Virus record (IMG/VR): IMGVR_UViG_3300013132_003882
Coordinates: 1 to 64,000 of that record
Length of the DNA: 64,000 bases
Direction: 5' to 3' (one strand)
DNA from: a virus
Both the position numbers and the translations under genes were made by a program. The number at the start of each line of letters is the position of its first letter. Position 1 is the first letter of the stretch. Below are positions 1-64,000 of the stretch, in pieces. The notes beneath the pieces were generated by a model that was given only the letters and a program-made list of their open reading frames with translations, did not search any database and was not told where the DNA came from.

Positions 1-2
1 CT

Positions 3-150
3 GCCACAGCTAAACCAGCACCAGCGGCACCTGCCACAGCTAAACCAGCACCAGCGGCACCTGCCACAGCTAAACCAGCACCAGCGGCACCTGCCACAGC
101 TAAACCAGCACCAGCGGCACCTGCCACAGCTAAACCAGCAACTCCCGGAA
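3..150 (+). repeat. 30-bp tandem repeat, about 5 copies
   Basis: A 30-base unit beginning ctgccacagctaaaccagca is repeated head to tail without visible change up to about position 140. It lies in frame inside the first gene and encodes ATAKPAPAAP. The array runs off the left edge, so the copy number is a minimum. Confidence 0.95.
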
Positions 151-962
151 TTGTGGTGCCAAATAATCCCAAAGGTATTGTCAGCAAAGCACAACTGGAT
201 CAATTTAGACAAGATTCTGGTAATCCCAATGCTACACTTGGCCAGTTTATGAATCAACAACAAGGCAAGACGTTTCGCAAAGGCGGCGCCAATGATCCTG
301 CTGTGATTGCAGCCAGACAAAAACAACCTGTCGGACCTCCCGTGGACAGTCAAGCACAAACAGCAGGCGGTAAAAATGAATTGGCCAAAGTAGGAATCGC
401 TGCTGGTAGTCCAGCACTACAACCTCAACAAGCGGCAGCACCAGCACCTGCTGCACCCGCTGCACCCGCTCTAAACAGCGGAAGTGCTTACACTGGCGGA
501 GTAGGCGATGCACCTAATGACCCTGTAACAGCACCGGAAGCACCAGCACCAGAAGCACCAGCACCAGAAGCACCAGCACCAAACAGCGGAAGTGCTTATA
601 CTGGCGGTGTTGGCAATGTTCCGGACTTTGGTGTAAGAGGCACACCTATTCTTCCTTACGGTCAGGGATCACCAGTTGGTGGAACTACCAATGCAGTCAC
701 AAGAACTGACGCTGAGATTGGCGACACAAATCCAAGAACAGGTGTAGTGACTCCCGGCAGCTTTGACAAAAACAGAGCCCAAGGTGAGAAGAATTTACAA
801 AGTCTTAAAAATTTCTTTGGCAGTAACAATCAACCAGCAGCTCCTGCTGCCGCACCGCCGCCAGGCAATGCTGCTCCTCTAAGAGGACAATTTAAAGAAT
901 CAACTGGCATGCAGGATCCTGTGCTGGTCCGCATGCAGAATCTGGCCGGAATCCGCCGATGA
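3..962 (+). CDS. Pro/Ala-rich repeat protein, 5' partial
   Basis: The reading frame is open from the window edge, so the start lies upstream. The first 150 bases encode five copies of a decapeptide ATAKPAPAAP. Further in are EAPAP repeats (about residues 178-193) and two copies of NSGSAYTGGVG. The rest is low-complexity and rich in Gly, Asn and Pro, with no recognisable catalytic domain. It overlaps the next gene by ATGA, so the two are probably translated together. A disordered linker or virion-associated protein is plausible, but the function is unknown. Confidence 0.8.
   Translation, partial: ATAKPAPAAPATAKPAPAAPATAKPAPAAPATAKPAPAAPATAKPATPGIVVPNNPKGIVSKAQLDQFRQDSGNPNATLGQFMNQQQGKTFRKGGANDPAVIAARQKQPVGPPVDSQAQTAGGKNELAKVGIAAGSPALQPQQAAAPAPAAPAAPALNSGSAYTGGVGDAPNDPVTAPEAPAPEAPAPEAPAPNSGSAYTGGVGNVPDFGVRGTPILPYGQGSPVGGTTNAVTRTDAEIGDTNPRTGVVTPGSFDKNRAQGEKNLQSLKNFFGSNNQPAAPAAAPPPGNAAPLRGQFKESTGMQDPVLVRMQNLAGIRR
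534..580 (+). repeat. 15-bp in-frame repeat (EAPAP)
   Basis: Successive copies of gaagcaccagcacca encode EAPAP. The block is bracketed by two copies of a sequence encoding NSGSAYTGGVG (472-505 and 581-613), so this part of the protein grew by internal duplication. Confidence 0.85.
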
Positions 963-1288
963 AAATACGTGAAGTGGCCGAGGACGTTGACAGCAACCGG
1001 CTACTGGGCTTGGTTGATTTTTTGGCGCATCGTGCAGAAGATGAAAATGCTACCAAACAAATCAGCCAGGATGCCTTTATCAATGCTGCTCGCAGTCTGG
1101 GCATTCCCATAAACAAAAACAACATCGGTGATGCCATTTCCAGAGAGCCCTTGAGTAATTTGTTGGAACCCCTGGACCCAACAACCGGTCAAATCACCTT
1201 CAAAGGTGCAGGCATAGGACCAACTGCCATGCCAGTCAATCAAGCTCAGGACATTGTGGCAGCCGCTGCCAAACGTGCAATGAAATAA
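959..1288 (+). CDS. Hypothetical protein, 109 aa
   Basis: The ATG overlaps the stop of the Pro/Ala-rich gene (ATGA). The product is soluble, with a helical N-terminal half starting MKIREV and a Gly/Pro-containing middle. I do not recognise a family. Its coupling to the repeat protein suggests a shared role, possibly in the virion. Confidence 0.7.
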   Translation: MKIREVAEDVDSNRLLGLVDFLAHRAEDENATKQISQDAFINAARSLGIPINKNNIGDAISREPLSNLLEPLDPTTGQITFKGAGIGPTAMPVNQAQDIVAAAAKRAMK

Positions 1289-1294
1289 CACTGG

Positions 1295-1323
1295 TTGACA
1301 GCCAGTGCAGAAAAGTGTAAAAT
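1295..1323 (+). promoter_or_regulatory. sigma70-type promoter of iscU with inverted repeat over -35
   Basis: TTGACA (1295-1300) and TAAAAT (1318-1323) are 17 bases apart. The -35 sits in the loop of a perfect inverted repeat, CACTGG (1289-1294) and CCAGTG (1302-1307), a plausible operator. No regulator could be assigned. Confidence 0.7.
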
Positions 1324-1353
1324 TGTTGTCAAGCATGCCAAAGTGAGGTAAAA

Positions 1354-1725
1354 ATGGCCTATTCAGAAAAAGTAATTGATCACTATGAAAATCCACGCAA
1401 TGTGGGCAAGTTTGAAATTGACGACACTGTTGGCACCGGCATGGTGGGAGCGCCAGCCTGTGGCGATGTGATGAAATTGCAAATCAAAGTACAAGATGGA
1501 ATTATTACAGATGCCAGGTTCAAAACATACGGATGCGGAAGTGCGATTGCCTCATCCTCTCTTGTTACCGAGTGGGTTAAAGGACGAACGCTTGACGAGG
1601 CCGCAGCTCTTAAAAATTCAGAGATTGCTCAAGAACTCGCACTGCCACCAGTCAAGATTCATTGTTCTATTCTTGCTGAAGATGCTATAAAAGCCGCTGT
1701 AGAAGATTATAAGAAAAAACATTAA
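1354..1725 (+). CDS. iscU: Fe-S cluster scaffold protein IscU
   Basis: IscU is the scaffold on which [2Fe-2S] and [4Fe-4S] clusters are built before transfer to apoproteins. The 123-aa product is close to the usual 128. The three cluster cysteines are present: C36 in GAPACGD, C61 in YGCGS and C104 in KIHCS, with the conserved Asp two residues after C36. A promoter lies directly upstream, and the gene is followed after one base by a radical SAM gene and then by iscA. This implies that the phage supplies Fe-S assembly parts together with an Fe-S client. No cysteine desulfurase is seen, so sulfur would come from the host. Confidence 0.93.
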   Translation: MAYSEKVIDHYENPRNVGKFEIDDTVGTGMVGAPACGDVMKLQIKVQDGIITDARFKTYGCGSAIASSSLVTEWVKGRTLDEAAALKNSEIAQELALPPVKIHCSILAEDAIKAAVEDYKKKH

Positions 1726-1726
1726 C

Positions 1727-3469
1727 ATGTTCACATCTGTGAAGACTCTCGACACAGTTGAATTTGATTTGTGTGTTGATGCTCCAAAAAACAAATGTAA
1801 AATACTATTCTATCACGCCGGCGGCACGTTTGCTGGCCACACAGCCTGGCTGTATCCAGCTGTGCTGCAATTAAAAACATATATTGATTTGTTTTATAAA
1901 AATGTTGCTGATCAACTGGAATGGTTGGTTCCCGTACAACAAGAAATGTCAGATGACGAATTAATTCGACATATTGAACAAACTGATGTAAATGTATTGT
2001 GTACCAGCCATTACCTTTGGAATCATGCGTTTTTAACAGCCCAACTATCTCGCATCAAAAACAAGCTAAAACACAATGTCAGGGTGGTAGCTGGAGGTCC
2101 TAGCATTGACGTCAACAATAATCACAATTTTTTTGAACAATACCCTTACATTGACTATGCAGTGTACGGTGCTGGAGAACAAGCATTTGCAGACATAGTC
2201 AGTCACTTGGTATCTAATAGACCCTTGATTGCATTCAACACATCAAACTGCGCTTGGAAAAATCACAACACTGGAAAACCTATTGTTGCTGATTACAAGT
2301 TTGTAAAAATGATAGAGACCAGTCCTTTTGTACACAACAAAGAATTGTTTTCTGCCATGGTGACAGATGCCAAGAAAAAAAATATTTCAGTCTGGTTACC
2401 TTACACTATCACCAGAGGATGCCCGTATTCTTGTACGTTCTGTGATTGGAACAGCGGACTTGGCAACAAGGTATCAAGAAGAAAAAATACGTATCAACAA
2501 GAAATTAATTTATTTCAGCAACTTGGGACTACTAACATCTATCTGTCAGACGCCAATGTTGGGCAGTATGACGAAGATGTTGAAATGATAGAATATTTTG
2601 GACAGAAAAATTTACAAGAGAATGCTGGTTTTCATGTAGGCGGCAATTTTAGTAAGCTGAAAAAAGATAACAATTTAAAAATTTTTCATATCATGTCTCG
2701 CACTGGGTTAGCAAGCAAAACTTTGAATTTTTCCATACAAGACACCAACCACGAAGTATTAAAAAATATCAACCGGCCTGACGTTGGATGGGACGTACAT
2801 TTGTCCATGGCCAATGAACTGCAAAAAACATATCCTCATCAAGTTATAAAAGGTCAATTAATCTACGGATTGCCCGGACAGACTGTTGCCTCCTGGAGGC
2901 AGACTCTAGAACAAGTAACTCAAGCCAACATTTTACCAGTTATTTTTTTAAACGAGCCTTTGCCGGCTAGTCCAGCCATTTATGATCCTGAATATCAAAA
3001 CAAATTTAAATTTGAATATTTACAAAGCAACAGAATACTCATTGACAAGATATATTCAAGCCTAATTCCAAAAAAAAGCAGTTCTTTTGATCAGTCTGAT
3101 TTGGTGCATATGAATTTGTTGAATGCAGTGTACTTTGCATTGGCAGTGATAAATCTTGCATTAACCGAATACAATTTCAAACGCATTGACATATCAACAG
3201 TAGTTGATGATTATGTGACTACATCTAATTATCAAAATCTCTATAACAATCTTTATCATAACTGGACTGTGAATAATAATTTTTACTACACAATAGATTA
3301 CAGCGGCAATGAATGTTTGATAGAAATTCAACTGCTCTTACACGACCAAGAATTCTTAAAGTATGTGTTGTCGGTGTTGCCTAAAAATCAAAAAAGTGAA
3401 GTTTCAAAATTAGTATTCAAAAATACATTTCCTAAATTTTTAGCAGAAATATCAAAAGACATTGATTAA
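1727..3469 (+). CDS. B12-binding-like radical SAM protein
   Basis: Residues 232-239 carry the radical SAM motif CPYSCTFC (C232, C236, C239), which binds the [4Fe-4S] cluster that cleaves S-adenosylmethionine. The first 160 residues resemble the Rossmann-like cobalamin-binding domain of B12-dependent radical SAM enzymes (a VVAGGPS stretch, then YGAGEQAF). The substrate cannot be read from the sequence. The gene sits between iscU and iscA, which would support cluster insertion. It is clearly more AT-rich than its neighbours, suggesting separate acquisition. Confidence 0.87.
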   Translation: MFTSVKTLDTVEFDLCVDAPKNKCKILFYHAGGTFAGHTAWLYPAVLQLKTYIDLFYKNVADQLEWLVPVQQEMSDDELIRHIEQTDVNVLCTSHYLWNHAFLTAQLSRIKNKLKHNVRVVAGGPSIDVNNNHNFFEQYPYIDYAVYGAGEQAFADIVSHLVSNRPLIAFNTSNCAWKNHNTGKPIVADYKFVKMIETSPFVHNKELFSAMVTDAKKKNISVWLPYTITRGCPYSCTFCDWNSGLGNKVSRRKNTYQQEINLFQQLGTTNIYLSDANVGQYDEDVEMIEYFGQKNLQENAGFHVGGNFSKLKKDNNLKIFHIMSRTGLASKTLNFSIQDTNHEVLKNINRPDVGWDVHLSMANELQKTYPHQVIKGQLIYGLPGQTVASWRQTLEQVTQANILPVIFLNEPLPASPAIYDPEYQNKFKFEYLQSNRILIDKIYSSLIPKKSSSFDQSDLVHMNLLNAVYFALAVINLALTEYNFKRIDISTVVDDYVTTSNYQNLYNNLYHNWTVNNNFYYTIDYSGNECLIEIQLLLHDQEFLKYVLSVLPKNQKSEVSKLVFKNTFPKFLAEISKDID

Positions 3470-3477
3470 ATAGTTGC

Positions 3478-3801
3478 ATGATAACCATAACTGAACAAGC
3501 GCAATCTAAAATACAAAAATTGGTAACAACCAAAGGCTATGCTGGTATACGATTGGGTGTGAAAACCACAGGTTGCTCAGGGCTTGCTTATGTGTTGGAA
3601 TATGTTAAAGAATATAAACCAGATGACAGCACTATAAATTATGCTCAGAATGATTTCTGTGTGGTAGTCGACAAAAAACATGATGTGTACTTGAAAGGAA
3701 CTCAAGTAGACTATGTACGCCAAGGCCTCAATGAAGGCTTTGAATTTACCAATCCCAATGAACGTGACCGCTGCGGTTGCGGAGAAAGTTTTAGAGTTTA
3801 A
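3478..3801 (+). CDS. iscA: A-type Fe-S carrier protein (IscA/HesB family)
   Basis: The 107-aa product has the usual length and the three invariant cysteines of A-type carriers: C33 in TTGCSGLAY and C99/C101 in the C-terminal CGCGESF. These proteins carry clusters from scaffold to target enzyme. The gene follows the radical SAM gene by 8 bases and completes an iscU-rSAM-iscA unit. HesB-like genes are known in T4-like cyanophages; here the scaffold comes too. Confidence 0.93.
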   Translation: MITITEQAQSKIQKLVTTKGYAGIRLGVKTTGCSGLAYVLEYVKEYKPDDSTINYAQNDFCVVVDKKHDVYLKGTQVDYVRQGLNEGFEFTNPNERDRCGCGESFRV

Positions 3802-3803
3802 CA

Positions 3804-4520
3804 TTGTACAATCCAAAATTTAACTATCAGCCCATTGCCCGGCAAAATGTCAACGGCCGTAGACTGTATGCCACACCCGATGGTAACAAATTGCCCAGTG
3901 TAACCACAATACTGGATGCCACAAAAAGTGAAGAGAGCAAACGTGCCTTGCAGAACTGGCGCAACAGTATTGGGTCAGAAAAAGCACAAGCTATTACAAC
4001 AGAAGCAGCCAATCGTGGCACCCGCATGCACACTTATCTTGAACAGTATGTTCGAGATGGGGTGATCAAAGAGCGTGGCTCAAATCCGTTTTCATGGGCC
4101 AGCCATGCCATGGCACACACTGTGGTAGAACATGGCCTGAAGAACGTGAGTGAATTTTGGGGCATTGAAGTGCCGCTGTATTTTCCCAAGATCTACGCAG
4201 GCACCACAGATGGCGCGGGCATACATCAGAACGAAGAGGCCATCCTGGACTACAAACAAACCAACAAACCCAAACGACGAGAGTGGATTGATGATTACTT
4301 TGTGCAATTGTGTGCCTATGCAGAAGCCCACAACGAACTACACGGTACACGGATACGAAAAGGCGTGGTCTTGATGTGCGTCAAGCCCACTGTAGACGAA
4401 CAAATGAACATGGTCACACAGCCAGAATACCAAGAATTTGTGCTAGAAGGCAGCGAGTTTGATCGGTATCGGGACTTGTGGTGGAAAAAGGTCGAACAGT
4501 ATTACTTGCTAAATATGTGA
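3804..4520 (+). CDS. PD-(D/E)XK (RecB-like) exonuclease
   Basis: The 238-aa product shows a RecB-type nuclease core. An Asp in GTTDGAG is followed by ILDYKQ, the (D/E)XK strand, and then by the YFVQLCAYAEA helix typical of RecB motif Q/Y. It starts with TTG two bases after the iscA stop. Related single-domain nucleases in phages process DNA ends in recombination or packaging. The exact substrate is not deducible. Confidence 0.8.
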   Translation: MYNPKFNYQPIARQNVNGRRLYATPDGNKLPSVTTILDATKSEESKRALQNWRNSIGSEKAQAITTEAANRGTRMHTYLEQYVRDGVIKERGSNPFSWASHAMAHTVVEHGLKNVSEFWGIEVPLYFPKIYAGTTDGAGIHQNEEAILDYKQTNKPKRREWIDDYFVQLCAYAEAHNELHGTRIRKGVVLMCVKPTVDEQMNMVTQPEYQEFVLEGSEFDRYRDLWWKKVEQYYLLNM

Positions 4521-4539
4521 TACCTCAAGGAATCACACT

Positions 4540-6291
4540 GTGGCAATTGTACAAATATCAAGAATCACCGCCCGCAAGGGTTTGACTGAAGACCTACCAC
4601 AGCCCTTGGCTGGCGCTGAGCTGGGCTGGGCAACTGACGAACGCAGACTTTTCATCGGCAATGGTGAACTTGCAGATGGCGCACCCATTGTGGGCAACAC
4701 TGAAGTATTGACTGAATTCTCAGACATTTTGAGTTTTGCCGGACAGTACATCTATCAAGGGCAAGCCGCTGGATACACTGTGCAGACCGGAGCCACCACC
4801 GGATCGCCAGTGTCGCAAAGTATTCAAAGTAGACTAGACAGCTATGCCATAGTCACAGATTTTGGTGCCACGGGCGACGGACAAACAGATGACACTGCTG
4901 CTATAAATCGAGCGTTGTTTCAACTGTATTGTGTACAAAACAATACTCAGGTTCGACGAAGCTTGTTTTTTCCTGCAGGACGTTACATTATAACTGACAC
5001 CATTTTGGTTCCTGCCTTTGCCAAACTGTATGGTGAAGGCGGCGCCAGTTCAATCATTGATTTCAATGTGCAGAATTGGGCGGCCAACACTGCTTATGTG
5101 GCAGGAGTGCTGGTGTACGATGTTGCAAATGCTGTGTATAGACGCAGCTTGGTACCAGTGCCGGCCACTGGTATTTTGACCACTGACCCAGTGTACTGGG
5201 CTACAGAATCATTGCCCAGTTATATGATGCGCACAGCTGACAGCTTGCAACAAACAGGGGTCAACATTGCTACCAATGGTGCCACACCACCAGAAAACAT
5301 ACAGGTCAGCGAAATGGGAATCACCAGCAATCAAGTGTTGAATGGTATCCTGATTGAAACTGCCAGCAATTGTGATTTTGACAGTGTCAACATAACAGGA
5401 CCATTGACCACCAATGAGCTCAATGCAGCTGGCGACGACACTGCTGCCATACGCTGGGCCAGCACAGTCAGTTTGACCTGCGAGCATGTGAATTGGAACA
5501 ATTGTGTGTTTTCTGGATTCACGTTTGGTACCAAAACAGATCAACAGATCAAGGGTGTGGTATTTGCCAACTGTGTGTTTGACACACTGTATCAAGGTGT
5601 GGTCTTGGGAGACACTGTAGTGGTATCAGGTGGTGCCACCGGAGTCAAGCTCATGCACTGCATATTTGACAACATCTACGTGGAAGGATTCATATGCAAC
5701 AATGTGAGCTTGAATGCATCTGCCTACAATATTTTTTATGATGTAGGCAACCATTTCAATGGAGCTTCACTGCCTGCCAGTCCGGTTATTTTGATCAATG
5801 CTGACAACAACGTCAGCATTGGCGACATGTTTCAACGAAACACCGCACAATCAATAGTATATCCCAGAATCAAACTGTTCAATTCTACCACCAGCACTGT
5901 GCCTGCCAGTATCGGCGTAGACAGTGCTGTGAGATCACAACTGGGCAGTTATGTTAGAAACACTGGTGTGCAAGCCACCTTGGCTCAAAGCGCCAGCAAT
6001 GCTACCTTGTTTACTATAAGTTCAACATACATCAAAGCCTTCAAAATGGATTACACAATCACTCGAGACACATCAGTGCGCACTGGTACATTGACTGTGG
6101 CCAATGATGCTGATGATTCAGCAGGAGATGGACTGAGTTACAGTGACGATTTTGTACAAAACTCAGATCCAGATGTAACATTGGCAGTGACAGATGTGGG
6201 TACTAACATGACTGTGACGTACTCAACCGACAGTGTACGTCCTGCTGGATTGATATACTATAGTGTGGTCTACCTTGGACTCAGCAGCTGA
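4540..6291 (+). CDS. Tailspike / pectate-lyase-fold protein
   Basis: The 583-aa product starts with GTG. The first 60 residues resemble an N-terminal attachment module (GWATDERRLFIGNG). Residues 106-125 contain the TDFGATGDGQTDDTAAIN signature that opens right-handed beta-helix domains of the pectate lyase 3 family. The remainder is beta-rich, ending in a small C-terminal domain. Such proteins bind and often cut host surface polysaccharide. A CTAAATATG element lies about 25 bases upstream. Confidence 0.85.
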   Translation: MAIVQISRITARKGLTEDLPQPLAGAELGWATDERRLFIGNGELADGAPIVGNTEVLTEFSDILSFAGQYIYQGQAAGYTVQTGATTGSPVSQSIQSRLDSYAIVTDFGATGDGQTDDTAAINRALFQLYCVQNNTQVRRSLFFPAGRYIITDTILVPAFAKLYGEGGASSIIDFNVQNWAANTAYVAGVLVYDVANAVYRRSLVPVPATGILTTDPVYWATESLPSYMMRTADSLQQTGVNIATNGATPPENIQVSEMGITSNQVLNGILIETASNCDFDSVNITGPLTTNELNAAGDDTAAIRWASTVSLTCEHVNWNNCVFSGFTFGTKTDQQIKGVVFANCVFDTLYQGVVLGDTVVVSGGATGVKLMHCIFDNIYVEGFICNNVSLNASAYNIFYDVGNHFNGASLPASPVILINADNNVSIGDMFQRNTAQSIVYPRIKLFNSTTSTVPASIGVDSAVRSQLGSYVRNTGVQATLAQSASNATLFTISSTYIKAFKMDYTITRDTSVRTGTLTVANDADDSAGDGLSYSDDFVQNSDPDVTLAVTDVGTNMTVTYSTDSVRPAGLIYYSVVYLGLSS

Positions 6292-6297
6292 TACAAC

Positions 6298-6723
6298 ATG
6301 TGGCCTAGAGATTTCAGTGAGCGGCTGGAGAGGTGGGCACAGTTAAGACAGCAATGTCAGACACTGCACTCGGAGCCTGCTTTGATCAAAATCAATACCT
6401 GGTGGTTCCAGACTCCTTGGACTGCTTATCATTTGCACTGGGACGACCAAGCGGATTGGCCAGATCCCTGGCAGTTGTTGAGTGACAACCAGTATTGTCC
6501 GGTTGCAAGAGGCTTGGGAATCATGTATACTATAGCTATGCTAGACCGTGAAGACCTGCAAGATGCTTGCATGATTGAGTATCAAAGCGACAATTTAGTC
6601 CTGGTCAACAAAGAGAAATATATACTGAATTGGGATCCTGATCAAGTCGTAAATATCAGCCTGGGGCGGTCAAAACCCCGGCGGCGTGTCAGTCAAGAAC
6701 AAGTAAAACAAAAAATTCGTTAG
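6298..6723 (+). CDS. Hypothetical protein, 141 aa, Trp-rich
   Basis: This gene lies six bases after the tailspike and six bases before nrdA. It is rich in Trp and Tyr in the first half, with a basic C-terminus (KPRRRVS). It could be a tailspike chaperone or accessory protein by position only; no family was recognised. Confidence 0.65.
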   Translation: MWPRDFSERLERWAQLRQQCQTLHSEPALIKINTWWFQTPWTAYHLHWDDQADWPDPWQLLSDNQYCPVARGLGIMYTIAMLDREDLQDACMIEYQSDNLVLVNKEKYILNWDPDQVVNISLGRSKPRRRVSQEQVKQKIR

Positions 6724-6729
6724 GATAAA

Positions 6730-9051
6730 ATGAAAAGCATCACAGTTGTCAAGCGCAGTGGGCGCAGAGAATCGCTCGCCTTGGAAAAATGGCAAACCCA
6801 AATTGCCAAAGTATGTGCAGGCATAGCAGACGTTAGCCAAAGCATGGTAGAGATCAAAGCACAGTTGCACTTTTATGATGGTATTACCACCAAGGAAATT
6901 GACGGTATTACCCTACGTGCCATTGTGGATCTAATTGACGTGGAATCAAACCCTGATGTGGGGCACACCAACTATCAGTATGTGGCAGGCAAACAACGAC
7001 TCAGCATGCTACGCAAAGACGTATACGGGTCATACGATCCTCCTCACTTGTATGACATTGTGAAAACCAACGTGGCCTCTGGCCTGTACACTCCTGAACT
7101 CCTAGAGTGGTACTCAGAGGACGACTGGAATCGTATGCATGACATGATTGATCATGCCAAGGATGAATCATACAGTTATGCCGCAGTAGAGCAGTTGATT
7201 GAAAAATATCTAGTAAAGAATCGTAGCACAGGGCAAACATATGAAACTCCGCAAGTTAGATACATGGTGGCCGCTGCCACTGTATTCCATAAAGAAGAAC
7301 CTAACACAGCTCGCATGCGCTATATCAAAGAATACTACACAGCAGCCAGCGACGGACTCTTCACTCTGGCCACACCTGTGTTGGCTGGGCTTGGTACTCC
7401 TACTAAGCAGTTTAGCAGTTGTGTTCTTATTAGATCAGACGATGATCTCGATAGCATATTTGCCAGCGGTGAGATGATGGCTAAATATGCCAGCAAACGT
7501 GCTGGTATTGGTTTGGAGATTGGACGCTTACGACCACTAGGCTCACCCATTCGCGGTGGCGAGATCATGCACACTGGTATGATTCCTTTCCTTAAGAAAT
7601 GGTTTGGCGATCTACGCTCATGTTCACAAGGAGGTATTAGAAATGCTTCGGCTACGGTTTTTTATCCCATATGGCATCTGCAGTTTGATGACCTCATTGT
7701 TCTCAAGAACAACCAAGGTACAGAAGAGACCCGGGTACGACACATGGATTATGGTGTCGTGTTATCTGCATTCTTCTGGCGTCGCTTTAAGAACAAGGAG
7801 AACATTACGTTCTTCGACCCCAATCAAGTACCTGACCTTTATGAAGCCTTCTATAAAGACACTGCCCTTTTTGAAACACTATACGTAAAATACGAAAAAG
7901 ACAGCAGCCTCCGTAAGAAAACGATGGCTGCGGAGGAAGTTTTCAAAAGTGGTATTCTCAAGGAACGAACCGATACTGGACGTATCTATCTAGTGTTCAT
8001 TGACAATGTGATGGACCAAGGACCATTTGATCCTGAATATCACACCATTTACCAAAGCAATCTCTGCTGTGAAATCCTGTTGCCCACCCGACCTTTCCGG
8101 CGTCTTGACGATGAGGAAGGTCGTATTGCATTGTGTACATTGGGGTCAATCAACTGGGGTGCGTTCCGTCACCCCGAAGACATGCGCAGAGCCTGTCGCA
8201 TCCTGCAACGCAGCTTGTGTAACATTCTTGACTATCAGGACTTCTTGAGCATTCAAAGTCAACTCAGCAACGATGAAATCCAACCACTTGGTATTGGCAT
8301 TACCAACTTGGCCTACTGGCACGCCAAGCGCGGACTAGAGTATGGCGAAACGGATGCCCTGTCAGAAGTCAAGTCTTGGATGGAGCACCAGGCATACTAC
8401 CTGACCGAAGCCACAGTGGAACTGGCCCGAGAACGTGGTCGTTGTAAGGACAGCGACAAGACACGTTACGGCAAAGGTATCTTCCCGTGGGAACTACGTG
8501 CCAAGGGTGTCAACGAGTTAACAGACTTCACATCTGATCCTGCACTGGATTGGAACACCTTGCGTGGCAACATGCGAGCATACGGTGTGCGCAATGCCAC
8601 CTTGATGGCAGTGGCACCGGTGGAGAGTAGTTCAGTTGTGATCAACTCAACCAACGGCATTGAAATGCCCATGAGCTTGATCTCAGTCAAAGAATCAAAA
8701 GCAGGCAGTCTCACACAAGTGGTGCCTGAATATCACAAGTTGAAAAACCGATATCAATTAATGTGGGCGCAGAAGGATTGTGTTGGCTATTTGAAAACAG
8801 CCGCGGTGTTGGCAGCATACATTGATCAGTCAATATCAACCAACACATTCTACAATCCTGCACACTTTGCAGATCGTAAAGTGCCCACTACGTTGATTGC
8901 TAAGAATTTAATGCAAGCACACCACTGGGGCATCAAGACATTTTACTACAGCCTGATCAACAAGCAAGGCTCCAAAGCAGCCAAAGAAGAAGCACCATTA
9001 GAAGTCATAGACTTTGATGATGCGGAAGACTGCGAATCTTGTAAACTGTAA
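6730..9051 (+). CDS. nrdA: Ribonucleotide reductase class Ia, large subunit
   Basis: This subunit reduces ribonucleoside diphosphates to deoxy forms for phage DNA synthesis. The 773-aa product begins with an ATP-cone. Active-site residues are visible: C231 in FSSCVL, N444/C446/E448 in NLCCEIL, and C469 in ALCTLG. The radical-transfer pair is Y739/Y740, and the C-terminal redox pair is C768/C771 in CESCKL. nrdB and a glutaredoxin follow, giving a complete aerobic system with its own reductant. Confidence 0.97.
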   Translation: MKSITVVKRSGRRESLALEKWQTQIAKVCAGIADVSQSMVEIKAQLHFYDGITTKEIDGITLRAIVDLIDVESNPDVGHTNYQYVAGKQRLSMLRKDVYGSYDPPHLYDIVKTNVASGLYTPELLEWYSEDDWNRMHDMIDHAKDESYSYAAVEQLIEKYLVKNRSTGQTYETPQVRYMVAAATVFHKEEPNTARMRYIKEYYTAASDGLFTLATPVLAGLGTPTKQFSSCVLIRSDDDLDSIFASGEMMAKYASKRAGIGLEIGRLRPLGSPIRGGEIMHTGMIPFLKKWFGDLRSCSQGGIRNASATVFYPIWHLQFDDLIVLKNNQGTEETRVRHMDYGVVLSAFFWRRFKNKENITFFDPNQVPDLYEAFYKDTALFETLYVKYEKDSSLRKKTMAAEEVFKSGILKERTDTGRIYLVFIDNVMDQGPFDPEYHTIYQSNLCCEILLPTRPFRRLDDEEGRIALCTLGSINWGAFRHPEDMRRACRILQRSLCNILDYQDFLSIQSQLSNDEIQPLGIGITNLAYWHAKRGLEYGETDALSEVKSWMEHQAYYLTEATVELARERGRCKDSDKTRYGKGIFPWELRAKGVNELTDFTSDPALDWNTLRGNMRAYGVRNATLMAVAPVESSSVVINSTNGIEMPMSLISVKESKAGSLTQVVPEYHKLKNRYQLMWAQKDCVGYLKTAAVLAAYIDQSISTNTFYNPAHFADRKVPTTLIAKNLMQAHHWGIKTFYYSLINKQGSKAAKEEAPLEVIDFDDAEDCESCKL

Positions 9052-9053
9052 TC

Positions 9054-9968
9054 ATGGAATTCTTAGATCGCGTTGATTTTGAAAATCACAATGGGGTATA
9101 TCTCTCCATGCTAAATGATGTTGCCCGTAATCAGTTCTACGATCAAGTATTAACCCAAGTTCGTGATCATGATTGTGTAGAGATTGGCTTTGGTACAGGC
9201 TTGTTGAGCATGCTGGCCTTGAAGCACGGTGCTCGTAGCATTGTGGCCTACGAGTCAGACCCTGATCGTTATCGCCTGGGCTGTGAAGTAATCAGGGTAC
9301 TAAGCCTGCAAGATCGCATCACCTTGATCAATCAACGCTATGATCATACCTGTAAACATGACCAAACAGTGGTGTTCACAGAAACGGTGGATGACAACAT
9401 CTGGGGAGAAGGGCTCTACGACAGTTTGCCTAGACAGCCAGGCCAGCAATTTTTGCCTGGACAGTATTTTTTTGAAATACACGCTGTGCCGATATCCGCA
9501 GACATTGCTAACAGTTTGATTCAAGCACATGAAGAACATCATTTCTCTCCAGGAGTGGACATTGATTCTCGGTTTGTGTCATATGTTAATTTGTTGCTGT
9601 CAAAGAAATACAATAAATCAATCAAACCAAAAGCAAGTTTGCCCGATGGTGTCACAGAACTAGCACCCATGCCAACCTACATAGACTGGGTCACCAACAA
9701 CACCTATGCTGGTCGATATGTGGTTGATGCCAATGGGGCATTTGTAGACAATCCCGTTAAAGAACTTCAAGTAGAAACATTCAATCAACCAGTGTTGATC
9801 GTGCCCAGAGCAGGCATGCAACACAGCAGTGATAGACTTTACTTGGATACCGGGCATTGGAAACCATCAGCAAACCCTGCTGTGATAAACTCTCCCAACA
9901 GCCGAGTATTAGTGGAACACGATCTCCGCACAGGAAAAATCTCATATAAAATAAAGGAAAAAACATGA
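9054..9968 (+). CDS. Class I SAM-dependent methyltransferase, PRMT-like
   Basis: Residues about 43-64 hold the SAM-binding loop EIGFGTGLLSM followed by an acidic strand (VAYES). The rest resembles the beta-barrel region of protein arginine methyltransferases, which is suggestive only. It sits between nrdA and nrdB, overlapping nrdB by ATGA, so it is expressed with the reductase. The substrate is unknown. Confidence 0.75.
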   Translation: MEFLDRVDFENHNGVYLSMLNDVARNQFYDQVLTQVRDHDCVEIGFGTGLLSMLALKHGARSIVAYESDPDRYRLGCEVIRVLSLQDRITLINQRYDHTCKHDQTVVFTETVDDNIWGEGLYDSLPRQPGQQFLPGQYFFEIHAVPISADIANSLIQAHEEHHFSPGVDIDSRFVSYVNLLLSKKYNKSIKPKASLPDGVTELAPMPTYIDWVTNNTYAGRYVVDANGAFVDNPVKELQVETFNQPVLIVPRAGMQHSSDRLYLDTGHWKPSANPAVINSPNSRVLVEHDLRTGKISYKIKEKT

Positions 9969-11068
9969 GCCGAGCTCAATACAACCTAGCCACCAAAACA
10001 GATTACTTACATCGCAAGATGTTTCTTGACCCAGCAGGGCCTGTGACTATCCAACGCTTTGAAGAAGTCAAGTACAACAAACTTGTTAAGTTTGAACAAG
10101 AAGCACGTGGCTTCTTTTGGATTCCTGAAGAAGTGTCCTTGACCAAAGATGCCAACGACTTCAAAGAAGCCAGTGACACTGTGAAACATATCTTTACATC
10201 AAACTTGTTGCGTCAAACAGCACTAGACAGTTTGCAAGGTCGAGGACCAGCACAGGTGTTTACTCCTGTGGTAGGCATTCCTGAACTAGAAGCTCTAATG
10301 TATAACTGGAGTTTCTTTGAAACCAACATTCACAGTCGGTCATACAGTCATATCATTCGCAATATCTACAACGTGCCCAAGGATGTGTTCAACACCATTC
10401 ATGATACCAAAGAGATAGTGGACATGGCATCAAGTGTGGGCAACTATTATGACAAATTACATCAGATCAATTGCTATAAAGAGATTGATAGACAAATGGC
10501 AGGAGAAGAAGCACACATCAAAGCCATTTGGTTGGCACTGAATGCGTCATACGCATTGGAAGCATTCCGCTTCATGGTCAGCTTTGCTACTAGTCTGGCC
10601 ATGGTAGAGAATCGTATCTTTATTGGCAACGGCAACATCATCAGCCTGATCCTGCAAGACGAGATCTTGCACCGTGACTGGACTGCTTGGATGATCAATC
10701 AAGTTGTAAAAGAAGATTCACGTTTTGCCGCTGCCAAGGCCGAATGTGAAGCCGAAGTGTACCAAATGTACCTGGATGTGATCCGTGAAGAAAAAGCCTG
10801 GGCCGACTACTTGTTCAAACTAGGTCCAGTGATTGGGCTCAATGCACAGATTTTGAAAGACTTTGTGGACTACACAGCAGTGGGAGCACTCAAAGAAATT
10901 GGTATCAAGTACCTGGAACCTGCACCACGCAGCACACCAATCCCTTGGTTCATGAAGCATGTGGACACATCAAAAAAACAATCGGCCTTACAGGAAACAG
11001 AGAGTACCAATTATGTGATTGGGGTCATGGGCGACAGCCTTGACTACGACGAATTACCAGATTTATAA
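9965..11068 (+). CDS. nrdB: Ribonucleotide reductase class Ia, small subunit
   Basis: The diiron/tyrosyl-radical subunit partners NrdA. The 367-aa product shows D88 in LDSLQGR, E119 and H123 in FFETNIHSRSY, and the radical tyrosine Y127. A second E..H set (EEAH, and DEILH further on) supplies the remaining iron ligands. It starts by ATGA overlap with the methyltransferase. Confidence 0.96.
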   Translation: MSRAQYNLATKTDYLHRKMFLDPAGPVTIQRFEEVKYNKLVKFEQEARGFFWIPEEVSLTKDANDFKEASDTVKHIFTSNLLRQTALDSLQGRGPAQVFTPVVGIPELEALMYNWSFFETNIHSRSYSHIIRNIYNVPKDVFNTIHDTKEIVDMASSVGNYYDKLHQINCYKEIDRQMAGEEAHIKAIWLALNASYALEAFRFMVSFATSLAMVENRIFIGNGNIISLILQDEILHRDWTAWMINQVVKEDSRFAAAKAECEAEVYQMYLDVIREEKAWADYLFKLGPVIGLNAQILKDFVDYTAVGALKEIGIKYLEPAPRSTPIPWFMKHVDTSKKQSALQETESTNYVIGVMGDSLDYDELPDL

Positions 11069-11078
11069 AAGGAAAAAT

Positions 11079-11306
11079 ATGTATAAACCCAATCCTGCAA
11101 TACGAGATTCTGAAGACTTCCAGAATATTCGCAACGTGATGAGCAAGTTTGAAAAGATCGAAGAAAAGAATCGCTGTCTGCGAGTGCAATTTTTAGACTG
11201 GTTGACAGTGAAAATGCATGCCTGGGCTGACAGTGTCAAAGCCATGTCGGATCGCATTGATGCGCCATGTGTTATTAAAATAGAACCTAGAAAGAAAACA
11301 AAATGA
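11079..11306 (+). CDS. Hypothetical protein, 75 aa
   Basis: The start at 11079 follows a good ribosome site (AAAAGGAAAAAT). The product is charged and helical, ending in a basic tail (EPRKKTK). It lies between nrdB and glutaredoxin, overlapping the latter by ATGA. No family was recognised. Confidence 0.7.
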   Translation: MYKPNPAIRDSEDFQNIRNVMSKFEKIEEKNRCLRVQFLDWLTVKMHAWADSVKAMSDRIDAPCVIKIEPRKKTK

Positions 11307-11524
11307 AAGCAATAGTATGGTCCCGGGACCAATGCACCTTCTGCGAACAGGCCAAAGGCCTGTTGGAAATGAAAGGCATTGAATATGAAGTACGCAATAT
11401 CAGTCAAGATTGGACACGTGAACAATTATTAGAAGCAGTGCCCACTGCTAGAACAGTGCCACAGATATTCTTGGACGAAAAATACGTGGGCGGATTCAAT
11501 GAACTACGCAAAAGGCTGCAGTAA
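11303..11524 (+). CDS. grx: Glutaredoxin
   Basis: This small thiol oxidoreductase is the likely electron donor for the phage NrdAB. The 73-aa product has the CTFC active site at residues 11-14, a TVPQIF cis-proline strand and the GG glutathione/partner-binding turn. It is compact, similar to NrdH-redoxin-sized phage glutaredoxins. Confidence 0.93.
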   Translation: MKAIVWSRDQCTFCEQAKGLLEMKGIEYEVRNISQDWTREQLLEAVPTARTVPQIFLDEKYVGGFNELRKRLQ

Positions 11525-12129
11525 TGCCGCAGTTTTCATCAGACTGGTTTAGCAATGCCCTGGTCAACTTTGATTACATCACCAACTACTTACAAAAACA
11601 AAAAACAGTTGACAGCATATTAGAAATAGGCAGCCACGAAGGTCGGAGCACCTGCTGGATGTTGACGAACATGCTGGCAGATACAGGTACCATTACCTGT
11701 GTGGATCCCTTTGCAGACCGTCCGGTCACAGCATTCAGTTATGATAGCATACCCCAAGATCGCAGTATTGAACAGGTCTTTCGTGCCAACACAGCCGAAG
11801 TCAAAAAGCCTGGACAAACCGTAGAAGTGCATGCCAACATGAGTTTTCCTGCACTGGCACAACTGATTGTGGATCAACGACAGTATGACTTCATCTACGT
11901 GGATGGCAGTCACAATGCAGACGATGCACTGGCAGATGCTGTGATGTGTTTTGGATTGTTGCGTCCAGGTGGTGTCATGCTGTTTGACGACTACCTGTGG
12001 GAAGATGACCAGCACTACCTGGGTCGTTGCAAACAAAGCATCGACGCATTTGTAAACATGTTTTATCACAGGCTCAAACTGGGCCTGGTAAATTATCAGT
12101 TGGCAATAGTTAAAAAGGAACTAGAATGA
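11524..12129 (+). CDS. Class I SAM-dependent methyltransferase (Methyltransf_24-like)
   Basis: The 201-aa product shows motif I ILEIGSHEGRST, motif II TCVDPFA, and the later FIYVDGSH and LRPGGVMLFDDY strands typical of the Methyltransf_24 group, which often acts on sugars or small molecules. It is joined to its neighbours by one-base and ATGA overlaps. The substrate is unknown. Confidence 0.82.
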   Translation: MPQFSSDWFSNALVNFDYITNYLQKQKTVDSILEIGSHEGRSTCWMLTNMLADTGTITCVDPFADRPVTAFSYDSIPQDRSIEQVFRANTAEVKKPGQTVEVHANMSFPALAQLIVDQRQYDFIYVDGSHNADDALADAVMCFGLLRPGGVMLFDDYLWEDDQHYLGRCKQSIDAFVNMFYHRLKLGLVNYQLAIVKKELE

Positions 12130-12425
12130 GTATTGAAGCAGGAAACACATACACCATGCGCATGGGCTATGGTGAAGAGATTGTGGCAAAAATCACAGCA
12201 GTTGGTAGCACTACTTACACGCTCAGCAAGCCCGTGGCAGTGGTGCCTGGACAGCAAGGTATACAATTGATGAATTCATTGTTTACTGCAGATCCTGAGG
12301 CAGAAGTCACGGTAAATATATCCAGCGTGGCCATGATTGCCCCTGTGCGTGAAGACGTTGGGGACAGTTATTTAGAAGCCACAACAGGTATCAAACCTGT
12401 GCGTAGTAAAATCTTAATGGGATAA
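12126..12425 (+). CDS. Hypothetical protein, 99 aa, likely virion-associated
   Basis: This is a short beta-rich product with no signal peptide. It directly precedes the PAAR gene in a block of apparent virion genes, so a tail or baseplate role is inferred from position. Confidence 0.65.
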   Translation: MSIEAGNTYTMRMGYGEEIVAKITAVGSTTYTLSKPVAVVPGQQGIQLMNSLFTADPEAEVTVNISSVAMIAPVREDVGDSYLEATTGIKPVRSKILMG

Positions 12426-12426
12426 C

Positions 12427-12711
12427 ATGCCACCAGTACAACGACAAGGCGATCCAAACAGCTCAGGAGGCGTAAACACTTCTGGTGTGGCTTCTGTGCG
12501 AGTAAACGGTCGTCCCATTGTTGTACCAGGCATTAGTGTGTCACCGCACCCTTGCTGTGGGCAACCTGGTTGCGGTATTCATTGTTCAGCAGTAACTTCG
12601 GGAGGGTCAGGATCAGTCCGTGCTGGCAGCAAACCAGTGATACGCAATGGAGATGCTGACACCTGCGGACACGCTCGTGTGGCCGGCAGTGGTGACGTAA
12701 GGGCAGGATAA
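12427..12711 (+). CDS. PAAR-domain spike-tip protein
   Basis: PAAR proteins form the sharp cone on the tip of contractile tail spikes. The 94-aa product is Gly-rich with repeated VRVNGRPIV / VRAGSKPVI / DVRAG turns, and has Cys/His residues (PHPCCGQ, GIHCS, CGHA) placed to bind a metal at the tip. It overlaps the next virion gene by one base. Its presence argues for a contractile-tailed phage. Confidence 0.88.
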   Translation: MPPVQRQGDPNSSGGVNTSGVASVRVNGRPIVVPGISVSPHPCCGQPGCGIHCSAVTSGGSGSVRAGSKPVIRNGDADTCGHARVAGSGDVRAG

Positions 12712-13955
12712 TGGCAGAATCAATAGTAACATCACTACAACTCACAGCAGGCGTGGGATTTTATTCAGGCAATGCAATCACTGCCAACACTCAGCTGGCC
12801 AATACCATTGCTGCTTATTCGGCTGTGCTTACAGGTAATTTATTAACAGTCATAGCTGCCGCAGCCGGCAACGTTAGTCTGGGCATATCAGCAGGCACAC
12901 TGGCCAATCTCAAAACGCTGGGTGCAAATGTGTCAGGCAATTATTGCCCAGCCTTGGGGGATAGTGTGCCCAGCAACGTGGCAATTACTGTGGGCAATTC
13001 AGGATACACTGGTTCTATCACCAGTTCGGCCAACACGTATCTCGGCTCAGGCGATTTTGGTAAATTTGCACAGGCATTTGGTGCAGCTCAAGGATACATC
13101 AGCTTGACCAACCAAGTTATTTTGAGTGCTGTAAATGCCAACGGCAACAACTGGGTGGGGCAAACATTCACCAACATGAATGATCTGATCACTGCTGGAC
13201 TAACTAGAGTGACCACTAATCTGGCAGCCTTTGGCGCAGATCTAGCAGCCACTGGTGAGCTTATTGATTTTTCCGCAGTGGAAAATTTTGGCACCCCAGC
13301 TTCTGTGTTGCAACAACTGGCTCGAGCCGGCAACATGACCAATGGAACATTGCCATGTGTGCAGACAAAACTGCGTGAAACAGGACTGTCAGATCAAAAC
13401 ATTGCTGACCTAGTCAACAATAACCGACCCAGTTTGTACAATCAAGTTGCACCAAATGCTCAGCCTTTGCAGGTGATCAGTCGGTTGAGAAACGCCAACT
13501 TGCCGCGTGGCGCAGTGTCATTCACAGAAAGTAGACCGGGAGCATTGACCGAAAACGAATTTGACAGCTTGCAACGTCTGGCGTATCAAGGCATGTGCAA
13601 CGTGGCTGGTGCATGTTTACAAGAAGTGTTGGATATCATGAACATCACCACTCCCAACATAACCACCATGTGTGAGCTGTTGGATCCGGTCAAAATTTTC
13701 CCAAATAGTTTTAACACATTGACTTTGCCCACACCCAACAGTCTAGAGCTGATATATGACAGTCAAGGCGATGTTAATTCAATCATTGAGCCCACTTTGA
13801 ATTCAGGCACGGTGGTGGTTGTGGGCTGTGATCAGATGGCCAAGATCATGCCATCCGCACAGGCTGTTGCCAATCGTGCTTTGCAAATTGCACTGCAACA
13901 GATAAATGGGCTTCGTAACACCACACCGGCTGCGCTGGCAGTAATATTACAATGA
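12711..13955 (+). CDS. Probable virion structural protein, 414 aa
   Basis: The large Asn/Thr/Ala-rich product is composed like tail or baseplate proteins. It follows the PAAR gene directly and overlaps the next gene by ATGA. No domain was named with confidence. Confidence 0.65.
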   Translation: MAESIVTSLQLTAGVGFYSGNAITANTQLANTIAAYSAVLTGNLLTVIAAAAGNVSLGISAGTLANLKTLGANVSGNYCPALGDSVPSNVAITVGNSGYTGSITSSANTYLGSGDFGKFAQAFGAAQGYISLTNQVILSAVNANGNNWVGQTFTNMNDLITAGLTRVTTNLAAFGADLAATGELIDFSAVENFGTPASVLQQLARAGNMTNGTLPCVQTKLRETGLSDQNIADLVNNNRPSLYNQVAPNAQPLQVISRLRNANLPRGAVSFTESRPGALTENEFDSLQRLAYQGMCNVAGACLQEVLDIMNITTPNITTMCELLDPVKIFPNSFNTLTLPTPNSLELIYDSQGDVNSIIEPTLNSGTVVVVGCDQMAKIMPSAQAVANRALQIALQQINGLRNTTPAALAVILQ

Positions 13956-14767
13956 CCATATCACAAACAGCAGCCGCCAATGCGGCATATGGAAACAAAC
14001 TTACTACATTGGGCAATTTGCCGTTGGCAGCAAATACCCCCACGCCAGTGCCAGCTGATGTGGCCACTTACTATGCCACAAACATTGCATTGGGTTCTGG
14101 GCCCAGTGGTACATTTTTGCTCACAGACTTTTTTGGATCAGCAGCTGGCGTTCCTTACAACGCTGATCTTGCCACAGTGACTTCAACTATGTCGGCACAA
14201 CTTGCTGCCGGCACACTGACTGCACTCAGCACCATATACTCACAAATGATCACATTGATCTCTGATGGTTATGGGTTGCCAGGTGCAATAAATCTTCCAG
14301 CACCTTACACCGCAGGGAATCCCTATGCCAGTTATAATTCAGCATTGGCAGTGTTGGTCACAGCCGCAGATGCTGCCATTGGCACAGCCATCACTGCCAT
14401 GGGCACTGCTACCACAACACTGAACAACACTTGGTATGATATGATATCAAATTCGGCAAATGAGTCTGTCAATCAAGCCAGGGCCAGTATTGACTACAGC
14501 ACACTCACCGCTGGAGCACAGTTGCCCATCACGGCGTTTATTCCCAGTCTGGGCGACCTTGGCAAACAAACACAGGAAGGCATGGCTGCACAGTTTTTGG
14601 AAAGCATTGCCAACACTGCCAACCAGTATGGGCAGGCCATGGTAGGTGCGTTGAGAGAAGGCCGCAACACCTCAGGACTAAATTCCATAGGGCTCACTCC
14701 CACCAATGGTGTGCCCAGTCAAAGTGCCAATGCATTGCCGCAGGCCACCCTAATTTCCAGCACGTAA
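13952..14767 (+). CDS. Probable virion structural protein, 271 aa
   Basis: The Ala/Thr/Asn-rich composition matches the preceding gene, with which it overlaps. It ends the virion block; the next gene has its own promoter. The role in the tail is inferred from context. Confidence 0.62.
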   Translation: MTISQTAAANAAYGNKLTTLGNLPLAANTPTPVPADVATYYATNIALGSGPSGTFLLTDFFGSAAGVPYNADLATVTSTMSAQLAAGTLTALSTIYSQMITLISDGYGLPGAINLPAPYTAGNPYASYNSALAVLVTAADAAIGTAITAMGTATTTLNNTWYDMISNSANESVNQARASIDYSTLTAGAQLPITAFIPSLGDLGKQTQEGMAAQFLESIANTANQYGQAMVGALREGRNTSGLNSIGLTPTNGVPSQSANALPQATLISST

Positions 14768-14788
14768 AAAGTAATACTTAGGTAGTAC

Positions 14789-14817
14789 TTGACCGGAAAT
14801 TTCTTTTTTGCTATAAT
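14789..14817 (+). promoter_or_regulatory. Early-type promoter TTGACC-17-TATAAT
   Basis: TTGACC (14789-14794) and TATAAT (14812-14817) are 17 bases apart. The leader contains AAAAAGGAG before the gene at 14847. It belongs to the repeated promoter family of this genome. Confidence 0.85.
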
Positions 14818-14846
14818 AATGGCATACAAAGCAAAAAGGAGCCAAC

Positions 14847-15122
14847 ATGTATTACATTGTTTCTAGAGGTACCGGACTTATTGTAACAGATGGTCCCAAC
14901 AGAACCCGTGCTTACAAAACTTTCGGTGCCGCACGTGCCACTCGTACCAGACTGTGCCGCAAAGCCGGTTGGTCGGTAAGCGAACTCAATATCATTGACA
15001 CCCGGTTCTACCAATCACACATGGTAACTCGTACCAATCTCATGACTGGGCAAGAGTACCAAGAGGATGTCAACACCCCCCGCTTCTGCTCACCCAGCTC
15101 AGAATCATTCTGGAGCATGTAA
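14847..15122 (+). CDS. Hypothetical protein, 91 aa
   Basis: A single-gene cassette with its own promoter and AAAAAGGAG ribosome site. The basic N-terminal half (residues about 20-45) contains several Arg and could bind nucleic acid. The function is unknown. Confidence 0.75.
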   Translation: MYYIVSRGTGLIVTDGPNRTRAYKTFGAARATRTRLCRKAGWSVSELNIIDTRFYQSHMVTRTNLMTGQEYQEDVNTPRFCSPSSESFWSM

Positions 15123-15146
15123 TACTCAAATATTACCTTTTTGGTG
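15123..15146 (+). terminator. Short hairpin terminator
   Basis: GTAATA-loop-TATTAC followed by CTTTTT lies between the previous stop codon and the next promoter. The same GTAATACT...ATTAC-T-run design recurs at 43078 and 63034. Confidence 0.55.
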
Positions 15147-15147
15147 G

Positions 15148-15176
15148 TTGACCAATAATTGCCAAAACGCTATAAT
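15148..15176 (+). promoter_or_regulatory. Early-type promoter TTGACC-17-TATAAT
   Basis: TTGACC (15148-15153) and TATAAT (15171-15176), spacer 17. The leader reads ATTGTAACAAAAGGAG, almost identical to the leader at 63121. Confidence 0.87.
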
Positions 15177-15206
15177 ATGAACATATTGTAACAAAAGGAG
15201 CCCGAG

Positions 15207-15488
15207 ATGACCTACGCAACAATCCAAGAAGTCAACACTTCTATCATGTTCAGCAATTTTACAAACGAACAGCTCAACAGCATCAATGATGCGGTGAACT
15301 TTGCTCGTGCCCAGCTTCGTGCAGTAAAGATCCGCACATTCACCAAAGGTGACACAGTGAAGTTTCACAGCACCAAACGTGGTGTCACTGTGACAGGTAC
15401 TGTGACCAAGGTTGCCATCAAGTATGTCACAGTCAAAGACGGTGCTATGCTGTGGCGGGTGCCAGCCAACATGCTGGAGGCCGCATGA
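15207..15488 (+). CDS. Hypothetical protein, 93 aa
   Basis: The N-terminal 45 residues are helical. The C-terminal half looks like a small beta-barrel (KGDTVKF, GTVTKVAIKYVTV) of KOW/SH3-like type, which could bind RNA or protein. The family is uncertain. It overlaps the next gene by ATGA. Confidence 0.72.
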   Translation: MTYATIQEVNTSIMFSNFTNEQLNSINDAVNFARAQLRAVKIRTFTKGDTVKFHSTKRGVTVTGTVTKVAIKYVTVKDGAMLWRVPANMLEAA

Positions 15489-15649
15489 CATTTCGACGCT
15501 GGTGCCAACTAATGTGGCAAGAGCATTGTGATGAAGTGTCGGCCTGGACAGGCAACAACCCCCGGTACCTGTCAGCAGAATATTTTGAAAAGTACAAATG
15601 GTGGCTCCGCAGAGAGTACCGAGCAAGAGGAGTAACAAATGGGTCTTGA
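15485..15649 (+). CDS. Hypothetical protein, 54 aa
   Basis: A Trp/Arg-rich small protein coupled to the previous gene by ATGA and overlapping the next by 11 bases. No family was recognised. Confidence 0.6.
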   Translation: MTFRRWCQLMWQEHCDEVSAWTGNNPRYLSAEYFEKYKWWLRREYRARGVTNGS

Positions 15650-16064
15650 TATGTATGCATACTGTGCCGCCCAAGCAGGCCAGCAAGCAGAATTTTACGA
15701 AGACGCTGAATACGACGAGGACACTGGTCAAATGGTCAATCCCAACGTCAACAAGCCACGGCAAATTGCTTACTGGCGCAAACATCCCAACTTGCATGGC
15801 TGGATGGCGCATCGCTGGCTGGCACGTGAAGGCAATGCACTACGTGAAACAGACAACTTCAATGGCATTGAACTTGAACTCACGTATGATGACTTGGACG
15901 AATTAGAGTATGCAGTACAAAACAATCGACTGCCCGCAACCACAGGATTCTTCTTTGGCGAAGGTGCTGACGATGTCTACAAAGAGAGTGATTTGAAATT
16001 CATCCAAGAAGCCCGAGCAGAAATGTTCTTGGGTTTGAAAGTATTCTATAATTCTTCATGGTAA
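15639..16064 (+). CDS. Phage conserved protein of the MGLDMY type, 141 aa
   Basis: The N-terminus MGLDMYAY marks a widespread phage family of unknown function, sometimes loosely annotated as phosphoglycerate kinase without support. Conserved features visible here are YWRKHPNLHGWM and a GFFFGEG turn. The ribosome site AAGAGGAG lies just upstream. Confidence 0.78.
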   Translation: MGLDMYAYCAAQAGQQAEFYEDAEYDEDTGQMVNPNVNKPRQIAYWRKHPNLHGWMAHRWLAREGNALRETDNFNGIELELTYDDLDELEYAVQNNRLPATTGFFFGEGADDVYKESDLKFIQEARAEMFLGLKVFYNSSW

Positions 16065-16076
16065 TCACGTAAATAT

Positions 16077-17450
16077 ATGAATGGCATTGATTTCTCACAC
16101 AAACAATTCAACGGTATCACTGTGGCGGCTGATTGGATAAGGGACTTAGAAGCATCAGATAGTCGCTTGCACAAAGAACGTGTGATTGAAAAAGCACTAA
16201 TGGCTGCAAAGTTGGGCAGTGCCAATGCGCAGTGTTTCTTGTTCAACTGCTATCAAGCCTACAATCCCTACTACACATTTCATGTTCGACAAGTGCCCGA
16301 AAGCGAAGGCATTGAACATGCGGAAAATCCTTGGCCTGTGTTTTGGGGACTGTTGGAAGGTCTGCGCACACGGTCATTCTCAGGACATCGTGCCCGAGAT
16401 GCCATCTTGGAAACAATGAAACGCTTTGACAGTCTAGAGTGGAACAATCTCTGCATACGTGTGTTGATCAAAGACTTGCGATGCGGCATCAGTGAGAAAA
16501 CCTTGAACAAAGTGCTAGGCCGAACAGAATGGAAAATTCCTGTGTTTACCTGTCAGTTGGCACAAGACTCAACTGACCAGCCCAAAAAGCTCCGAGGTAT
16601 CAAGCGCCTGGAATGCAAACTGGATGGTGTACGTGTGTTGGCGGTGGTACAAGGCTCAGATGTCACATTGTACAGCCGCAATGGCAAACAGTTTGAAAAC
16701 TTTCCGCAGATTGTGCAAGCCATAGAAGACAATCGCAAAACATTTTTAAATATTCCCCATGGTGGTCGTTTTGTACTCGACGGCGAGATTGTGGGCGAGA
16801 GTTTTCAGAAGTTAATGAAACAAGCACATCGCAAATCAGATGCTGTTACTGATGGCATGGTGTATCATGTGTTTGACATCATACCGCTGGACAGTTTTGT
16901 TGAAGGTCACTACAACGCACAACAACACAAACGCATTGAGATGTTGGAACGTGTACGTGCGTTATTGCCTGAAGATGGACCTATCCAAATTATGAACGGC
17001 CTGGACGTGAACTTGGACACCGCCGAAGGACATGACATCATGCAACGCTATGCCGAAGCCGCTGTGGAAGGTGGATTCGAAGGCATCATGATCAAGAGCA
17101 TGGACGCACCGTACCTGTGCAAACGCACTGACTCGTGGATGAAATGGAAACCCACCATCACAGTTGATTTGAGAATTGTGGGTTTCGAACAAGGTACTGG
17201 TCGCAATGCTGACCGGTTGGGTGCTATAATCTGTGAAGGAGATGACAATGGAAGACATATCTGTGTTAATGTTGGCAGTGGCCTGTCTGATGGCGATAGG
17301 GATGAGTATTGGCGTAGCCGGGATCTTCTTCTTGGCCACTTGGTTGAAATTCAAGCTGATGCAGTCACACAAAACCAAGACGGATCATACAGCCTGAGAT
17401 TCCCAAGATTTTTACGCTTTAGGGACTTTGAAGCTGGAGAAAAAATTTGA
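16077..17450 (+). CDS. lig: ATP-dependent DNA ligase
   Basis: This enzyme seals nicks during phage replication. The 457-aa product is near T4 gp30 in size. Nucleotidyltransferase motifs appear in order: CKLDGVR with the AMP-accepting Lys (motif I), YSRNGK (Ia), FVLDGEIVGE (III), EGIMIKS (IV) and WMKWKP (V). An N-terminal DNA-binding region occupies the first 160 residues. It overlaps the next gene at its 3' end. Confidence 0.95.
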   Translation: MNGIDFSHKQFNGITVAADWIRDLEASDSRLHKERVIEKALMAAKLGSANAQCFLFNCYQAYNPYYTFHVRQVPESEGIEHAENPWPVFWGLLEGLRTRSFSGHRARDAILETMKRFDSLEWNNLCIRVLIKDLRCGISEKTLNKVLGRTEWKIPVFTCQLAQDSTDQPKKLRGIKRLECKLDGVRVLAVVQGSDVTLYSRNGKQFENFPQIVQAIEDNRKTFLNIPHGGRFVLDGEIVGESFQKLMKQAHRKSDAVTDGMVYHVFDIIPLDSFVEGHYNAQQHKRIEMLERVRALLPEDGPIQIMNGLDVNLDTAEGHDIMQRYAEAAVEGGFEGIMIKSMDAPYLCKRTDSWMKWKPTITVDLRIVGFEQGTGRNADRLGAIICEGDDNGRHICVNVGSGLSDGDRDEYWRSRDLLLGHLVEIQADAVTQNQDGSYSLRFPRFLRFRDFEAGEKI

Positions 17451-18340
17451 AGGCATGGGCGAGATTTTATGAAAATATTCGGAACATGAACTTGCCCGAG
17501 GCCCATGACTGGCCTCATTGTTTAAATTCTGAAGATGTAAAACATTTACCAGTTGCAATTCAATTAAAAATTTTACATACTCATTTGTATCTTTCGTTTC
17601 CTACAGAAGAAACATCGTCGTTGATAATACAATTAGCACAATCTCCACAAGAAATCGCTCAATTGTGTCAATCCACAGGTGTTGATTATTTTTTTGATAA
17701 CCCAATGTTATCTTTGTCTCACGAAACTGAATGTCAAGGTATAAAAATAAAGTATCATCCCAGCATGGAGGGTGGGGGAATATATAGATCGCCAATGTTT
17801 ATAGAAGTATTGTCTTTGATTGCACCCAATAGGATTTTTAATCACTGTTTAGAATGGTGTTCTGGTCCTGGATTTATTGGATTTAGTTTGGCAGGTAAGG
17901 GATTATGTAAGCAACTAGATTTGGCTGATATTTGGCAACCTTCTCTAACTGCTGCCAAAGCTGTAAAGGCTCCTTGCAATGTTGATACCTGGCACATTAG
18001 AAATCTGTGCGATATACAACCACCTAGAATGTATGATTTGATAGTGGCAAATCCTCCTTGGTGGCCGGGCAATCTACTACAAAACCAGCACAATCGATTG
18101 GGCTCTGATCCTGAGCTGACAATTTTAAAAAAGTTCTTGAAAGATGCCAAAAACTATTTGACTCCTGATGGAATAATTGTTTTGATCGAAGGACAAACTT
18201 ACACTGGACCTAAAGACATTTTAAATGCATTGGTTGATACTGGACTTGAACTGACACAGGTTTTAGAACGTTTTGACCAATGGCATTGGTTTGTGGTGAT
18301 TGAACACAAAAGTAATTTTGAAACTGGAGACAAAGTTTGA
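17447..18340 (+). CDS. Class I methyltransferase with NPPW motif
   Basis: The 297-aa product holds a SAM loop (LEWCSGPGFIG) and an NPPWWPG catalytic motif like those of N6-adenine/glutamine methyltransferases (HemK/PrmC or DNA N6A type). The start is TTG at 17447 with GGAG upstream and overlap with the ligase stop. It is clearly AT-richer than the ligase before it, suggesting later acquisition. Whether it acts on DNA, protein or RNA is not clear. Confidence 0.78.
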   Translation: MKAWARFYENIRNMNLPEAHDWPHCLNSEDVKHLPVAIQLKILHTHLYLSFPTEETSSLIIQLAQSPQEIAQLCQSTGVDYFFDNPMLSLSHETECQGIKIKYHPSMEGGGIYRSPMFIEVLSLIAPNRIFNHCLEWCSGPGFIGFSLAGKGLCKQLDLADIWQPSLTAAKAVKAPCNVDTWHIRNLCDIQPPRMYDLIVANPPWWPGNLLQNQHNRLGSDPELTILKKFLKDAKNYLTPDGIIVLIEGQTYTGPKDILNALVDTGLELTQVLERFDQWHWFVVIEHKSNFETGDKV

Positions 18341-18744
18341 AATATTTTGCATATGGTATGAACACTAACTTGGGCCAAATGGCTCGACGCTGTCCATCGG
18401 CTCGGAGCCTGGGACCAGCACGGCTGATCAACTATAGATTGGTGTTTCGTGGCGTGGCCGATGTTGAACCCTCACCGGACACTTGGTGTGATGGTGTGCT
18501 GTGGGAGATAACTGAATCAGATCTAGACGCACTGGACCTATTGGAAGGCTATCCCTATCACTACATTCGTTTCACGGCCTTGGTAGAAACTGACACAGAT
18601 GTGTGCACAGCCTTGGTGTATCAAATGGTGGAGCAGGATACAGAATCACCACCCAGCGACTTTTATTTTCAAATGATCTTTGATGGCTATGAATCCAATT
18701 CAGTGCCCTTGGATCAGTTGATGGAATACCGGGTGTTGTCATGA
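18337..18744 (+). CDS. Gamma-glutamylcyclotransferase-like (AIG2 family) protein
   Basis: The product opens with YFAYGMNTN, the family's substrate-binding YGxN loop. It then has an Arg-rich stretch, WEITESDLDALDLLEGY with the catalytic-type Glu, and a YxM strand. At 135 aa it matches the family. The start is TTG, coupled to the preceding gene, and the 3' end overlaps the next by ATGA. Family members cleave gamma-glutamylamines; the phage role is unknown. Confidence 0.83.
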   Translation: MKYFAYGMNTNLGQMARRCPSARSLGPARLINYRLVFRGVADVEPSPDTWCDGVLWEITESDLDALDLLEGYPYHYIRFTALVETDTDVCTALVYQMVEQDTESPPSDFYFQMIFDGYESNSVPLDQLMEYRVLS

Positions 18745-19205
18745 AGAAACTATTTTATGAAAAAGTTGGCCGCAGGTACAGGCCAGTGTCAGAATACGAC
18801 AGTGAATTAATGGATGGCTTGCCCTATGGCGATCACATGATCATGGTCTATCCCGGAGGACAGAGCACCCGCTACCGAATCACACCGGCCCTGGCACCTA
18901 TGATTGCCGCAGGACGTGTGGCCCAAGATCGGATGACGGAGGCGGTCCGCCGGGCCAGCGAGATGCGTCCACGCCGTAACCCACTGACTGACAAGCAACA
19001 ACGAGCCTGGAAGAGTTTGAACCGTGCCTTGGGCGATGACGTCTATACCTTGGAAATAGCCAGTGCCAGAGAAATAGCCGATGCCGGACTTGAAGCCATG
19101 CAAGCGGAAGCAGAAAAGTTAATGTCCAATCCCGCAGTACGATTGGCCTATGAGCAGTTTCTCCTAGTGTGTGAATTGACCAAACAAAACGTTGACAACG
19201 CTTGA
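18741..19205 (+). CDS. Hypothetical protein, 154 aa
   Basis: A soluble helical protein with a basic middle (RRASEMRPRRN). Its final codons contain the TTGACA -35 of the promoter that starts the following RNA region. No family was identified. Confidence 0.7.
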   Translation: MKKLFYEKVGRRYRPVSEYDSELMDGLPYGDHMIMVYPGGQSTRYRITPALAPMIAAGRVAQDRMTEAVRRASEMRPRRNPLTDKQQRAWKSLNRALGDDVYTLEIASAREIADAGLEAMQAEAEKLMSNPAVRLAYEQFLLVCELTKQNVDNA

Positions 19206-19220
19206 ACATCGCAGTATAAT
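19192..19220 (+). promoter_or_regulatory. Strong sigma70 promoter TTGACA-17-TATAAT
   Basis: Both hexamers are perfect consensus with a 17-base spacer (19192-19197, 19215-19220). The -35 is embedded in the end of the previous gene. The transcript would start near 19227 and run about 195 bases before the next start codon. Confidence 0.88.
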
Positions 19221-19226
19221 CGCTGT

Positions 19227-19414
19227 GCATGATCAAGGAGATTGGGTTGTCTTCTGGGCATAACAGGAGAGATCTGTAAACCGGCCCTGTTGTGTGCCGT
19301 GGCATCGAAGACGGAAATCCCGTAGGATGAGACACTGCCTAGACCTGGCAACAGGTCAAAACCCAGGCTGGTACCCTGGGGAGTATGCCCATTTAGTACA
19401 AAAACAGTGTAAAG
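19227..19414 (+). ncRNA. Structured non-coding RNA candidate 1
   Basis: This region follows a consensus promoter and holds no convincing gene. It contains nested perfect stems. GTCTTC (19249-19254) pairs with GAAGAC (19307-19312), enclosing a long stem of 19257-19267 with 19286-19298. A GACCTG-GCAA-CAGGTC hairpin (19342-19357) has a GNRA tetraloop. CCCAGG/CCTGGG lies at 19362-19380, and ACACTG (19332-19337) pairs with CAGTGT (19405-19410) around both hairpins. The layout is two adjacent domains. It could be a free RNA or the 5' leader (riboswitch-like) of the gene at 19422. Confidence 0.6.
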
Positions 19415-19421
19415 GATAGCA

Positions 19422-19742
19422 ATGTCTGTTGAAATTGAAACCTCTGCGCGGAGTATGTTTGAATCCCTCGACTCTCTTAGAGCAACGCCCTTGGTCATGC
19501 ACCGTATTCAAGTGGAACTGCGTGATGTCCGAACCTGGTATGCGGTGATCCGCGAACTGAACCAGACCTTTGGTACGGGCAAATGGCGAGGCCAAAGCCA
19601 TGTCAAACGCCGATTAGAAAACATAATATGGACTGGACCTGATCAGACTATTCAAGTTTGGTTTGATGTACCTGATCCTGCCATGGCCACTTGGTTGGCC
19701 GTTAAACTAGCAGTCCAAGTCAAACTGGTACCCAATAAATAA
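19422..19742 (+). CDS. Hypothetical protein, 106 aa
   Basis: The ribosome site AAAGGATAG lies at the end of the structured leader. The product is soluble, with a C-terminal beta strand-helix pattern (IQVWFDVPDPAMATWLAV). This resembles the FxFxxPxxAxxF motif of several small proteins further right in the window. The function is unknown. Confidence 0.68.
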   Translation: MSVEIETSARSMFESLDSLRATPLVMHRIQVELRDVRTWYAVIRELNQTFGTGKWRGQSHVKRRLENIIWTGPDQTIQVWFDVPDPAMATWLAVKLAVQVKLVPNK

Positions 19743-19746
19743 ATCT

Positions 19747-21279
19747 ATGTTCCTCAGCTATTTCACATTATTCACCGCATTGTCATTGAGCGTGGTTGCG
19801 GCCTGGTACAGTATCTTGGGTCTTACTGCTATTTTTGCTTCAGCCGTCATACCCATTATCATCATGGGTGGTATACTAGAAGTGGCCAAGGTCACTGTCA
19901 CAGTATGGTTGCATGAATACTGGCACCGTTGTAGACTGCTGATGAAGTGTTATTTGGTGCCAGCAGTGTTCATGCTCATGGTGATAACATCAATGGGTAT
20001 TTTTGGTTTTCTATCCAAAGCACACACAGATCAAAGCCTGGTGTCAGGCGATGTGCAGGCCAAGATCGCAATATATGACGAAAAGATTAAGATAGCAAAG
20101 GACAACATAGATGCCAACCGTCGAGCTCTTAAACAAATGGATGAGGCTGTGGACCAAGTTATGGGTCGAAGCACAGATGAAAAAGGTGCTGACAAAGCAG
20201 TTAAGCTACGCAGAGCACAGGCCAAAGAACGCAATCGACTGCTTGCCGAAATTGCAGCCGAGCAGAAAAAGATTGCTGTCATTAGTGAAGAACGAGCCCC
20301 TATTGCTGCCGAGGTACGCAAGGTGGAGGCCGAAGTCGGTCCGATCAAATACATAGCGGCTTTTATCTACGGCGACAATCCCGACGCCAATGTGCTGGAA
20401 CGTGCTGTGCGTTGGGTAATAATCATCTTGGTTGTGGTGTTTGATCCACTAGCCATCATGATGGTGCTGGCAGCCACAGAAAGCATGAAATGGGAACGTG
20501 AAAGAAGATTGCAACCTGCTTATGACCCAGATGATGGACCGCTGACTGATCAACAGTTAGATCAAATACGTGCCACAGCAGAACCAGAACTGCCCAAGGG
20601 TGAGGTAGTTGCAGCCAGCAACTTGTTCAACGACCCCGGCGAACATCCTGCAGACACATTTGATCACGAACTTGAAACAAAAGAAGCAGTTGATCCACAT
20701 CCTCCAGGTTGGATGTACGGTGATTTACAATCAAATTCTCTCAATGAACCACAGGTAGAAGAAGTTATTGCTGAGTTTGAACAACTTCGAGCACAGTCAG
20801 TAGAGTTCAATCAAGATTATTTGGATACATTAGCACAAGAAATTGAACCGGAAGAACACGATAATCCAGATGTCAAGGCAGCAGTCAAACAATGGAAATC
20901 AGAAAACCCTGACAAGACAATAAAAGAAGAACGTGCCAAATTGTCTAGAGGCCAAATTCAAGAATTACCTTGGATGGGTTTAGTAGCAGACAATGACCTG
21001 GGTAGAGAACCTACATCAGGGTTTGGTATCACTTTCCCTGTGAATCCTGTCAAAGGTGATACATTCATGCGTGTGGATCAAATGCCCAATGTGTTGTACA
21101 AGTTCAATGGTGTTCACTGGATTATTGTAGACAAGACTTTGACCCACAACTACACATACGATGATGCATACATTGAGCACCTGATTGCCAAACTCACCAG
21201 TGGCGAATACGACCCAGACCTGCTGAGTGACGCAGAAGCTGATGCTATTGCTCGTCGTGTACGACCCATCAACACATGA
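19747..21279 (+). CDS. Large membrane protein with coiled coil, 510 aa
   Basis: Four hydrophobic segments are visible. Three lie in the first 95 residues (around 5-22, 26-45 and 70-90) and one near 222-243. The second and fourth regions flank a charged coiled coil (about 105-205). The last 250 residues are acidic and soluble. Similar proteins occur in large marine and freshwater phages without known function. It overlaps the epimerase gene by ATGA. A role in membrane association of replication or lysis control is only a guess. Confidence 0.75.
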   Translation: MFLSYFTLFTALSLSVVAAWYSILGLTAIFASAVIPIIIMGGILEVAKVTVTVWLHEYWHRCRLLMKCYLVPAVFMLMVITSMGIFGFLSKAHTDQSLVSGDVQAKIAIYDEKIKIAKDNIDANRRALKQMDEAVDQVMGRSTDEKGADKAVKLRRAQAKERNRLLAEIAAEQKKIAVISEERAPIAAEVRKVEAEVGPIKYIAAFIYGDNPDANVLERAVRWVIIILVVVFDPLAIMMVLAATESMKWERERRLQPAYDPDDGPLTDQQLDQIRATAEPELPKGEVVAASNLFNDPGEHPADTFDHELETKEAVDPHPPGWMYGDLQSNSLNEPQVEEVIAEFEQLRAQSVEFNQDYLDTLAQEIEPEEHDNPDVKAAVKQWKSENPDKTIKEERAKLSRGQIQELPWMGLVADNDLGREPTSGFGITFPVNPVKGDTFMRVDQMPNVLYKFNGVHWIIVDKTLTHNYTYDDAYIEHLIAKLTSGEYDPDLLSDAEADAIARRVRPINT

Positions 21280-22133
21280 TCTTAGTCACCGGCGATCGCG
21301 GCTTTATCGGCAGCGAACTCAAACAATATCTTACGGCACAAGGCCACGATGTACACGGCCTTGACTGGGACACACGTGGCAATACCTACACAACACGAAC
21401 ACCTGTAGAATGGATATTCCACATGGGCGCCATCAGCCAAACCAATGCTGACAACTGGGCGGATATTGTACGTAAGAACATCCAAGACACACAGGATTGG
21501 ATAAACACTGCACAGCAGTGGGGCTGTGGCATCACCTATGCTTCTAGTGCCAGCGTGTATGGTCCTTGGTCAAACAGTCCCGAATGGGGACCAGTGCAGC
21601 CACAGCACTATTATGCTGTCAGCAAGCTCACCATTGACAACTGGTGTGCAACGCAAAACTTCACTGTACCTGTGCAGGGCATGAGGTTCTTCAATGTGTA
21701 CGGACGCAACGAAGGGCACAAAGCACAGCCCAGTCCCATACGTAGATACATGCAACAGGCCATCGCAGGCGAACCACTCACAGTATGGCATCACAACGGC
21801 CGCTTGGGCACAAGAGATTTTGTCAGTGTGGATGATTGTATCTCAGCAATGATGCAGTTAAAAGCAACTGAGACCAGCGGCGTGTACAACATTGGCACAG
21901 GAGTGCAACGCACATTTGAAGACATTGCTCACAGCCTACACCACAGATTTGACAATGCACAAGTGTTGATGAAACCCATGCCTGAGCACATGGTTGAGAA
22001 ATATCAGTGGGAAAGCCGTGCTGATTTAAATAAACTGCAATCCACAATATCCTGGACACCACAGTCGGTGGATCACTGGCTAGACAAAAACTTCGACACC
22101 CTTTACAATAAGATCATAAATGAAAACACCTGA
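21276..22133 (+). CDS. NAD-dependent nucleotide-sugar epimerase, HldD-like
   Basis: The 285-aa product is a short-chain dehydrogenase with the Rossmann GDRGFIG turn at the N-terminus, the SSASVYG strand and a YAVSK catalytic Tyr/Lys. The stretch MRFFNVYGRNEGHK resembles ADP-heptose epimerase HldD. It may alter sugars of the host surface or glycan-decorated virion parts. It overlaps clpX by 14 bases. Confidence 0.82.
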   Translation: MILVTGDRGFIGSELKQYLTAQGHDVHGLDWDTRGNTYTTRTPVEWIFHMGAISQTNADNWADIVRKNIQDTQDWINTAQQWGCGITYASSASVYGPWSNSPEWGPVQPQHYYAVSKLTIDNWCATQNFTVPVQGMRFFNVYGRNEGHKAQPSPIRRYMQQAIAGEPLTVWHHNGRLGTRDFVSVDDCISAMMQLKATETSGVYNIGTGVQRTFEDIAHSLHHRFDNAQVLMKPMPEHMVEKYQWESRADLNKLQSTISWTPQSVDHWLDKNFDTLYNKIINENT

Positions 22134-23331
22134 AACATTAGACAACTGTAGTTTCTGCGGCAAGCACAAAGATAGTGTGGCCAAGCTGATTGTGGGCAGT
22201 GAAGTAAGCATTTGCAATGAGTGTGTGGACCTGTGCCAGACCTTGCTCAAAGAAGAACTTCCTGAAAAATCAAAAGAGATAACAGATGACACACTGGATC
22301 CCAGAACCATTAAAGAACACCTGGATCAGTATGTGATTGGCCAGAACTATGCTAAAATGGTATTGAGTGTGGCCATTGCCAATCACTACAAACGCATTGC
22401 CAATGCTGACCCCAACACCGAAATTCAAAAAGCCAATATTCTCATGCTTGGTCCCACAGGATCGGGCAAAACCTTGCTGGCCCGTACAGTGGCACGGTAT
22501 TTGGATGTGCCATTTGTGATTGCTGATGCCACAAGTTTGACCGAAGCAGGCTATGTAGGCGATGATGTTGAAAGTTTGATAACCAGACTGTTCACAGCCG
22601 CAGGTGGAGATGTGGGTCGAACACAACGTGGTATTGTGTTTGTGGATGAGATTGACAAAATCAGCCGCCGCAGCGAAAGTGCCAGTATCACCCGAGACGT
22701 GTCGGGAGAAGGTGTGCAACAGGCCCTGCTCAAATTGGTAGAAGGCACAAAGTGTAGAATCACTCCACAAGGTGGCCGCAAGCATCCAGCAGGCGAAACT
22801 GTGGAGATTGACACAACCAATATCTTGTTCATTGCTGGCGGTGCATTTGTGGGCCTAGACAACATTGTCAAAAGCCGTGTGAAAGGCACCAGTATTGGAT
22901 TCTCAGCACAGGTTGTGGCAGACGGCACCAGTGTGACCTTGGACAAAACCACACCGGAAGACCTGATCAAGTTTGGTATGATTCCAGAGTTTGTGGGACG
23001 TTTCCCCAGCTGGGTTGCCCTGGCAGAACTCACCAAAGAAGATCTAGTGCGTATATTGCAAGACATCAAACACAGTTATGTCAGCCAGTATCAGTGGTTG
23101 TTCCAGCGTGATCAAATTGAACTCAAGTTCAGTGCCGACAGCCTGGACTTGATTGCAGAACGCACCATGGCCAATAAAACTGGTGCCCGTGGACTGCACA
23201 GTGAACTTGAGCGTGTGTTGTTGCCGCACATGTACAATTTGACACGTTATCGCACACATGGTATTCGCACCGTTTCTATTGACAGCCAGCAGGTAAATAT
23301 TCCCAAGGAGCTCAAAGAGATAAATGAATAA
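22120..23331 (+). CDS. clpX: ATP-dependent Clp protease unfoldase ClpX
   Basis: ClpX unfolds tagged proteins and feeds them to ClpP. The 403-aa product is complete. It has a zinc-binding domain with C10, C13, C32 and C35, Walker A GPTGSGKT (111-118), pore loop GYVG (144-147), Walker B VFVDEID (173-179), an RKH loop (220-222), an IGF ClpP-docking loop (259-261) and sensor-2 GAR (355-357). The intact IGF loop implies docking to a ClpP, and two ClpP-family genes are encoded at 46.1 and 48.3 kb. It could redirect host proteolysis or process phage proteins. Confidence 0.96.
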   Translation: MKTPETLDNCSFCGKHKDSVAKLIVGSEVSICNECVDLCQTLLKEELPEKSKEITDDTLDPRTIKEHLDQYVIGQNYAKMVLSVAIANHYKRIANADPNTEIQKANILMLGPTGSGKTLLARTVARYLDVPFVIADATSLTEAGYVGDDVESLITRLFTAAGGDVGRTQRGIVFVDEIDKISRRSESASITRDVSGEGVQQALLKLVEGTKCRITPQGGRKHPAGETVEIDTTNILFIAGGAFVGLDNIVKSRVKGTSIGFSAQVVADGTSVTLDKTTPEDLIKFGMIPEFVGRFPSWVALAELTKEDLVRILQDIKHSYVSQYQWLFQRDQIELKFSADSLDLIAERTMANKTGARGLHSELERVLLPHMYNLTRYRTHGIRTVSIDSQQVNIPKELKEINE

Positions 23332-23548
23332 ATCACGTGCAAGATCAGTATTGGTGCAAGATGACAACATTGAAAAGGCCCTGCGCAAGTTTAAGAAAAA
23401 AGTTCAAAATTCCGGCATACTAAATGATCTTCGAGAATGTGAATTCTATATCAAACCTACCACTGCTAGAAAACTCAAACGCAGTGCAGCCAAAAATCGT
23501 TGGCGCAAACAAGTAGAAGCCCAACAACTGCCTCCCCGAACACATTGA
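23324..23548 (+). CDS. rpsU: Ribosomal protein bS21-like
   Basis: The 74-aa basic protein matches bS21: an N-terminal VLVQDDNIEKALRKFKK helix, REC-EFYIKPTTARK in the middle and a Lys/Arg-rich tail. bS21 sits near the anti-Shine-Dalgarno on the 30S subunit. Phage bS21 homologues are known in aquatic phages and are thought to bias ribosomes toward phage mRNA. It overlaps clpX by 8 bases. Confidence 0.88.
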   Translation: MNKSRARSVLVQDDNIEKALRKFKKKVQNSGILNDLRECEFYIKPTTARKLKRSAAKNRWRKQVEAQQLPPRTH

Positions 23549-23584
23549 TTTTTTATCAAAATCTAATAATTTTATTCAGATTTG

Positions 23585-23593
23585 TGTTATAAT
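23585..23593 (+). promoter_or_regulatory. Extended -10 promoter of dnaK
   Basis: TGT-TATAAT (23585-23593) is an extended -10 without a clear -35. TAATAAATA overlaps it. The leader has an imperfect stem, GTAGTGCC/GGGGCTAC (23604-23625), then CTTGCTTAACAAAGGAG. Confidence 0.6.
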
Positions 23594-23658
23594 AAATACT
23601 GCTGTAGTGCCTATTGTGGGGCTACAAAACTTAATCTTGCTTAACAAAGGAGAACATT

Positions 23659-25548
23659 ATGAGCAAAGTCATTGGTATTGATCTGGGTACCACAAATTCA
23701 TGCGTAGCCGTTATTGAAAACGGAATCCCCCGAGTAATTGAAAATTCAGAAGGTGCTAGAACAACACCCTCGATTGTTGCTTATGCCAACGAAATTCTTG
23801 TGGGTGCCAGCGCCAAGCGCCAAGCAATTACCAACCCAAAAAACACAGTGTATGCAGCCAAGCGCCTGATTGGCCGCAAGTTTGCAGAACCAGCTGTGCA
23901 AAAAGACATCAACTTGATGCCATACAAAATCATTGCCAACGACAACGGCGATGCCTGGGTTCAAGTCAACGAAGACAAACTGGCACCACCACAGATCTCA
24001 GCAGAAGTCTTGCGCAAGATGAAAAAGACTGCAGAAGACTATCTGGGCCATGAAGTCACACAAGCAGTGATCACTGTGCCTGCATACTTCAATGACAGTC
24101 AACGTCAGGCCACCAAAGACGCTGGTCGCATTGCTGGCCTGGAAGTGTTGCGCATCATCAATGAACCCACAGCAGCCGCACTGGCCTATGGTGTAGACAA
24201 AACAGACAAACGTGACCGCAAGGTTGCTGTGTATGACTTGGGCGGTGGTACCTTTGATGTGAGCATCATTGAACTGGCCGACGTTGACGGAGACAAACAA
24301 ATCGAAGTACTCAGCACCAATGGTGACACATTCCTAGGCGGTGAAGACTTTGATCAACGCATCATGGACTTCTTGGTAGAAGAATTCAAGAAAGACACTG
24401 GCGTGGACTTGACTCGAGATGTGTTGGCCCTGCAACGTCTCAAAGAAGCCGCAGAAAAAGCCAAGATTGAATTGTCAAGTTTAGCACAAACAGATGTGAA
24501 CCTGCCGTATATCACAGCAGATGCTTCGGGTCCCAAACACTTGAATGTCAAGTTGTCACGTAGCAAGCTGGAGCAATTGGTTGAAGAACTGATCAAGCGC
24601 AGTATCGAGCCTTGCAAAACAGCCATGAAAGATGCTGGTGTGAGTGCTGGTGACATTGACGAAGTTATTCTTGTTGGTGGTATGACACGCATGCCCAAGG
24701 TGCAAGAAGAAGTCGAACGACTGTTTGGCCGAGCACCTCGACGCGATGTCAATCCTGACGAAGCAGTGGCTGTGGGTGCGGCAGTACAAGGTGCTGTGTT
24801 GAGTGGCGAACGCAAAGACGTGCTCTTGTTAGACGTGACACCGCTGTCATTGGGCATTGAAACCATGGGCGGTGTGTTTACCAAGTTGATTCAAAAGAAC
24901 ACCACCATCCCAACCAAGGCCAGTCAGACATTCAGCACTGCCGAAGACAATCAGCCTGCTGTGACAATCAAGGTGGCACAAGGCGAGCGAGAGTTGTTCA
25001 AGTTCAACAAAACTCTGGGCGAGTTCAATCTTGACGGCATTGCACCAGCCGCACGTGGAACACCACAAATTGAAGTGACATTTGACATTGATGCCAATGG
25101 TATCATGAAAATCAGTGCCCGGGACAAAGGCACAGGCAAAGAAAACAAAATCACCATCAAATCCAATTCAGGTTTGAGTGAAGCTGAAATTCAACAAATG
25201 ATTCAAGATGCCGAAGACAATGCTGAATCAGATAAAAAAGCACGTGAGTTGATTGAAGTACGTAACAGTGCAGAGTCAGCACTGAACACACTGCAAACTG
25301 ATTTTGACAAATACAAAGATCAAATCACAGAAGAAGAACGTGCTCAAGTAGAAACAGCATTGAAAGCAGTTGAAGATGCCATTGCCGGAGACGACGTCAC
25401 GGCAATACAAGAAAGCATACCCAAACTGTACGAAGCAATTGGCCCAATCACCAAGGCCAAACAACAGGCCCAAGAGGCCCAAACACAACAATCACAAGAC
25501 CCAAATGTGGTTGATGCCGAAGTTAAAGAGTCTGCAGAGGCTGTTTAA
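23659..25548 (+). CDS. dnaK: Molecular chaperone DnaK (Hsp70)
   Basis: The 629-aa product is full length. It has the N-terminal phosphate-binding [14 protein letters not shown], the second phosphate loop [12 protein letters not shown], the adenosine-loop [11 protein letters not shown], the interdomain linker [15 protein letters not shown], a beta substrate-binding domain and a helical lid. The C-terminus keeps a DAEV-type tail. No dnaJ or grpE is seen in this window, so it would use host co-chaperones. It has its own leader and starts a chaperone block with hsp20 and clpS. Full DnaK is uncommon in phages. Confidence 0.97.
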
Positions 25549-25555
25549 CTCATTT

Positions 25556-25583
25556 ATCGGGTGCCATGCTGCATGGGCCCGAT
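25556..25583 (+). other. Strong intergenic hairpin before hsp20
   Basis: ATCGGG (25556-25561) pairs with CCCGAT (25578-25583), and CCATG/CATGG form an inner stem with a CTG loop. There is no U-run, so it is not a clear terminator. It may limit read-through, stabilise the downstream mRNA or sense temperature. Confidence 0.6.
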
Positions 25584-25616
25584 GTGTCATAACTTGCTTG
25601 ATAAAGGAGAAAACAA

Positions 25617-26075
25617 ATGACAAAAACACTGACCCTTCGCAGTTTCGATATTCCTGCGATTCACAAATTTGGTATCGGCTTCGACAACCTGTTTGATGAT
25701 CTCATGCGGGTGAACGCCCAACAAGGCAACACCAACTATCCGCCTTATGACATTGTGCAAATCAGCGATGACGAGTACACGATTGCATTGGCTGTGGCTG
25801 GCTTTGGGCACGACAACTTGACTGTGACCAAGAACAAAAATACCTTGATGATTGAAGGTCAACACTGTCGTGACGCTGTGGACAACGAAGATGCCACTGC
25901 AAAATACCTGCACAAAGGCATCAGCGAACGCAGTTTCCGCAGGGAATTTCAACTGGCCGATCACGTGGAAATCAGCAATGCACATCTTGAACTGGGTATC
26001 CTCAGCATTTACTTGAAACGTGAAGTGCCCGAAGAAGCCCGACCAAAGACAATTGCAATTACCTATAAAGAGTGA
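25617..26075 (+). CDS. hsp20: Small heat-shock protein Hsp20 (IbpA-like)
   Basis: The holdase binds unfolded proteins and hands them to DnaK. The 152-aa product has the alpha-crystallin domain (PPYDIVQISDDEYTIALAVAGF to LELGILSIYLKREVP) and a C-terminal TIAI, which fits the I-X-I anchoring motif. The leader CTTGCTTGATAAAGGAG is nearly the same as that of dnaK. Hsp20 genes are common in T4-like cyanophages. Confidence 0.92.
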   Translation: MTKTLTLRSFDIPAIHKFGIGFDNLFDDLMRVNAQQGNTNYPPYDIVQISDDEYTIALAVAGFGHDNLTVTKNKNTLMIEGQHCRDAVDNEDATAKYLHKGISERSFRREFQLADHVEISNAHLELGILSIYLKREVPEEARPKTIAITYKE

Positions 26076-26081
26076 TATAAT
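26053..26081 (+). promoter_or_regulatory. Promoter of clpS inside hsp20 3' end
   Basis: TTGCAA (26053-26058) and TATAAT (26076-26081) are 17 bases apart. A TAAATA element follows at 26083-26088. Confidence 0.6.
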
Positions 26082-26088
26082 GTAAATA

Positions 26089-26112
26089 CAGTGACGGCAC
26101 CGGCCGTCACTG
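26089..26112 (+). other. Perfect 10-bp hairpin in clpS leader
   Basis: CAGTGACGGC (26089-26098) pairs fully with GCCGTCACTG (26103-26112) around an ACCG loop. No U-run follows. It lies between the promoter and the ribosome site of clpS, so leader-based control is possible. Confidence 0.65.
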
Positions 26113-26128
26113 CTAACAAGGAAAAAAC

Positions 26129-26440
26129 ATGTCACAATCAGACACACGCACTCGTATTAAACCTAATCTTGCAGTGAAAGAACCCACACTGTTCAAGGTA
26201 ATTTACATAAACGATAACAAGACTACTATGGAATTTGTAGTAGACAGTCTGGTTGAATATTTTGATTACACAGCAGATTCGGCTGAACAAATCACCATAG
26301 ATATTCACGAAGCAGGACAGGCCACTGTGGCTGTGTTGCCTTTTGAAATTGCCGAACAAAAAGGCATTGAAGTCACGCTGTCTGCTAGATCGTTAAATTA
26401 TCCATTGCAGATAAAACTTGAACCAGAAACAGTGGTCTAA
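26129..26440 (+). CDS. clpS: ATP-dependent Clp protease adaptor ClpS-like
   Basis: ClpS adaptors deliver N-degron substrates, normally to ClpA. The 103-aa product has the core YINDNKTTMEFVVDSL (N-D-N and Met of the binding pocket), the IHEAGQATVAV strand with the pocket His, and LNYPLQIKLE at the end. The encoded unfoldase here is ClpX, not ClpA, so it may act on host ClpA or be repurposed. It overlaps the convergent phosphoesterase at its stop. Confidence 0.88.
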   Translation: MSQSDTRTRIKPNLAVKEPTLFKVIYINDNKTTMEFVVDSLVEYFDYTADSAEQITIDIHEAGQATVAVLPFEIAEQKGIEVTLSARSLNYPLQIKLEPETVV

Positions 26441-27225
26441 ACATCCACAGTGATGCGCAAGGGATGGTACACATACTGTGACCAACGCGATCTTCCTCGA
26501 CCACGACAGTTGTTGACAAAACGCACACCTTGATGTATTTGATCCACACTTCCGTGATAGTGTCCAAAACACCAGGTATGTATTTTTTTTTGTATGTCAG
26601 CACTCAAGGCCTGCATCATGAAACTGTTGCCCATGGTATTGAATTTTAGATGTCCTGTTAGATCAATGTCATGCGATATCAAATCACCGCAAGGCACAGT
26701 GTGTGTGACACAAACAATTTTTTTCACATCATCATGATACTGAAGTCGTTTGACACTGGAAACCATGTAAGTGGCATCTGTAGTGGCCATGCGTCCCACA
26801 GCCTTGGCACAGGTAGGGGTAGTAGTGGTTTTATTTTGAAACCACTCGCTGACTGCTTGCTGATCAATGCTAGGGTCAAGATCGTAAGTCCACCAACCAT
26901 TGGTACCTAAAATGGCCACATCGTCGATGACCACCACATTGTCTTGCAAGAATATCACATTGGGCAGGCGTTTTATTTTTTTAATTAGTTCTCTGTAACT
27001 GTGGCCGAGATTTTCATACTGATGCACATGCTCATCGTTGCCATCAACATAAAACACTGCCTGATAACACTGTCCAAGATGGCGCAGGGTATCAATTACT
27101 GTTTTTGTATCACGTGCAACATCACCAGCCACAACACAGTAGGCACTGGTGGGTTTTTGAGTCCAATCAAATTGTGGCCAGGTATCAATATGCAAGTCAG
27201 AAATTAAGTCAAATGTAAATGCCAT
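26437..27225 (-). CDS. Calcineurin-like metallophosphoesterase, 262 aa
   Basis: The order SDLHID, VVAGDVA, DGNDEH, VCVTHTVP and GHYHG matches the two-metal phosphoesterase fold, with GNDEH in place of the common GNHE. Substrates of such phage enzymes range from nucleotides to DNA ends. A TTAAATATG element lies immediately upstream on the minus strand. It converges with clpS. Confidence 0.82.
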   Translation of the reverse strand: MAFTFDLISDLHIDTWPQFDWTQKPTSAYCVVAGDVARDTKTVIDTLRHLGQCYQAVFYVDGNDEHVHQYENLGHSYRELIKKIKRLPNVIFLQDNVVVIDDVAILGTNGWWTYDLDPSIDQQAVSEWFQNKTTTTPTCAKAVGRMATTDATYMVSSVKRLQYHDDVKKIVCVTHTVPCGDLISHDIDLTGHLKFNTMGNSFMMQALSADIQKKIHTWCFGHYHGSVDQIHQGVRFVNNCRGRGRSRWSQYVYHPLRITVDV

Positions 27226-27249
27226 GATACATATTTAAAAGGAAATTTT

Positions 27250-27603
27250 ATGAACATTATTTTTGGAGAAGCTTTGGGTGCAATACCTGAAAATTACACA
27301 GTGTTGGAATTGGACACTTTTGTAATTCCACCGTCCACTGAACCAGTGACATCGTACTGTGTGTTGGAAAAATTACCTTTGATTGAATTTACCACGCTGG
27401 ACGCATACCAAAAGGTGCATGCTGATCTCATGCAGGCCTACAGAGATCAAAATTGGGAGTATTGTGTTGAAGCCTTGAGCGGGCTGACTGGACATTGGGG
27501 TGGCGAGTTGGATACATTCTATGCAAATCTAGCACAACGAGTACTTGAATATCAAGCCACTCCACCAGTTCAGCCCTGGACTGGATTCATAATCAAGAGC
27601 TGA
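27250..27603 (+). CDS. Hypothetical protein, 117 aa
   Basis: An isolated plus-strand gene with AAAAGGAAATTTT upstream, divergent from the phosphoesterase. It converges with the aminotransferase, overlapping 34 bases at the 3' ends. The product is acidic, with no recognised domain. Confidence 0.65.
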   Translation: MNIIFGEALGAIPENYTVLELDTFVIPPSTEPVTSYCVLEKLPLIEFTTLDAYQKVHADLMQAYRDQNWEYCVEALSGLTGHWGGELDTFYANLAQRVLEYQATPPVQPWTGFIIKS

Positions 27604-28745
27604 AGTCCAGTTTTCAAAGTCTGAAAATAGTGCTGATCAGCAGTGAGTGGCGCAAACACTTTGACTGCTGAGCCGCACCAGAGACCTGCTGAAAACTTGG
27701 CCACTGATCCAAGCTCTTCAAAGGTGACATCACGACCAAGGTCAAATGCCATGTAGGTGCTGCCGCCGCGCCAGTTGAGATCTAGATCTTTGGCAATTGA
27801 TAGCAATTCCTGATGTATGCCTGTTGCACGAGGCAACAATTGTTGTATCTGTTGTGTGGCACTCAAGGCAGCCACCACACCCGACATGTTGGGCTGCCAG
27901 GTGTGCCCGTGTGCCCAATTTTGAATATCCAACTGTTCATACACCTTGCTGTTGCAACATGCTGCACCCAAGGGCGAATAACCGTTGGTCAATGACTTGC
28001 CAATGGTGCATATATCTGGTTGTATGCCATAGGGTTCATAACCAAACATGGTGCCGTTGGTGCCCCAGCAAAATGCCACATCATCCACTATCATCAACAC
28101 ATCATGTTCTGTGCAAATGTCTCGCAGGCTCTGCCAGTATTCTGTGCTGTGTGGCGCCATGGTCATTGCCCAGCTCACTGTTTCCATGATCAAACAACCA
28201 ATGTCTGGATTCTCTTTCAAGGCTTTCCGCACCCGAGTCAATGTGAGTTTTTCTTGCCCGTATTGTTGGTATTGATACTGCCAGTCTGGACTGGGAACCA
28301 GCACTGCTCGATTGAGATAACTGTATTGTCCGCGTAGATGTTTGGCCAGCATGGTGGTTCCATGATAGCTGCCGGCAAAGCTGAGTATCTTGTGTTTGTT
28401 GAGTCCACAAGTTTGCCAGTAAGTGTCGTTCATGGCCATGGCAGCTTCCACAGCATCTGACCCACTCACAGCCCAGGTCAATGCTGACCAATTGCCCAGT
28501 TCACAAATCCATTGTACCAACTTGCTGTTGTCCACAGATGTTTCGCCGGTGTTGCCACGTACAAAGTTTACTGGATTGTTGGCCACAGCATTGACAATTT
28601 CTGGATTGTTGTAGCCCAAAATATATGCCATGTTGCCGCACTGTATGTCAAGATACTGGTTATCATTGGCATAAGTTACCCAGGAACCCTGGGTGCTGGT
28701 TACGATTTTTTCCTGTTCGCCAGGGCTGAATGCTTTTAGTTCCAT
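27570..28745 (-). CDS. Class III PLP-dependent aminotransferase (GSA-aminomutase-like)
   Basis: The 391-aa product has the fold-type I layout of glutamate-1-semialdehyde 2,1-aminomutase relatives: GSDAVEAAMA (cofactor phosphate), SYHGTT, VDDVAFCWG with D221 for the pyridine nitrogen, and TIGKSLTNG with Schiff-base K250. Its substrate is unknown. Phage homologues often sit in surface-sugar or tetrapyrrole pathways, but no partner enzyme is adjacent. Confidence 0.87.
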   Translation of the reverse strand: MELKAFSPGEQEKIVTSTQGSWVTYANDNQYLDIQCGNMAYILGYNNPEIVNAVANNPVNFVRGNTGETSVDNSKLVQWICELGNWSALTWAVSGSDAVEAAMAMNDTYWQTCGLNKHKILSFAGSYHGTTMLAKHLRGQYSYLNRAVLVPSPDWQYQYQQYGQEKLTLTRVRKALKENPDIGCLIMETVSWAMTMAPHSTEYWQSLRDICTEHDVLMIVDDVAFCWGTNGTMFGYEPYGIQPDICTIGKSLTNGYSPLGAACCNSKVYEQLDIQNWAHGHTWQPNMSGVVAALSATQQIQQLLPRATGIHQELLSIAKDLDLNWRGGSTYMAFDLGRDVTFEELGSVAKFSAGLWCGSAVKVFAPLTADQHYFQTLKTGLQLLIMNPVQG

Positions 28746-28775
28746 GCAGATATATAGCAGGGAAAACTGGGCAGT

Positions 28776-29072
28776 TTAAATTTCAAGACTGCTGCTGGTT
28801 TTTTCTTCGCCCGCTCCCAACACACAGGCAATTTTACTATCATACTCAATCATGGTCCATGATCGTGTTTCCTTATTTGCCAACAACGTAATGTGTGTGT
28901 TGTGAACAGTTTTGCCCACCCAAACTGGAGATTCTTTGTGATTGTTTTTAAAATAATTCATCACATGCTGTGCATCTGAACACTTCATCTGTTTGGTTAA
29001 CTCCATAATTTCTTGGGCGTCGGCTATAGGGCTTAATAAGCAGAATAGGAACGCCATTGCTATCTTACGCAT
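28776..29072 (-). CDS. Exported small protein, 98 aa
   Basis: The first 20 residues are a signal peptide (MRKIAMAFLFCLLSPIADAQ). The mature part has two Cys and no heme motif. It is the last gene of the plcP-agt-cytochrome unit. TATAAATA (29088-29095, minus strand) lies 16 bases upstream. Its leader is closely similar in DNA to that of the neighbouring cytochrome gene. The function is unknown. Confidence 0.75.
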   Translation of the reverse strand: MRKIAMAFLFCLLSPIADAQEIMELTKQMKCSDAQHVMNYFKNNHKESPVWVGKTVHNTHITLLANKETRSWTMIEYDSKIACVLGAGEEKTSSSLEI

Positions 29073-29080
29073 AATGGCTC
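29012..29080 (-). repeat. Duplicated signal-peptide leader, copy A
   Basis: This stretch, covering the start region and signal peptide of the 98-aa gene, is strongly similar to 29375-29444. The 16-base run gcagaataggaacgcc is identical. The two downstream mature proteins are unrelated. Confidence 0.8.
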
Positions 29081-29087
29081 CTTAAAT

Positions 29088-29095
29088 TGATATTT
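29088..29095 (-). promoter_or_regulatory. T4-like late promoter candidate TATAAATA
   Basis: An exact match to the T4 late consensus 16 bases upstream of the 98-aa exported gene on the minus strand. Confidence 0.55.
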
Positions 29096-29099
29096 ATAA

Positions 29100-29435
29100 T
29101 TAGGGCGCAAATGTATCACTCATAATATATACAGTCACACCGACCCGTTGCCGTTCGTTAAAGATATCTCGCCAAGCCGGCATTTTGCGGAACCCATTGG
29201 TGACGCGGTCGTAGACAAAATCCGGTTTATAACTGGAAGATTTGAGTTTGGGTGCCTTGCCAGGATAAGCACTGTTGCCGTGACAGTGGCGACACTGACT
29301 ATCCCATACTTGTTGACCCAACGCAATCAAAGAACTATCCTTCATCACAGCATCTGTAAATGCTGGTGCCGAATCCTGGGCGTTGGCTATGGTGCTGATT
29401 AGGCAGAATAGGAACGCCACCGCTGACTTTTGCAT
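29100..29435 (-). CDS. c-type cytochrome, periplasmic
   Basis: The 111-aa product has a signal peptide (residues 1-20), a CRHCH heme-attachment motif at 48-52 and a likely distal Met at M85 in RKMPAW, the pattern of small class I cytochromes c. It would carry electrons in the host periplasm after heme attachment by host machinery. The start at 29435 follows CAGGAGAAG. It lies 22 bases after the glycosyltransferase and probably shares its transcript. Confidence 0.88.
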   Translation of the reverse strand: MQKSAVAFLFCLISTIANAQDSAPAFTDAVMKDSSLIALGQQVWDSQCRHCHGNSAYPGKAPKLKSSSYKPDFVYDRVTNGFRKMPAWRDIFNERQRVGVTVYIMSDTFAP

Positions 29436-29444
29436 AATGGCTTC
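29375..29444 (-). repeat. Duplicated signal-peptide leader, copy B
   Basis: Partner of 29012-29080. It spans the signal peptide and ribosome site of the cytochrome gene. Confidence 0.8.
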
Positions 29445-29457
29445 TCCTGTGCGATAT

Positions 29458-30459
29458 TTAGCGCACAGGTACCAAATTGTTTCTGAATATTTCCCAGGCT
29501 CGACCCCATGACCAACGCTGACTGCCTTGCAGCACAAGATGTCTGGGCAAAAACAAAGCATCAGTCACAGCCTGTTTTAGGTCTGTGTTCAAGCAGCCTG
29601 TGATGCCTTCATCAACTACATCCACGGGACCTTGCACAGGAAATGCTGCTACAGGTGTGCCACAGGCCATGGCCTCAATCATCACAATGCCAAAGGTCTC
29701 CCACTGACTGGGAAATACAAATACTTCAGCATTGGCATAGTATTCGGCCAATTCTTCTCCGGTCCGGTATCCAGTGAACAGTACGTCAGGATACTGTTGA
29801 CGATAAGTTGGCAACATTGGGCCATCACCTACCATGATTTTCAAAAAGCCCGGAGTTGACATTTCAAAGAATGCTTCCAGATTTTTTTCTTTGCTGACTC
29901 TACTCACACACAGCAAGTACCTGCGATTTTTACACTCTAGTCTATAGCCAGGGTGGAATATGTCTCGATCCACACCTCTAGTCCAGGAAATGATATCACC
30001 ATCAAATCCATGTGACCGGAGTTCTTGTACCATAGAATCTGTGGTGGTCAAGACCCGGCCTGAATGTTTGTGAAACCAACGCACTAGAGGCCAAGTAAGA
30101 CTCTCAGGTATACCAAACAGTTTTCTAAGTCCTTCTGGAAACTTAGTATGATAAGCAGTGTTGTAGCGATAATGGTGTTTGTCAAGATATTGTCTAACAC
30201 GCAAACCAATAGGACCCTCTGTGGCGATGTGGATATGATCCGGACGGATCTCCTCAAGTATCGCGCCCACCTTCCGGGGAAAGGCAATCTTGACTTCGTT
30301 GTAGCCAGGGCAATCAACATAGCGGAACCGCCGGGGATCAAGATATACAACACGATAGTTGTCCCGAATCGCCATCGCCTCAATATTTTTGTAAGTTGTG
30401 ACCACGCCATTGATCTGATCCGGTAAGTTGTCTGTGACTATTAAGATTGTTTTTGACAT
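29458..30459 (-). CDS. agt: GT4 glycosyltransferase, Agt-type (glycolipid synthesis)
   Basis: The 333-aa product is a GT-B glycosyltransferase. It has an N-terminal acceptor half with NLPDQINGVVTTYKN and AYHTKFPE, and a donor half with VSRVSKEKNLEAFF and PSQWETFGIVMIEAMACGTPV (the EX7E motif). It is directly downstream of the PlcP-type gene. In phosphorus-starved bacteria the plcP-agt pair replaces phospholipids with glycolipids made from diacylglycerol. The assignment to Agt rests on family resemblance plus this adjacency; other GT4 acceptors are possible. Confidence 0.8.
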   Translation of the reverse strand: MSKTILIVTDNLPDQINGVVTTYKNIEAMAIRDNYRVVYLDPRRFRYVDCPGYNEVKIAFPRKVGAILEEIRPDHIHIATEGPIGLRVRQYLDKHHYRYNTAYHTKFPEGLRKLFGIPESLTWPLVRWFHKHSGRVLTTTDSMVQELRSHGFDGDIISWTRGVDRDIFHPGYRLECKNRRYLLCVSRVSKEKNLEAFFEMSTPGFLKIMVGDGPMLPTYRQQYPDVLFTGYRTGEELAEYYANAEVFVFPSQWETFGIVMIEAMACGTPVAAFPVQGPVDVVDEGITGCLNTDLKQAVTDALFLPRHLVLQGSQRWSWGRAWEIFRNNLVPVR

Positions 30460-30492
30460 TGCCCCGTTACCTTGAAACTTTTAAACTTCAAA

Positions 30493-31365
30493 TCATATCG
30501 CATGGTCGCCAACACCTGTTCGCAACTGAGTTGATTTGGGAAAACTAATTCTATTCTTCCGGGTTGATCTTGCGGATTCGTTGTGTGTACTGCTATCAAT
30601 ATCATCAACCACATTGTCGTTCTCCCTGGTCCAGGTTACAATTTCCCAAGATCCGTTGTGATGTTCTACTAGTGCTGTGCATGACTCAACCCAGTCACCG
30701 TCATTCATGTACATTATGCCATCTATTTCTTTAATTTCTGCATGATGTATGTGTCCACAGATAACTCCATCAAAGCCACGTTTCCGGCAGTAGTCAACAA
30801 GATTACGTTCAAAGTGAAAAATAAAGTCTACTGCTTTTTTGACCCGGTGTTTAAGGAACAGGCTAAGGCTAAAGTACCCAAAACCAAAACGATGACGAAT
30901 CCAATTAATCCTAGTATTGAGTCCAAGAATGAAATCATATGCTTTGTCTCCCAACATTGCCAACCATGGCGCCAGTCTAGTGATGCCATCAAATAAATCG
31001 CCATGAACCACAAGATAATGCCGATTGTCAACACCAATGTGCTCAACTTGATTTACAACTTCGATTAAGCCTAAGCCAATGCCATATTGCATAAACGGTC
31101 TCAAAAACTCGTCGTGATTACCAGCCACATATACAACCCTAGTACCGCGTTTGCTATGACCCAACACACGACGAATGACGTTGGTGTGACTTTGTTTCCA
31201 TCGCCACTTGTTTTGTTTGATTTTCCAGGCATCAATTATGTCTCCTACCAAGTAAAGAGTTTCGCAGGTGTTGTGTTTGAGGAAGTTGTTGAGTTTGTCA
31301 GCCTGGCAGTCTTTAGTGCCAAGGTGTACATCGCTGATAAAAATTGAGCGATAGGTTTTTTGCAT
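30493..31365 (-). CDS. plcP: PlcP-type phospholipase C / metallophosphoesterase
   Basis: The 290-aa product carries metallophosphoesterase motifs DVHLG (12-16), GDIID (41-45), GNHDE (82-86), VHGD (120-123) and GHIHH (204-208), then MNDGDWVES. This order and spacing match the LpxH-like clade containing PlcP of Sinorhizobium, which cuts phospholipid headgroups to diacylglycerol under phosphate stress. A PHO-box pair precedes it and an Agt-type transferase follows. No ribosome site is visible, and the ATG is 4 bases past TAAATA, so the mRNA may be leaderless. LpxH-type UDP-diacylglucosamine hydrolase is the main alternative. Confidence 0.85.
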   Translation of the reverse strand: MQKTYRSIFISDVHLGTKDCQADKLNNFLKHNTCETLYLVGDIIDAWKIKQNKWRWKQSHTNVIRRVLGHSKRGTRVVYVAGNHDEFLRPFMQYGIGLGLIEVVNQVEHIGVDNRHYLVVHGDLFDGITRLAPWLAMLGDKAYDFILGLNTRINWIRHRFGFGYFSLSLFLKHRVKKAVDFIFHFERNLVDYCRKRGFDGVICGHIHHAEIKEIDGIMYMNDGDWVESCTALVEHHNGSWEIVTWTRENDNVVDDIDSSTHNESARSTRKNRISFPKSTQLRTGVGDHAI

Positions 31366-31386
31366 CTAGTATTTACAGCCAGATGT

Positions 31387-31404
31387 GTTACAATAGCATT
31401 ACAG
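31387..31404 (-). promoter_or_regulatory. PHO box upstream of plcP
   Basis: On the minus strand, CTGTAAT-GCTA-TTGTAAC forms two 7-base direct repeats with a 4-base AT-containing gap, the PhoB-binding architecture. The TAAATA -10-like element starts after an 11-nt gap. The left repeat overlaps the stop codon of the preceding gene. Confidence 0.8.
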
Positions 31405-31713
31405 TTTGTCTTGCCTAGATGCCTGTAGTTCTTGACGTAAAATTTTGTAATCTTCCAGCGTGGCAATTGATGGCACAGTAGACTTCATGTATGCAGGGGG
31501 CACAGATTGCCATTCTGATTCACTCACACCGGCCACAATCATGGCAGTGTATTCGTGTCCATCACTGGTATGCAGTTGCACTCGTTCAAATCCTTGTGGA
31601 GTCTTGGCTGCGTTCATACAGGCTTGTGCCAAGGCTCTGAGAGCTGGGGGGTCGGCTATGATGTGTAAATCTTGTCGGGGTTCACTGTGTGGGTATATGT
31701 GTAGTCTAGACAT
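31399..31713 (-). CDS. Hypothetical protein, 104 aa
   Basis: It follows the DnaE-like gene with a one-base overlap. The product is soluble, beginning MSRLHIYPHSEPRQDLHI. It could be a polymerase accessory protein by position. Its stop lies in the PHO box of plcP. Confidence 0.65.
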   Translation of the reverse strand: MSRLHIYPHSEPRQDLHIIADPPALRALAQACMNAAKTPQGFERVQLHTSDGHEYTAMIVAGVSESEWQSVPPAYMKSTVPSIATLEDYKILRQELQASRQDKL

Positions 31714-33389
31714 TATGTTATGTGCTCGATTTCTTTCAATTTCATGCGCTTGCTTTTGTACACTTTAACACATTCACTGCTGTTTGTATAGTCCAAACGG
31801 CCTTTGCCCCACAAGATTGGTTGATCAGCAAAGGACATGGCGTGTGGAACTATCACATCTAGATAACGGCCGTTGCCAGTGCCCAAGGTAGCAAAGGTTA
31901 TGTAGTCTTTGGCTCCGCTTTTGAACACACGGTAGTTGGCCACCAGTCCCAGAAATTCCACTTCGCCGGGTCGTCTTATTTCAGTGCAAGCAGGAATAAA
32001 ATTACTGCTACTCCAACGACCAGTTCGTGCCAATTCAGCACATTCGCCGCCTTGCATGGGCGCAGGCACAGCTCCGGCCAATTTGGCTTCTTGATAATAT
32101 ACCCAACTGCTGTAACTGCCTTCGCAGTGTTTCAAACAGGCTCGCCAGAACGCCTCAGGATTGTGTGCCTTTTGATAGGCCAAGGCCCAGATCAATCTTC
32201 CTAGATTGGTAGCATGTGCTCGACACAGTCCAAAATGACTGAGTTCGCGCAGTGACGCCAACACAGTATCACGCTTGGGGTGATCACCAATCAACTGCAT
32301 AAACTCATAGATCTTTTCTTCATTGCGTTTGGCAAACGCTCTGCGCCACATGTCAGCGGTGTACATGTCACAGTCCAAGATGTCGGCAATCATGGTGATG
32401 GCATCATCTTCAAACACCACTGTGTCTTGTTGTATAGTGTCGGCACTCCAGTCTTGAAATGCACTGGCTTTACGTCGACCCTGTGTGGCCACTGGACGGA
32501 TCAGTGCAGTGGCCAGGGTACAGTCGCTCCGGCTCTTGACTTTGAGAGCTCTAAACAGTCTTTTCATGGCTGGACTTTCGCCCTGAGTCACACCCAACAC
32601 ATCACCACGACCCAGCAGGTCACTGGTTTTTTCATCATGCTCGGGATAGTCTGTGAGTGGGCGTTGATCAATCTCCCACAGTTGACTCAGTCCACGATTG
32701 GCCAGGATATCTATTTTGAAGTGTTCAAGATCTTCAGTTTCGTATTTGTCCAACAGGATTTGATTGTTGCCATTGATCAGGCTTGGAGGCACAGCACGAT
32801 CAAAAATCAAAATGCCACCACAGTGTTTTGATATACAGCGTTTTTTGCCCATGAGCTTGGCTGTGACTCGTTTGGCCTCCTCTATTTCTTCTGGAGGCAA
32901 CACTTGGCTGAATTCAAATCCACGTTTGAGTGTGCCTTTGGCTCCCAGCCGTTTGGCTGCTTCACGTTTGGCTGACTTTTCTTTGTACATCACATAGTTG
33001 CTGACTCTGGCACTTTGCCCCGGCCAGCGACGAAATATGCGATTCATCACAGTGGCCTGTTGCCAGTGTGGGAAATCCAGATCAATATCAGGAAGGTCGT
33101 CACGTTTGGGATTCATAAAACGTGCTATGGGGATGTTTTCTGCCACAGGATCTAGATCACTGATGCCCATGAGCCAGCACACCAGACTTGAGCCTGCTGA
33201 TCCTCGGGTGATGTGTGGTATGTCTGTGGTGAGATCCAGTATTTCTCGCACACGCAAGAAGTGTCGAGAAAAGTTTTGATCTCTAATTAGTTCTAGTTCT
33301 TCTGCCAGTCTGTGTGCGTATTTGGGATCTTGTGGTAATTCTCTTCTAAATTGTTTTACTAGTTGTTCAAGTTCTTTATATCTATCCAT
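31713..33389 (-). CDS. Compact DnaE-like DNA polymerase III alpha fragment
   Basis: The 558-aa product matches the polymerase core of bacterial Pol III alpha but lacks the PHP exonuclease domain and is half the normal length. Visible core features are RGSAGSSLV (62-70), PDIDLDF (100-106) with the two catalytic Asp equivalents D101 and D103, and FKIDIL with the third Asp D227, followed by helix-hairpin-helix-like sequence (HFGLCRAHA). It is probably an active but streamlined polymerase. The start MDRYKEL is preferred; an upstream in-frame ATG at 33443 overlaps a divergent gene. CATAAATA lies about 30 bases upstream. Confidence 0.82.
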   Translation of the reverse strand: MDRYKELEQLVKQFRRELPQDPKYAHRLAEELELIRDQNFSRHFLRVREILDLTTDIPHITRGSAGSSLVCWLMGISDLDPVAENIPIARFMNPKRDDLPDIDLDFPHWQQATVMNRIFRRWPGQSARVSNYVMYKEKSAKREAAKRLGAKGTLKRGFEFSQVLPPEEIEEAKRVTAKLMGKKRCISKHCGGILIFDRAVPPSLINGNNQILLDKYETEDLEHFKIDILANRGLSQLWEIDQRPLTDYPEHDEKTSDLLGRGDVLGVTQGESPAMKRLFRALKVKSRSDCTLATALIRPVATQGRRKASAFQDWSADTIQQDTVVFEDDAITMIADILDCDMYTADMWRRAFAKRNEEKIYEFMQLIGDHPKRDTVLASLRELSHFGLCRAHATNLGRLIWALAYQKAHNPEAFWRACLKHCEGSYSSWVYYQEAKLAGAVPAPMQGGECAELARTGRWSSSNFIPACTEIRRPGEVEFLGLVANYRVFKSGAKDYITFATLGTGNGRYLDVIVPHAMSFADQPILWGKGRLDYTNSSECVKVYKSKRMKLKEIEHIT

Positions 33390-33472
33390 TAAATGCTGCC
33401 TTGGTTGTTTTAGGAAAATATTTATGGTGTGATATTTTATCATTCAAAGATTTTGGCACCGCTAAATATTCT

Positions 33473-34114
33473 GTGAAATCCACCATAGCCCTATTCATAC
33501 ATGATCCCAAGTGCTCTGTACAGAGTGGCAACGGAATTATGCAGGCCCTGGGCAACAACTACAATTTTAAACTATTCAGCAAAAACGAAGTGGAAGATGT
33601 GTTCCTTGATGGGGTAGACATGGTTGCAGTACCAGGCGGATTTGGTGATGCCGACAGTTATGATACTTTGTTTAAAAACAACTCAAAATCTGTGCGGCAA
33701 TTCGTGCGGCAAGGCGGAAGATACTTGGGCATCTGTATGGGCGCATACTGGGCAGGCAAGCATTATCTCAACATCCTGGATTCAGTGGATGCTGTGCAAT
33801 ATATTCGTCGTCCAGGCACAGACACACGTAGACCGCATGCCAAATACATGCCAGTGACCTGGCGCGGCCAACCTAACAACATGTACTGGTACGATGGATG
33901 TGCCTTGGTGGGTGATCGCACCCGATTTGAAACTGTGGCAACTTACAGCAATGGTGATGCCATGGCCATCATACAGAACAGAATTGGCCTGATAGGATGT
34001 CATCCTGAAGCTGAACAGTTTTGGTACGACGATTACTCATGGATGCGCCGGCACTGGTCTGGTGGGCATCATCGTTTACTTCAAGAGTTTGCGGACCAAC
34101 TCATGCAGTCGTAA
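33473..34114 (+). CDS. Class I glutamine amidotransferase-like (BPL_N type) protein
   Basis: The product has a DJ-1/GATase fold: IALFIHDP, VAVPGGFGDADSY and the nucleophile elbow GICMGAYWAG. It resembles the N-terminal domain of some biotin-protein ligases, for which no activity is assigned. The start is uncertain: GTG at 33473 (213 aa) fits domain limits and lies after CTAAATATTC, while TTG at 33401 would overlap the divergent polymerase gene. Confidence 0.75.
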   Translation: MKSTIALFIHDPKCSVQSGNGIMQALGNNYNFKLFSKNEVEDVFLDGVDMVAVPGGFGDADSYDTLFKNNSKSVRQFVRQGGRYLGICMGAYWAGKHYLNILDSVDAVQYIRRPGTDTRRPHAKYMPVTWRGQPNNMYWYDGCALVGDRTRFETVATYSNGDAMAIIQNRIGLIGCHPEAEQFWYDDYSWMRRHWSGGHHRLLQEFADQLMQS

Positions 34115-34136
34115 AAAAAGGCCCTGTTAGGCCTTT
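34113..34136 (-). terminator. Terminator of the porin gene
   Basis: On the minus strand AAAGGCC-TAACAG-GGCCTTTTTTT forms a stem with a U-run, 53 bases past the porin stop. Confidence 0.75.
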
Positions 34137-34153
34137 AGTGCTGGTTACAAGTT

Positions 34154-34185
34154 CCAGCGCCGCTCTATCTTTGCGGCTGGTTTTT
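34154..34185 (+). terminator. Terminator of the GATase-like gene
   Basis: CCAGCGCCGC pairs with GCGGCTGG (one bulge) and is followed by TTTTT, on the plus strand. The two terminators face each other between converging genes. Confidence 0.7.
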
Positions 34186-34188
34186 GTA

Positions 34189-35571
34189 TTAGAAGTTGAT
34201 TTGTGTGCGAATGCTAACAACATCTTCCCTGCTGGTGGTGCCCATGTCAGTGGTATCCAATGGAGCAATTGCTGAGCCAAACTTGGTATAGGCATAGTTG
34301 GCCATGATTCTGGCATTGTTGTTGAGAATCCAGTTCACACCATATGTCACTGTCTGAGCAGAATTGGCATTCTGTGTACGGTTGCCTGTCACAGCACCGT
34401 CAACACTGTTGCTGCCTGCTGCTGTGTATTCAGAAACACGAACTCCCACTTGCCATGCACCTGTGCCATTGCCTACAACACCGCCATAGTCTTTCATAAA
34501 CACTGATGATGGGGTGATACCGCCAAAGGTGCCACCTTTATAACTTTTAGCAAAGTCTTCACCTGTGATATTGTACATGACTTCCACATACTTGGCCTGC
34601 ACTCGTACGTCTTGTGTGGCCACACAAGCAGAGGTCACACAACTGGCAGCACCTGTGACATAGTTATAGGTGTTGGCTGATGCTGAGTATTTGCTGTCAA
34701 AGTTTTCTGCTTGAATTTTGAATGGACCATGAGCCAAGGCCAATTCAATACCGTTCATGGTACGATTCACACTGGCAGCATTGTTGGCAGTGGCTCCATA
34801 GGCTGCTGTGTCAACTTTGTCACCGCCGATTTGAGCACGATACACATTGCTCATGCCACGTGCTTCTGAGCGTAGTGCTACAATTGTACCACGTGTGGTT
34901 GTGCTGGGCGCATCAACTGTGTTGCCCGAAGTTGTTGGCACCATCTGTGCCCGTCCACCAGTCTGTGCCACACCTACATGTAATACAGTGTTGGGATTGG
35001 ATGCCAGTTGACCAAAATTCACAGCCACACGTGCCGCATACTGTGCGCCCAGAGTGTTGTCACTGGAACTTTCTGCGAAGTCACCTTGAAATGCTGATAA
35101 TCCATAAACAAATCCTGCACTGGGTTCACCGTGCAGCATCACACCCAGACGTTTGCCTGGAACCAATTGATTGCCATATGAACGTTCCATGAAGCCGATG
35201 TTGTTTGAACTGGTGAGTTCTTCCAGGCTAAACGGCTGCTTGAATCGACCTGTACGGAATTGTGCTGATTGATTGAAGCCATAGTTCACAAAGGCAGTGT
35301 CAATGAAGTTGGTGTTGCTGCCTACAGCATTGCCCACCAACTCATAGTTGATCTGCTTGTTGATACTGCCATTGATACCAATTCTGGCTCTACGCAGTTC
35401 AAAGTTGTCGCCCACGCTGGCGCTGTCACGGTCTGTGGATTTGGTCAGGTCCGAATCAAATGTTCGTGTGTCAAAATGCACACGGCCTGTGACCTTGGAA
35501 TCCACCTGTGCCATTGCTGGCGCTGTCAGGGCCACAAATGCAGCGGCCAAGATTAATTTAGTAAATTTCAT
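34189..35571 (-). CDS. Phosphate-selective porin (OprO/OprP family)-like
   Basis: The 460-aa product has a 21-residue signal peptide ending AMA, a long stretch of alternating beta strands and a C-terminal Phe (RTQINF) typical of outer-membrane insertion. The start of the mature part (DNFELRRARIGINGSINKQI, then FRTGRFKQPFSLEELTS) matches the OprO/P family, trimeric channels for phosphate or polyphosphate. It follows pstS, which supports phosphate as substrate. A receptor-replacement or superinfection role is an alternative. A ribosome site AAAGGAG is clear. Confidence 0.82.
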   Translation of the reverse strand: MKFTKLILAAAFVALTAPAMAQVDSKVTGRVHFDTRTFDSDLTKSTDRDSASVGDNFELRRARIGINGSINKQINYELVGNAVGSNTNFIDTAFVNYGFNQSAQFRTGRFKQPFSLEELTSSNNIGFMERSYGNQLVPGKRLGVMLHGEPSAGFVYGLSAFQGDFAESSSDNTLGAQYAARVAVNFGQLASNPNTVLHVGVAQTGGRAQMVPTTSGNTVDAPSTTTRGTIVALRSEARGMSNVYRAQIGGDKVDTAAYGATANNAASVNRTMNGIELALAHGPFKIQAENFDSKYSASANTYNYVTGAASCVTSACVATQDVRVQAKYVEVMYNITGEDFAKSYKGGTFGGITPSSVFMKDYGGVVGNGTGAWQVGVRVSEYTAAGSNSVDGAVTGNRTQNANSAQTVTYGVNWILNNNARIMANYAYTKFGSAIAPLDTTDMGTTSREDVVSIRTQINF

Positions 35572-35596
35572 ATTTCTCCTTTAGATTTACTTTTGC

Positions 35597-35624
35597 GATA
35601 TAACATAATATGTAGTGCAGTCAA
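35597..35624 (-). promoter_or_regulatory. Promoter of the porin gene
   Basis: On the minus strand TTGACT and TATATC are 16 bases apart, about 25 bases before the start codon. No PHO repeats were seen here, so read-through from pstS would be needed for phosphate control. Confidence 0.55.
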
Positions 35625-35635
35625 CACCACAGTGA

Positions 35636-36655
35636 TTATTTCTTGATCTGGGACCAAACACGGTCACGAATCTGTTGAGTCAAGGTGTCTGGCAGTGGTA
35701 CGTAATCCAAATCCAATGCTGCCTTTCGTCCATTTTTAAATGCCCAATCAAAGAATTTCAATACCTCTGCACTTTGGCGAAGGTCGGTGGGATCCTTGTA
35801 CATGAGAATAAAACTGGCAGTGGTCACTGGCCATACACTGTCGCCTTTTTGATCCACAATGCTCAGGGCCATGCCTGGTACTGAGAACCAATCTGCCCCA
35901 GCAGCCGCGGCAGCAAAGGTGGTGTCATCTGGTGATACCCAGCGACCATTGCGGTTCTGCATCTGCATGAACACCAATCGGTTTTTCTTTACATAGGCAT
36001 ATTCAACATAGCCAATGCTACCTCGGATTCGTGCCACGTTGGCTGCTACACCTTCATTGCCTTTACCGCCCACAGATGTTGCGGCAGGCCACTTCACAGC
36101 AGCACCACGACCCACACGTTCCAACCAAGCAGGACTCACTGTGCTGAGATAATCGGTCCAGTTGAAGGTGGTGCCGGAACCATCAGCACGATGTACCACA
36201 GTGATGACTTGATCGGGCAAGGCTTTGCCGGGATTGAGAGCCATAAGCCGAGCATCGTTCCATTTGGAGATTTCGCCTAGAAAAATCTCTGCCAGCACTG
36301 GTCCAGTGACTCGGAGTTCACCTGGTCGGAATCCTGGTAAATTCACAGTAGGTACAGTACCGCCTATGACGGCAGGAAATTGCACCAGGCCTTCTTTTTC
36401 CAATTCTGCACCTGACATGGGTGCATCACTGGCGCCAAATGTCACTGTCTTGGCCTTGATCTGTCGCAGGCCACCTGAACTGCCAATGCTTTGATAGTTT
36501 AACTGAGTGTCGTGTTTTTCACTGTAGATTTCGGCCCACTTGCTGTAAATGGGAAAGGGGAAAGTTGCGCCTGCCCCAGTGATGATGTTTTGAGCATTTG
36601 CTGATGGACTCAACAAATACAGTGTTGCGGCCAACAAGGCCAAGATTTTTTTCAT
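35636..36655 (-). CDS. pstS: Periplasmic phosphate-binding protein PstS
   Basis: PstS binds phosphate for the PstABC importer. The 339-aa product has a signal peptide (1-21) and all main ligand segments: GAGATFPFPIY, SIGSSGG, FGASDAP, HRADGSGTTFNW and GNEGVAA. The start at 36655 follows AAAGGAAAAC. No pstABC is nearby, so it would serve the host transporter, as known for cyanophage PstS. A PHO box lies 55-72 bases upstream. Confidence 0.95.
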   Translation of the reverse strand: MKKILALLAATLYLLSPSANAQNIITGAGATFPFPIYSKWAEIYSEKHDTQLNYQSIGSSGGLRQIKAKTVTFGASDAPMSGAELEKEGLVQFPAVIGGTVPTVNLPGFRPGELRVTGPVLAEIFLGEISKWNDARLMALNPGKALPDQVITVVHRADGSGTTFNWTDYLSTVSPAWLERVGRGAAVKWPAATSVGGKGNEGVAANVARIRGSIGYVEYAYVKKNRLVFMQMQNRNGRWVSPDDTTFAAAAAGADWFSVPGMALSIVDQKGDSVWPVTTASFILMYKDPTDLRQSAEVLKFFDWAFKNGRKAALDLDYVPLPDTLTQQIRDRVWSQIKK

Positions 36656-36673
36656 GTGTTTTCCTTTGTGAAT

Positions 36674-36689
36674 ATGTGCGATTGCACAT
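36674..36689 (-). other. Hairpin in pstS leader
   Basis: ATGTGC-AATC-GCACAT forms a perfect 6-bp stem between the promoter and ribosome site. Confidence 0.55.
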
Positions 36690-36709
36690 GAATATTTAAA
36701 CACAAAGAT

Positions 36710-36727
36710 GTTACAGTAATGTTACAG
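36710..36727 (-). promoter_or_regulatory. PHO box upstream of pstS
   Basis: On the minus strand CTGTAAC-ATTA-CTGTAAC gives two identical 7-base repeats spaced by 4 bases. TAAATA starts after an 11-nt gap, exactly as at plcP. The distal repeat overlaps the stop codon of the upstream 50-aa gene. Confidence 0.85.
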
Positions 36728-36874
36728 TGGCTGGGTTTTTTTGTTCTTTTTGTCTGGACCAAGAGCTTTGGCTTCTTCCAGCCGGCGCTGTGTGGCAGGG
36801 GTTGTTTGGGGAGGACGATACACGTGGTGTTTCTGGGATTCGTGTCGTCGCGGTGCTCGTTTAAACCAACTCAT
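36722..36874 (-). CDS. Small basic protein, 50 aa
   Basis: This is a minus-strand gene starting MSWFKRAPRRHESQ with AAAGGAACTGTCT before the ATG. It is highly basic with a Lys-rich C-terminus, so nucleic-acid binding is possible. Its stop lies in the pstS PHO box. Confidence 0.6.
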   Translation of the reverse strand: MSWFKRAPRRHESQKHHVYRPPQTTPATQRRLEEAKALGPDKKNKKTQPL

Positions 36875-36933
36875 AGACAGTTCCTTTGCAGGTCTAAATA
36901 CTTATTGTGTGTGTTTGAAATATAAACTCCAGT

Positions 36934-38145
36934 TTAATTTTGTTGTAGCAGTTGGCCAATTACAACACGATGTTGACCTGTGCAATGCTGTTGCATAATG
37001 ACCATGGCTTGATCTAAATTGGTCTGGTATTCTTCTATCACTTGATCAAACAGTCCGTTGAAAAATCGTTGTTTGTTGCGTTGGGCAATCTCATGCAATT
37101 TTGTGTACAGTGCTTGTTTAGCCGCAGCATCAAGTGCAGCAATTCTTTTCATCTCTTGGATGATGGCATCTAATCTGGCTGCACCATCAGCAATGGTGTC
37201 ATAAGTTTCGTCAATCACATTTGCAAACGTTTCAAAACCGTAGTTTCTCAGGTATTGCAAACTGCCTGGTGTAGCCGCCAACAAGAAAGGTTTGCCACAA
37301 GCAATGGGCCTCAGTGTTTTTTCTGTGAGATGCCAACGATCATCATCAAACAATGTTTCCAGCACAATTTCAATGCCACAAGCAGCGTAGTCTGCGCCAC
37401 AGTAATCTGCACTGCTGCCTGAATCAGCAGTGTTGGGCGGATAAAGTTGTTCCAAATTGTGTAGATGAATTTGGAATTTTTTGTTGGCAAACACATGATC
37501 TACATAATGTGTGTCATTATCCACAGCGGCAAATGCAGTTTGAGTGTGTGATGTAAGATCATGCGTTGCCAGTTGTTGGGCAAAATACAGTCGATATTCT
37601 CGTGTGCCGCTCCAGGCTCGGTTGTATACCAAAAATGTTTTTTGTATTCGGGCAACATTATAAGTCAATGCAGGATCATGTTTGGCATATCGAAACCAAT
37701 CCAACGCAATCATGGCATGACTCCAGATGTATACAGGTACAAAATTTGCTTTTACAAAATATTTTAATTGACGACTGTGCAGTTCAGAGTGTACCAACAC
37801 TGTTAGATCAAACTGATTGCTGCATACCTGTGGTGGTCGTAGATGCATGCCAGCCACATAATTCAAAACAGAATGCTCAAGCATAAAAAAACTGTCTGAT
37901 ATTTTGGAAAAAAATGACTTTGCATTATTGTATAGTTGCTCTTTGGTGTAAAATAAAAAATCCAATGGTTCTTGGTCATGAAAAACAACCAATGGATTCT
38001 TTTCAAGTTGATATTCTGGGTAGTTGGTCAACTGTGTTAGGTCTTCCAGTTTTCTTGAGCCATGTGGCAACCAACGATAAATTACTAGATCATGGTTGAC
38101 ACAGTCACACAAATAGTGATATAATCTGTCTAAAGGAACACTCAT
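36934..38145 (-). CDS. Glycosyltransferase-like phage protein, 403 aa
   Basis: The C-terminal third has WHLTEKTLRPIACGKPFLLAATPG, the donor-site pattern of GT10-like fucosyltransferase relatives. The N-terminal half (VFHDQEPLDF, VYNRAWSGTREY) resembles hypothetical proteins of large phages. The chosen ATG abuts the ATG of the divergent dehydrogenase with no gap and lacks a ribosome site. A longer start at 38217 would overlap that gene. Confidence 0.65.
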   Translation of the reverse strand: MSVPLDRLYHYLCDCVNHDLVIYRWLPHGSRKLEDLTQLTNYPEYQLEKNPLVVFHDQEPLDFLFYTKEQLYNNAKSFFSKISDSFFMLEHSVLNYVAGMHLRPPQVCSNQFDLTVLVHSELHSRQLKYFVKANFVPVYIWSHAMIALDWFRYAKHDPALTYNVARIQKTFLVYNRAWSGTREYRLYFAQQLATHDLTSHTQTAFAAVDNDTHYVDHVFANKKFQIHLHNLEQLYPPNTADSGSSADYCGADYAACGIEIVLETLFDDDRWHLTEKTLRPIACGKPFLLAATPGSLQYLRNYGFETFANVIDETYDTIADGAARLDAIIQEMKRIAALDAAAKQALYTKLHEIAQRNKQRFFNGLFDQVIEEYQTNLDQAMVIMQQHCTGQHRVVIGQLLQQN

Positions 38146-39387
38146 ATGAAAAAAATTGGTTTTATTGGGATCGGCAAACTGGGTCTTGATTGTGCAGAAG
38201 TCATGGCTGAACGGCATGAAGTGCGCGGTTACGATATTTACCCACGTGAGAGCGACTCAGTAAAAATCTGTGACATTGACGAGTTGGTGAACGAAAGCGA
38301 ATGGATTTTTATTGCTGTGCCTACACCACATGCTGAAGGTTATGATGGATCAGTGCCCAGCAGCCACATGGAGCCACGAGACTTTGGACATGCGGCTGTG
38401 ATTGATGCAATCAAGAACGTGAACCGGTATGCAACCACACCCAAGAAGGTTGTGTTGATCTCAACAGTGTTGCCCGGTACCACACGCCGACACTTTTATC
38501 CATTGCTGGATTGCAAGCATCAATTCCTGTACAACCCTTACTTGATTGCCATGGGCAGTGTAAAGTGGGACATGGTCAATCCTGAAATGGTCATGATTGG
38601 CACAGAAGATGGCAACCCCAATGCACTAGCAGGTGAACTGATTGACCTGTACAAAACCATCATGGTCAACAATCCACGCTATGAAATTGGCACCTGGGAC
38701 GAATGCGAAGCCATCAAGATCTTCTACAACACCTTCATCAGTGCAAAAGTTGGCCTAGTAAACATGATTCAAGACTTTGCCCTACGCATTGGCAACATCA
38801 ATGTGGACGTGGTGACAGATGCACTGGCACGTAGCACCATGCGTATCATGGGACCCAAATACATGACAGCCGGCATGGGCGATGCAGGTGCTTGCCACCC
38901 AAGAGACAACATTGCACTGCGTTGGTTGGCCAAAGAATACAACATTGGCTATGACTTGTTTGACACAGTGATGCATGCTAGAGAAGTGCAGGCCAAGAAC
39001 CTGGCCATGTACCTGTTGGACCTGAGTGTGATGAACAACAACTTGCCCATTGTGATTCACGGCAAAGCCTACAAGCCTGACGTGGAGTATTGTATTGGCT
39101 CATACAGCACCCTGGTGGGACACTACATCGAACAAGAAGGACGTCAAGTGGTGTATGTTGATCCACTAGCAGATGATCCTACAAATGTTGTGGCCACAGT
39201 GGACACACCTGCAATCTTTTTGTGGGCACACAATCGCAAGATCACGTATGAATACACAGGTGATCAACTGGATACACTGCCCTACTGCGACATCAAGCCT
39301 GGTAGTATTATTGTTGATCCATGGCGCAAACTTGCATCAACTCCTGAGGTTGAAGTTGTTCACTACGGTAACACCAGATCTCATTAA
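38146..39387 (+). CDS. ugd: UDP-glucose/GDP-mannose dehydrogenase family
   Basis: The enzyme oxidises a nucleotide sugar to its uronic acid in two NAD steps. The 413-aa product has the Rossmann turn GIGKLG, FIAVPTP, the central helix IKIFYNTFISAKVGL with the catalytic Lys/Asn and a Cys in GDAGACHPRD at the nucleophile position. It heads a plus-strand unit with a 2OG oxygenase and an amidinotransferase. Phage glycan modification is likely. Confidence 0.87.
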   Translation: MKKIGFIGIGKLGLDCAEVMAERHEVRGYDIYPRESDSVKICDIDELVNESEWIFIAVPTPHAEGYDGSVPSSHMEPRDFGHAAVIDAIKNVNRYATTPKKVVLISTVLPGTTRRHFYPLLDCKHQFLYNPYLIAMGSVKWDMVNPEMVMIGTEDGNPNALAGELIDLYKTIMVNNPRYEIGTWDECEAIKIFYNTFISAKVGLVNMIQDFALRIGNINVDVVTDALARSTMRIMGPKYMTAGMGDAGACHPRDNIALRWLAKEYNIGYDLFDTVMHAREVQAKNLAMYLLDLSVMNNNLPIVIHGKAYKPDVEYCIGSYSTLVGHYIEQEGRQVVYVDPLADDPTNVVATVDTPAIFLWAHNRKITYEYTGDQLDTLPYCDIKPGSIIVDPWRKLASTPEVEVVHYGNTRSH

Positions 39388-39883
39388 ATATCACGTCCCG
39401 GCATTCTGGGATGATGAATACAAACGGCTAGACTATGTCAACGAGTCGTTCAACGATTCAGTCAGTGTGAATCTTTGGACCAGTCAAGGCTATGCCAACC
39501 AGTTCACTGGCGACATGTGTGACATGCGCAGTCCACAACCCAGTTGGAATCAAACATTTGTGGACATCTACACAGAGATGGGCTGGAAAGACATAGGAAC
39601 CAGTTACTATAGAATGACCACTGGCACTATATTACCTGTACATCGTGACTTGTATATTCGTTATATTCAATTGTTCAATTTACAAGGCCAAGAACATCGC
39701 ATACGCAGAGTCATTGTGTTTTTGGAAGACTGGAAAAGTGGCCATTACTTTGAAGGTGCAGGAAAACCAATGACTCAATGGCATGCAGGCGATGCCATTG
39801 AATGGGTTTATGACACACCACACATGGCAGCCAACTTGGGTCTGGAGCCTAGATATACACTACAAATTACAGGATGGGTATGA
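39356..39883 (+). CDS. 2-oxoglutarate/Fe(II) oxygenase-like protein
   Basis: The product shows the HxD...H iron triad (H96, D98, H156) with R166 after it to hold 2-oxoglutarate, as in aspartyl/asparaginyl hydroxylase-like proteins. The TTG at 39356 is chosen because GAGG lies 6 bases upstream and the conserved region begins there. The longer open frame is antisense-like junk inside the dehydrogenase. The hydroxylated substrate is unknown. Confidence 0.75.
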   Translation: MFTTVTPDLIKYHVPAFWDDEYKRLDYVNESFNDSVSVNLWTSQGYANQFTGDMCDMRSPQPSWNQTFVDIYTEMGWKDIGTSYYRMTTGTILPVHRDLYIRYIQLFNLQGQEHRIRRVIVFLEDWKSGHYFEGAGKPMTQWHAGDAIEWVYDTPHMAANLGLEPRYTLQITGWV

Positions 39884-40794
39884 TAAGCACGTACAATGAA
39901 TGGGACACACTGCGCAGAGTCATAGTGGGCCGGGCAGACACAGCCAACTGGCCTGTAAACGATTCAGTGTTCAAGAATGAAGGAGAGAAGACCACTTGGC
40001 GAGAAACTCCTGTGCCCAGTGGTGCTGTGCCACAGTGGATCATAAACGAAGCCAATGAAGATCTTGACATTTTAGCAACCACATTACAAGCCATGGGAGT
40101 CACAGTGGATCGACCTAATCCTTGTTTGAATTTTCAAACACACGATGGTCTCAGTGCCTATTGCCCGAGAGATCGATTGTTGGCCTATGGCAGCACCATG
40201 CTAGATCCTGTGATGATGTATCCCTGCAGGGACATGGAACTACAGTGCTACTTTGACATCCTGGCCGATGCAGACCGTGTGTTGTCAATGCCACGGGGTC
40301 AAGGCATGGTACTGGAAGCTGCCAACATCTGCAAATTGAATGATCATTGGTTGGTGTTGGAAAGTTCAGGATGCAATGCACCAGCATTGGCATGGCTACG
40401 TGTTCAATTTCCTGATGTCAAAATAGAATCTTGCAACTTCTATGCAGGTGTGCATATTGATTCAACCATTGTGCCCATACGTGAAGGCTTGGTTCTGTTG
40501 AATGGAACCAGGGTGAATGAATCCAATTGCCCAGAAGTGTTCCGATCTTGGGACAAGATCTACGTGGATGATGTGGTGGCACAGGGCTTTTACCAATATC
40601 CTTATGCATCAAAATGGGTTGGCATGAACATGTTGGCCGTGAATCCCAACACTGTGATCATGGACCGGAACCAACCCAAACTCATTGCTGAATTAGAACA
40701 ACGTGGGTTCACTGTGATTCCGTTGGAATTACGCCACAGTCGCACTTTGGGCGGCGGATTCCATTGTGTCACACTGGATTTGGAGCGCGGTTGA
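39880..40794 (+). CDS. Amidinotransferase
   Basis: The 304-aa product matches glycine/inosamine amidinotransferases, which transfer the amidino group of arginine. It has RRVIVGRAD near the start, GMVLEAANI, the catalytic His in GVHIDSTI and the nucleophile Cys (C296) in GGGFHC. The ATG at 39880 overlaps the previous stop; 39874 is an alternative. With the upstream dehydrogenase and oxygenase it may modify a sugar or metabolite. Related genes occur in cyanophages. Confidence 0.87.
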   Translation: MISTYNEWDTLRRVIVGRADTANWPVNDSVFKNEGEKTTWRETPVPSGAVPQWIINEANEDLDILATTLQAMGVTVDRPNPCLNFQTHDGLSAYCPRDRLLAYGSTMLDPVMMYPCRDMELQCYFDILADADRVLSMPRGQGMVLEAANICKLNDHWLVLESSGCNAPALAWLRVQFPDVKIESCNFYAGVHIDSTIVPIREGLVLLNGTRVNESNCPEVFRSWDKIYVDDVVAQGFYQYPYASKWVGMNMLAVNPNTVIMDRNQPKLIAELEQRGFTVIPLELRHSRTLGGGFHCVTLDLERG

Positions 40795-40819
40795 CCATTA
40801 TCTCTAAATGCTGTATAAT
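40791..40819 (+). promoter_or_regulatory. Promoter of uvdE, -10 within inverted repeat
   Basis: TTGACC (40791-40796, containing the stop codon of the previous gene) and TATAAT (40814-40819), spacer 17. The -10 forms the loop of GCTGTA-TAAT-TACAGC, a possible operator. The ATG is at +7 after the -10, so the mRNA would be leaderless. Confidence 0.82.
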
Positions 40820-40825
40820 TACAGC

Positions 40826-41863
40826 ATGACTACACCTATTACTCCTCGCATCGGATTCTGTTGCAAGTGGCTCAATGATCCCACGGAATGTGGGGGCATG
40901 AAGGTCAATGCTCGAGACCGTGATCTAAACGGCAGATCAACCACCATGCGATGGCTGCGCGAGCATGCGGATTTGGCTGAAGAACGCCAATGGGACATCA
41001 TGAATCACAACGCTCGTGCGGCCGTCCAGCTGATTGAACGTGTGGGCACACTACCTCCCGAACGCAGAATGGTACGCCTGGGCAGTGAAATGCTACAAGG
41101 CTACACTGAAAAGGATTGGATCAACTGGTGGCAACGTCAGGAAATACAAGAACACTGTGCAAAAATCTTTGCGCCTGTGGGCGAAGTCGCAAGACGTTTG
41201 GGTGTGCGTATTTCATTTCATCCTGGACAGTTTTGTGTGCTGGCATCAGAGTCAGACGAGATTGTGGAACGCAGTATACAGGAATTTGAATATCATGCAG
41301 ACATGGCACGGTGGATGGGCTACGGTGCGTCATGGCATGATCATGGATTTAAAATTAATGTGCATTTGTCTGGTAAAGGTGGACCGGCAAAGTTCCTAAA
41401 AACTTTGGGGCGACTCACGCCCGAAGCCAGGAATCTTATTACCATCGAGAATGATGAGATGACAAATGGTTTGGACGTTACTCTTGCTGTGGCTGACAGT
41501 GTGGCTCTTGTTTTGGATGTTCATCACCATTGGATCAACACCGGTGAATATATCAAGCCCTTGGATCCACGTGCTCAACGGGTTGTTGAGTCTTGGCGTG
41601 GTGTGCGCCCTGCTCTTCACTACAGTGTCAGCCGTGAAGATGTTGTTGTGGGACATGATCCCCATGTACGACCAGACCTCACAGCCTTACTCGGTGCAGG
41701 GCACAAAAAGCAAAAGTTGAGAGCACACTCTGACTTTATGTGGAATCATGCTGTGAATGACTGGGCATTGCAGTTTACCGACCAGTGGGACATACAGGTC
41801 GAAGCCAAAGGCAAAAACTTGGCCAGTGAAATGCTGTACAACCAATGGAAAACCCATGCTTAA
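40826..41863 (+). CDS. uvdE: UV damage endonuclease UvdE
   Basis: UvdE nicks 5' to UV photoproducts. The 345-aa product (from 40826) is a TIM-barrel enzyme with family marks: RIGFCCKW at the start, HNARA, ISFHPGQFCVLAS, WHDHGFKINVHLSG, LITIENDE and LVLDVHHHWINTG, giving the metal-binding His and Glu. A dedicated promoter places the ATG at the expected transcription start. uvdE-like genes occur in other aquatic T4-like phages. Confidence 0.93.
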   Translation: MTTPITPRIGFCCKWLNDPTECGGMKVNARDRDLNGRSTTMRWLREHADLAEERQWDIMNHNARAAVQLIERVGTLPPERRMVRLGSEMLQGYTEKDWINWWQRQEIQEHCAKIFAPVGEVARRLGVRISFHPGQFCVLASESDEIVERSIQEFEYHADMARWMGYGASWHDHGFKINVHLSGKGGPAKFLKTLGRLTPEARNLITIENDEMTNGLDVTLAVADSVALVLDVHHHWINTGEYIKPLDPRAQRVVESWRGVRPALHYSVSREDVVVGHDPHVRPDLTALLGAGHKKQKLRAHSDFMWNHAVNDWALQFTDQWDIQVEAKGKNLASEMLYNQWKTHA

Positions 41864-42146
41864 TGCACTATCGGGAATTTTTGAATGGATACGAAATGAT
41901 TACCGCACTAATAATTTTCGTTTTTTTGTTGAGTTGTGTGCTTGGGCTATATCTATCGGGTGTAGTATTACGATGGCTGCCACGGTACCACATCCACCCC
42001 TACTTGTTCTCTATCCTGTATGGATTGTTGGTTGTGGGATGTATGCTTGGGCTGCTTGGACTAGGAAATCATTTGGTATGTTGGCCAACTACCTGCTATT
42101 AGTCAGCATTGATTCCGTTGGCCTGGTACGAATGCTGTTAGGTTGA
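41856..42146 (+). CDS. Small membrane protein, 96 aa
   Basis: Three hydrophobic stretches are seen after a short amphipathic N-terminus. It overlaps the uvdE end by 8 bases and converges with the next minus-strand gene. The function is unknown. Confidence 0.65.
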   Translation: MLNALSGIFEWIRNDYRTNNFRFFVELCAWAISIGCSITMAATVPHPPLLVLYPVWIVGCGMYAWAAWTRKSFGMLANYLLLVSIDSVGLVRMLLG

Positions 42147-42656
42147 TTTTTTGTTCCTTGGTGCACGTTTGACCGGTGCTTGATTGCCTTCGTGAGCGCC
42201 TTTTTTGGTTGCTGCTTTAGCCTTGGTCACTGCCTTGGCTTTGTTGTCAGCAGTGATGTTGGCCACAGCCTCTACACGATTGGGATTTTGATCACTCACT
42301 GTCCATTCTTCAGCAGTGAGTTTGTGCAGTCCCACGCACAAGCCTGTTGGGCTACGACCGCAGCCACATTTGGGGGCAGTGGCTTCAACTCGATCATCTG
42401 GTGATTTTCCCAACGCAACATCTGTACTCTTGACGTGGATTTTGCCTTCGCCTACCTTGTCACCGTAAGGCCAGGGTTTGTCAGCATCAGCGTTTGAGCT
42501 AAATCGTGCCAAGGGGTGGCGCTCTGGATTTTTGCCAGGACCACCGGGGATCCATCGATCAATGGCGTCATCCGAATTGGCTTTTGTGGTTTTTACATAA
42601 CCGTTCCACAACAACACAGCTACCACAACAACTGCTATAAAAATAATAAGTTCCAT
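42138..42656 (-). CDS. Membrane-anchored protein with CDGSH-like Cys/His motif
   Basis: The 172-aa product has one N-terminal transmembrane helix (residues 2-18). A segment CGCGRSPTGLCVGLH resembles the CxCx2S...CxGxH iron-sulfur motif of CDGSH proteins, one residue shorter than usual. The C-terminus is Lys/Ala-rich. GGTAAATATTC lies upstream on the minus strand. Fe-S binding is a hypothesis. Confidence 0.65.
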   Translation of the reverse strand: MELIIFIAVVVVAVLLWNGYVKTTKANSDDAIDRWIPGGPGKNPERHPLARFSSNADADKPWPYGDKVGEGKIHVKSTDVALGKSPDDRVEATAPKCGCGRSPTGLCVGLHKLTAEEWTVSDQNPNRVEAVANITADNKAKAVTKAKAATKKGAHEGNQAPVKRAPRNKKST

Positions 42657-42732
42657 GTTAAATCTCCTTGTGAATATTTACCGGCAAAATTAGTGAGCGT
42701 ACACTAATCTGCCAGAAAAAGCCAAAATAATG

Positions 42733-42761
42733 TTGCAATGCCACATAAATAATGCTACAAT
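42733..42761 (+). promoter_or_regulatory. Promoter of the phasin-like gene
   Basis: TTGCAA (42733-42738) and TACAAT (42756-42761), spacer 17. CATAAATA overlaps the spacer. The leader ends with CTTGCTTAATTCAAGGAG, shared with dnaK and hsp20. Confidence 0.65.
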
Positions 42762-42828
42762 AGATCAACAAGACGCTGAATGGTTTGGGTCTTGTGTTCT
42801 AGAACTTGCTTAATTCAAGGAGAAAAAC

Positions 42829-43086
42829 ATGTTCAATTCCGTAATCGAAGCTGTGCAAACTGCACAAAAAACTTTTGTCAACACTGTGGTCCAAAACGAA
42901 GAAATCGCCAAGCCCATGATTCGCATGATTGACAGCCAGTGCGATGCTGCCAAACTCACTGCCAAGGCAGTGTTGGATATCACCACCACTATGGCCGCTG
43001 CCACAACTGAAAAAGTGCAGGAAGCAATGAAGTTTGACTTCACCAAATACACTGAAGCATTCAAGCCAGCCGCTGTTAAAAAGTAA
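42829..43086 (+). CDS. Phasin-like protein, 85 aa
   Basis: The helical, Ala/Thr-rich sequence (EAVQTAQKTFVNTVVQNEEIAKPM, split by pattern across residues 7-30) resembles bacterial phasins, which coat polyhydroxyalkanoate granules and can act as chaperones. It has a strong own promoter and is closed by two terminators, so it is a single-gene unit. It may influence host carbon stores or protein folding. Confidence 0.65.
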   Translation: MFNSVIEAVQTAQKTFVNTVVQNEEIAKPMIRMIDSQCDAAKLTAKAVLDITTTMAAATTEKVQEAMKFDFTKYTEAFKPAAVKK

Positions 43087-43105
43087 TACTCTAACATTAC
43101 TTTTT
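43078..43105 (+). terminator. Terminator 1 after phasin-like gene
   Basis: AAAAAGTAAT pairs over 10 bp with ATTACTTTTT, so it can act on either strand. Confidence 0.75.
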
Positions 43106-43110
43106 GATAA

Positions 43111-43132
43111 CCCTGCTGACGGCAGGGTTTTT
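43111..43132 (+). terminator. Terminator 2 before promoter cassette
   Basis: CCCTGC-TGACG-GCAGGG followed by TTTTT, directly abutting the next TTGACC. Confidence 0.82.
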
Positions 43133-43133
43133 C

Positions 43134-43162
43134 TTGACCAAAATTAGCCAAAATGCTATAAT
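43134..43162 (+). promoter_or_regulatory. Early-type promoter, leaderless class
   Basis: TTGACC (43134-43139) and TATAAT (43157-43162), spacer 17. The ATG begins 6 bases after the -10. Confidence 0.87.
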
Positions 43163-43168
43163 ACGAAC

Positions 43169-43405
43169 ATGACAAACAAACATATAGACAATATTTTACA
43201 GTGGACCGGAGCAGTGGCCATTGTGTTGGGCCACAGTTTCAACGCCATGGGTCCAAGCATGTACCCTTGGAACATCTTGGTATTTGCCATAGGCACTTTG
43301 TTGTTTTTGACCTGGGCTGTTCGAGCACGTAATCAGCCACAGATGATGGTAAATGTAGTCTCATTGACCATTGGTCTAGTAGGGTTATACAAAGCCCTGG
43401 GTTGA
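43169..43405 (+). CDS. Small membrane protein, 78 aa
   Basis: Three hydrophobic helices are likely (about 9-25, 33-48, 60-76). There is no ribosome site, and the ATG coincides with the predicted transcription start. The stop codon TGA lies within the -35 of the next promoter. The function is unknown. Confidence 0.68.
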   Translation: MTNKHIDNILQWTGAVAIVLGHSFNAMGPSMYPWNILVFAIGTLLFLTWAVRARNQPQMMVNVVSLTIGLVGLYKALG

Positions 43406-43430
43406 CCAGAATTTACCGATCTGCTATAAT
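43402..43430 (+). promoter_or_regulatory. Early-type promoter TTGACC-17-TATAAT
   Basis: TTGACC (43402-43407) contains the stop codon of the preceding gene; TATAAT is at 43425-43430. The leader holds AAAAAAGGAGAG. Confidence 0.87.
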
Positions 43431-43459
43431 TTGGTCATCAAACAAAAAAGGAGAGAGAT

Positions 43460-43672
43460 ATGCAAGCATCGATTACAGTAGCAGACATGATGGCGGCACT
43501 GAGCGCATTGCCCCCAGACGCACAACTGGTAGTGACCGAAAGCGGTTATTACAGTTATGGTGAGTTGGCCCGTGTGGGCTTGCCCGAAGCATACACTATA
43601 GACGGCGACGAGGATGACATCCCCCGTGGCACTGTGGTGTACCGTATTGGTCACAGTCACCAAAGTTATTGA
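43460..43672 (+). CDS. Hypothetical protein, 70 aa
   Basis: An acidic soluble protein with a good ribosome site and own promoter. The N-terminal TVADMMAALSALPPDAQLVV is followed by a Tyr-rich turn. No family was named. Confidence 0.7.
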   Translation: MQASITVADMMAALSALPPDAQLVVTESGYYSYGELARVGLPEAYTIDGDEDDIPRGTVVYRIGHSHQSY

Positions 43673-43675
43673 TTC

Positions 43676-43850
43676 ACAACCTGATGTGGGGCAGGTCAAG
43701 GCCCCACAGTCCTATCCCAAGGATCACCTGAGCACGAACTCAGGGCCGATGAGCATCGTTGACCTACCACGGGTGCCGATGGACGACGAATTTGGGAAGC
43801 AGTTGCAAGCAGTGGGAGGCATCGGCCGCACCGGGTGAGACCGGTCTTTT
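43676..43850 (+). ncRNA. Structured non-coding RNA candidate 2
   Basis: This gene-free stretch has several perfect stems: TGTGGGGC/GCCCCACA (43685-43708), CCTGAG/CTCAGG (43727-43744), GCCGATG (43775-43781, or 43745-43751) with CATCGGC (43820-43826), and a final ACCGG/CCGGT followed by CTTTT (43830-43850) that can serve as terminator. No separate promoter is obvious, so it may be a processed 3' UTR of the gene before it. Confidence 0.5.
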
Positions 43851-43867
43851 GATAAAGGATAAAGAAA

Positions 43868-44107
43868 ATGGAAAAATTGTATGAAGTTTGGCAATCGCAT
43901 GATCCACAAGGTTATGGTTGGTGCCAATTGTGGCAGGACTTGGAACCAGTTCGGTTGCCCTTGCCTTGGGCTCGTGAATATGCTCGCGAACTTTTTGAAC
44001 GTCAAGGTTTGCCTGTACAACTGCGATCTTTCGGTCCTCGAGCCAAAGGCAAAGTTTATGCTGGATTTGGTGCTGATTGGTGGTCATGGGCCATGGTTGA
44101 CCGATAA
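43868..44107 (+). CDS. Hypothetical protein, 79 aa, Trp-rich
   Basis: It starts after GATAAAGGATAAAGAAA. The middle has LPLPWAREYARELF, a PWAR string also seen at 54879. The function is unknown. Its end contains the -35 of the next promoter. Confidence 0.68.
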   Translation: MEKLYEVWQSHDPQGYGWCQLWQDLEPVRLPLPWAREYARELFERQGLPVQLRSFGPRAKGKVYAGFGADWWSWAMVDR

Positions 44108-44125
44108 TCACCCATCTGCTATAAT
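44097..44125 (+). promoter_or_regulatory. Early-type promoter, leaderless class
   Basis: TTGACC (44097-44102) and TATAAT (44120-44125), spacer 17. The ATG of the next gene starts 6 bases later. Confidence 0.85.
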
Positions 44126-44131
44126 CACAAC

Positions 44132-44281
44132 ATGAAAACACTGACCTTCACTGTACAACTTTCTCGCCAGCGCCGCCGTGCGGTGGAGTTGTACAGTCGC
44201 GACACGCCGTTCCGGCCCCGAGTGGAACAGAATCGGACAGTGTACAACCGCAAAGTCAAACATCGGAATCGTGATGAATAA
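44132..44281 (+). CDS. Small Arg-rich protein, 49 aa
   Basis: A very basic product (about 13 Arg, several Lys) with its ATG at the predicted transcription start and no ribosome site. It overlaps the following lipoprotein by 8 bases. It could bind nucleic acid or act as a leader for the lipoprotein unit. Confidence 0.55.
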   Translation: MKTLTFTVQLSRQRRRAVELYSRDTPFRPRVEQNRTVYNRKVKHRNRDE

Positions 44282-44522
44282 ACTGTTGACCGTATTACTA
44301 GCAGTGACCCTAGTGGGTTGTGCAAGTCAACTTTACCGCCCGCCATTGGACATCAGTACCATTCCCAATGATTGCGCCAACAAAAATTCCATCATTGCCT
44401 GGTTGGACCAGCAAGCCGCTATTCCCCAGCAAGCCTTAGAATCAAAGGAAGACTATGTTAGAAGTCGTGGACAAATTCGCTCGCGTATTTGGAGCCTGCG
44501 TTATACTTGTCAGCCTGTTTAG
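44274..44522 (+). CDS. Lipoprotein, 82 aa
   Basis: A signal sequence MNKLLTVLLAVTLVGC carries a lipobox (LVGC). The mature part is short and has an Arg-rich C-terminus. It opens a run of exported envelope proteins. The function is unknown. Confidence 0.75.
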   Translation: MNKLLTVLLAVTLVGCASQLYRPPLDISTIPNDCANKNSIIAWLDQQAAIPQQALESKEDYVRSRGQIRSRIWSLRYTCQPV

Positions 44523-44769
44523 TGGTTGCGCATCACGTGGCACACCCGGTGCCACAGTGATGACATATGAACAATTAAGATACTTTCAAATTGATTGCAA
44601 GATTAAAAATCAGCAGATGGCCATGCTTGAAAGCATGCGACTGACCCCAGATGAAAAATTCATGGCATCAATGAAAGAGATCAACCCATTTGAACCCAGG
44701 ACCAGCAATATCAATCGCATGATTGATTGGCATCAGCACATGCTGGCCTATTGTGATAGGCACTTATGA
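44455..44769 (+). CDS. Lipoprotein, 104 aa
   Basis: After a hydrophobic segment comes the lipobox LFSGC. AAAGGAAGACT precedes the ATG. It overlaps the preceding lipoprotein gene by 68 bases in another frame, a layout reminiscent of nested i-spanin/o-spanin pairs, but neither has a clear spanin domain. Confidence 0.72.
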   Translation: MLEVVDKFARVFGACVILVSLFSGCASRGTPGATVMTYEQLRYFQIDCKIKNQQMAMLESMRLTPDEKFMASMKEINPFEPRTSNINRMIDWHQHMLAYCDRHL

Positions 44770-45326
44770 AAAAATTATTATGGTTGATACTGGCACCAGT
44801 CTCAGTGATGGCATCAGAGTGTGTGTTGCAAGATCGTACAGTAAGTCGTTCCACAGTGACCATTGCAGAACGTAGCAAGATCACACAAGAAGTAGTGCCC
44901 AGCGCCAATGGCAATCGCAGATGCATGGTCAATATGCGAGTGCGTGTTGGATCAAACTGGCACACTGCATTTGGTGAACATGAATGGCCCGGCGATCGTC
45001 CCAGAGAAGAAGCCTGTGCCGTGGCAGTAAAAAATGCCGAAGCAGATGTGATTGAGCGTGTGGGCCGGGTGAACACACTCAGCGAAAAAACCATGGTGTG
45101 TTCGGACCGACCGGACCTGCAGGCTCTACGCAGTACCAATCCTGGCACAGTGGCCGAACTGCATCAGTTCAGACCGCATCCAGACTTTCCCCGAGAGTTT
45201 TGGCACAATGGCGCACCCTGCAGATACTTTTTGGACAGTGCTTATATTCGAAATGATGTGCGCACCTTTCAAGGAGTAATATGCAAAATACACGATGCCC
45301 GTTGGGTAGTGGTGGACAAATGGTAG
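44766..45326 (+). CDS. Exported Cys-containing protein, 186 aa
   Basis: The signal peptide MKKLLWLILAPVSVMAS is followed by a soluble domain with several Cys (ECVLQ, RRCMV, EACAV, MVCSD, PCRYF, VICKI), suggesting disulfides in the periplasm. It overlaps the upstream lipoprotein gene. No family was recognised. Confidence 0.72.
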   Translation: MKKLLWLILAPVSVMASECVLQDRTVSRSTVTIAERSKITQEVVPSANGNRRCMVNMRVRVGSNWHTAFGEHEWPGDRPREEACAVAVKNAEADVIERVGRVNTLSEKTMVCSDRPDLQALRSTNPGTVAELHQFRPHPDFPREFWHNGAPCRYFLDSAYIRNDVRTFQGVICKIHDARWVVVDKW

Positions 45327-45355
45327 TTGACCAGAAATTCGCAATCATGTACAAT
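45327..45355 (+). promoter_or_regulatory. Early-type promoter TTGACC-17-TACAAT
   Basis: TTGACC (45327-45332) follows the previous stop codon directly; TACAAT is at 45350-45355. Confidence 0.8.
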
Positions 45356-45384
45356 CTAGCTATGTTTACAAATTGGAGGCAAAG

Positions 45385-45507
45385 ATGAGGATAGCATTAA
45401 TTGTGTTGGTGGCTGCTGTTGTAACAGGCTGTGGCACACTGGGTGGGGCAGTTGGCGGTGCTGGCAAAGATCTCAGCAAAGTCGGTGATTGGATTCAAAG
45501 CAAATAA
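45385..45507 (+). CDS. Entericidin-like small lipoprotein, 40 aa
   Basis: The product has a signal MRIALIVLVAAVVTGC with lipobox, then GTLGGAVGGAGKDLSKVGDW. This matches the short Gly/Asp pattern of entericidin A/B lipoproteins, which influence envelope stability and cell death. A promoter and GGAGG site precede it. The gene is too short for most gene callers. Confidence 0.7.
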   Translation: MRIALIVLVAAVVTGCGTLGGAVGGAGKDLSKVGDWIQSK

Positions 45508-45515
45508 GGACAGAC

Positions 45516-46082
45516 ATGAAAAAGTATTTTGTAATTTTACCACTGGTGGCCTTGGTCACTGCTTGTGGCACAACCAAAGATGACTACCAAAAACGAGCCG
45601 AGGCCGCTGAAGAAAAACGCGAAGCACAGGTCACCAAATCTATCAGTCGATCACCATCCTGGATGACTGAGCTGCCGTCCAGTGACAGTGCTGTTTTTGC
45701 CAATGGCTCAGCAGTGAGCTCGGACATGAGCATGGCTGATTACAAGGCCAAACTGTTTGCATACGGCAAGATCTGCATGGCCGCAGGTGGACGTGTGAGC
45801 CAACAAGCTCAGGTGTTCATGCAAGATTCAGAATCAGCTGGTGCTGAGTCCAGCGAACTGGCCATCAAAAGCATGTGCCCTGGTGTGGATTTGACTGGCA
45901 TAGAAACTCGTGACATCAAGCGTGTGGGCGAAGGCAGCCGCTATCGCACCTATGTGCTGGTGGCTTTGCCCACCGGTGATGCCAACACTTTGCAAAGTCG
46001 CAAAGACAAGCTCATGCTGGACAAACGTGCTGACAAACGCAGTAAAGAAGCGTTCAAAGAGCTTGATCAAAACGCTCAGTAA
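45516..46082 (+). CDS. Lipoprotein, LPP20-like, 188 aa
   Basis: MKKYFVILPLVALVTAC gives a lipobox. Then comes a charged helix (EAAEEKREAQ) and a domain with SPSWMTELP and DYKAKLFAYGKICMAAGG that resembles the LPP20 lipoprotein family. The start at 45516 is chosen for the signal peptide and AAGGACAG upstream. The role is presumably in the host envelope. Confidence 0.75.
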   Translation: MKKYFVILPLVALVTACGTTKDDYQKRAEAAEEKREAQVTKSISRSPSWMTELPSSDSAVFANGSAVSSDMSMADYKAKLFAYGKICMAAGGRVSQQAQVFMQDSESAGAESSELAIKSMCPGVDLTGIETRDIKRVGEGSRYRTYVLVALPTGDANTLQSRKDKLMLDKRADKRSKEAFKELDQNAQ

Positions 46083-46088
46083 ACGGCG

Positions 46089-46096
46089 TATAAATA
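46089..46096 (+). promoter_or_regulatory. T4-like late promoter candidate TATAAATA
   Basis: An exact late-consensus octamer between the lipoprotein stop and a terminator. The ClpP-like gene starts 34 bases later. Confidence 0.45.
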
Positions 46097-46119
46097 AAAG
46101 CGGCTTTCGGGCCGCTTTT
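46096..46119 (+). terminator. Rho-independent terminator
   Basis: AAAAGCGGC-TTTCGG-GCCGCTTTT is a 9-bp perfect stem with flanking A/U runs. Confidence 0.88.
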
Positions 46120-46129
46120 CTCACTTTAT

Positions 46130-46699
46130 ATGACCACAGAAACCGAACCAGTTCAAACTCACAGTCAGGCTCTGCAACAAAATGGCATGTATGTTTTCAT
46201 GGGCGAAGTTAATGACGAAAACATTTGCCCTATTGTGGAATGGATCTTGCATGAGAACTTTGTGGTCAAGAAACGGCGCAAAGAACTGTTGTTGATGATT
46301 TGCTCGGAAGGTGGTGACATGGGAGCGGCCTTTGCCTTGATCGACGTCATGCGCAGTAGTCTAATTCCCATTAAAACAGTGGGCCTGGGCATGATTGCCA
46401 GTGCGGGGTTGTTGATCTTTATTTCAGGCACTGTTGGTCGACGTGTGCTCACTCCCAATACGTCAATTTTGAGTCACCAGTTCTCCTGGATGAACGAAGG
46501 CAAAGCACATGAACTGTTTGCCACCATGAGAGAATTTGAACTCACTCAACAACGCATGCTCAATCACTATAGATTGTGTACCGGACTCAGTGACGAGGAG
46601 ATCAAACAACATCTCCTACCGCCCAATGACGTTTGGCTGTCAGCCTCGGATGCCCTGAGTCTACGGGTGTGTGACCATATTTCAGAACTCACACGTTAA
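46130..46699 (+). CDS. Divergent ClpP-family serine protease
   Basis: The 189-aa product keeps a full ClpP triad: S91 in GMIASAGLL, H116 in ILSHQFS and D167 aligned to the ERD Asp. SEGGDMGAA stands for the oxyanion strand SPGG. It is quite different from the second ClpP at 48280. It may form a mixed ClpP ring with that protein or work as a separate prohead/tail maturation protease. It converges with the next minus-strand gene. Confidence 0.82.
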   Translation: MTTETEPVQTHSQALQQNGMYVFMGEVNDENICPIVEWILHENFVVKKRRKELLLMICSEGGDMGAAFALIDVMRSSLIPIKTVGLGMIASAGLLIFISGTVGRRVLTPNTSILSHQFSWMNEGKAHELFATMREFELTQQRMLNHYRLCTGLSDEEIKQHLLPPNDVWLSASDALSLRVCDHISELTR

Positions 46700-48228
46700 C
46701 GACTGCGGCGTTCTCTACCCAGGGTAGTTGCATCAGTTTTAGCCGCAGACTTGACCTTGGCGGCCTTGGCGCCTGGACCAGTTAGTCGCTTGTCAGTCAC
46801 ACGATCCAAGGCCTGCGTACTGGTTTCATTATCCCAACTGGCTTTTTTGTACTCAGTTAGTTTTTCTAGCAAGGCTTCTTTTTCAATGATGTTGCGTAGA
46901 TATATGCCATTGGGTCTGTTTTCAATTTTGGTTCTGATTTTCAACAACTTGTTTTTGGGATTGCCACGCTCATGGATTATAACCTCAGGCCAAGTTTTGT
47001 CTCCCACATACGTGGCTGCTAGGTCTATGGTTGCTAATTTTTCTTTGAGTCGGTTGAAGCGCAGGATTTTAAAGCCGCCCTTGTTGAAGTCTACTAGTTC
47101 TACTCGGGGATCACCTAGGGTAGCAAAATGTGTGATGCCTTGTGCGATGCCATCAAGGATGTTGGCTTCTTGTTCAGGACTAGCGCCTTTGAGTTCACGA
47201 TCAATTTGCTTGGCAGCGTACCCGTAAACTTTTTCAAAAGCTTCTCTAGAATTGCCTGCTTTGATTTCTCTTCTGAATGCCGGCAAGGCTGGATCAATAT
47301 TAACACCAAAGTAGTTCCATAACGACTGTTGTGTTTCTTCACTGTCGCCCCCTACCTGACCAAACTGTCCAATGCCCCCTACTTTCAAACTGGTGTTGAG
47401 GCGCAGCTTGCGTGGTTGGCCATTTTCGTCTGTGACAAATACCCACACATCAGTTTTTTGTTCGGTCTCTCCAGTGACACCGTCAGCCATGATGGTGATT
47501 TGATCAGCACGACCATTGATGTAAAAATAACGGCTGTAACGTTCAGCATCCGAACTGTTGACATAAGCAGCGGCACTGGCGTATTCGTCAGCCAGCAACT
47601 TTCTTTTGGCCGGGTCCATGAGATCCTGGTAAGGTCCAGTTTTGAGTCGCAGCACAAAGGTAACACGGTCAGCATGTTCGTTGTCGTAATCTTCCACTTC
47701 AACTTCGTACTGATCCTGTCCAGTTTTTTTGAGACTGTCCAACACGCCACTGATGTCCGCGGCGGTGACAGTGCCAATGTCTTCGCCAGATTCACGTTTG
47801 ACAAACTTGGCAAACATAGCCGCACCCAAGATGCCTTCTGACGTTTCGCCGCGATTGGTAATTTTGCCCACATCTTCAGGATCGTCAGTGCGGGCTCCAG
47901 TGTACACATTGAAACACGGGCCAATTTGAGAGGCAGTGCCTGTGACCAACATGAATTGGTCTGCATCGTTGGCAAACAAGTAGCCATCTCCGCCACCACT
48001 CACAGCAATGCTGGGCAGGTTTAGGATTTCTTGATCACCCAGTTCACTGGTGTCTTGCATGGTCAAGGGCGGTGTAGGATCAAACCCCTGCTGACGCATC
48101 AACTCAGCCAGGGCTTTGCCGTTCTTGGAGCCTGTGGCCACAGCAAATTGAGTACCAGGGCCATATTTGGGTTTGGAGATGGTGACTTCGTTGAGCACAG
48201 AATCGAATATATTGAGTAGGTCGCGCAT
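46696..48228 (-). CDS. Hypothetical protein, 510 aa
   Basis: A large soluble acidic protein beginning [14 protein letters not shown] with a basic tail ([20 protein letters not shown]). Features such as [20 protein letters not shown] are reminiscent of uncharacterised phage proteins, but no domain could be assigned. It lies between the two ClpP-family genes on the opposite strand, so a substrate or regulator role is possible but unsupported. Confidence 0.65.
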
Positions 48229-48256
48229 TGGTTTTTTCCAGGATTTGTGTTATACT
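48228..48256 (+). promoter_or_regulatory. Promoter of clpP
   Basis: TTGGTT and an extended -10 TGT-TATACT are 17 bases apart. AAGGAG follows 23 bases before the ATG region. Confidence 0.6.
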
Positions 48257-48279
48257 TATGCTTTCTACAAGGAGTGTGT

Positions 48280-48873
48280 ATGCCAAATCTAGTGCCCATA
48301 GTTTTAGAACAAACTGCCAAAGGCGAACGCAGTTACGACATCTACAGCCGACTGCTCAAAGATCGTGTGATCATGCTGGATACCGAAGTAAGCGAACATT
48401 CGGCCAGTTTGATTGTGGCACAGATGCTGTTTTTGGAAAGAGAAAATCCTGACAAAGACATCAGCCTATACATCAACTCACCCGGCGGATCAGTCACAGC
48501 CGGCATGGCCATCTACGACACCATGCAGTTCATAAAGCCGGGTGTGCATACCATTGTCATGGGGCAGGCCTGCTCCATGGGATCATTGCTGGCACAAGCA
48601 GGTGCTCCGGGCCGGCGTTTCATATTGCCCAATGCCAGACACATGATACACCAACCATCGGGTGGCGCAAGAGGACAGGCCACTGACATGCTGATTCAAG
48701 TGGAAGAGATTTTGGCCATGAAGCGTAATTTGACAGGTATATACGTTAAGCACAATTCAGCAGGCCGGACATTTGAACAACTCACAGCCGACATGGAACG
48801 TGACAACTTCATGAGCGCACAGGAAGCAGTTGACTATGGTCTTGCTGACAAAATTGTAGAAAACCGTACATGA
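48280..48873 (+). CDS. clpP: ATP-dependent Clp protease proteolytic subunit ClpP
   Basis: The 197-aa product is a canonical Clp[28 protein letters not shown], nucleophile S99 in QACSMGS, H124 in MIHQPSGG and D175 in ERDNF. The start at 48280 has AAGGAG and gives the mature-like N-terminus MPNLVPIV, so no propeptide is expected. It should dock to the phage ClpX IGF loop. It overlaps the radical SAM gene by ATGA. Confidence 0.95.
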
Positions 48874-50138
48874 CATTAAAAGACTCATTTTGCCCCAGCC
48901 CTTGGTTTCACATGCGAATCAACAACAGTGGGCACTATGAGTATTGTCGTTGGGCCGATAAAGCCCACAGAACCACTGGCTCTAACATAAGTGATACAAC
49001 TCCTGCTGAATTTTTTAATCAGAATCTGATTCCTATTCGCCAACAGTTATTAAATGGCGAACGCCCAACTGGATGTGCTGAATGCTATCAAATGGAAGCA
49101 CACGACAAGATAAGCGGTCGACAAAAACAACTGCTGAAAATAGGTGTGCAGTTATGGGAGTTTGACAAGATGTTGGCCAGTTCTCCCTGGATGCCTGTGT
49201 TTGTCAATCACATGCCGCAGATGCCACAAGACTGGCAAATTGATCTAGGCAACTATTGCAATTCGGCCTGTGTGTTTTGCCATCCAAGTTTTAGTTCACG
49301 ACTGGCCACAGAATGGAAACAACTTGGTTTCATTGACAAAACACCACCGGCAAATTGGTGTAATGACCCTGTATATCTACAAATTTTTATTGATACACTG
49401 GTCAAAAGTCCGCATATACAGTATCTACATTTCATTGGCGGAGAAACTTTGATCACTCCGGCATTTAAAAAAATACTTAAAGCATTGATTGATGCAGGCT
49501 TGAACAAAACTGCTACCATTGGATTTACCACAAATCTTATTAGTTGGGACAATGACACAATATCACTGTTGACACAATTTGTTGGAGTAAATCTTGGTGT
49601 TAGTATAGAAGCATTTGATTCTATTAACGAATACGTAAGATGGCCAGCAAAACAACAGCAAGTTATTAGCATACTATCACAGTGGGTTGCGCTTAGTCAA
49701 CAACACAATTGGTTGATGCAAATTAGAACCACTCCTACTATACTTACAATTCACAAATTACTCACAGTTTATGACTATGCCTGGGAACATGGTATTGTGG
49801 TGGAAAGTTGCAATTTTTTAACCGAACCGTCTTATCTGCGACTAGCAGTGTTGCCACAAAAATATCGTCAACCTATAATAGATCAGATGCAGGCTTGGAT
49901 TGATCAACGGCCTAACAATACAAAAACTGTGGTAAACATTAGACACCCAGATTTTGTATACGCACAAATTGCACAAGATTTGCAAAGTTATGTGAATTAT
50001 TTAAAAACTGAAACAGATCAAAGCGATCAGTTGCCGGTGTTGATACAGTTTTTAAAACGCCTTGAACTCAATAGAAAAAACAATATCTTAGACCATGTAC
50101 CACAATATGAAGAACTTTTTAGATCTGCTGGCTACTGA
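48870..50138 (+). CDS. Radical SAM protein with N-terminal Cys (twitch-like) region
   Basis: The 422-aa product has the core motif CNSACVFC (CX3CX2C) near residue 132. An upstream Cys-bearing part (FCPSPWF, YCRW, CAECYQ) resembles an auxiliary-cluster twitch domain placed before the core. FIGGETL and ECIEAF-like strands follow. Family members modify peptides or other substrates, but none is adjacent. It is AT-rich relative to clpP. Confidence 0.82.
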
Positions 50139-50379
50139 TTTAAAATTGCATGTGGTTGTAAACGGCAACCAGTATGAGAGTGACTTGCACACTCCGTTGA
50201 CATTCAATGCCGACGATTTGGTGTCAGTCGATGGTATTGAAGTGTTGCCTAGATATCGATGTCTAACTGGCGGCAGTACACTGCAAATTTCTGAACCATT
50301 TTATCAATGGTACCATAAAGCATCTGACCAAGGATGGTTGTTGAAGCCGCGGATCAGTAATAAAAGCGTTGAGCGTTGA
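50107..50379 (+). CDS. Hypothetical protein, 90 aa
   Basis: It overlaps the end of the radical SAM gene and could be its partner or substrate. The product is soluble. An upstream ATG at 50095 is possible. Its 3' end overlaps the convergent 30-aa gene. Confidence 0.6.
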   Translation: MKNFLDLLATDLKLHVVVNGNQYESDLHTPLTFNADDLVSVDGIEVLPRYRCLTGGSTLQISEPFYQWYHKASDQGWLLKPRISNKSVER

Positions 50380-50446
50380 TGTAAGCGCGAGTCTGACGCT
50401 CGCGATTGGCAATGAATGCCTGGTAGAGTGCTTTCAAATATTTCAT
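50354..50446 (-). CDS. Small protein, 30 aa
   Basis: A minus-strand gene starting MKYLKALYQAF, overlapping the stop of the 53-aa gene by ATGA, with AAGAGG upstream. It is helical and basic. The coupling is the main support. Confidence 0.5.
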   Translation of the reverse strand: MKYLKALYQAFIANRERQTRAYINAQRFYY

Positions 50447-50604
50447 ACTATACCTCTTTGTTGATCTTGATAGTACTGACGTTCCATCATTTCAACGTCG
50501 GCGGTATTTTGGGGATGGCGGGCGGCAATGTATTGTTCCAGCTTGCTTTGATAATTGTTGCTGGGGAACATTTCCGCCAGGCGTTTTAGTAGTTTTTCCA
50601 ACAT
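50443..50604 (-). CDS. DUF3563-like small protein, 53 aa
   Basis: The pattern LLKRLAEMFPS, then YIAARHPQNTADVEMMER resembles the short proteobacterial DUF3563 family of unknown function. AGAGGAAAAAC precedes the ATG, and CATAAATA (50629-50636, minus) lies 25 bases upstream. Confidence 0.6.
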   Translation of the reverse strand: MLEKLLKRLAEMFPSNNYQSKLEQYIAARHPQNTADVEMMERQYYQDQQRGIV

Positions 50605-50628
50605 GTTTTTCCTCTGTATTTGCCATGA

Positions 50629-50636
50629 TATTTATG
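50629..50636 (-). promoter_or_regulatory. Late promoter candidate CATAAATA
   Basis: One mismatch to the T4 late consensus, 24 bases before the DUF3563-like gene. Confidence 0.5.
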
Positions 50637-50680
50637 TCATGGTTTCTACTGAGTACTACTTTGGTACTACTTTTGGGTGG

Positions 50681-50709
50681 TTGACCAATAATTCACACCA
50701 TGCTACAAT
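50681..50709 (+). promoter_or_regulatory. Early-type promoter TTGACC-17-TACAAT
   Basis: TTGACC (50681-50686) and TACAAT (50704-50709). An ATG lies at +7, in frame with the later ATG that has AAAAAGGAG. Confidence 0.83.
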
Positions 50710-50733
50710 TAGAACATGCAAAAAGGAGTTATC

Positions 50734-50958
50734 ATGCAGAATTTGAAAGTCAAAGCCCTGGCCCTGTTGGCTGGTTGGATGGGTGCGGTGTTTGCTGGTA
50801 TTGCCGTTGTGCAATTGGCGGCAAACTATTTTGGCAGCGAAACAGTACTCAATATCTTTGTTGGTGCCGTACTGGCATGGTTGATGTATCAGGTGTATAA
50901 CTTGATTCTAGCCAAACTAGAATGGGACGCCCGAGTTGACGAACTAAACAAAAAGTAA
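50734..50958 (+). CDS. Small membrane protein, 74 aa
   Basis: Two hydrophobic helices (about 8-30 and 38-58) and a charged tail (DARVDELNKK) are visible. AAAAAGGAG supports this start; an in-frame leaderless ATG at 50716 would add six residues. The function is unknown. Confidence 0.68.
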   Translation: MQNLKVKALALLAGWMGAVFAGIAVVQLAANYFGSETVLNIFVGAVLAWLMYQVYNLILAKLEWDARVDELNKK

Positions 50959-50974
50959 TACAAGAGGACTTGGT

Positions 50975-51088
50975 ATGAATTACAGCATTCGTTGGACACA
51001 ACCTTTGACCAGTTGGGAACCCTTGGAATTTGAAATAACCGACTTTACCGAGGCCCGTGCGGTTTTACAAAGGATCATGGCACTATGA
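50975..51088 (+). CDS. Small protein, 37 aa
   Basis: AAGAGGACTTGGT precedes the ATG, and the stop overlaps the next ATG (ATGA). The product is short and acidic. The operon layout is the main evidence. Confidence 0.55.
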   Translation: MNYSIRWTQPLTSWEPLEFEITDFTEARAVLQRIMAL

Positions 51089-51438
51089 AATGGTTTGCTG
51101 AAACCACGGACTACCGGGACTCGGTGCCCAATGGTGTGTACCTCTTGGATGATTCCAAGAGCAAGATGTACGCATTCCGTCCAGGCCATAAAGGCAGTGA
51201 GGTCAAAGTGTTTGCCAATCCCATTCGCATTGACATTCGCGGTCGTAAATTCAAGTTGAACTCTGTGCAGTTCAAGACCGCACTGAAAGAAGAAGAACCC
51301 GAAGGTCGTACAATCGAAGTAACCGGCAGTCGAGGTGACATCTACCGGGTCACAGAGTTGAATGGTAACTGGAGTTGTACCTGCAGTGGCTTTAAATTTA
51401 GATCTAAATGCCGTCATATTGAGCAGTTATCAAAATGA
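51085..51438 (+). CDS. SWIM-type zinc-finger protein with replaced C-terminus
   Basis: The 117-aa product ends in a SWIM-like finger: CTCSGF...CRHIEQ (CxC...CxH). The last 16 codons appear to come from the homing element that follows, because a second version of the same C-terminus (GFKFRGDCRHIKSVK) survives at 52038-52085 beyond the endonuclease gene. The present reading frame is intact, so the gene probably still works. SWIM proteins bind DNA or partner proteins. Confidence 0.75.
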   Translation: MKWFAETTDYRDSVPNGVYLLDDSKSKMYAFRPGHKGSEVKVFANPIRIDIRGRKFKLNSVQFKTALKEEEPEGRTIEVTGSRGDIYRVTELNGNWSCTCSGFKFRSKCRHIEQLSK

Positions 51439-52016
51439 TATCTATTCATGTTGCCTGGATTTGTACTTTGTTTATTACAATGAGGACATGTAATGACAGG
51501 TCTTTCTTTATTTTGTAATCTTCTAAGTTCGGCCTGTGCAAGTTTGCGTTCAGGAGTCCATGCTTTACGCATTTTGTTTTTTGAATCTTCATTACGTTTT
51601 GATCCTAACATGAATGCTCGAACCTTTTCACCAAAACCATTTGGTTTTTTGCGACCTTTGTTTTTTAAAGATGATAGCAGAGCATTTCTTGTTTTCCCTT
51701 CGGGAGTACGAACATCTCCACAACCACGAGGACGTCCTTTACCTCCGCCATCGCCCTCTTCGATGCGTAAGTTTGCCCAGCCATCATTAGATACAACATT
51801 CCAAAGTTGGCTGTAAAAAATGCCTGTTTCTTTTATCTTATCTTTGTCAGTCGTTTCAAATAATATTTCCGTATGAACTTGATTACCGTGTTTCTTCAAA
51901 TGAAGTCTCCAATATTTTCCCGATCCTCGATAAATCAATGGGTCTTGTTTTGTATAACCAAGATATTTCAATCCTGTGAGTTGATGCGTTTTAACGTAGA
52001 GTTTGTAAGTGTCCAT
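51414..52016 (-). CDS. GIY-YIG homing endonuclease
   Basis: The 200-aa product starts with the GIY-YIG pattern KLYV...LKYLGYT, then RGSGKYW. It has a Lys-rich middle as in nuclease-associated modular domains, and a C-terminal CxxC...HxxxxC zinc finger (CPHCNKQ, HFDNC). It is inserted on the minus strand into a plus-strand operon and overlaps the target gene's last 25 bases antisense. No ribosome site is seen; GCATAAATA lies just upstream. It is AT-richer than its neighbours. Confidence 0.85.
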   Translation of the reverse strand: MDTYKLYVKTHQLTGLKYLGYTKQDPLIYRGSGKYWRLHLKKHGNQVHTEILFETTDKDKIKETGIFYSQLWNVVSNDGWANLRIEEGDGGGKGRPRGCGDVRTPEGKTRNALLSSLKNKGRKKPNGFGEKVRAFMLGSKRNEDSKNKMRKAWTPERKLAQAELRRLQNKERPVITCPHCNKQSTNPGNMNRYHFDNCSI

Positions 52017-52037
52017 GCATTTATTTATGCAGACCTT

Positions 52038-52085
52038 GGATTCAAGTTTCGTGGCGACTGCCGACATATTAAGAGCGTAAAATGA
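52038..52085 (+). pseudogene. Orphaned original 3' end of the SWIM gene
   Basis: An in-frame stretch encoding GFKFRGDCRHIKSVK and a stop that overlaps the ATG of the next gene, cut off from its 5' part by the endonuclease insertion. Confidence 0.78.
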
Positions 52086-52423
52086 TTGATTGGCAAACCA
52101 AAGATCTGCGAAACATGGGCATGGAATTGAGCCTGGGCACACAAGAAAGCATTGAAAACTATCTTGTGCTTGGATGGGCTCCAGGCGGATATTTGGAAGA
52201 CATGTTTGCACACGATTACGAACGTGCGTTTGCCTGTGCAGACACTGCCAATCGACAAACCATCTGGTTACTATGGCATTGGATAAGAGAATCGGCACCA
52301 CCACTGTGCCAGGGCAGTTACAAAGCCATTAAGATGTGGCGTGATGATCTTGGTGGCTGCAGAACGGATTACGTAAAAGGTTTGGAACAGAAAGCAATTT
52401 GGCAAAAGTTGAGCACTGGGTAA
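52082..52423 (+). CDS. Hypothetical protein, 113 aa
   Basis: The ATG overlaps the stop of the orphaned SWIM tail, showing the old operon order. The product is Trp-rich with several Cys (ACADT, LCQGS, GGCRT). It ends just before a strong terminator. The function is unknown. Confidence 0.7.
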   Translation: MIDWQTKDLRNMGMELSLGTQESIENYLVLGWAPGGYLEDMFAHDYERAFACADTANRQTIWLLWHWIRESAPPLCQGSYKAIKMWRDDLGGCRTDYVKGLEQKAIWQKLSTG

Positions 52424-52426
52424 CAA

Positions 52427-52455
52427 GAAAGTCCCTTTCGGGACTTTCATTTTTT
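52427..52455 (+). terminator. Bidirectional terminator
   Basis: GAAAGTCCC-TTTC-GGGACTTTC then ATTTTTT, placed between converging genes. Confidence 0.88.
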
Positions 52456-52681
52456 ACGCGGCGTCTACAAACTTTTTAAGTTCTTCGGCCTTGGCCACTA
52501 TATCCGTACTTGACGGAAAATCAGGCAAGGTTGGGAACGGATGACTTTCCCGGTTGGCATCAGTTAACTTGGAATGGTATTCCTGTAATTTGGCTTCACG
52601 GGTTTGGTAAATTGGCGTTTGAAGAATTTCTTTGGCCAGGTTCAGAAGTTCGAGACGGATCTCGTAAGGTGTTTTGCTCAT
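52454..52681 (-). CDS. Conserved small phage protein, 75 aa
   Basis: It starts MSKTPYEIRLELLNLAKEIL and is helical. Similar proteins occur in T4-like aquatic phages with no known role. AAAGGAG precedes the ATG, and CTAAATATT lies further upstream on the minus strand. Confidence 0.7.
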   Translation of the reverse strand: MSKTPYEIRLELLNLAKEILQTPIYQTREAKLQEYHSKLTDANRESHPFPTLPDFPSSTDIVAKAEELKKFVDAA

Positions 52682-52849
52682 ATTTTTCTCCTTTGTGTGT
52701 ATGTGTGTCTAAACGAGCTGTGACTTTCATCACGCAAATATTTAGTTTGGCAAAACTGATACTCAAAATTTCTTGCATTGTAATACAGACCCATGTATAC
52801 TTGTGGAATGCTGTTGTTTATGACAGCTATTTTTAAAAGGAACTTTTTT

Positions 52850-53116
52850 ATGACTATCAATCCAGGAACTAAAACCTACAAACTGTTTTCCGCTCTCAGC
52901 AACGGCGAACGTGTCAGTGCCAGCCAAGCCCACAAGCGTTTTGGCATCAAGAACATTTCGGCTGAAGTCAGCCGTGTTCGTCAAGCAGGTTTTGCTGTGT
53001 ATGCCAACACACGCCGGGCTGGCAATGGTGTTCAAGTGACCGAGTATCGCATTGGTGCTCCAAGCCGCAAATTGGTTGCCGCTGGTTATCGAGCCATGGC
53101 ACTTGGTTTGGTCTAA
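52850..53116 (+). CDS. Winged-helix-like DNA-binding protein, 88 aa
   Basis: The segment LFSALSNGERVSASQAHKRF...ISAEVSRVRQAGF fits a helix-turn-helix followed by a wing (NGVQVTEYRIG). It could be a transcription regulator of phage genes. The start at 52850 follows AAAAGGAAC; upstream in-frame ATGs lack a site. Confidence 0.72.
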   Translation: MTINPGTKTYKLFSALSNGERVSASQAHKRFGIKNISAEVSRVRQAGFAVYANTRRAGNGVQVTEYRIGAPSRKLVAAGYRAMALGLV

Positions 53117-53159
53117 ACCAACTCGCTGTCCAATTCACACTGGACACACATGACAAAAG

Positions 53160-53182
53160 CCCTGCAACTTGCAGGGTTTTTT
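53160..53182 (+). terminator. Rho-independent terminator
   Basis: CCCTGCA-ACT-TGCAGGG followed by six T, abutting the next promoter. A further stem TGTCCA/TGGACA lies at 53127-53146. Confidence 0.85.
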
Positions 53183-53183
53183 C

Positions 53184-53212
53184 TTGACCATTAATTCCGT
53201 TTCGTGTATAAT
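53184..53212 (+). promoter_or_regulatory. Early-type promoter, leaderless class
   Basis: TTGACC (53184-53189) and TATAAT (53207-53212), spacer 17; the ATG is 6 bases after the -10. Confidence 0.87.
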
Positions 53213-53218
53213 AAACGC

Positions 53219-53677
53219 ATGATTAAAGAACTCTTTCAACGTTGGCATCGGCACCGTGTGATCATGGACAGACTAAACGGCGAACCGTACCTGGAACGCT
53301 ACTATGTGTTCTTGAAAGACCGGAACCGATTCCCATTCAACATCTTTGTGCATAAGTTTTTGAAGTCTGATCCAGATGATGTGCATGATCATCCCTGGCC
53401 CTACTTTACCATTATATTGAAGGGTGGCTACTATGAGTGGACGCCGCAGTTCAACGCACAAGGTCAAAAGATCAACGAAGTTGCTCGTTGGTGCAGTGCC
53501 GGATCGTTTCGCTGGGCTGGTGCCCGCACCTATCACAGAATTGAACTGGATCCTGAAGTGGAATGTTGGACCCTGTTCGTGCCCGGCATCAAACAACGTG
53601 ACTGGGGATTCCTGGTCCGAGATCAATGGGTGCAGTGGCAAGAATACTTGAACATGCGTAAAAGTCAACAAACTTGA
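53219..53677 (+). CDS. Cupin-like protein, 152 aa
   Basis: The segment DDVHDHPWPYFTIILKGGYYEW matches cupin motif 1 (HxH...G), and TYHRIEL matches motif 2 His. Such barrels are often metal enzymes or sugar binders. It is leaderless from a dedicated promoter. The substrate is unknown. Confidence 0.73.
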   Translation: MIKELFQRWHRHRVIMDRLNGEPYLERYYVFLKDRNRFPFNIFVHKFLKSDPDDVHDHPWPYFTIILKGGYYEWTPQFNAQGQKINEVARWCSAGSFRWAGARTYHRIELDPEVECWTLFVPGIKQRDWGFLVRDQWVQWQEYLNMRKSQQT

Positions 53678-53687
53678 AAGTAAATAA

Positions 53688-54095
53688 ATGGAAAACATAG
53701 GACAGTTCATGATGGAATTTGGCGACTTCTTGATTTACTTTGGCATTGGTTGGTTGATCTTCAGCATTGTGTTGAGTGTGTCGGAATTCCTATTGCGTCG
53801 ACACATTGAACAGTCAATGGAATCAGAGCTCACAGGAGTGGGCCAGGCCTTGGATGAGGAGCGGTTGATTGCACTTACTGTGGAAGTTGACCAAGATCAG
53901 TATTTTTGTTATAATAGCATCACAAAAGATTTTGTGTGTCAGGGTTCGGACTTGAAAGAAATACGTGACCGGTTTCGTGCTAGGTATCCCGACAAGGATG
54001 CGGCCATTTATGATGGTGACAAGACAGCAGTGGCCGTGTTGAAATCACAAATCAAAGAATTAAAGAAACAAAATGAAAATAGCATTGGTATCTGA
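53688..54095 (+). CDS. Membrane-anchored protein, 135 aa
   Basis: One transmembrane helix (about 11-33) is followed by a soluble charged domain (VDQDQYFCYNS... KEIRDRFRARYPDKDAAIY). An internal promoter lies in its coding sequence. It overlaps the phosphoesterase gene by 23 bases. The function is unknown. Confidence 0.68.
   Translation: MENIGQFMMEFGDFLIYFGIGWLIFSIVLSVSEFLLRRHIEQSMESELTGVGQALDEERLIALTVEVDQDQYFCYNSITKDFVCQGSDLKEIRDRFRARYPDKDAAIYDGDKTAVAVLKSQIKELKKQNENSIGI
53887..53915 (+). promoter_or_regulatory. Early-type promoter inside a coding region
   Basis: TTGACC (53887-53892) and TATAAT (53910-53915), spacer 17, within the 135-aa gene. It would transcribe the phosphoesterase and following genes. 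Confidence 0.7.
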
Positions 54096-54906
54096 CGTAC
54101 ACCTAGAATTTGGTGACCTAGACTTTGAAAACGACAGCGGCGCTGACGTGCTGATCCTGGGTGGTGACATTTGCATTGCCAACGATATGGCACAACGTGA
54201 TCCTTACAACACCATGGGCGAACAATATCGTAGCAACCGATTCCATGACTTCTTTCAACGGTGCTGTGCCCGTTTCCCACATGTGATTTTCATTGTGGGC
54301 AATCACGAACACTATCATGGTGACTTTGCCAAGACTGTGCCGCACTTTCGAGATGTCTTGGGCTACTTGCCCAACCTGCACATCCTGGACAAAGAAACCT
54401 GGGTGCTGGATGACATCACGTTCATTGGTGGCACGTTGTGGACTAACATGAACCGGCGAGATAACCGTACCTTGCATGACATCTCACGCATGATGAACGA
54501 TTTCCGTTGTGTGGACAACAGTGCCAAAACTGAAGATCATCGCGGCTGGCCAGGGCGTTTTACCACTACAGATGCGGCTGACGATCATGATGCCATGGTG
54601 GCATTCATTGACCAAACCATTGCAGCCAATCCTGCTGGACGCTATGTTGTGGTGGGGCACCACTCACCAAGTCGCCGGAGCACTCATCCCAGGTACAAGG
54701 ATCAGTTTGTCATGAATGGTGGCTACAGCAGTGAACTGGATGACTTTATCCTTGATCATCCACAGATCCGGTTGTGGACACATGGTCACACACATGAAGA
54801 TTTTGATTACCAGATTGGGTCATGCCGAATCTTGTGCAACCCACGTGGCTATATCAACTATGAAGAAAGGGCAGACTCATGGCGCCTGAAAACAGTGGAA
54901 GTATAA
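54073..54906 (+). CDS. Calcineurin-like metallophosphoesterase, 277 aa
   Basis: Motifs in order: SDVHLE, LGGDICI, VGNHEHYHG, VVGHHSPS and THGHTHE, which give a full two-metal site. It is related to many phage serine/threonine phosphatase-like or nuclease-like enzymes; the substrate is unclear. It is the second of three metallophosphoesterases in the window and is distinct from PlcP. Confidence 0.87.
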   Translation: MKIALVSDVHLEFGDLDFENDSGADVLILGGDICIANDMAQRDPYNTMGEQYRSNRFHDFFQRCCARFPHVIFIVGNHEHYHGDFAKTVPHFRDVLGYLPNLHILDKETWVLDDITFIGGTLWTNMNRRDNRTLHDISRMMNDFRCVDNSAKTEDHRGWPGRFTTTDAADDHDAMVAFIDQTIAANPAGRYVVVGHHSPSRRSTHPRYKDQFVMNGGYSSELDDFILDHPQIRLWTHGHTHEDFDYQIGSCRILCNPRGYINYEERADSWRLKTVEV

Positions 54907-55088
54907 AAAACTGGTTGCGTTATTCGGGATTCAGTGTTATAATAGTAGGAAATCCTTGTCATTGGAGTCCCTTGCCCTGGGCTCGACAGGAACCCAATGA
55001 TGGATGGCCCAGTCCCAACGAACGCACATACAGTGTGGGTTGGATTTTTTTAACAGTTAGAATATGGATTGATGATGGAACCTGGTAA
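54879..55088 (+). CDS. Hypothetical protein, 69 aa
   Basis: It overlaps the phosphoesterase end by 28 bases. It contains WSPLPWARQEP, akin to LPLPWAR at 43868, and a hydrophobic C-terminal half. The early part also contains a promoter-like sequence, so the start is uncertain. Confidence 0.55.
   Translation: MAPENSGSIKNWLRYSGFSVIIVGNPCHWSPLPWARQEPNDGWPSPNERTYSVGWIFLTVRIWIDDGTW
54915..54943 (+). promoter_or_regulatory. Possible internal promoter TTGCGT-17-TATAAT
   Basis: A perfect -10 with a weaker -35 lies inside the 69-aa gene. Confidence 0.45.
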
Positions 55089-55281
55089 TTCTAAAACCCG
55101 TTTTGATCTTGAACAAGAGATCATGTCAGCATGGCAAGTGCTGGAGGATATCAAGATGCTGAAAACTCGCCAAGGCGTCACCGCCGAAGATTGGGATGCT
55201 GTGATTCGATTGTATCAACACAGATTTGAAACCCTGTTTGAAACTTTTGAACACTGCATTCGAACCGGCAACGTACTGTGA
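55075..55281 (+). CDS. Hypothetical protein, 68 aa
   Basis: A helical acidic protein starting MEPGNSKTRFDLEQEIMSAW, resembling small conserved proteins of T4-like phages. Two earlier in-frame ATGs exist at 55069 and 55072. The 3' end overlaps the next GTG start. Confidence 0.68.
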   Translation: MEPGNSKTRFDLEQEIMSAWQVLEDIKMLKTRQGVTAEDWDAVIRLYQHRFETLFETFEHCIRTGNVL

Positions 55282-55475
55282 GTCTACAAATTACCCTGTC
55301 ACGTGATCAAGTATCAAAAGTGGCCACATGGCTGGCTTTGAACGATCACGTCACACAGGTCCGAATTGTTGAAAAAAGCACCACAGGCATTGGCTGGGAT
55401 CACATAGTGTATTTCATGGACAAAAACAATCGAACATGGAATGAAATGGACATAACTGATGTGTCAACTTGGTAA
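55278..55475 (+). CDS. Hypothetical protein, 65 aa
   Basis: A GTG start overlaps the previous stop. A short beta-rich product ending NEMDITDVSTW. Unknown. Confidence 0.62.
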   Translation: MSLQITLSRDQVSKVATWLALNDHVTQVRIVEKSTTGIGWDHIVYFMDKNNRTWNEMDITDVSTW

Positions 55476-55484
55476 GGAGCAATC

Positions 55485-55574
55485 ATGATTGAAGTAATTG
55501 TGATTACAGTGATATTGGTGGCAGTGATGTGGTTTATAATAAAAACCATAGAAAACATGAGAGACGATGAATGA
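55485..55574 (+). CDS. Single-pass membrane peptide, 29 aa
   Basis: AAGGAGCAATC precedes the ATG. The first 20 residues form one hydrophobic helix, and the tail is charged (ENMRDDE). The stop overlaps the next ATG (ATGA). Confidence 0.6.
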   Translation: MIEVIVITVILVAVMWFIIKTIENMRDDE

Positions 55575-56257
55575 AAATTTATAAATCTAATTATCGCAAC
55601 CATTGGGTGTCACCCTACACCATCTTGGAACGGGTGTGTTTTTGGGAACGGGATCGAGACCGCATTTACAATCTTGACGATGATCCAAAAAATCCCTACG
55701 AACGTTGGGTTCGCTGGCTCACTCCGGTGTGTGGTGCTTGGAACTGGTTCTTGGATCGAGTGCATCCACAGATCAACTATGTTCGAATCGATCGCTATGA
55801 TACCTGGAGCATGGATTCGACCTTGGCAGACATTGTGTTGCCCATGTTGCGACAACTGCAAGCCACCAAGCATGGTGCACCATTTGTGGACGATGAAGAT
55901 GTGCCTGATGACCTTAAAAGCACTGCCGCACCACCAAAAGAAAATGAATGGGATACTGATGAAAATCATCACAAACGCTGGGACTGGGTCCTGGACGAAA
56001 TGATCTTTGCTTTTGAGTGCAAAGTGCAAGACAACTGGACCGAACAGTATTACTCAGGTGAGGCAGACTATCAGTTCAAAAAGTTGGACAAAACTCACTT
56101 CAATCCCATTACACAAAAACACGAAGGTCTCAGTGAAATGGTGGAAGGGCCCAACCACACACAGACTGTGGACTGGGATGGTATGAAAGCCCAACAAGCC
56201 CGCATCACCAATGGTTTCCGTTTGTTTGGCCTGTACTATGAGGCACTGTGGGACTGA
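55571..56257 (+). CDS. Hypothetical protein, 228 aa
   Basis: A Trp/Asp-rich soluble protein with segments such as RIDRYDTWSMDSTLADIVLP and DWVLDEMIFAFECKV, seen in uncharacterised proteins of large aquatic phages. No catalytic motif was found. It is coupled on both sides. Confidence 0.7.
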   Translation: MKIYKSNYRNHWVSPYTILERVCFWERDRDRIYNLDDDPKNPYERWVRWLTPVCGAWNWFLDRVHPQINYVRIDRYDTWSMDSTLADIVLPMLRQLQATKHGAPFVDDEDVPDDLKSTAAPPKENEWDTDENHHKRWDWVLDEMIFAFECKVQDNWTEQYYSGEADYQFKKLDKTHFNPITQKHEGLSEMVEGPNHTQTVDWDGMKAQQARITNGFRLFGLYYEALWD

Positions 56258-56532
56258 TGTTTGGCACAGGATACAATGATCATCGAGCCCAACTGGGCTA
56301 TTCTGTAAGAACTCAGGCCGAAGTGGATCAAGCATTTTATGGTCGTGCTCAATGGCGTGAACAGTTTGCATGGTGGCCACATCGATGTGCGATCTCAGGT
56401 CGTTGGTGCTGGATGAACTTTCACTATCAAGGTCAGGCAGTGTGGACTGGACCCGGTGACGATGCGGTAGAAGTTCGTTGGCATGATTGCCATGAGCATT
56501 TGATTTGGACACTAAAGGGTCCACACGGATGA
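56257..56532 (+). CDS. Hypothetical protein, 91 aa, Trp-rich
   Basis: Coupled by TGATG to the previous gene and by ATGA to the following radical SAM gene. It has many Trp and His (WPHRCAIS, RWHDCHEHLIW), possibly metal binding. Unknown. Confidence 0.65.
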   Translation: MFGTGYNDHRAQLGYSVRTQAEVDQAFYGRAQWREQFAWWPHRCAISGRWCWMNFHYQGQAVWTGPGDDAVEVRWHDCHEHLIWTLKGPHG

Positions 56533-57146
56533 AAATAATTCGGGTCGAACCCATTACCCCCATGATCTCCTTGAGCTGGATGTTGGGCACCAGGTGCAAC
56601 TATGATTGCATGTATTGTCCTAGTACATTACATGACACAACCAGTAAACATCCAGATCTGAATAAGTTAATTCAAACATGGGATAATTTTTATCAACGCA
56701 CCAAGGATCGACAAATACCTTACAAAATATCGTTCACTGGTGGGGAAGTTACTGCCAATCGTAGTTTTTTACCGTTACTAAAATACATCCGTAATAACAA
56801 TTTTAATATTGGACAAATCCTAGTGACAACCAACGGCAGTGCAAGTAAAAATTATTATGCAAAATTAGCAGCATTGGTTGATGCCATCAGCTTTAGTACG
56901 CACAGTGAATTTTTCAACGAACAAGAATTTTTTAACAAAGTAAGTATCATACATCAAATCATGATTCGGCCAGAAAAAAGTGTGCATGTCAACATCATGG
57001 ACGAATCATGGAATCAAAAAAGAATTCCTGTATATCAATCTTGGCTAGATCAACGTGGTATCAGTTACTCTGTAAATGCAATTGATTATTCCCAACAAAT
57101 TCGCAATGTAGCTGTTCAACAAGGGGTAACAAATCTTGTGGCCTAA
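56529..57146 (+). CDS. Radical SAM core protein (split enzyme, N part)
   Basis: The 205-aa product has CNYDCMYC (CX3CX2C) near residue 23, SFTGGEVT (SAM-binding GGE) and VTTNGS. It covers most of the core barrel, then stops. The next frame continues with a Cys-rich SPASM-like part. It may be a natural two-gene enzyme or a frame break. It is AT-rich compared with the genes before it. Confidence 0.8.
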   Translation: MKIIRVEPITPMISLSWMLGTRCNYDCMYCPSTLHDTTSKHPDLNKLIQTWDNFYQRTKDRQIPYKISFTGGEVTANRSFLPLLKYIRNNNFNIGQILVTTNGSASKNYYAKLAALVDAISFSTHSEFFNEQEFFNKVSIIHQIMIRPEKSVHVNIMDESWNQKRIPVYQSWLDQRGISYSVNAIDYSQQIRNVAVQQGVTNLVA

Positions 57147-57444
57147 CAAAGATCATGACAATCATAATTGCACAGTGACCGAAATATCGGGTCAACAACG
57201 CCGTGTATATGCCAACTGGCTACACAACAACAAATTAGACCACTGGCGTGGATGGCGCTGCGACGCAGGAGCCACACGATTTTATATTGACGCTAATTTT
57301 GATGTTTGGAGTGGAGAATGCAAAAATGATTTCTTAGGCAACATATTTACAGAATGGCAAATAAAAAACAACACAATTTGCCATCGTCAGACCTGTACTG
57401 GCGGCACGGATGATTTAATGATAAAAAAATACCAACCGGAATAA
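57136..57444 (+). CDS. SPASM/twitch-like C-terminal domain protein (split enzyme, C part)
   Basis: The TTG start at 57136 has AAGGGG about 10 bases upstream and overlaps the radical SAM stop in the +1 frame. The 102-aa product has WRCDAGATRFYIDANFDVWSGEC and later CHRQTCTGG. These are Cys placements as in auxiliary-cluster SPASM domains that normally form one chain with the core. Confidence 0.7.
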   Translation: MWPNKDHDNHNCTVTEISGQQRRVYANWLHNNKLDHWRGWRCDAGATRFYIDANFDVWSGECKNDFLGNIFTEWQIKNNTICHRQTCTGGTDDLMIKKYQPE

Positions 57445-57447
57445 TCC

Positions 57448-57702
57448 ATGGGTGATAATGCATTTGAAAACATGACTGCAGACTTACTGGCCATTGATGC
57501 CAGAGTAGAACGCCGAAACAGCATCCCACCGGCAGAGTATGAAGCCTGGAAACGAGAGTTTACATTTGAAGGCATCCGGGGCACAAGATACGGACAGAGT
57601 TTTTGCAATCATTTTGGCATCACAGACTATGTGCTGTTTTACAAAGTGGATTGGGCCAGTGCTGACCAACACATAAGGATGCAGTATCTTGTACAGCCCT
57701 GA
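57448..57702 (+). CDS. Hypothetical protein, 84 aa
   Basis: It lies three bases after the SPASM-like gene. The product is soluble and charged. The end overlaps the next TTG start. Unknown. Confidence 0.62.
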   Translation: MGDNAFENMTADLLAIDARVERRNSIPPAEYEAWKREFTFEGIRGTRYGQSFCNHFGITDYVLFYKVDWASADQHIRMQYLVQP

Positions 57703-57916
57703 ACACACACATGGCCTGACCCTGCACTGGGCTCGGGACGACTACATGGAATTGTGGAACATGCGCATGGCTCGAGTAGTAGAACTGTTTGGCCTGCCGG
57801 GTGACAGATACATCACAGAAATCACACAAGATTACATGACCTTTTGGTTCCGCGACCCTAACGATGCACTGCTGTTTAGATTATGCCATGGACACAGTGA
57901 ACTACGTACGGCTTGA
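57689..57916 (+). CDS. Small FxF-motif protein, 75 aa
   Basis: A TTG start overlaps the previous gene. The C-terminal MTFWFRDPNDALLFRL belongs to a pattern (FxFxxPxxAxxFxL) shared with the proteins at 57888 and 59850. Unknown function. Confidence 0.6.
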   Translation: MYSPEHTHGLTLHWARDDYMELWNMRMARVVELFGLPGDRYITEITQDYMTFWFRDPNDALLFRLCHGHSELRTA

Positions 57917-58112
57917 TTGCGGTGCCCAACAGGCCTTGGCCCTCAAGCATCAGTTGGATCTTGATGGGCTCATAGTGAACCAAGACTACACCTGGCGCTA
58001 CGAAAAGCCAGTGTATGACAACTTTGCCTGGACAGAAAGTGAAGTCAACCATGTGACATTTACTTTTCGTAATCCTGCACTGGCCACGTTCTATAAACTC
58101 AAATGGTCATAA
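57888..58112 (+). CDS. Small FxF-motif protein, 74 aa
   Basis: The C-terminus [18 protein letters not shown] repeats the pattern of its neighbour. The start [10 protein letters not shown] overlaps the previous gene. Likely a tandem paralogue. Confidence 0.62.
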
Positions 58113-58120
58113 CTAATAAT

Positions 58121-59053
58121 ATGACAATCACAAGCCAAGACAATTTTAAACACAAAATCCACAACAATAAAATGATTGAGCCTAGAGACTGGATGCCCGA
58201 TCAGTATCGGCGTACTCTAATTAGACAAATAAGTCAACATGCACACAGTGAGGTTGTGGGCATGTTGCCCGAAGGAGACTGGATAGCACGGGCACCCAGT
58301 CTAAAACGCAAAGAAGTGTTGTTGGCCAAGGTACAGGATGAAGGCGGACACGGTCTGTATCTTTATTCAGCCGCAGAAACTCTGGGTGCCAGCAGAGATA
58401 GTTTGATTCAAGATCTTCATGCAGGCCTGGCCAAGTACTCAAGTATATTCAACTATCCTACCCTTACCTGGGCAGACGTGGGTGTGATAGGTTGGTTGGT
58501 GGATGGTGCTGCCATCATGAATCAAATACCCTTGTGCCGTTGCAGTTATGGACCTTATGCTAGAGCCATGATTCGCATTTGCAAGGAAGAAAGTTTTCAT
58601 CAACGTCAAGGCTATGACTTGTTGCTGACCATGATGACAGGCACTGACGAACAACGTGACATGGTACAAGATGCTGTGGACCGTTGGTGGTGGAAAACTC
58701 TAACCATGTTTGGTCCACCTGATGCAGAGAGCACCAACAGTGAACAAGGCATGGCCTGGGGCATCAAACGTCATACCAACGATGACTTACGACAAAAGTT
58801 TGTAGATGCCACTGTGCCGCAGGCTGATTATCTTGGTGTCAAATTACCAGATCCAGATCTCAAATGGAATGACACTCGTAATCACTATGATTTTGGTGAA
58901 ATAGACTGGGCAGAATTTTGGCAAAATGTCAACGGCAACGGCCCTTGCAATGTTGAACGCCTTGAGGCTCGCAGCCAAGCCTATGAATCAGGTGCATGGG
59001 TGCGTGACGCAGCCATGGCCTATGCTGAAAAACAAAAAGAAAAACAACAATAA
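58121..59053 (+). CDS. paaA: Phenylacetyl-CoA epoxidase subunit PaaA
   Basis: PaaA is the catalytic diiron subunit that epoxidises phenylacetyl-CoA. The 310-aa product is nearly the length of E. coli PaaA (309) and very close in sequence: [55 protein letters not shown] and [10 protein letters not shown]. Expected iron ligands E44, E74, H77, D128, E157 and H160 are kept. No PaaB, C, D or E is seen, so it would need the host's other subunits. The start at 58121 gives the family N-terminus. Confidence 0.95.
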
Positions 59054-59844
59054 TGAAATATCTAGCATTGATTTTTTTATTTGTGGCCACCACAGTGTTG
59101 GCTAGAGAACCCAGTGTTTACGTGTACAACGAAACCACGGACCGGATTGAACACCAACGCAACTCAACAGAGTTTCGCAGCATTGCCAGCATCACCAAGC
59201 TGATGACTGCCATGGTGGCCCTGGATCACAGCAAGGACCTGTTTCGTCGACTGCCACTCAACACCACTGTCCGAAGCAATCTGCCACGTGGTCAATACAC
59301 ACGTCAAGAACTTTTTGATGCCATGCTGGTACGATCGGACAACGCAGCCGCAGAAACTCTAGCCGCGGACTACCCTGGTGGTAGGAAAGAGTTCATATGG
59401 AAGATGAACCAACAGGCCCGAGAGTGGGGTATCAATGCTGTGTTTCGTGATCCCACTGGCCTGCATCCGGGCAACATGGCCACTGCTGGCGATGTGGGCC
59501 ACCTGGCTGTGTATGCCGCTGGCTACTGGGTCATACGTGATGCCAGTGTGAAAAAGACCGTGGCCTTTGAACGCAAATTCAAAAAGAAACTACGCAAAAT
59601 ACAACTCAACAACACCAACCGACCGCTGTTGATGGAGTTTGATGAGATCATTGCGTCAAAAACTGGATTTACCAACTCAGCCAGATATTGTGTCGCACTT
59701 GTGGTAGAGCATGAAAAACAACGGCGAGTGATTGTGGTGTTGGGAGAGCGCAACAAAAGCCGTAGAATGGACACAGTGCAAGACATCATGTACAATCATG
59801 TGCTGGATCAAAATTTGCAGGACCCTGGGTACATCAATAACTAA
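59053..59844 (+). CDS. D-alanyl-D-alanine endopeptidase (S11, PbpG-like)
   Basis: The 263-aa product has a signal peptide (1-17) and all three penicillin-binding motifs: SITK (46-49), SDN (95-97) and KTG (203-205). It would cut peptidoglycan cross-links in the periplasm. As the only murein hydrolase in the window it may help lysis or wall remodelling. It overlaps paaA by one base (TAATG). Confidence 0.93.
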   Translation: MKYLALIFLFVATTVLAREPSVYVYNETTDRIEHQRNSTEFRSIASITKLMTAMVALDHSKDLFRRLPLNTTVRSNLPRGQYTRQELFDAMLVRSDNAAAETLAADYPGGRKEFIWKMNQQAREWGINAVFRDPTGLHPGNMATAGDVGHLAVYAAGYWVIRDASVKKTVAFERKFKKKLRKIQLNNTNRPLLMEFDEIIASKTGFTNSARYCVALVVEHEKQRRVIVVLGERNKSRRMDTVQDIMYNHVLDQNLQDPGYINN

Positions 59845-59849
59845 AGTTG

Positions 59850-60086
59850 ATGCAACTGCAACAACCCCATGACACCATACGTCTCGGCGAAAGTTTCAAC
59901 CACGCACGGGAGATTGCCAGACCTTTTGGTCAAATTGATCGAATCATAGAGTGGTGCAAAACTGAACTTGTGGGCGACTGGCGTTGGCAGGTGATTACTA
60001 CCAGCAGTGACCGCGCCCCGGGACGCTATATTTTCTACTTTGACTCAGACCGAGACGCTGCCGCGTTTGCACTGTTCTGGTCCTAA
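59850..60086 (+). CDS. Small FxF-motif protein, 78 aa
   Basis: The C-terminus YIFYFDSDRDAAAFALFW shares the pattern of the proteins at 57689 and 57888. The ATG at 59850 follows TTG at 59847. The family function is unknown. Confidence 0.65.
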   Translation: MQLQQPHDTIRLGESFNHAREIARPFGQIDRIIEWCKTELVGDWRWQVITTSSDRAPGRYIFYFDSDRDAAAFALFWS

Positions 60087-60099
60087 TACTTTTTACTAC

Positions 60100-60128
60100 T
60101 TGACGTGATATTCCTGATCTGCTATACT
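60100..60128 (+). promoter_or_regulatory. Early-type promoter TTGACG-17-TATACT
   Basis: TTGACG (60100-60105) and TATACT (60123-60128), spacer 17, preceded by TAATACTTTTTACTACT as in other cassettes. Confidence 0.8.
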
Positions 60129-60155
60129 ACGGGTATTGTATTGCAAAGGATTGAC

Positions 60156-60392
60156 ATGAATGACTGGGATCGTAGCAACCTGCATTTTATTCTGGATAGT
60201 GATGAGGCCACGTTAGAGGACTTTTATTCCTGGGCCACCGAAGATGACTTGGCCTATGCATTGAGTCTGGTGCGGCAAGCCAAGACAGAATTGCTGTTAC
60301 AAGAAGCAGGAATCTTGGATGAACTGTTGACCGCGGCCACAGCGGATGATGTATCAGAAGCCAACACCATGCTAAAACAATTTCAACTATGA
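60156..60392 (+). CDS. Small acidic conserved phage protein, 78 aa
   Basis: It starts MNDWDRSNLHFILDSDE and is helical and acidic, resembling short conserved proteins of T4-like aquatic phages. GCAAAGGATTGAC precedes the ATG. Unknown function. Confidence 0.7.
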   Translation: MNDWDRSNLHFILDSDEATLEDFYSWATEDDLAYALSLVRQAKTELLLQEAGILDELLTAATADDVSEANTMLKQFQL

Positions 60393-60624
60393 ATCATCGG
60401 GTGTTGATCACCTAAAAGAACCCGCTGGGGTAACGCCTGGCTAGTATGACCCGTACGAAGGAGAAGTGAGTTCGTGACTCAAGGGTGGTACCACTCCTAC
60501 CGAAGTGGCGCTGGCAATGCGAGAACGGACCCTGTCGTGAAGCGGGTGGAAGGTGTGTGAGATTTGCGGGGCAACCCAAGAGATGATACACTAAATTACC
60601 GCCGGGGGTCGCAGAGCATCATGG
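60393..60624 (+). ncRNA. Structured non-coding RNA candidate 3
   Basis: No gene is visible in this stretch, which is part of the longest gene-free gap in the window. ACCCGCT (60420-60426) pairs perfectly with AGCGGGT (60541-60547) and encloses hairpins GAGT/ACTC (60468-60480) and CCACT/AGTGG (60491-60508). GGTG/CACC (60400-60412) lies before it and TTGC-GGG-GCAA after. It can be transcribed from the promoter at 60100. It shows no clear similarity to candidates 1 and 2. Confidence 0.5.
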
Positions 60625-60653
60625 TTGACAATTAAGTTTGTTGGCTATATACT
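60625..60653 (+). promoter_or_regulatory. sigma70 promoter TTGACA-17-TATACT
   Basis: TTGACA (60625-60630) and TATACT (60648-60653). The start codon of the next gene is 54 bases further, after AAGAAGGAGAAAG. Confidence 0.78.
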
Positions 60654-60706
60654 GCAAGTGTTCATTAACCAATCTGGCATTGTGTCCAGTAAAGAAGGAG
60701 AAAGAA

Positions 60707-61756
60707 ATGGCTGCAAAACGCCTGGTTCGTAAATTCACAGAAGTGGTTGCCGAAGTTGAACGCCAACTCAAAGCTCACTACAATGTAACTCAAAAAGAAC
60801 TTGATGCATGGCGTGCCCGTGCTCAAGCATCTGAACATCTATTTCCCCACAGCACCATGATTGCCATTGAGGACTTGTGGATTGATTATGAGGTGCAACG
60901 CGATGTTATACATAAGCACGTGATCAATATCATGCGCAAATGGGATGCTCGTATCTGCTCACCAGGCAGTGCATGCCGCATCAATGGCTCCAACATCTAT
61001 TTGTATGATGCACAACACCGTACCTTGGCCGCAGCCTTGTTGGGATTTACAGAAATTCCCTGCGCAGTGGTCGAAACAGATGATCCCAACTTTGCCAGCT
61101 ATGCATTTGAAATGCTCAATGACACTGGTGTCAAACGTCTGACACCCGGGGACCTGCACCGCAACGCCTTGGTGCGTTACAAAAATGGCAGCCGTGACAT
61201 CAAGGTGGTTCGTGCCAAAACCATGCAAGATCAATTTGATTCAGCAGGCATTGACTTGCAAGACAAAGGATCACGTGCGTCTGACAATCTGCGTGGTGAC
61301 AATGACTACTACTTCAGTCACTTCAAATATGCACAAAAGGGCATTGAAATAGATGACTCGGGTAAAATCTTGTTGAACATACTGTCAGCTATCAAAGATA
61401 CATTTCCCATGCAAGAAGAAATTGATCAAGGTGTGTACATTGGATTGTACGAACTGCATCGTATTTCTGGAACCAGCGCCAACACTAAGCTACCCGCAGG
61501 TTGGATGAAGTTTGTGCTGGAAGCCATAAAGCCTACATTCAAGAGTTCTAGTTTGATACATGCCAAAGGCAAAGTGCAATGGGAACATGTTAACCCAGGT
61601 TCCACTTGGAGTGCGCCCAGTGCCATGGCTAACTTTTTACGTGAGTTATATCTGCGCAACGGTGGCACAATAAACTTGCCTTATCACGGTGAAGGTGCTA
61701 AAATGGGCATTGAAGCTGGAAATATTGCCCCTGGTCTTTTCCCCGAGGAGAAATAG
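60707..61756 (+). CDS. ParB/Srx-fold (DGQHR-type) protein, 349 aa
   Basis: Residues 53-125 resemble the ParB N-terminal nuclease/CTPase fold: IEDLWIDYEVQRD, NIYLYDAQHRTLAAALLGF and an AVVET strand. DAQHR is the hallmark box of this group, seen in ParB, sulfiredoxin and DndB-like proteins. The C-terminal half is unassigned. It is followed immediately by a small nuclease-like protein, so the two may act together on DNA. Confidence 0.8.
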   Translation: MAAKRLVRKFTEVVAEVERQLKAHYNVTQKELDAWRARAQASEHLFPHSTMIAIEDLWIDYEVQRDVIHKHVINIMRKWDARICSPGSACRINGSNIYLYDAQHRTLAAALLGFTEIPCAVVETDDPNFASYAFEMLNDTGVKRLTPGDLHRNALVRYKNGSRDIKVVRAKTMQDQFDSAGIDLQDKGSRASDNLRGDNDYYFSHFKYAQKGIEIDDSGKILLNILSAIKDTFPMQEEIDQGVYIGLYELHRISGTSANTKLPAGWMKFVLEAIKPTFKSSSLIHAKGKVQWEHVNPGSTWSAPSAMANFLRELYLRNGGTINLPYHGEGAKMGIEAGNIAPGLFPEEK

Positions 61757-61757
61757 C

Positions 61758-62222
61758 ATGAATAATGCATTGACCCATACAATTTTTGGCAATGAGCTTT
61801 CAAAAATGATGTCTCTTGACAATGCTATTAATCTCTTGCTTTCTATGAATTTAATAAATGTAGGAGAATTAGCTGAGCAGGCAATCAGTAAAAAATCAGG
61901 TGTTGCAATGTGCGGTAAAAATACTGCCAATATTGATTTGGTGTCGGGGGTACAGATCAAATATTCTACTGTAAAAATGCCTGCAAGTTCAGACAGGTAT
62001 TTGGCATACATCTCTATCAACACCACAGCCCCTATACTGTGCGTGATCAATAATCCTGTGCTCAATACGCAGTATTTCCTTCATATTCCTTATCGTGCCT
62101 TTGGGCATCTCAGTGGAAATTGCATTGCTATTTCTTTTGGGGTAGATGGACATCCAGGATCAAGCCAATGGTGGAATTACCAAGTAGATACTTTTGAAGA
62201 ATTGTGTGAGCTGGCAAAATGA
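61758..62222 (+). CDS. Putative PD-(D/E)XK-like small protein, 154 aa
   Basis: The ATG at 61758 has GAGGAGAAATAGC upstream. The segment ANIDLVSGVQIKYS has an Asp (D60) and QxK (66-68), spaced like the core of restriction-endonuclease folds, with an upstream Glu in GELAEQA. It is AT-richer than both neighbours, suggesting recent arrival. The nuclease call is tentative. Confidence 0.55.
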   Translation: MNNALTHTIFGNELSKMMSLDNAINLLLSMNLINVGELAEQAISKKSGVAMCGKNTANIDLVSGVQIKYSTVKMPASSDRYLAYISINTTAPILCVINNPVLNTQYFLHIPYRAFGHLSGNCIAISFGVDGHPGSSQWWNYQVDTFEELCELAK

Positions 62223-62797
62223 ATTTACAAGAAGCACTTGAACAATTCACTGCACCTGTGTATGGTAAGACCCGACGCACCGCGGAAACATACCAAACTG
62301 TGGCTAGCTACTGTACCCGCAACTTGACTCGTCTTGTGGCAGAATACAACGCTATTCAAAATGATCAACAACTCATGCGTGAAATACGCAATGACATTGA
62401 CACTTATCTGCGCCGCTATCACGAATACTGTATCAAACAACGTGATGGCATGCTGGCACACTATCACGAAATTGGTGCGGACGAGGAGTGTGACTTTGAA
62501 CATTTGATTCCAGCGGCAAGAATCCGAGATTTGTTGTTGTCCAGAACTATCACAGTTGAGCAGGCATTGAATGCACCCACAGTGAGATTGAGCAGAATCA
62601 AACACGAATTGCTCAAGGATGCTGGTTGGGCAGCCACCACACCCAACATGTGGTTGCCGTTCCTGAGATACACTCAGGTGTTTGTCACTGAATTTGAAAC
62701 GCACGATGGCACTGCAATTGATCCTGAGAATTGGACTTTGCAAAATCATTACAACTATTTTGATCATTTGGTTATTGACCTAAAGGAATCCGCATGA
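62219..62797 (+). CDS. Hypothetical protein, 192 aa
   Basis: Coupled by ATGA at both ends. It is highly helical (residues 20-90) with acidic and Arg-rich patches. No family was identified. Confidence 0.68.
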   Translation: MNLQEALEQFTAPVYGKTRRTAETYQTVASYCTRNLTRLVAEYNAIQNDQQLMREIRNDIDTYLRRYHEYCIKQRDGMLAHYHEIGADEECDFEHLIPAARIRDLLLSRTITVEQALNAPTVRLSRIKHELLKDAGWAATTPNMWLPFLRYTQVFVTEFETHDGTAIDPENWTLQNHYNYFDHLVIDLKESA

Positions 62798-63048
62798 CAA
62801 TGTTGCATCTCAATGCCAGGCCCTGGACTATGTTTGACCCCAATAACTCAGACCATAGACGCTACTACTATGATTTTGTTGCAACAGGTACTTGGGGTCG
62901 ATGCCCGGTGCGGTTTGTAGTGCCAGATGCACAAGGTGATTTGATTTCCATGATTCAACGCAGTCTGATCCGATGGTATGTGACACATGAGTTTGCCCCA
63001 CGAAAAAAACGACGACGTAACGGTGACGAGCATGAGGTAACACTCTAG
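62794..63048 (+). CDS. Hypothetical protein, 84 aa
   Basis: Aromatic N-terminal half and a strongly basic tail (APRKKRRRNG). Its last codons form part of the following terminator stem. Unknown. Confidence 0.62.
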   Translation: MTMLHLNARPWTMFDPNNSDHRRYYYDFVATGTWGRCPVRFVVPDAQGDLISMIQRSLIRWYVTHEFAPRKKRRRNGDEHEVTL

Positions 63049-63085
63049 CATTACTTTTTTAAGCCCTGCCCTGCGCAGGGTTATT
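63034..63085 (+). terminator. Double hairpin terminator
   Basis: GTAACACTCTAGCATTAC with TTTTTT is followed by CCCTGC...GCAGGG and TTATT. This is nearly the same arrangement as at 43083-43132. Confidence 0.7.
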
Positions 63086-63086
63086 C

Positions 63087-63116
63087 TAGACCAATAAAGG
63101 TCAAAAATGCTATAAT
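63087..63116 (+). promoter_or_regulatory. Early-type promoter, variant
   Basis: TAGACC (63087-63092) and TATAAT (63111-63116) with spacer 18. The leader CATATTGTAACAAAAGGAG matches that at 15181. Confidence 0.7.
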
Positions 63117-63146
63117 ATAGACATATTGTAACAAAAGGAGTGAGAA

Positions 63147-63620
63147 ATGGGAACACGCAGTCGAATTGGTGTCATGCATGGTGACAAAGTCAAATCAGTG
63201 TATTGCCACTGGGACGGGTATCTTTCGCACAATGGTCGCATCCTGCAAGAGTACTATGACTCAGCCCGGGCTAACGAGCTGGTAGCTTTAGGCGATCTTT
63301 CCAGCCTAGCACCTTCAATTGGTGAAAAACATGCATTCAGTCAGCATGATGTGCCTGCAGAAGAAGTAGAAGAATACAAGGCCAAAACTCAAGACTGGTG
63401 CACATTCTACGGACGCGACCGTGGCGAAACCGGCACTGAGTTTAAGGTGGCGCAGACCTTTGCGGATTTCTTGGCACAGAGCGAAGGTTGTGGTGCTGAG
63501 TTCTACTATATCATGCGGGATGGTGTGTGGTATTGTGGCGACACTTACGATCACAGCCCCATAAGCAAAAAGTTAACAGTTTTGGCCGACGCATTGGCCG
63601 CAGAATCGGTTGACCAATAA
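63147..63620 (+). CDS. Conserved phage protein of the MGTRSRIGV type, 157 aa
   Basis: The N-terminus MGTRSRIGVMHGD and VYCHWDGYLSHNGRIL mark a widespread phage protein family without known function. It has its own promoter and ribosome site. Its stop codon lies in the spacer of the next promoter. Confidence 0.8.
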   Translation: MGTRSRIGVMHGDKVKSVYCHWDGYLSHNGRILQEYYDSARANELVALGDLSSLAPSIGEKHAFSQHDVPAEEVEEYKAKTQDWCTFYGRDRGETGTEFKVAQTFADFLAQSEGCGAEFYYIMRDGVWYCGDTYDHSPISKKLTVLADALAAESVDQ

Positions 63621-63638
63621 TTCGCCAAATGCTATAAT
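63610..63638 (+). promoter_or_regulatory. Early-type promoter TTGACC-17-TATAAT
   Basis: TTGACC (63610-63615) and TATAAT (63633-63638). The leader has GCAAAAAGGAG. This copy is the closest to the family consensus. Confidence 0.88.
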
Positions 63639-63669
63639 AATCACATACAAAGCAAAAAGGAGTTCGCAA

Positions 63670-63879
63670 ATGGGTTTTGAACAAGTGGTATTGGACAAGG
63701 TTGCAAAAGTGCTGAAAGATAGCAATGCCGCCTGTTTCTTCTACGGTACGCTGAGTGTGACTTGCACAGAAGCAGAAGCTCGCCGAGTTTTCCACAAGTT
63801 ATCCAAGGACTACGGCGTGGGCAAAGTCCAGATCAGCAAGGACGGATCCTACGGTTATAACTTTGATTTTGTTGCATAA
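63670..63879 (+). CDS. Hypothetical protein, 69 aa
   Basis: AAAAAGGAGTTCGCAA precedes the ATG. A compact alpha/beta sequence (LSVTCTEAEARRVFHKLS, GVGKVQISKDG). Unknown function. Confidence 0.7.
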   Translation: MGFEQVVLDKVAKVLKDSNAACFFYGTLSVTCTEAEARRVFHKLSKDYGVGKVQISKDGSYGYNFDFVA

Positions 63880-63884
63880 AACAG

Positions 63885-63913
63885 TTGACCATTTTTCCCA
63901 TTTCGGGTATAAT
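63885..63913 (+). promoter_or_regulatory. Early-type promoter TTGACC-17-TATAAT
   Basis: TTGACC (63885-63890) and TATAAT (63908-63913); the leader holds AAAAGGAG. Confidence 0.87.
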
Positions 63914-63943
63914 AGTGGCATAGCGAAACAAAAGGAGCCTGCA

Positions 63944-64000
63944 ATGAACGACACACAAGAGATCTATTACGGCATGTTTACAGATGCAGGCAATCAGGCT
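63944..64000 (+). CDS. Unknown protein, 3' partial
   Basis: The ATG follows AAAAGGAGCCTGCA. The frame is open for 19 codons to the window edge (MNDTQEIYYGMF...). Too short to classify. Confidence 0.6.
   Translation, partial: MNDTQEIYYGMFTDAGNQA

Follow-up and report, generated by a model that had tools for sequence, protein, structure and literature searches.

The DNA analysed here, referred to below as the window, covers the first 64 kb of a 103,583-base virus record, the whole contig having been scanned for PHO boxes. It comes from a giant, T4-like phage that carries two phosphate-salvage operons, pstS-porin and plcP-glycosyltransferase. The features discussed are:

4510-4515, plus strand: ordinary TAAATA promoter without a PHO box, preceding a tail-spike-like ORF (4540-6291)
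29458-30459, minus strand: GT4 glycosyltransferase (Agt-like), 333 aa, directly downstream of plcP
30493-31365, minus strand: plcP-like metallophosphoesterase, 290 aa, LpxH-like
31370-31375, minus strand: TAAATA late-promoter element of plcP, 11 nt past the box and 4 nt ahead of the ATG
31387-31404, minus strand: PHO box of the plcP operon, repeats CTGTAAT and TTGTAAC separated by GCTA, CTGTAATGCTATTGTAAC
31399-31713, minus strand: 104-aa ORF with its TAA inside the plcP box, seen in near relatives only
34189-35571, minus strand: OprO/OprP-type phosphate-selective porin (PF07396, 133 bits, cut-off 20.9)
35636-36655, minus strand: pstS, coding for a 339-aa periplasmic phosphate-binding protein (408 bits with the NCBIfam PstS equivalog, cut-off 339)
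36693-36698, minus strand: TAAATA late-promoter element of pstS, 11 nt past the box
36710-36727, minus strand: PHO box of the pstS operon, repeats CTGTAAC and CTGTAAC separated by ATTA, CTGTAACATTACTGTAAC
36722-36874, minus strand: 50-aa ORF with its TAA inside the pstS box, conserved in relatives

The porin gene follows pstS after 64 nt on the same strand, so that the two are likely to be co-transcribed; this gene order was found at one other locus only (L087). A 558-aa fragment resembling the alpha subunit of DNA polymerase III (DnaE) lies between the two operons (31713-33389). A search of Rfam with positions 29000-37200 gave nothing.

The plcP product scores 43 bits against the NCBIfam LpxH model (cut-off 134) and is approximately 50% identical to bacterial homologues; relatives are encoded in 341 viral stretches. 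A glycosyltransferase gene follows plcP in 38 of the 70 phage loci with room for one, and in 24 of 30 bacterial loci (Comamonadaceae). PlcP-Agt lipid renovation operons under Pho regulation are known in P. aeruginosa, SAR11 and Phaeobacter (PMC8528852, PMC4796936). The pair in the window resembles these in that an LpxH-like metallophosphoesterase is followed by a GT4 glycosyltransferase behind a PHO box, but it is located on a phage and its enzyme activities are predicted. The 200 bp upstream of the Comamonadaceae plcP-glycosyltransferase pair (L472-L501) contain no PHO box, so the phages may have brought under Pho control a pair that is constitutive in the host. The ATG of plcP lies 4 nt after TAAATA (31363-31375), and 4-5 nt after it in many relatives, suggesting that the plcP mRNA is leaderless or nearly so. 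Some phage plcP genes lack a PHO box (L029, L033, L045, L058, L071 and L083-L086); these have a common CGTAACCAGA directly before the ATG, sometimes with GTGACTCTGGAAC upstream. In the cultured pelagiphage Mosig (Pelagibacter phage, L168) pstS and plcP lie next to each other in divergent orientation, and TAAATA is found directly before the plcP ATG; no TGTMA box was recognisable at this plcP.

Both boxes in the window fit a 7-4-7 direct repeat of CTGTMAY, and lie before plcP and pstS, as described in the first-pass annotation; both are on the minus strand. The pattern YTGTHAYN4YTGTHAY has just two matches in the 103,583-base contig, i.e. these two boxes, where 0.22 would be expected from a first-order Markov model (Markov-1). 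The matched spacing that had been reported is also exact; TAAATA begins 11 nt after the box at plcP and pstS alike, and neither box has the 10-nt register of sigma70 promoters. The expected number of composites (box, 11 nt, TAAATA) in the contig is 4e-5 (Markov-1) and two were found, in agreement with the earlier argument that two matched copies are unlikely to arise by chance. Each box also overlaps the stop codon of the preceding gene. This is true at both loci, but at plcP the overlap is incidental, because the box is kept in the relatives G001 and G004 even though no match to the 104-aa ORF ahead of it was obtained there.

The first-pass annotation proposed that a scan revealing many sites of equal score away from phosphate genes would refute the case, and the outcome depends on the matrix, such sites being seen in part with a host-type matrix. 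Using a host-type matrix, made from 46 bacterial pstS boxes, the window sites rank 5th and 34th of 207,132 positions, the plcP box being weakly scored, and four sites in coding regions elsewhere in the contig outscore them. The low ranks result from a difference in the repeat, which is TGTAA in the phage boxes and TGTCA (CTGTCAC type) in bacterial pstS boxes. With a phage matrix, from 148 composite sites of other phages, the pstS box ranks first and the plcP box second (24.8 and 22.1 bits; the next site 17.3), and no rival site appears once the fixed geometry is included. Since the ranks depend on the matrix, the case rests on conservation and geometry and not on sequence score alone. The four higher-scoring coding-region sites are what might be said for a chance resemblance; its probability is nevertheless negligible, as it is refuted by conservation, the composites being found twice in the contig despite the tiny expectation and recurring in dozens of distinct phage sites.

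The main point, missed in the earlier annotation, is the nature of TAAATA, which is a late promoter of the phage itself. With genes called by a simple in-house script, no published gene finder being used, no hexamer is more enriched ahead of the genes of this phage than TAAATA (18 genes, 1.85 expected, p = 1.7e-12), and it is also the top upstream hexamer in the relatives G001, G004 and G023 (p to 7e-32). The sigma70 hexamer TATAAT is separately enriched in the window's phage, where it is second, and in G001 and G004. Homologues of T4 core genes common to G001 and G023 are gp4, gp13, gp17, gp18, gp23, gp41, gp44, uvsX and uvsW; G023 has in addition gp10, gp15, gp20, gp21, gp43, gp46, gp47 and gp55. 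TAAATA is located 12-31 nt ahead of the homologues of gp10, gp13, gp17 and gp20 in G023 and of gp13 and gp18 in G001, and is absent within 60 nt of the homologues of gp41, gp44, gp46, gp47, gp55, uvsX and uvsW that were tested. Ordinary TAAATA promoters (137 in four genomes) have no upstream element, a half-site in register being present in 1 of the 137. TAAATA is thus taken to be a late promoter because it is enriched upstream of genes, precedes structural genes and lacks an upstream element, like that of T4.

The T4 late promoter, TATAAATA, functions with gp55, gp33 and gp45, occupies positions -13 to -6 and has no -35 element (PMC2988020). The full octamer is not found at the window sites, which are TTTAAATA (pstS) and TGTAAATA (plcP), each agreeing at seven of eight positions. 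The similarity lies in a TAAATA core at the -10 position and its location before structural genes, in T4-like phages some of which encode a gp55-type sigma. By contrast, T4 late promoters are without an upstream element and their sliding-clamp activator is not site-specific, whereas the window sites have the box of a site-specific host activator upstream. Since TAAATA is a late promoter that belongs to the phage, these sites look like composites of a host activator site and a phage sigma element, and not like borrowed host promoters.

The bacterial proteins nearest to the phage PstS are from Comamonadaceae (up to 76% identical), and this similarity, the single indicator used, suggests a host in that family. 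In the 50 Comamonadaceae pstS upstream regions that have a box, the arrangement is the box, 10 nt and then TANAGT; box-N11-TAAATA occurs in none of the 50. Like these proteobacterial Pho promoters, the phage sites have a 7-4-7 direct repeat before pstS, but TANAGT at gap 10 in the bacteria contrasts with TAAATA at gap 11 in the phage. The -10 element of sigma70 promoters occupies positions -12 to -7, so by textbook registers the PHO box would end at about -23 in both the bacterial and the phage designs. It appears that the phages have replaced PHO box-N10-TANAGT, a sigma70 promoter, by PHO box-N11-TAAATA.

The same arrangement recurs in other phages. Upstream regions were fetched by the PstS or PlcP protein alone, and box-N11-TAAATA was present in 31 of 45 distinct regions for pstS and 30 of 59 for plcP. 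The hexamer at gap 11 is exactly TAAATA in 59 cases, and otherwise usually differs at two or more bases. The distance from box to TAAATA is 11 in 55 cases, 21 in six and 22 in one. In eight further pstS regions, a tandem class, a sigma70-type box-N10-TAnnAT is closely followed by TAAATA, which lies approximately 10 bp further downstream than in the fused class.

A pattern scan of IMG/VR found box-N11-TAAATA in at least 119 stretches, compared with 31 for N12 and 26 for N10. Among the matches listed, 85 of 113 distinct N11 sites lie before relatives of pstS or plcP, compared with 0 of 26 for N12 and 2 of 21 for N10, and several of the other N11 sites are at contig ends or ahead of PstS-like fragments; these loci include related phages, which do not represent independent events. 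Six of the listed N11 composites precede a multi-helix membrane protein of about 319 aa with VPVST and IPMSTT repeats (L289, L293, L298, L349 and L369 among them). By eye it is like a PiT transporter; it had no family match in Pfam, NCBIfam or the PDB, and its AlphaFold model (pLDDT 38) was too poor for a fold search. Four others precede an Ala/Val-rich 215-aa protein family (L278, L284, L303 and L336; the translation was read in L278 and L284 only), with a near-identical spacer in L284, L303 and L336.

The sites might instead be ordinary PhoB/sigma70 promoters in which the TAAATA region serves as a weak -10 element (TTAAAT at gap 10), the late sigma being unneeded or using the same spot separately at a later stage. 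In favour of this, poor core elements are tolerated at PhoB promoters, PhoB depends on region 4 of sigma70, and related phages do employ PHO box-N10-TAnnAT sigma70 promoters beside a late promoter, as seen in the eight tandem pstS regions. However, at gap 10 the fused sites carry T at the position of the A2 of the host -10 element that is conserved in 49 of 50 bacterial loci, and their hexamer is not a degenerate TANNNT but the invariant TAAATA of the phage's own promoter. Moreover, those phages that want sigma70 carry a separate TAnnAT. We consider this explanation rather unlikely.

A related possibility is that two elements overlap but act independently, PhoB with sigma70 early and gp55 polymerase without PhoB late, the spacing being set by the need of sigma70 alone. 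The tandem class is just such a two-promoter design, but in the fused class TAAATA is nearly always at gap 11 rather than the sigma70 gap of 10, and independent elements would be expected to drift in spacing. Independent action is thus improbable, and the composite of PHO box and late promoter is preferred.

The boxes are conserved before genes of the phosphate regulon (pstS and plcP) in many phages. A search for the OmpR/PhoB-family DNA-binding domain (PF00486) found none in 33 phage records of up to 365 kb, while the control matched in 10 of 14 genomes. The boxes are therefore most likely read by host PhoB. The repeats could be bound by a regulator encoded by the phage, or by another host protein, and this might be indicated by their preference for TGTAA, the bacterial pstS boxes that were examined having TGTCA. 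Yet the targets are phosphate genes, the layout and position equal those of bacterial pstS boxes and no gene for a regulator of the family was found in these records, so that binding by a protein other than PhoB is very improbable. The earlier suggestion that the phage reads the phosphate state of its host is well supported by comparison, through the recurrence of the boxes before phage pstS and plcP, their likeness to bacterial pstS boxes and the result of this search.

The proposal requires a late sigma factor. Two PHROG profiles detected a gp55-type sigma in 7 of 50 records, and a profile built from these phages did so in 11 of the 40 related records tested. Profile searches did not find gp55 in the 103.6-kb contig or in the near relatives G001, G003 and G004. 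The G001 contig begins at gp23, and in G023 gp20, gp46, gp47 and gp55 adjoin gp23; the lack of gp55 in G001 is thus likely to be due to truncation. The sliding clamp gp45, sought by PF02916, was found in 1 of 27 records. The late sigma factors of these phages are about 300 aa in length, compared with 185 in T4, and an AlphaFold model of one (pLDDT 50) was too poor for a fold search. In the late sigmas of L422-L433 a stretch is inserted relative to T4 gp55, and the proteins have ends such as VYEE or IFEE; the clamp-binding end of T4 gp55 is SLDFLYEAND.

We note that the contact between PhoB and the late polymerase is the weak point, because T4 gp55 lacks an equivalent of region 4 (PMC2988020) and PhoB activates through contact with region 4 of sigma70 (PMC4496699). 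One could speculate that gp33, or the stretch inserted in the longer sigmas, might supply the contact.

Control of phage phosphate genes by the host PhoB/PhoR system is already known. In the marine cyanophages P-SSM2 and S-PM2d pstS is under host PhoB/PhoR, and gel shift shows binding of PhoB, with some S-PM2d promoters (PMC10976474). The present phage is similar in this respect, but host and box type differ. The cyanophage sites precede a DUF680-pstS operon and are followed, by eye, by a sigma70-like -10 element (TATATT, TATAAT) instead of a fused late promoter; the cyanophage pstS promoters were accordingly rejected as a precedent for the fusion. A fusion of a PHO box, or of any host activator site, with a T4-type late promoter was not encountered in the literature covered, most subscription journals being outside its scope.

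We propose that the composite promoter is an AND gate, in which host PhoB and the phage late sigma together drive pstS-porin and plcP-glycosyltransferase, and assign this a probability of about 0.6. The host PhoB site would stand in for the -35 element that is missing from the T4-type late promoter, the box keeping the register used by PhoB at host promoters (i.e. ending at about -23). Firing would require both the presence of a gp55-type late sigma and phosphorylation of host PhoB when phosphate is short. Late in the infection of a phosphate-starved cell the products of pstS-porin would raise phosphate uptake, while PlcP and the glycosyltransferase would convert phospholipids into glycolipids, freeing phosphate for phage DNA. 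Four parts of this scheme are predictions: the binding of PhoB, its productive contact with late RNA polymerase, the timing, and the activities of the enzymes. Whether PhoB directly activates the late-sigma RNA polymerase, in place of a -35 element or the sliding clamp, so that a host nutrient signal gates late transcription promoter by promoter, is in our view evenly balanced.

T4-type late promoters have been described without an upstream element and with an activator that is not site-specific, and these phages appear to add one that is controlled by the host. The range of phage auxiliary metabolic genes for phosphate would also be extended to lipid remodelling (plcP with a glycosyltransferase). 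If the proposal is correct, it raises the question of how PhoB works without sigma70 region 4. Dozens of related phages have the same switch, which suggests that the nutrient state of the host gates late phage genes; many freshwater phages would then have kept a compact AND gate that combines the late stage with starvation of the host.
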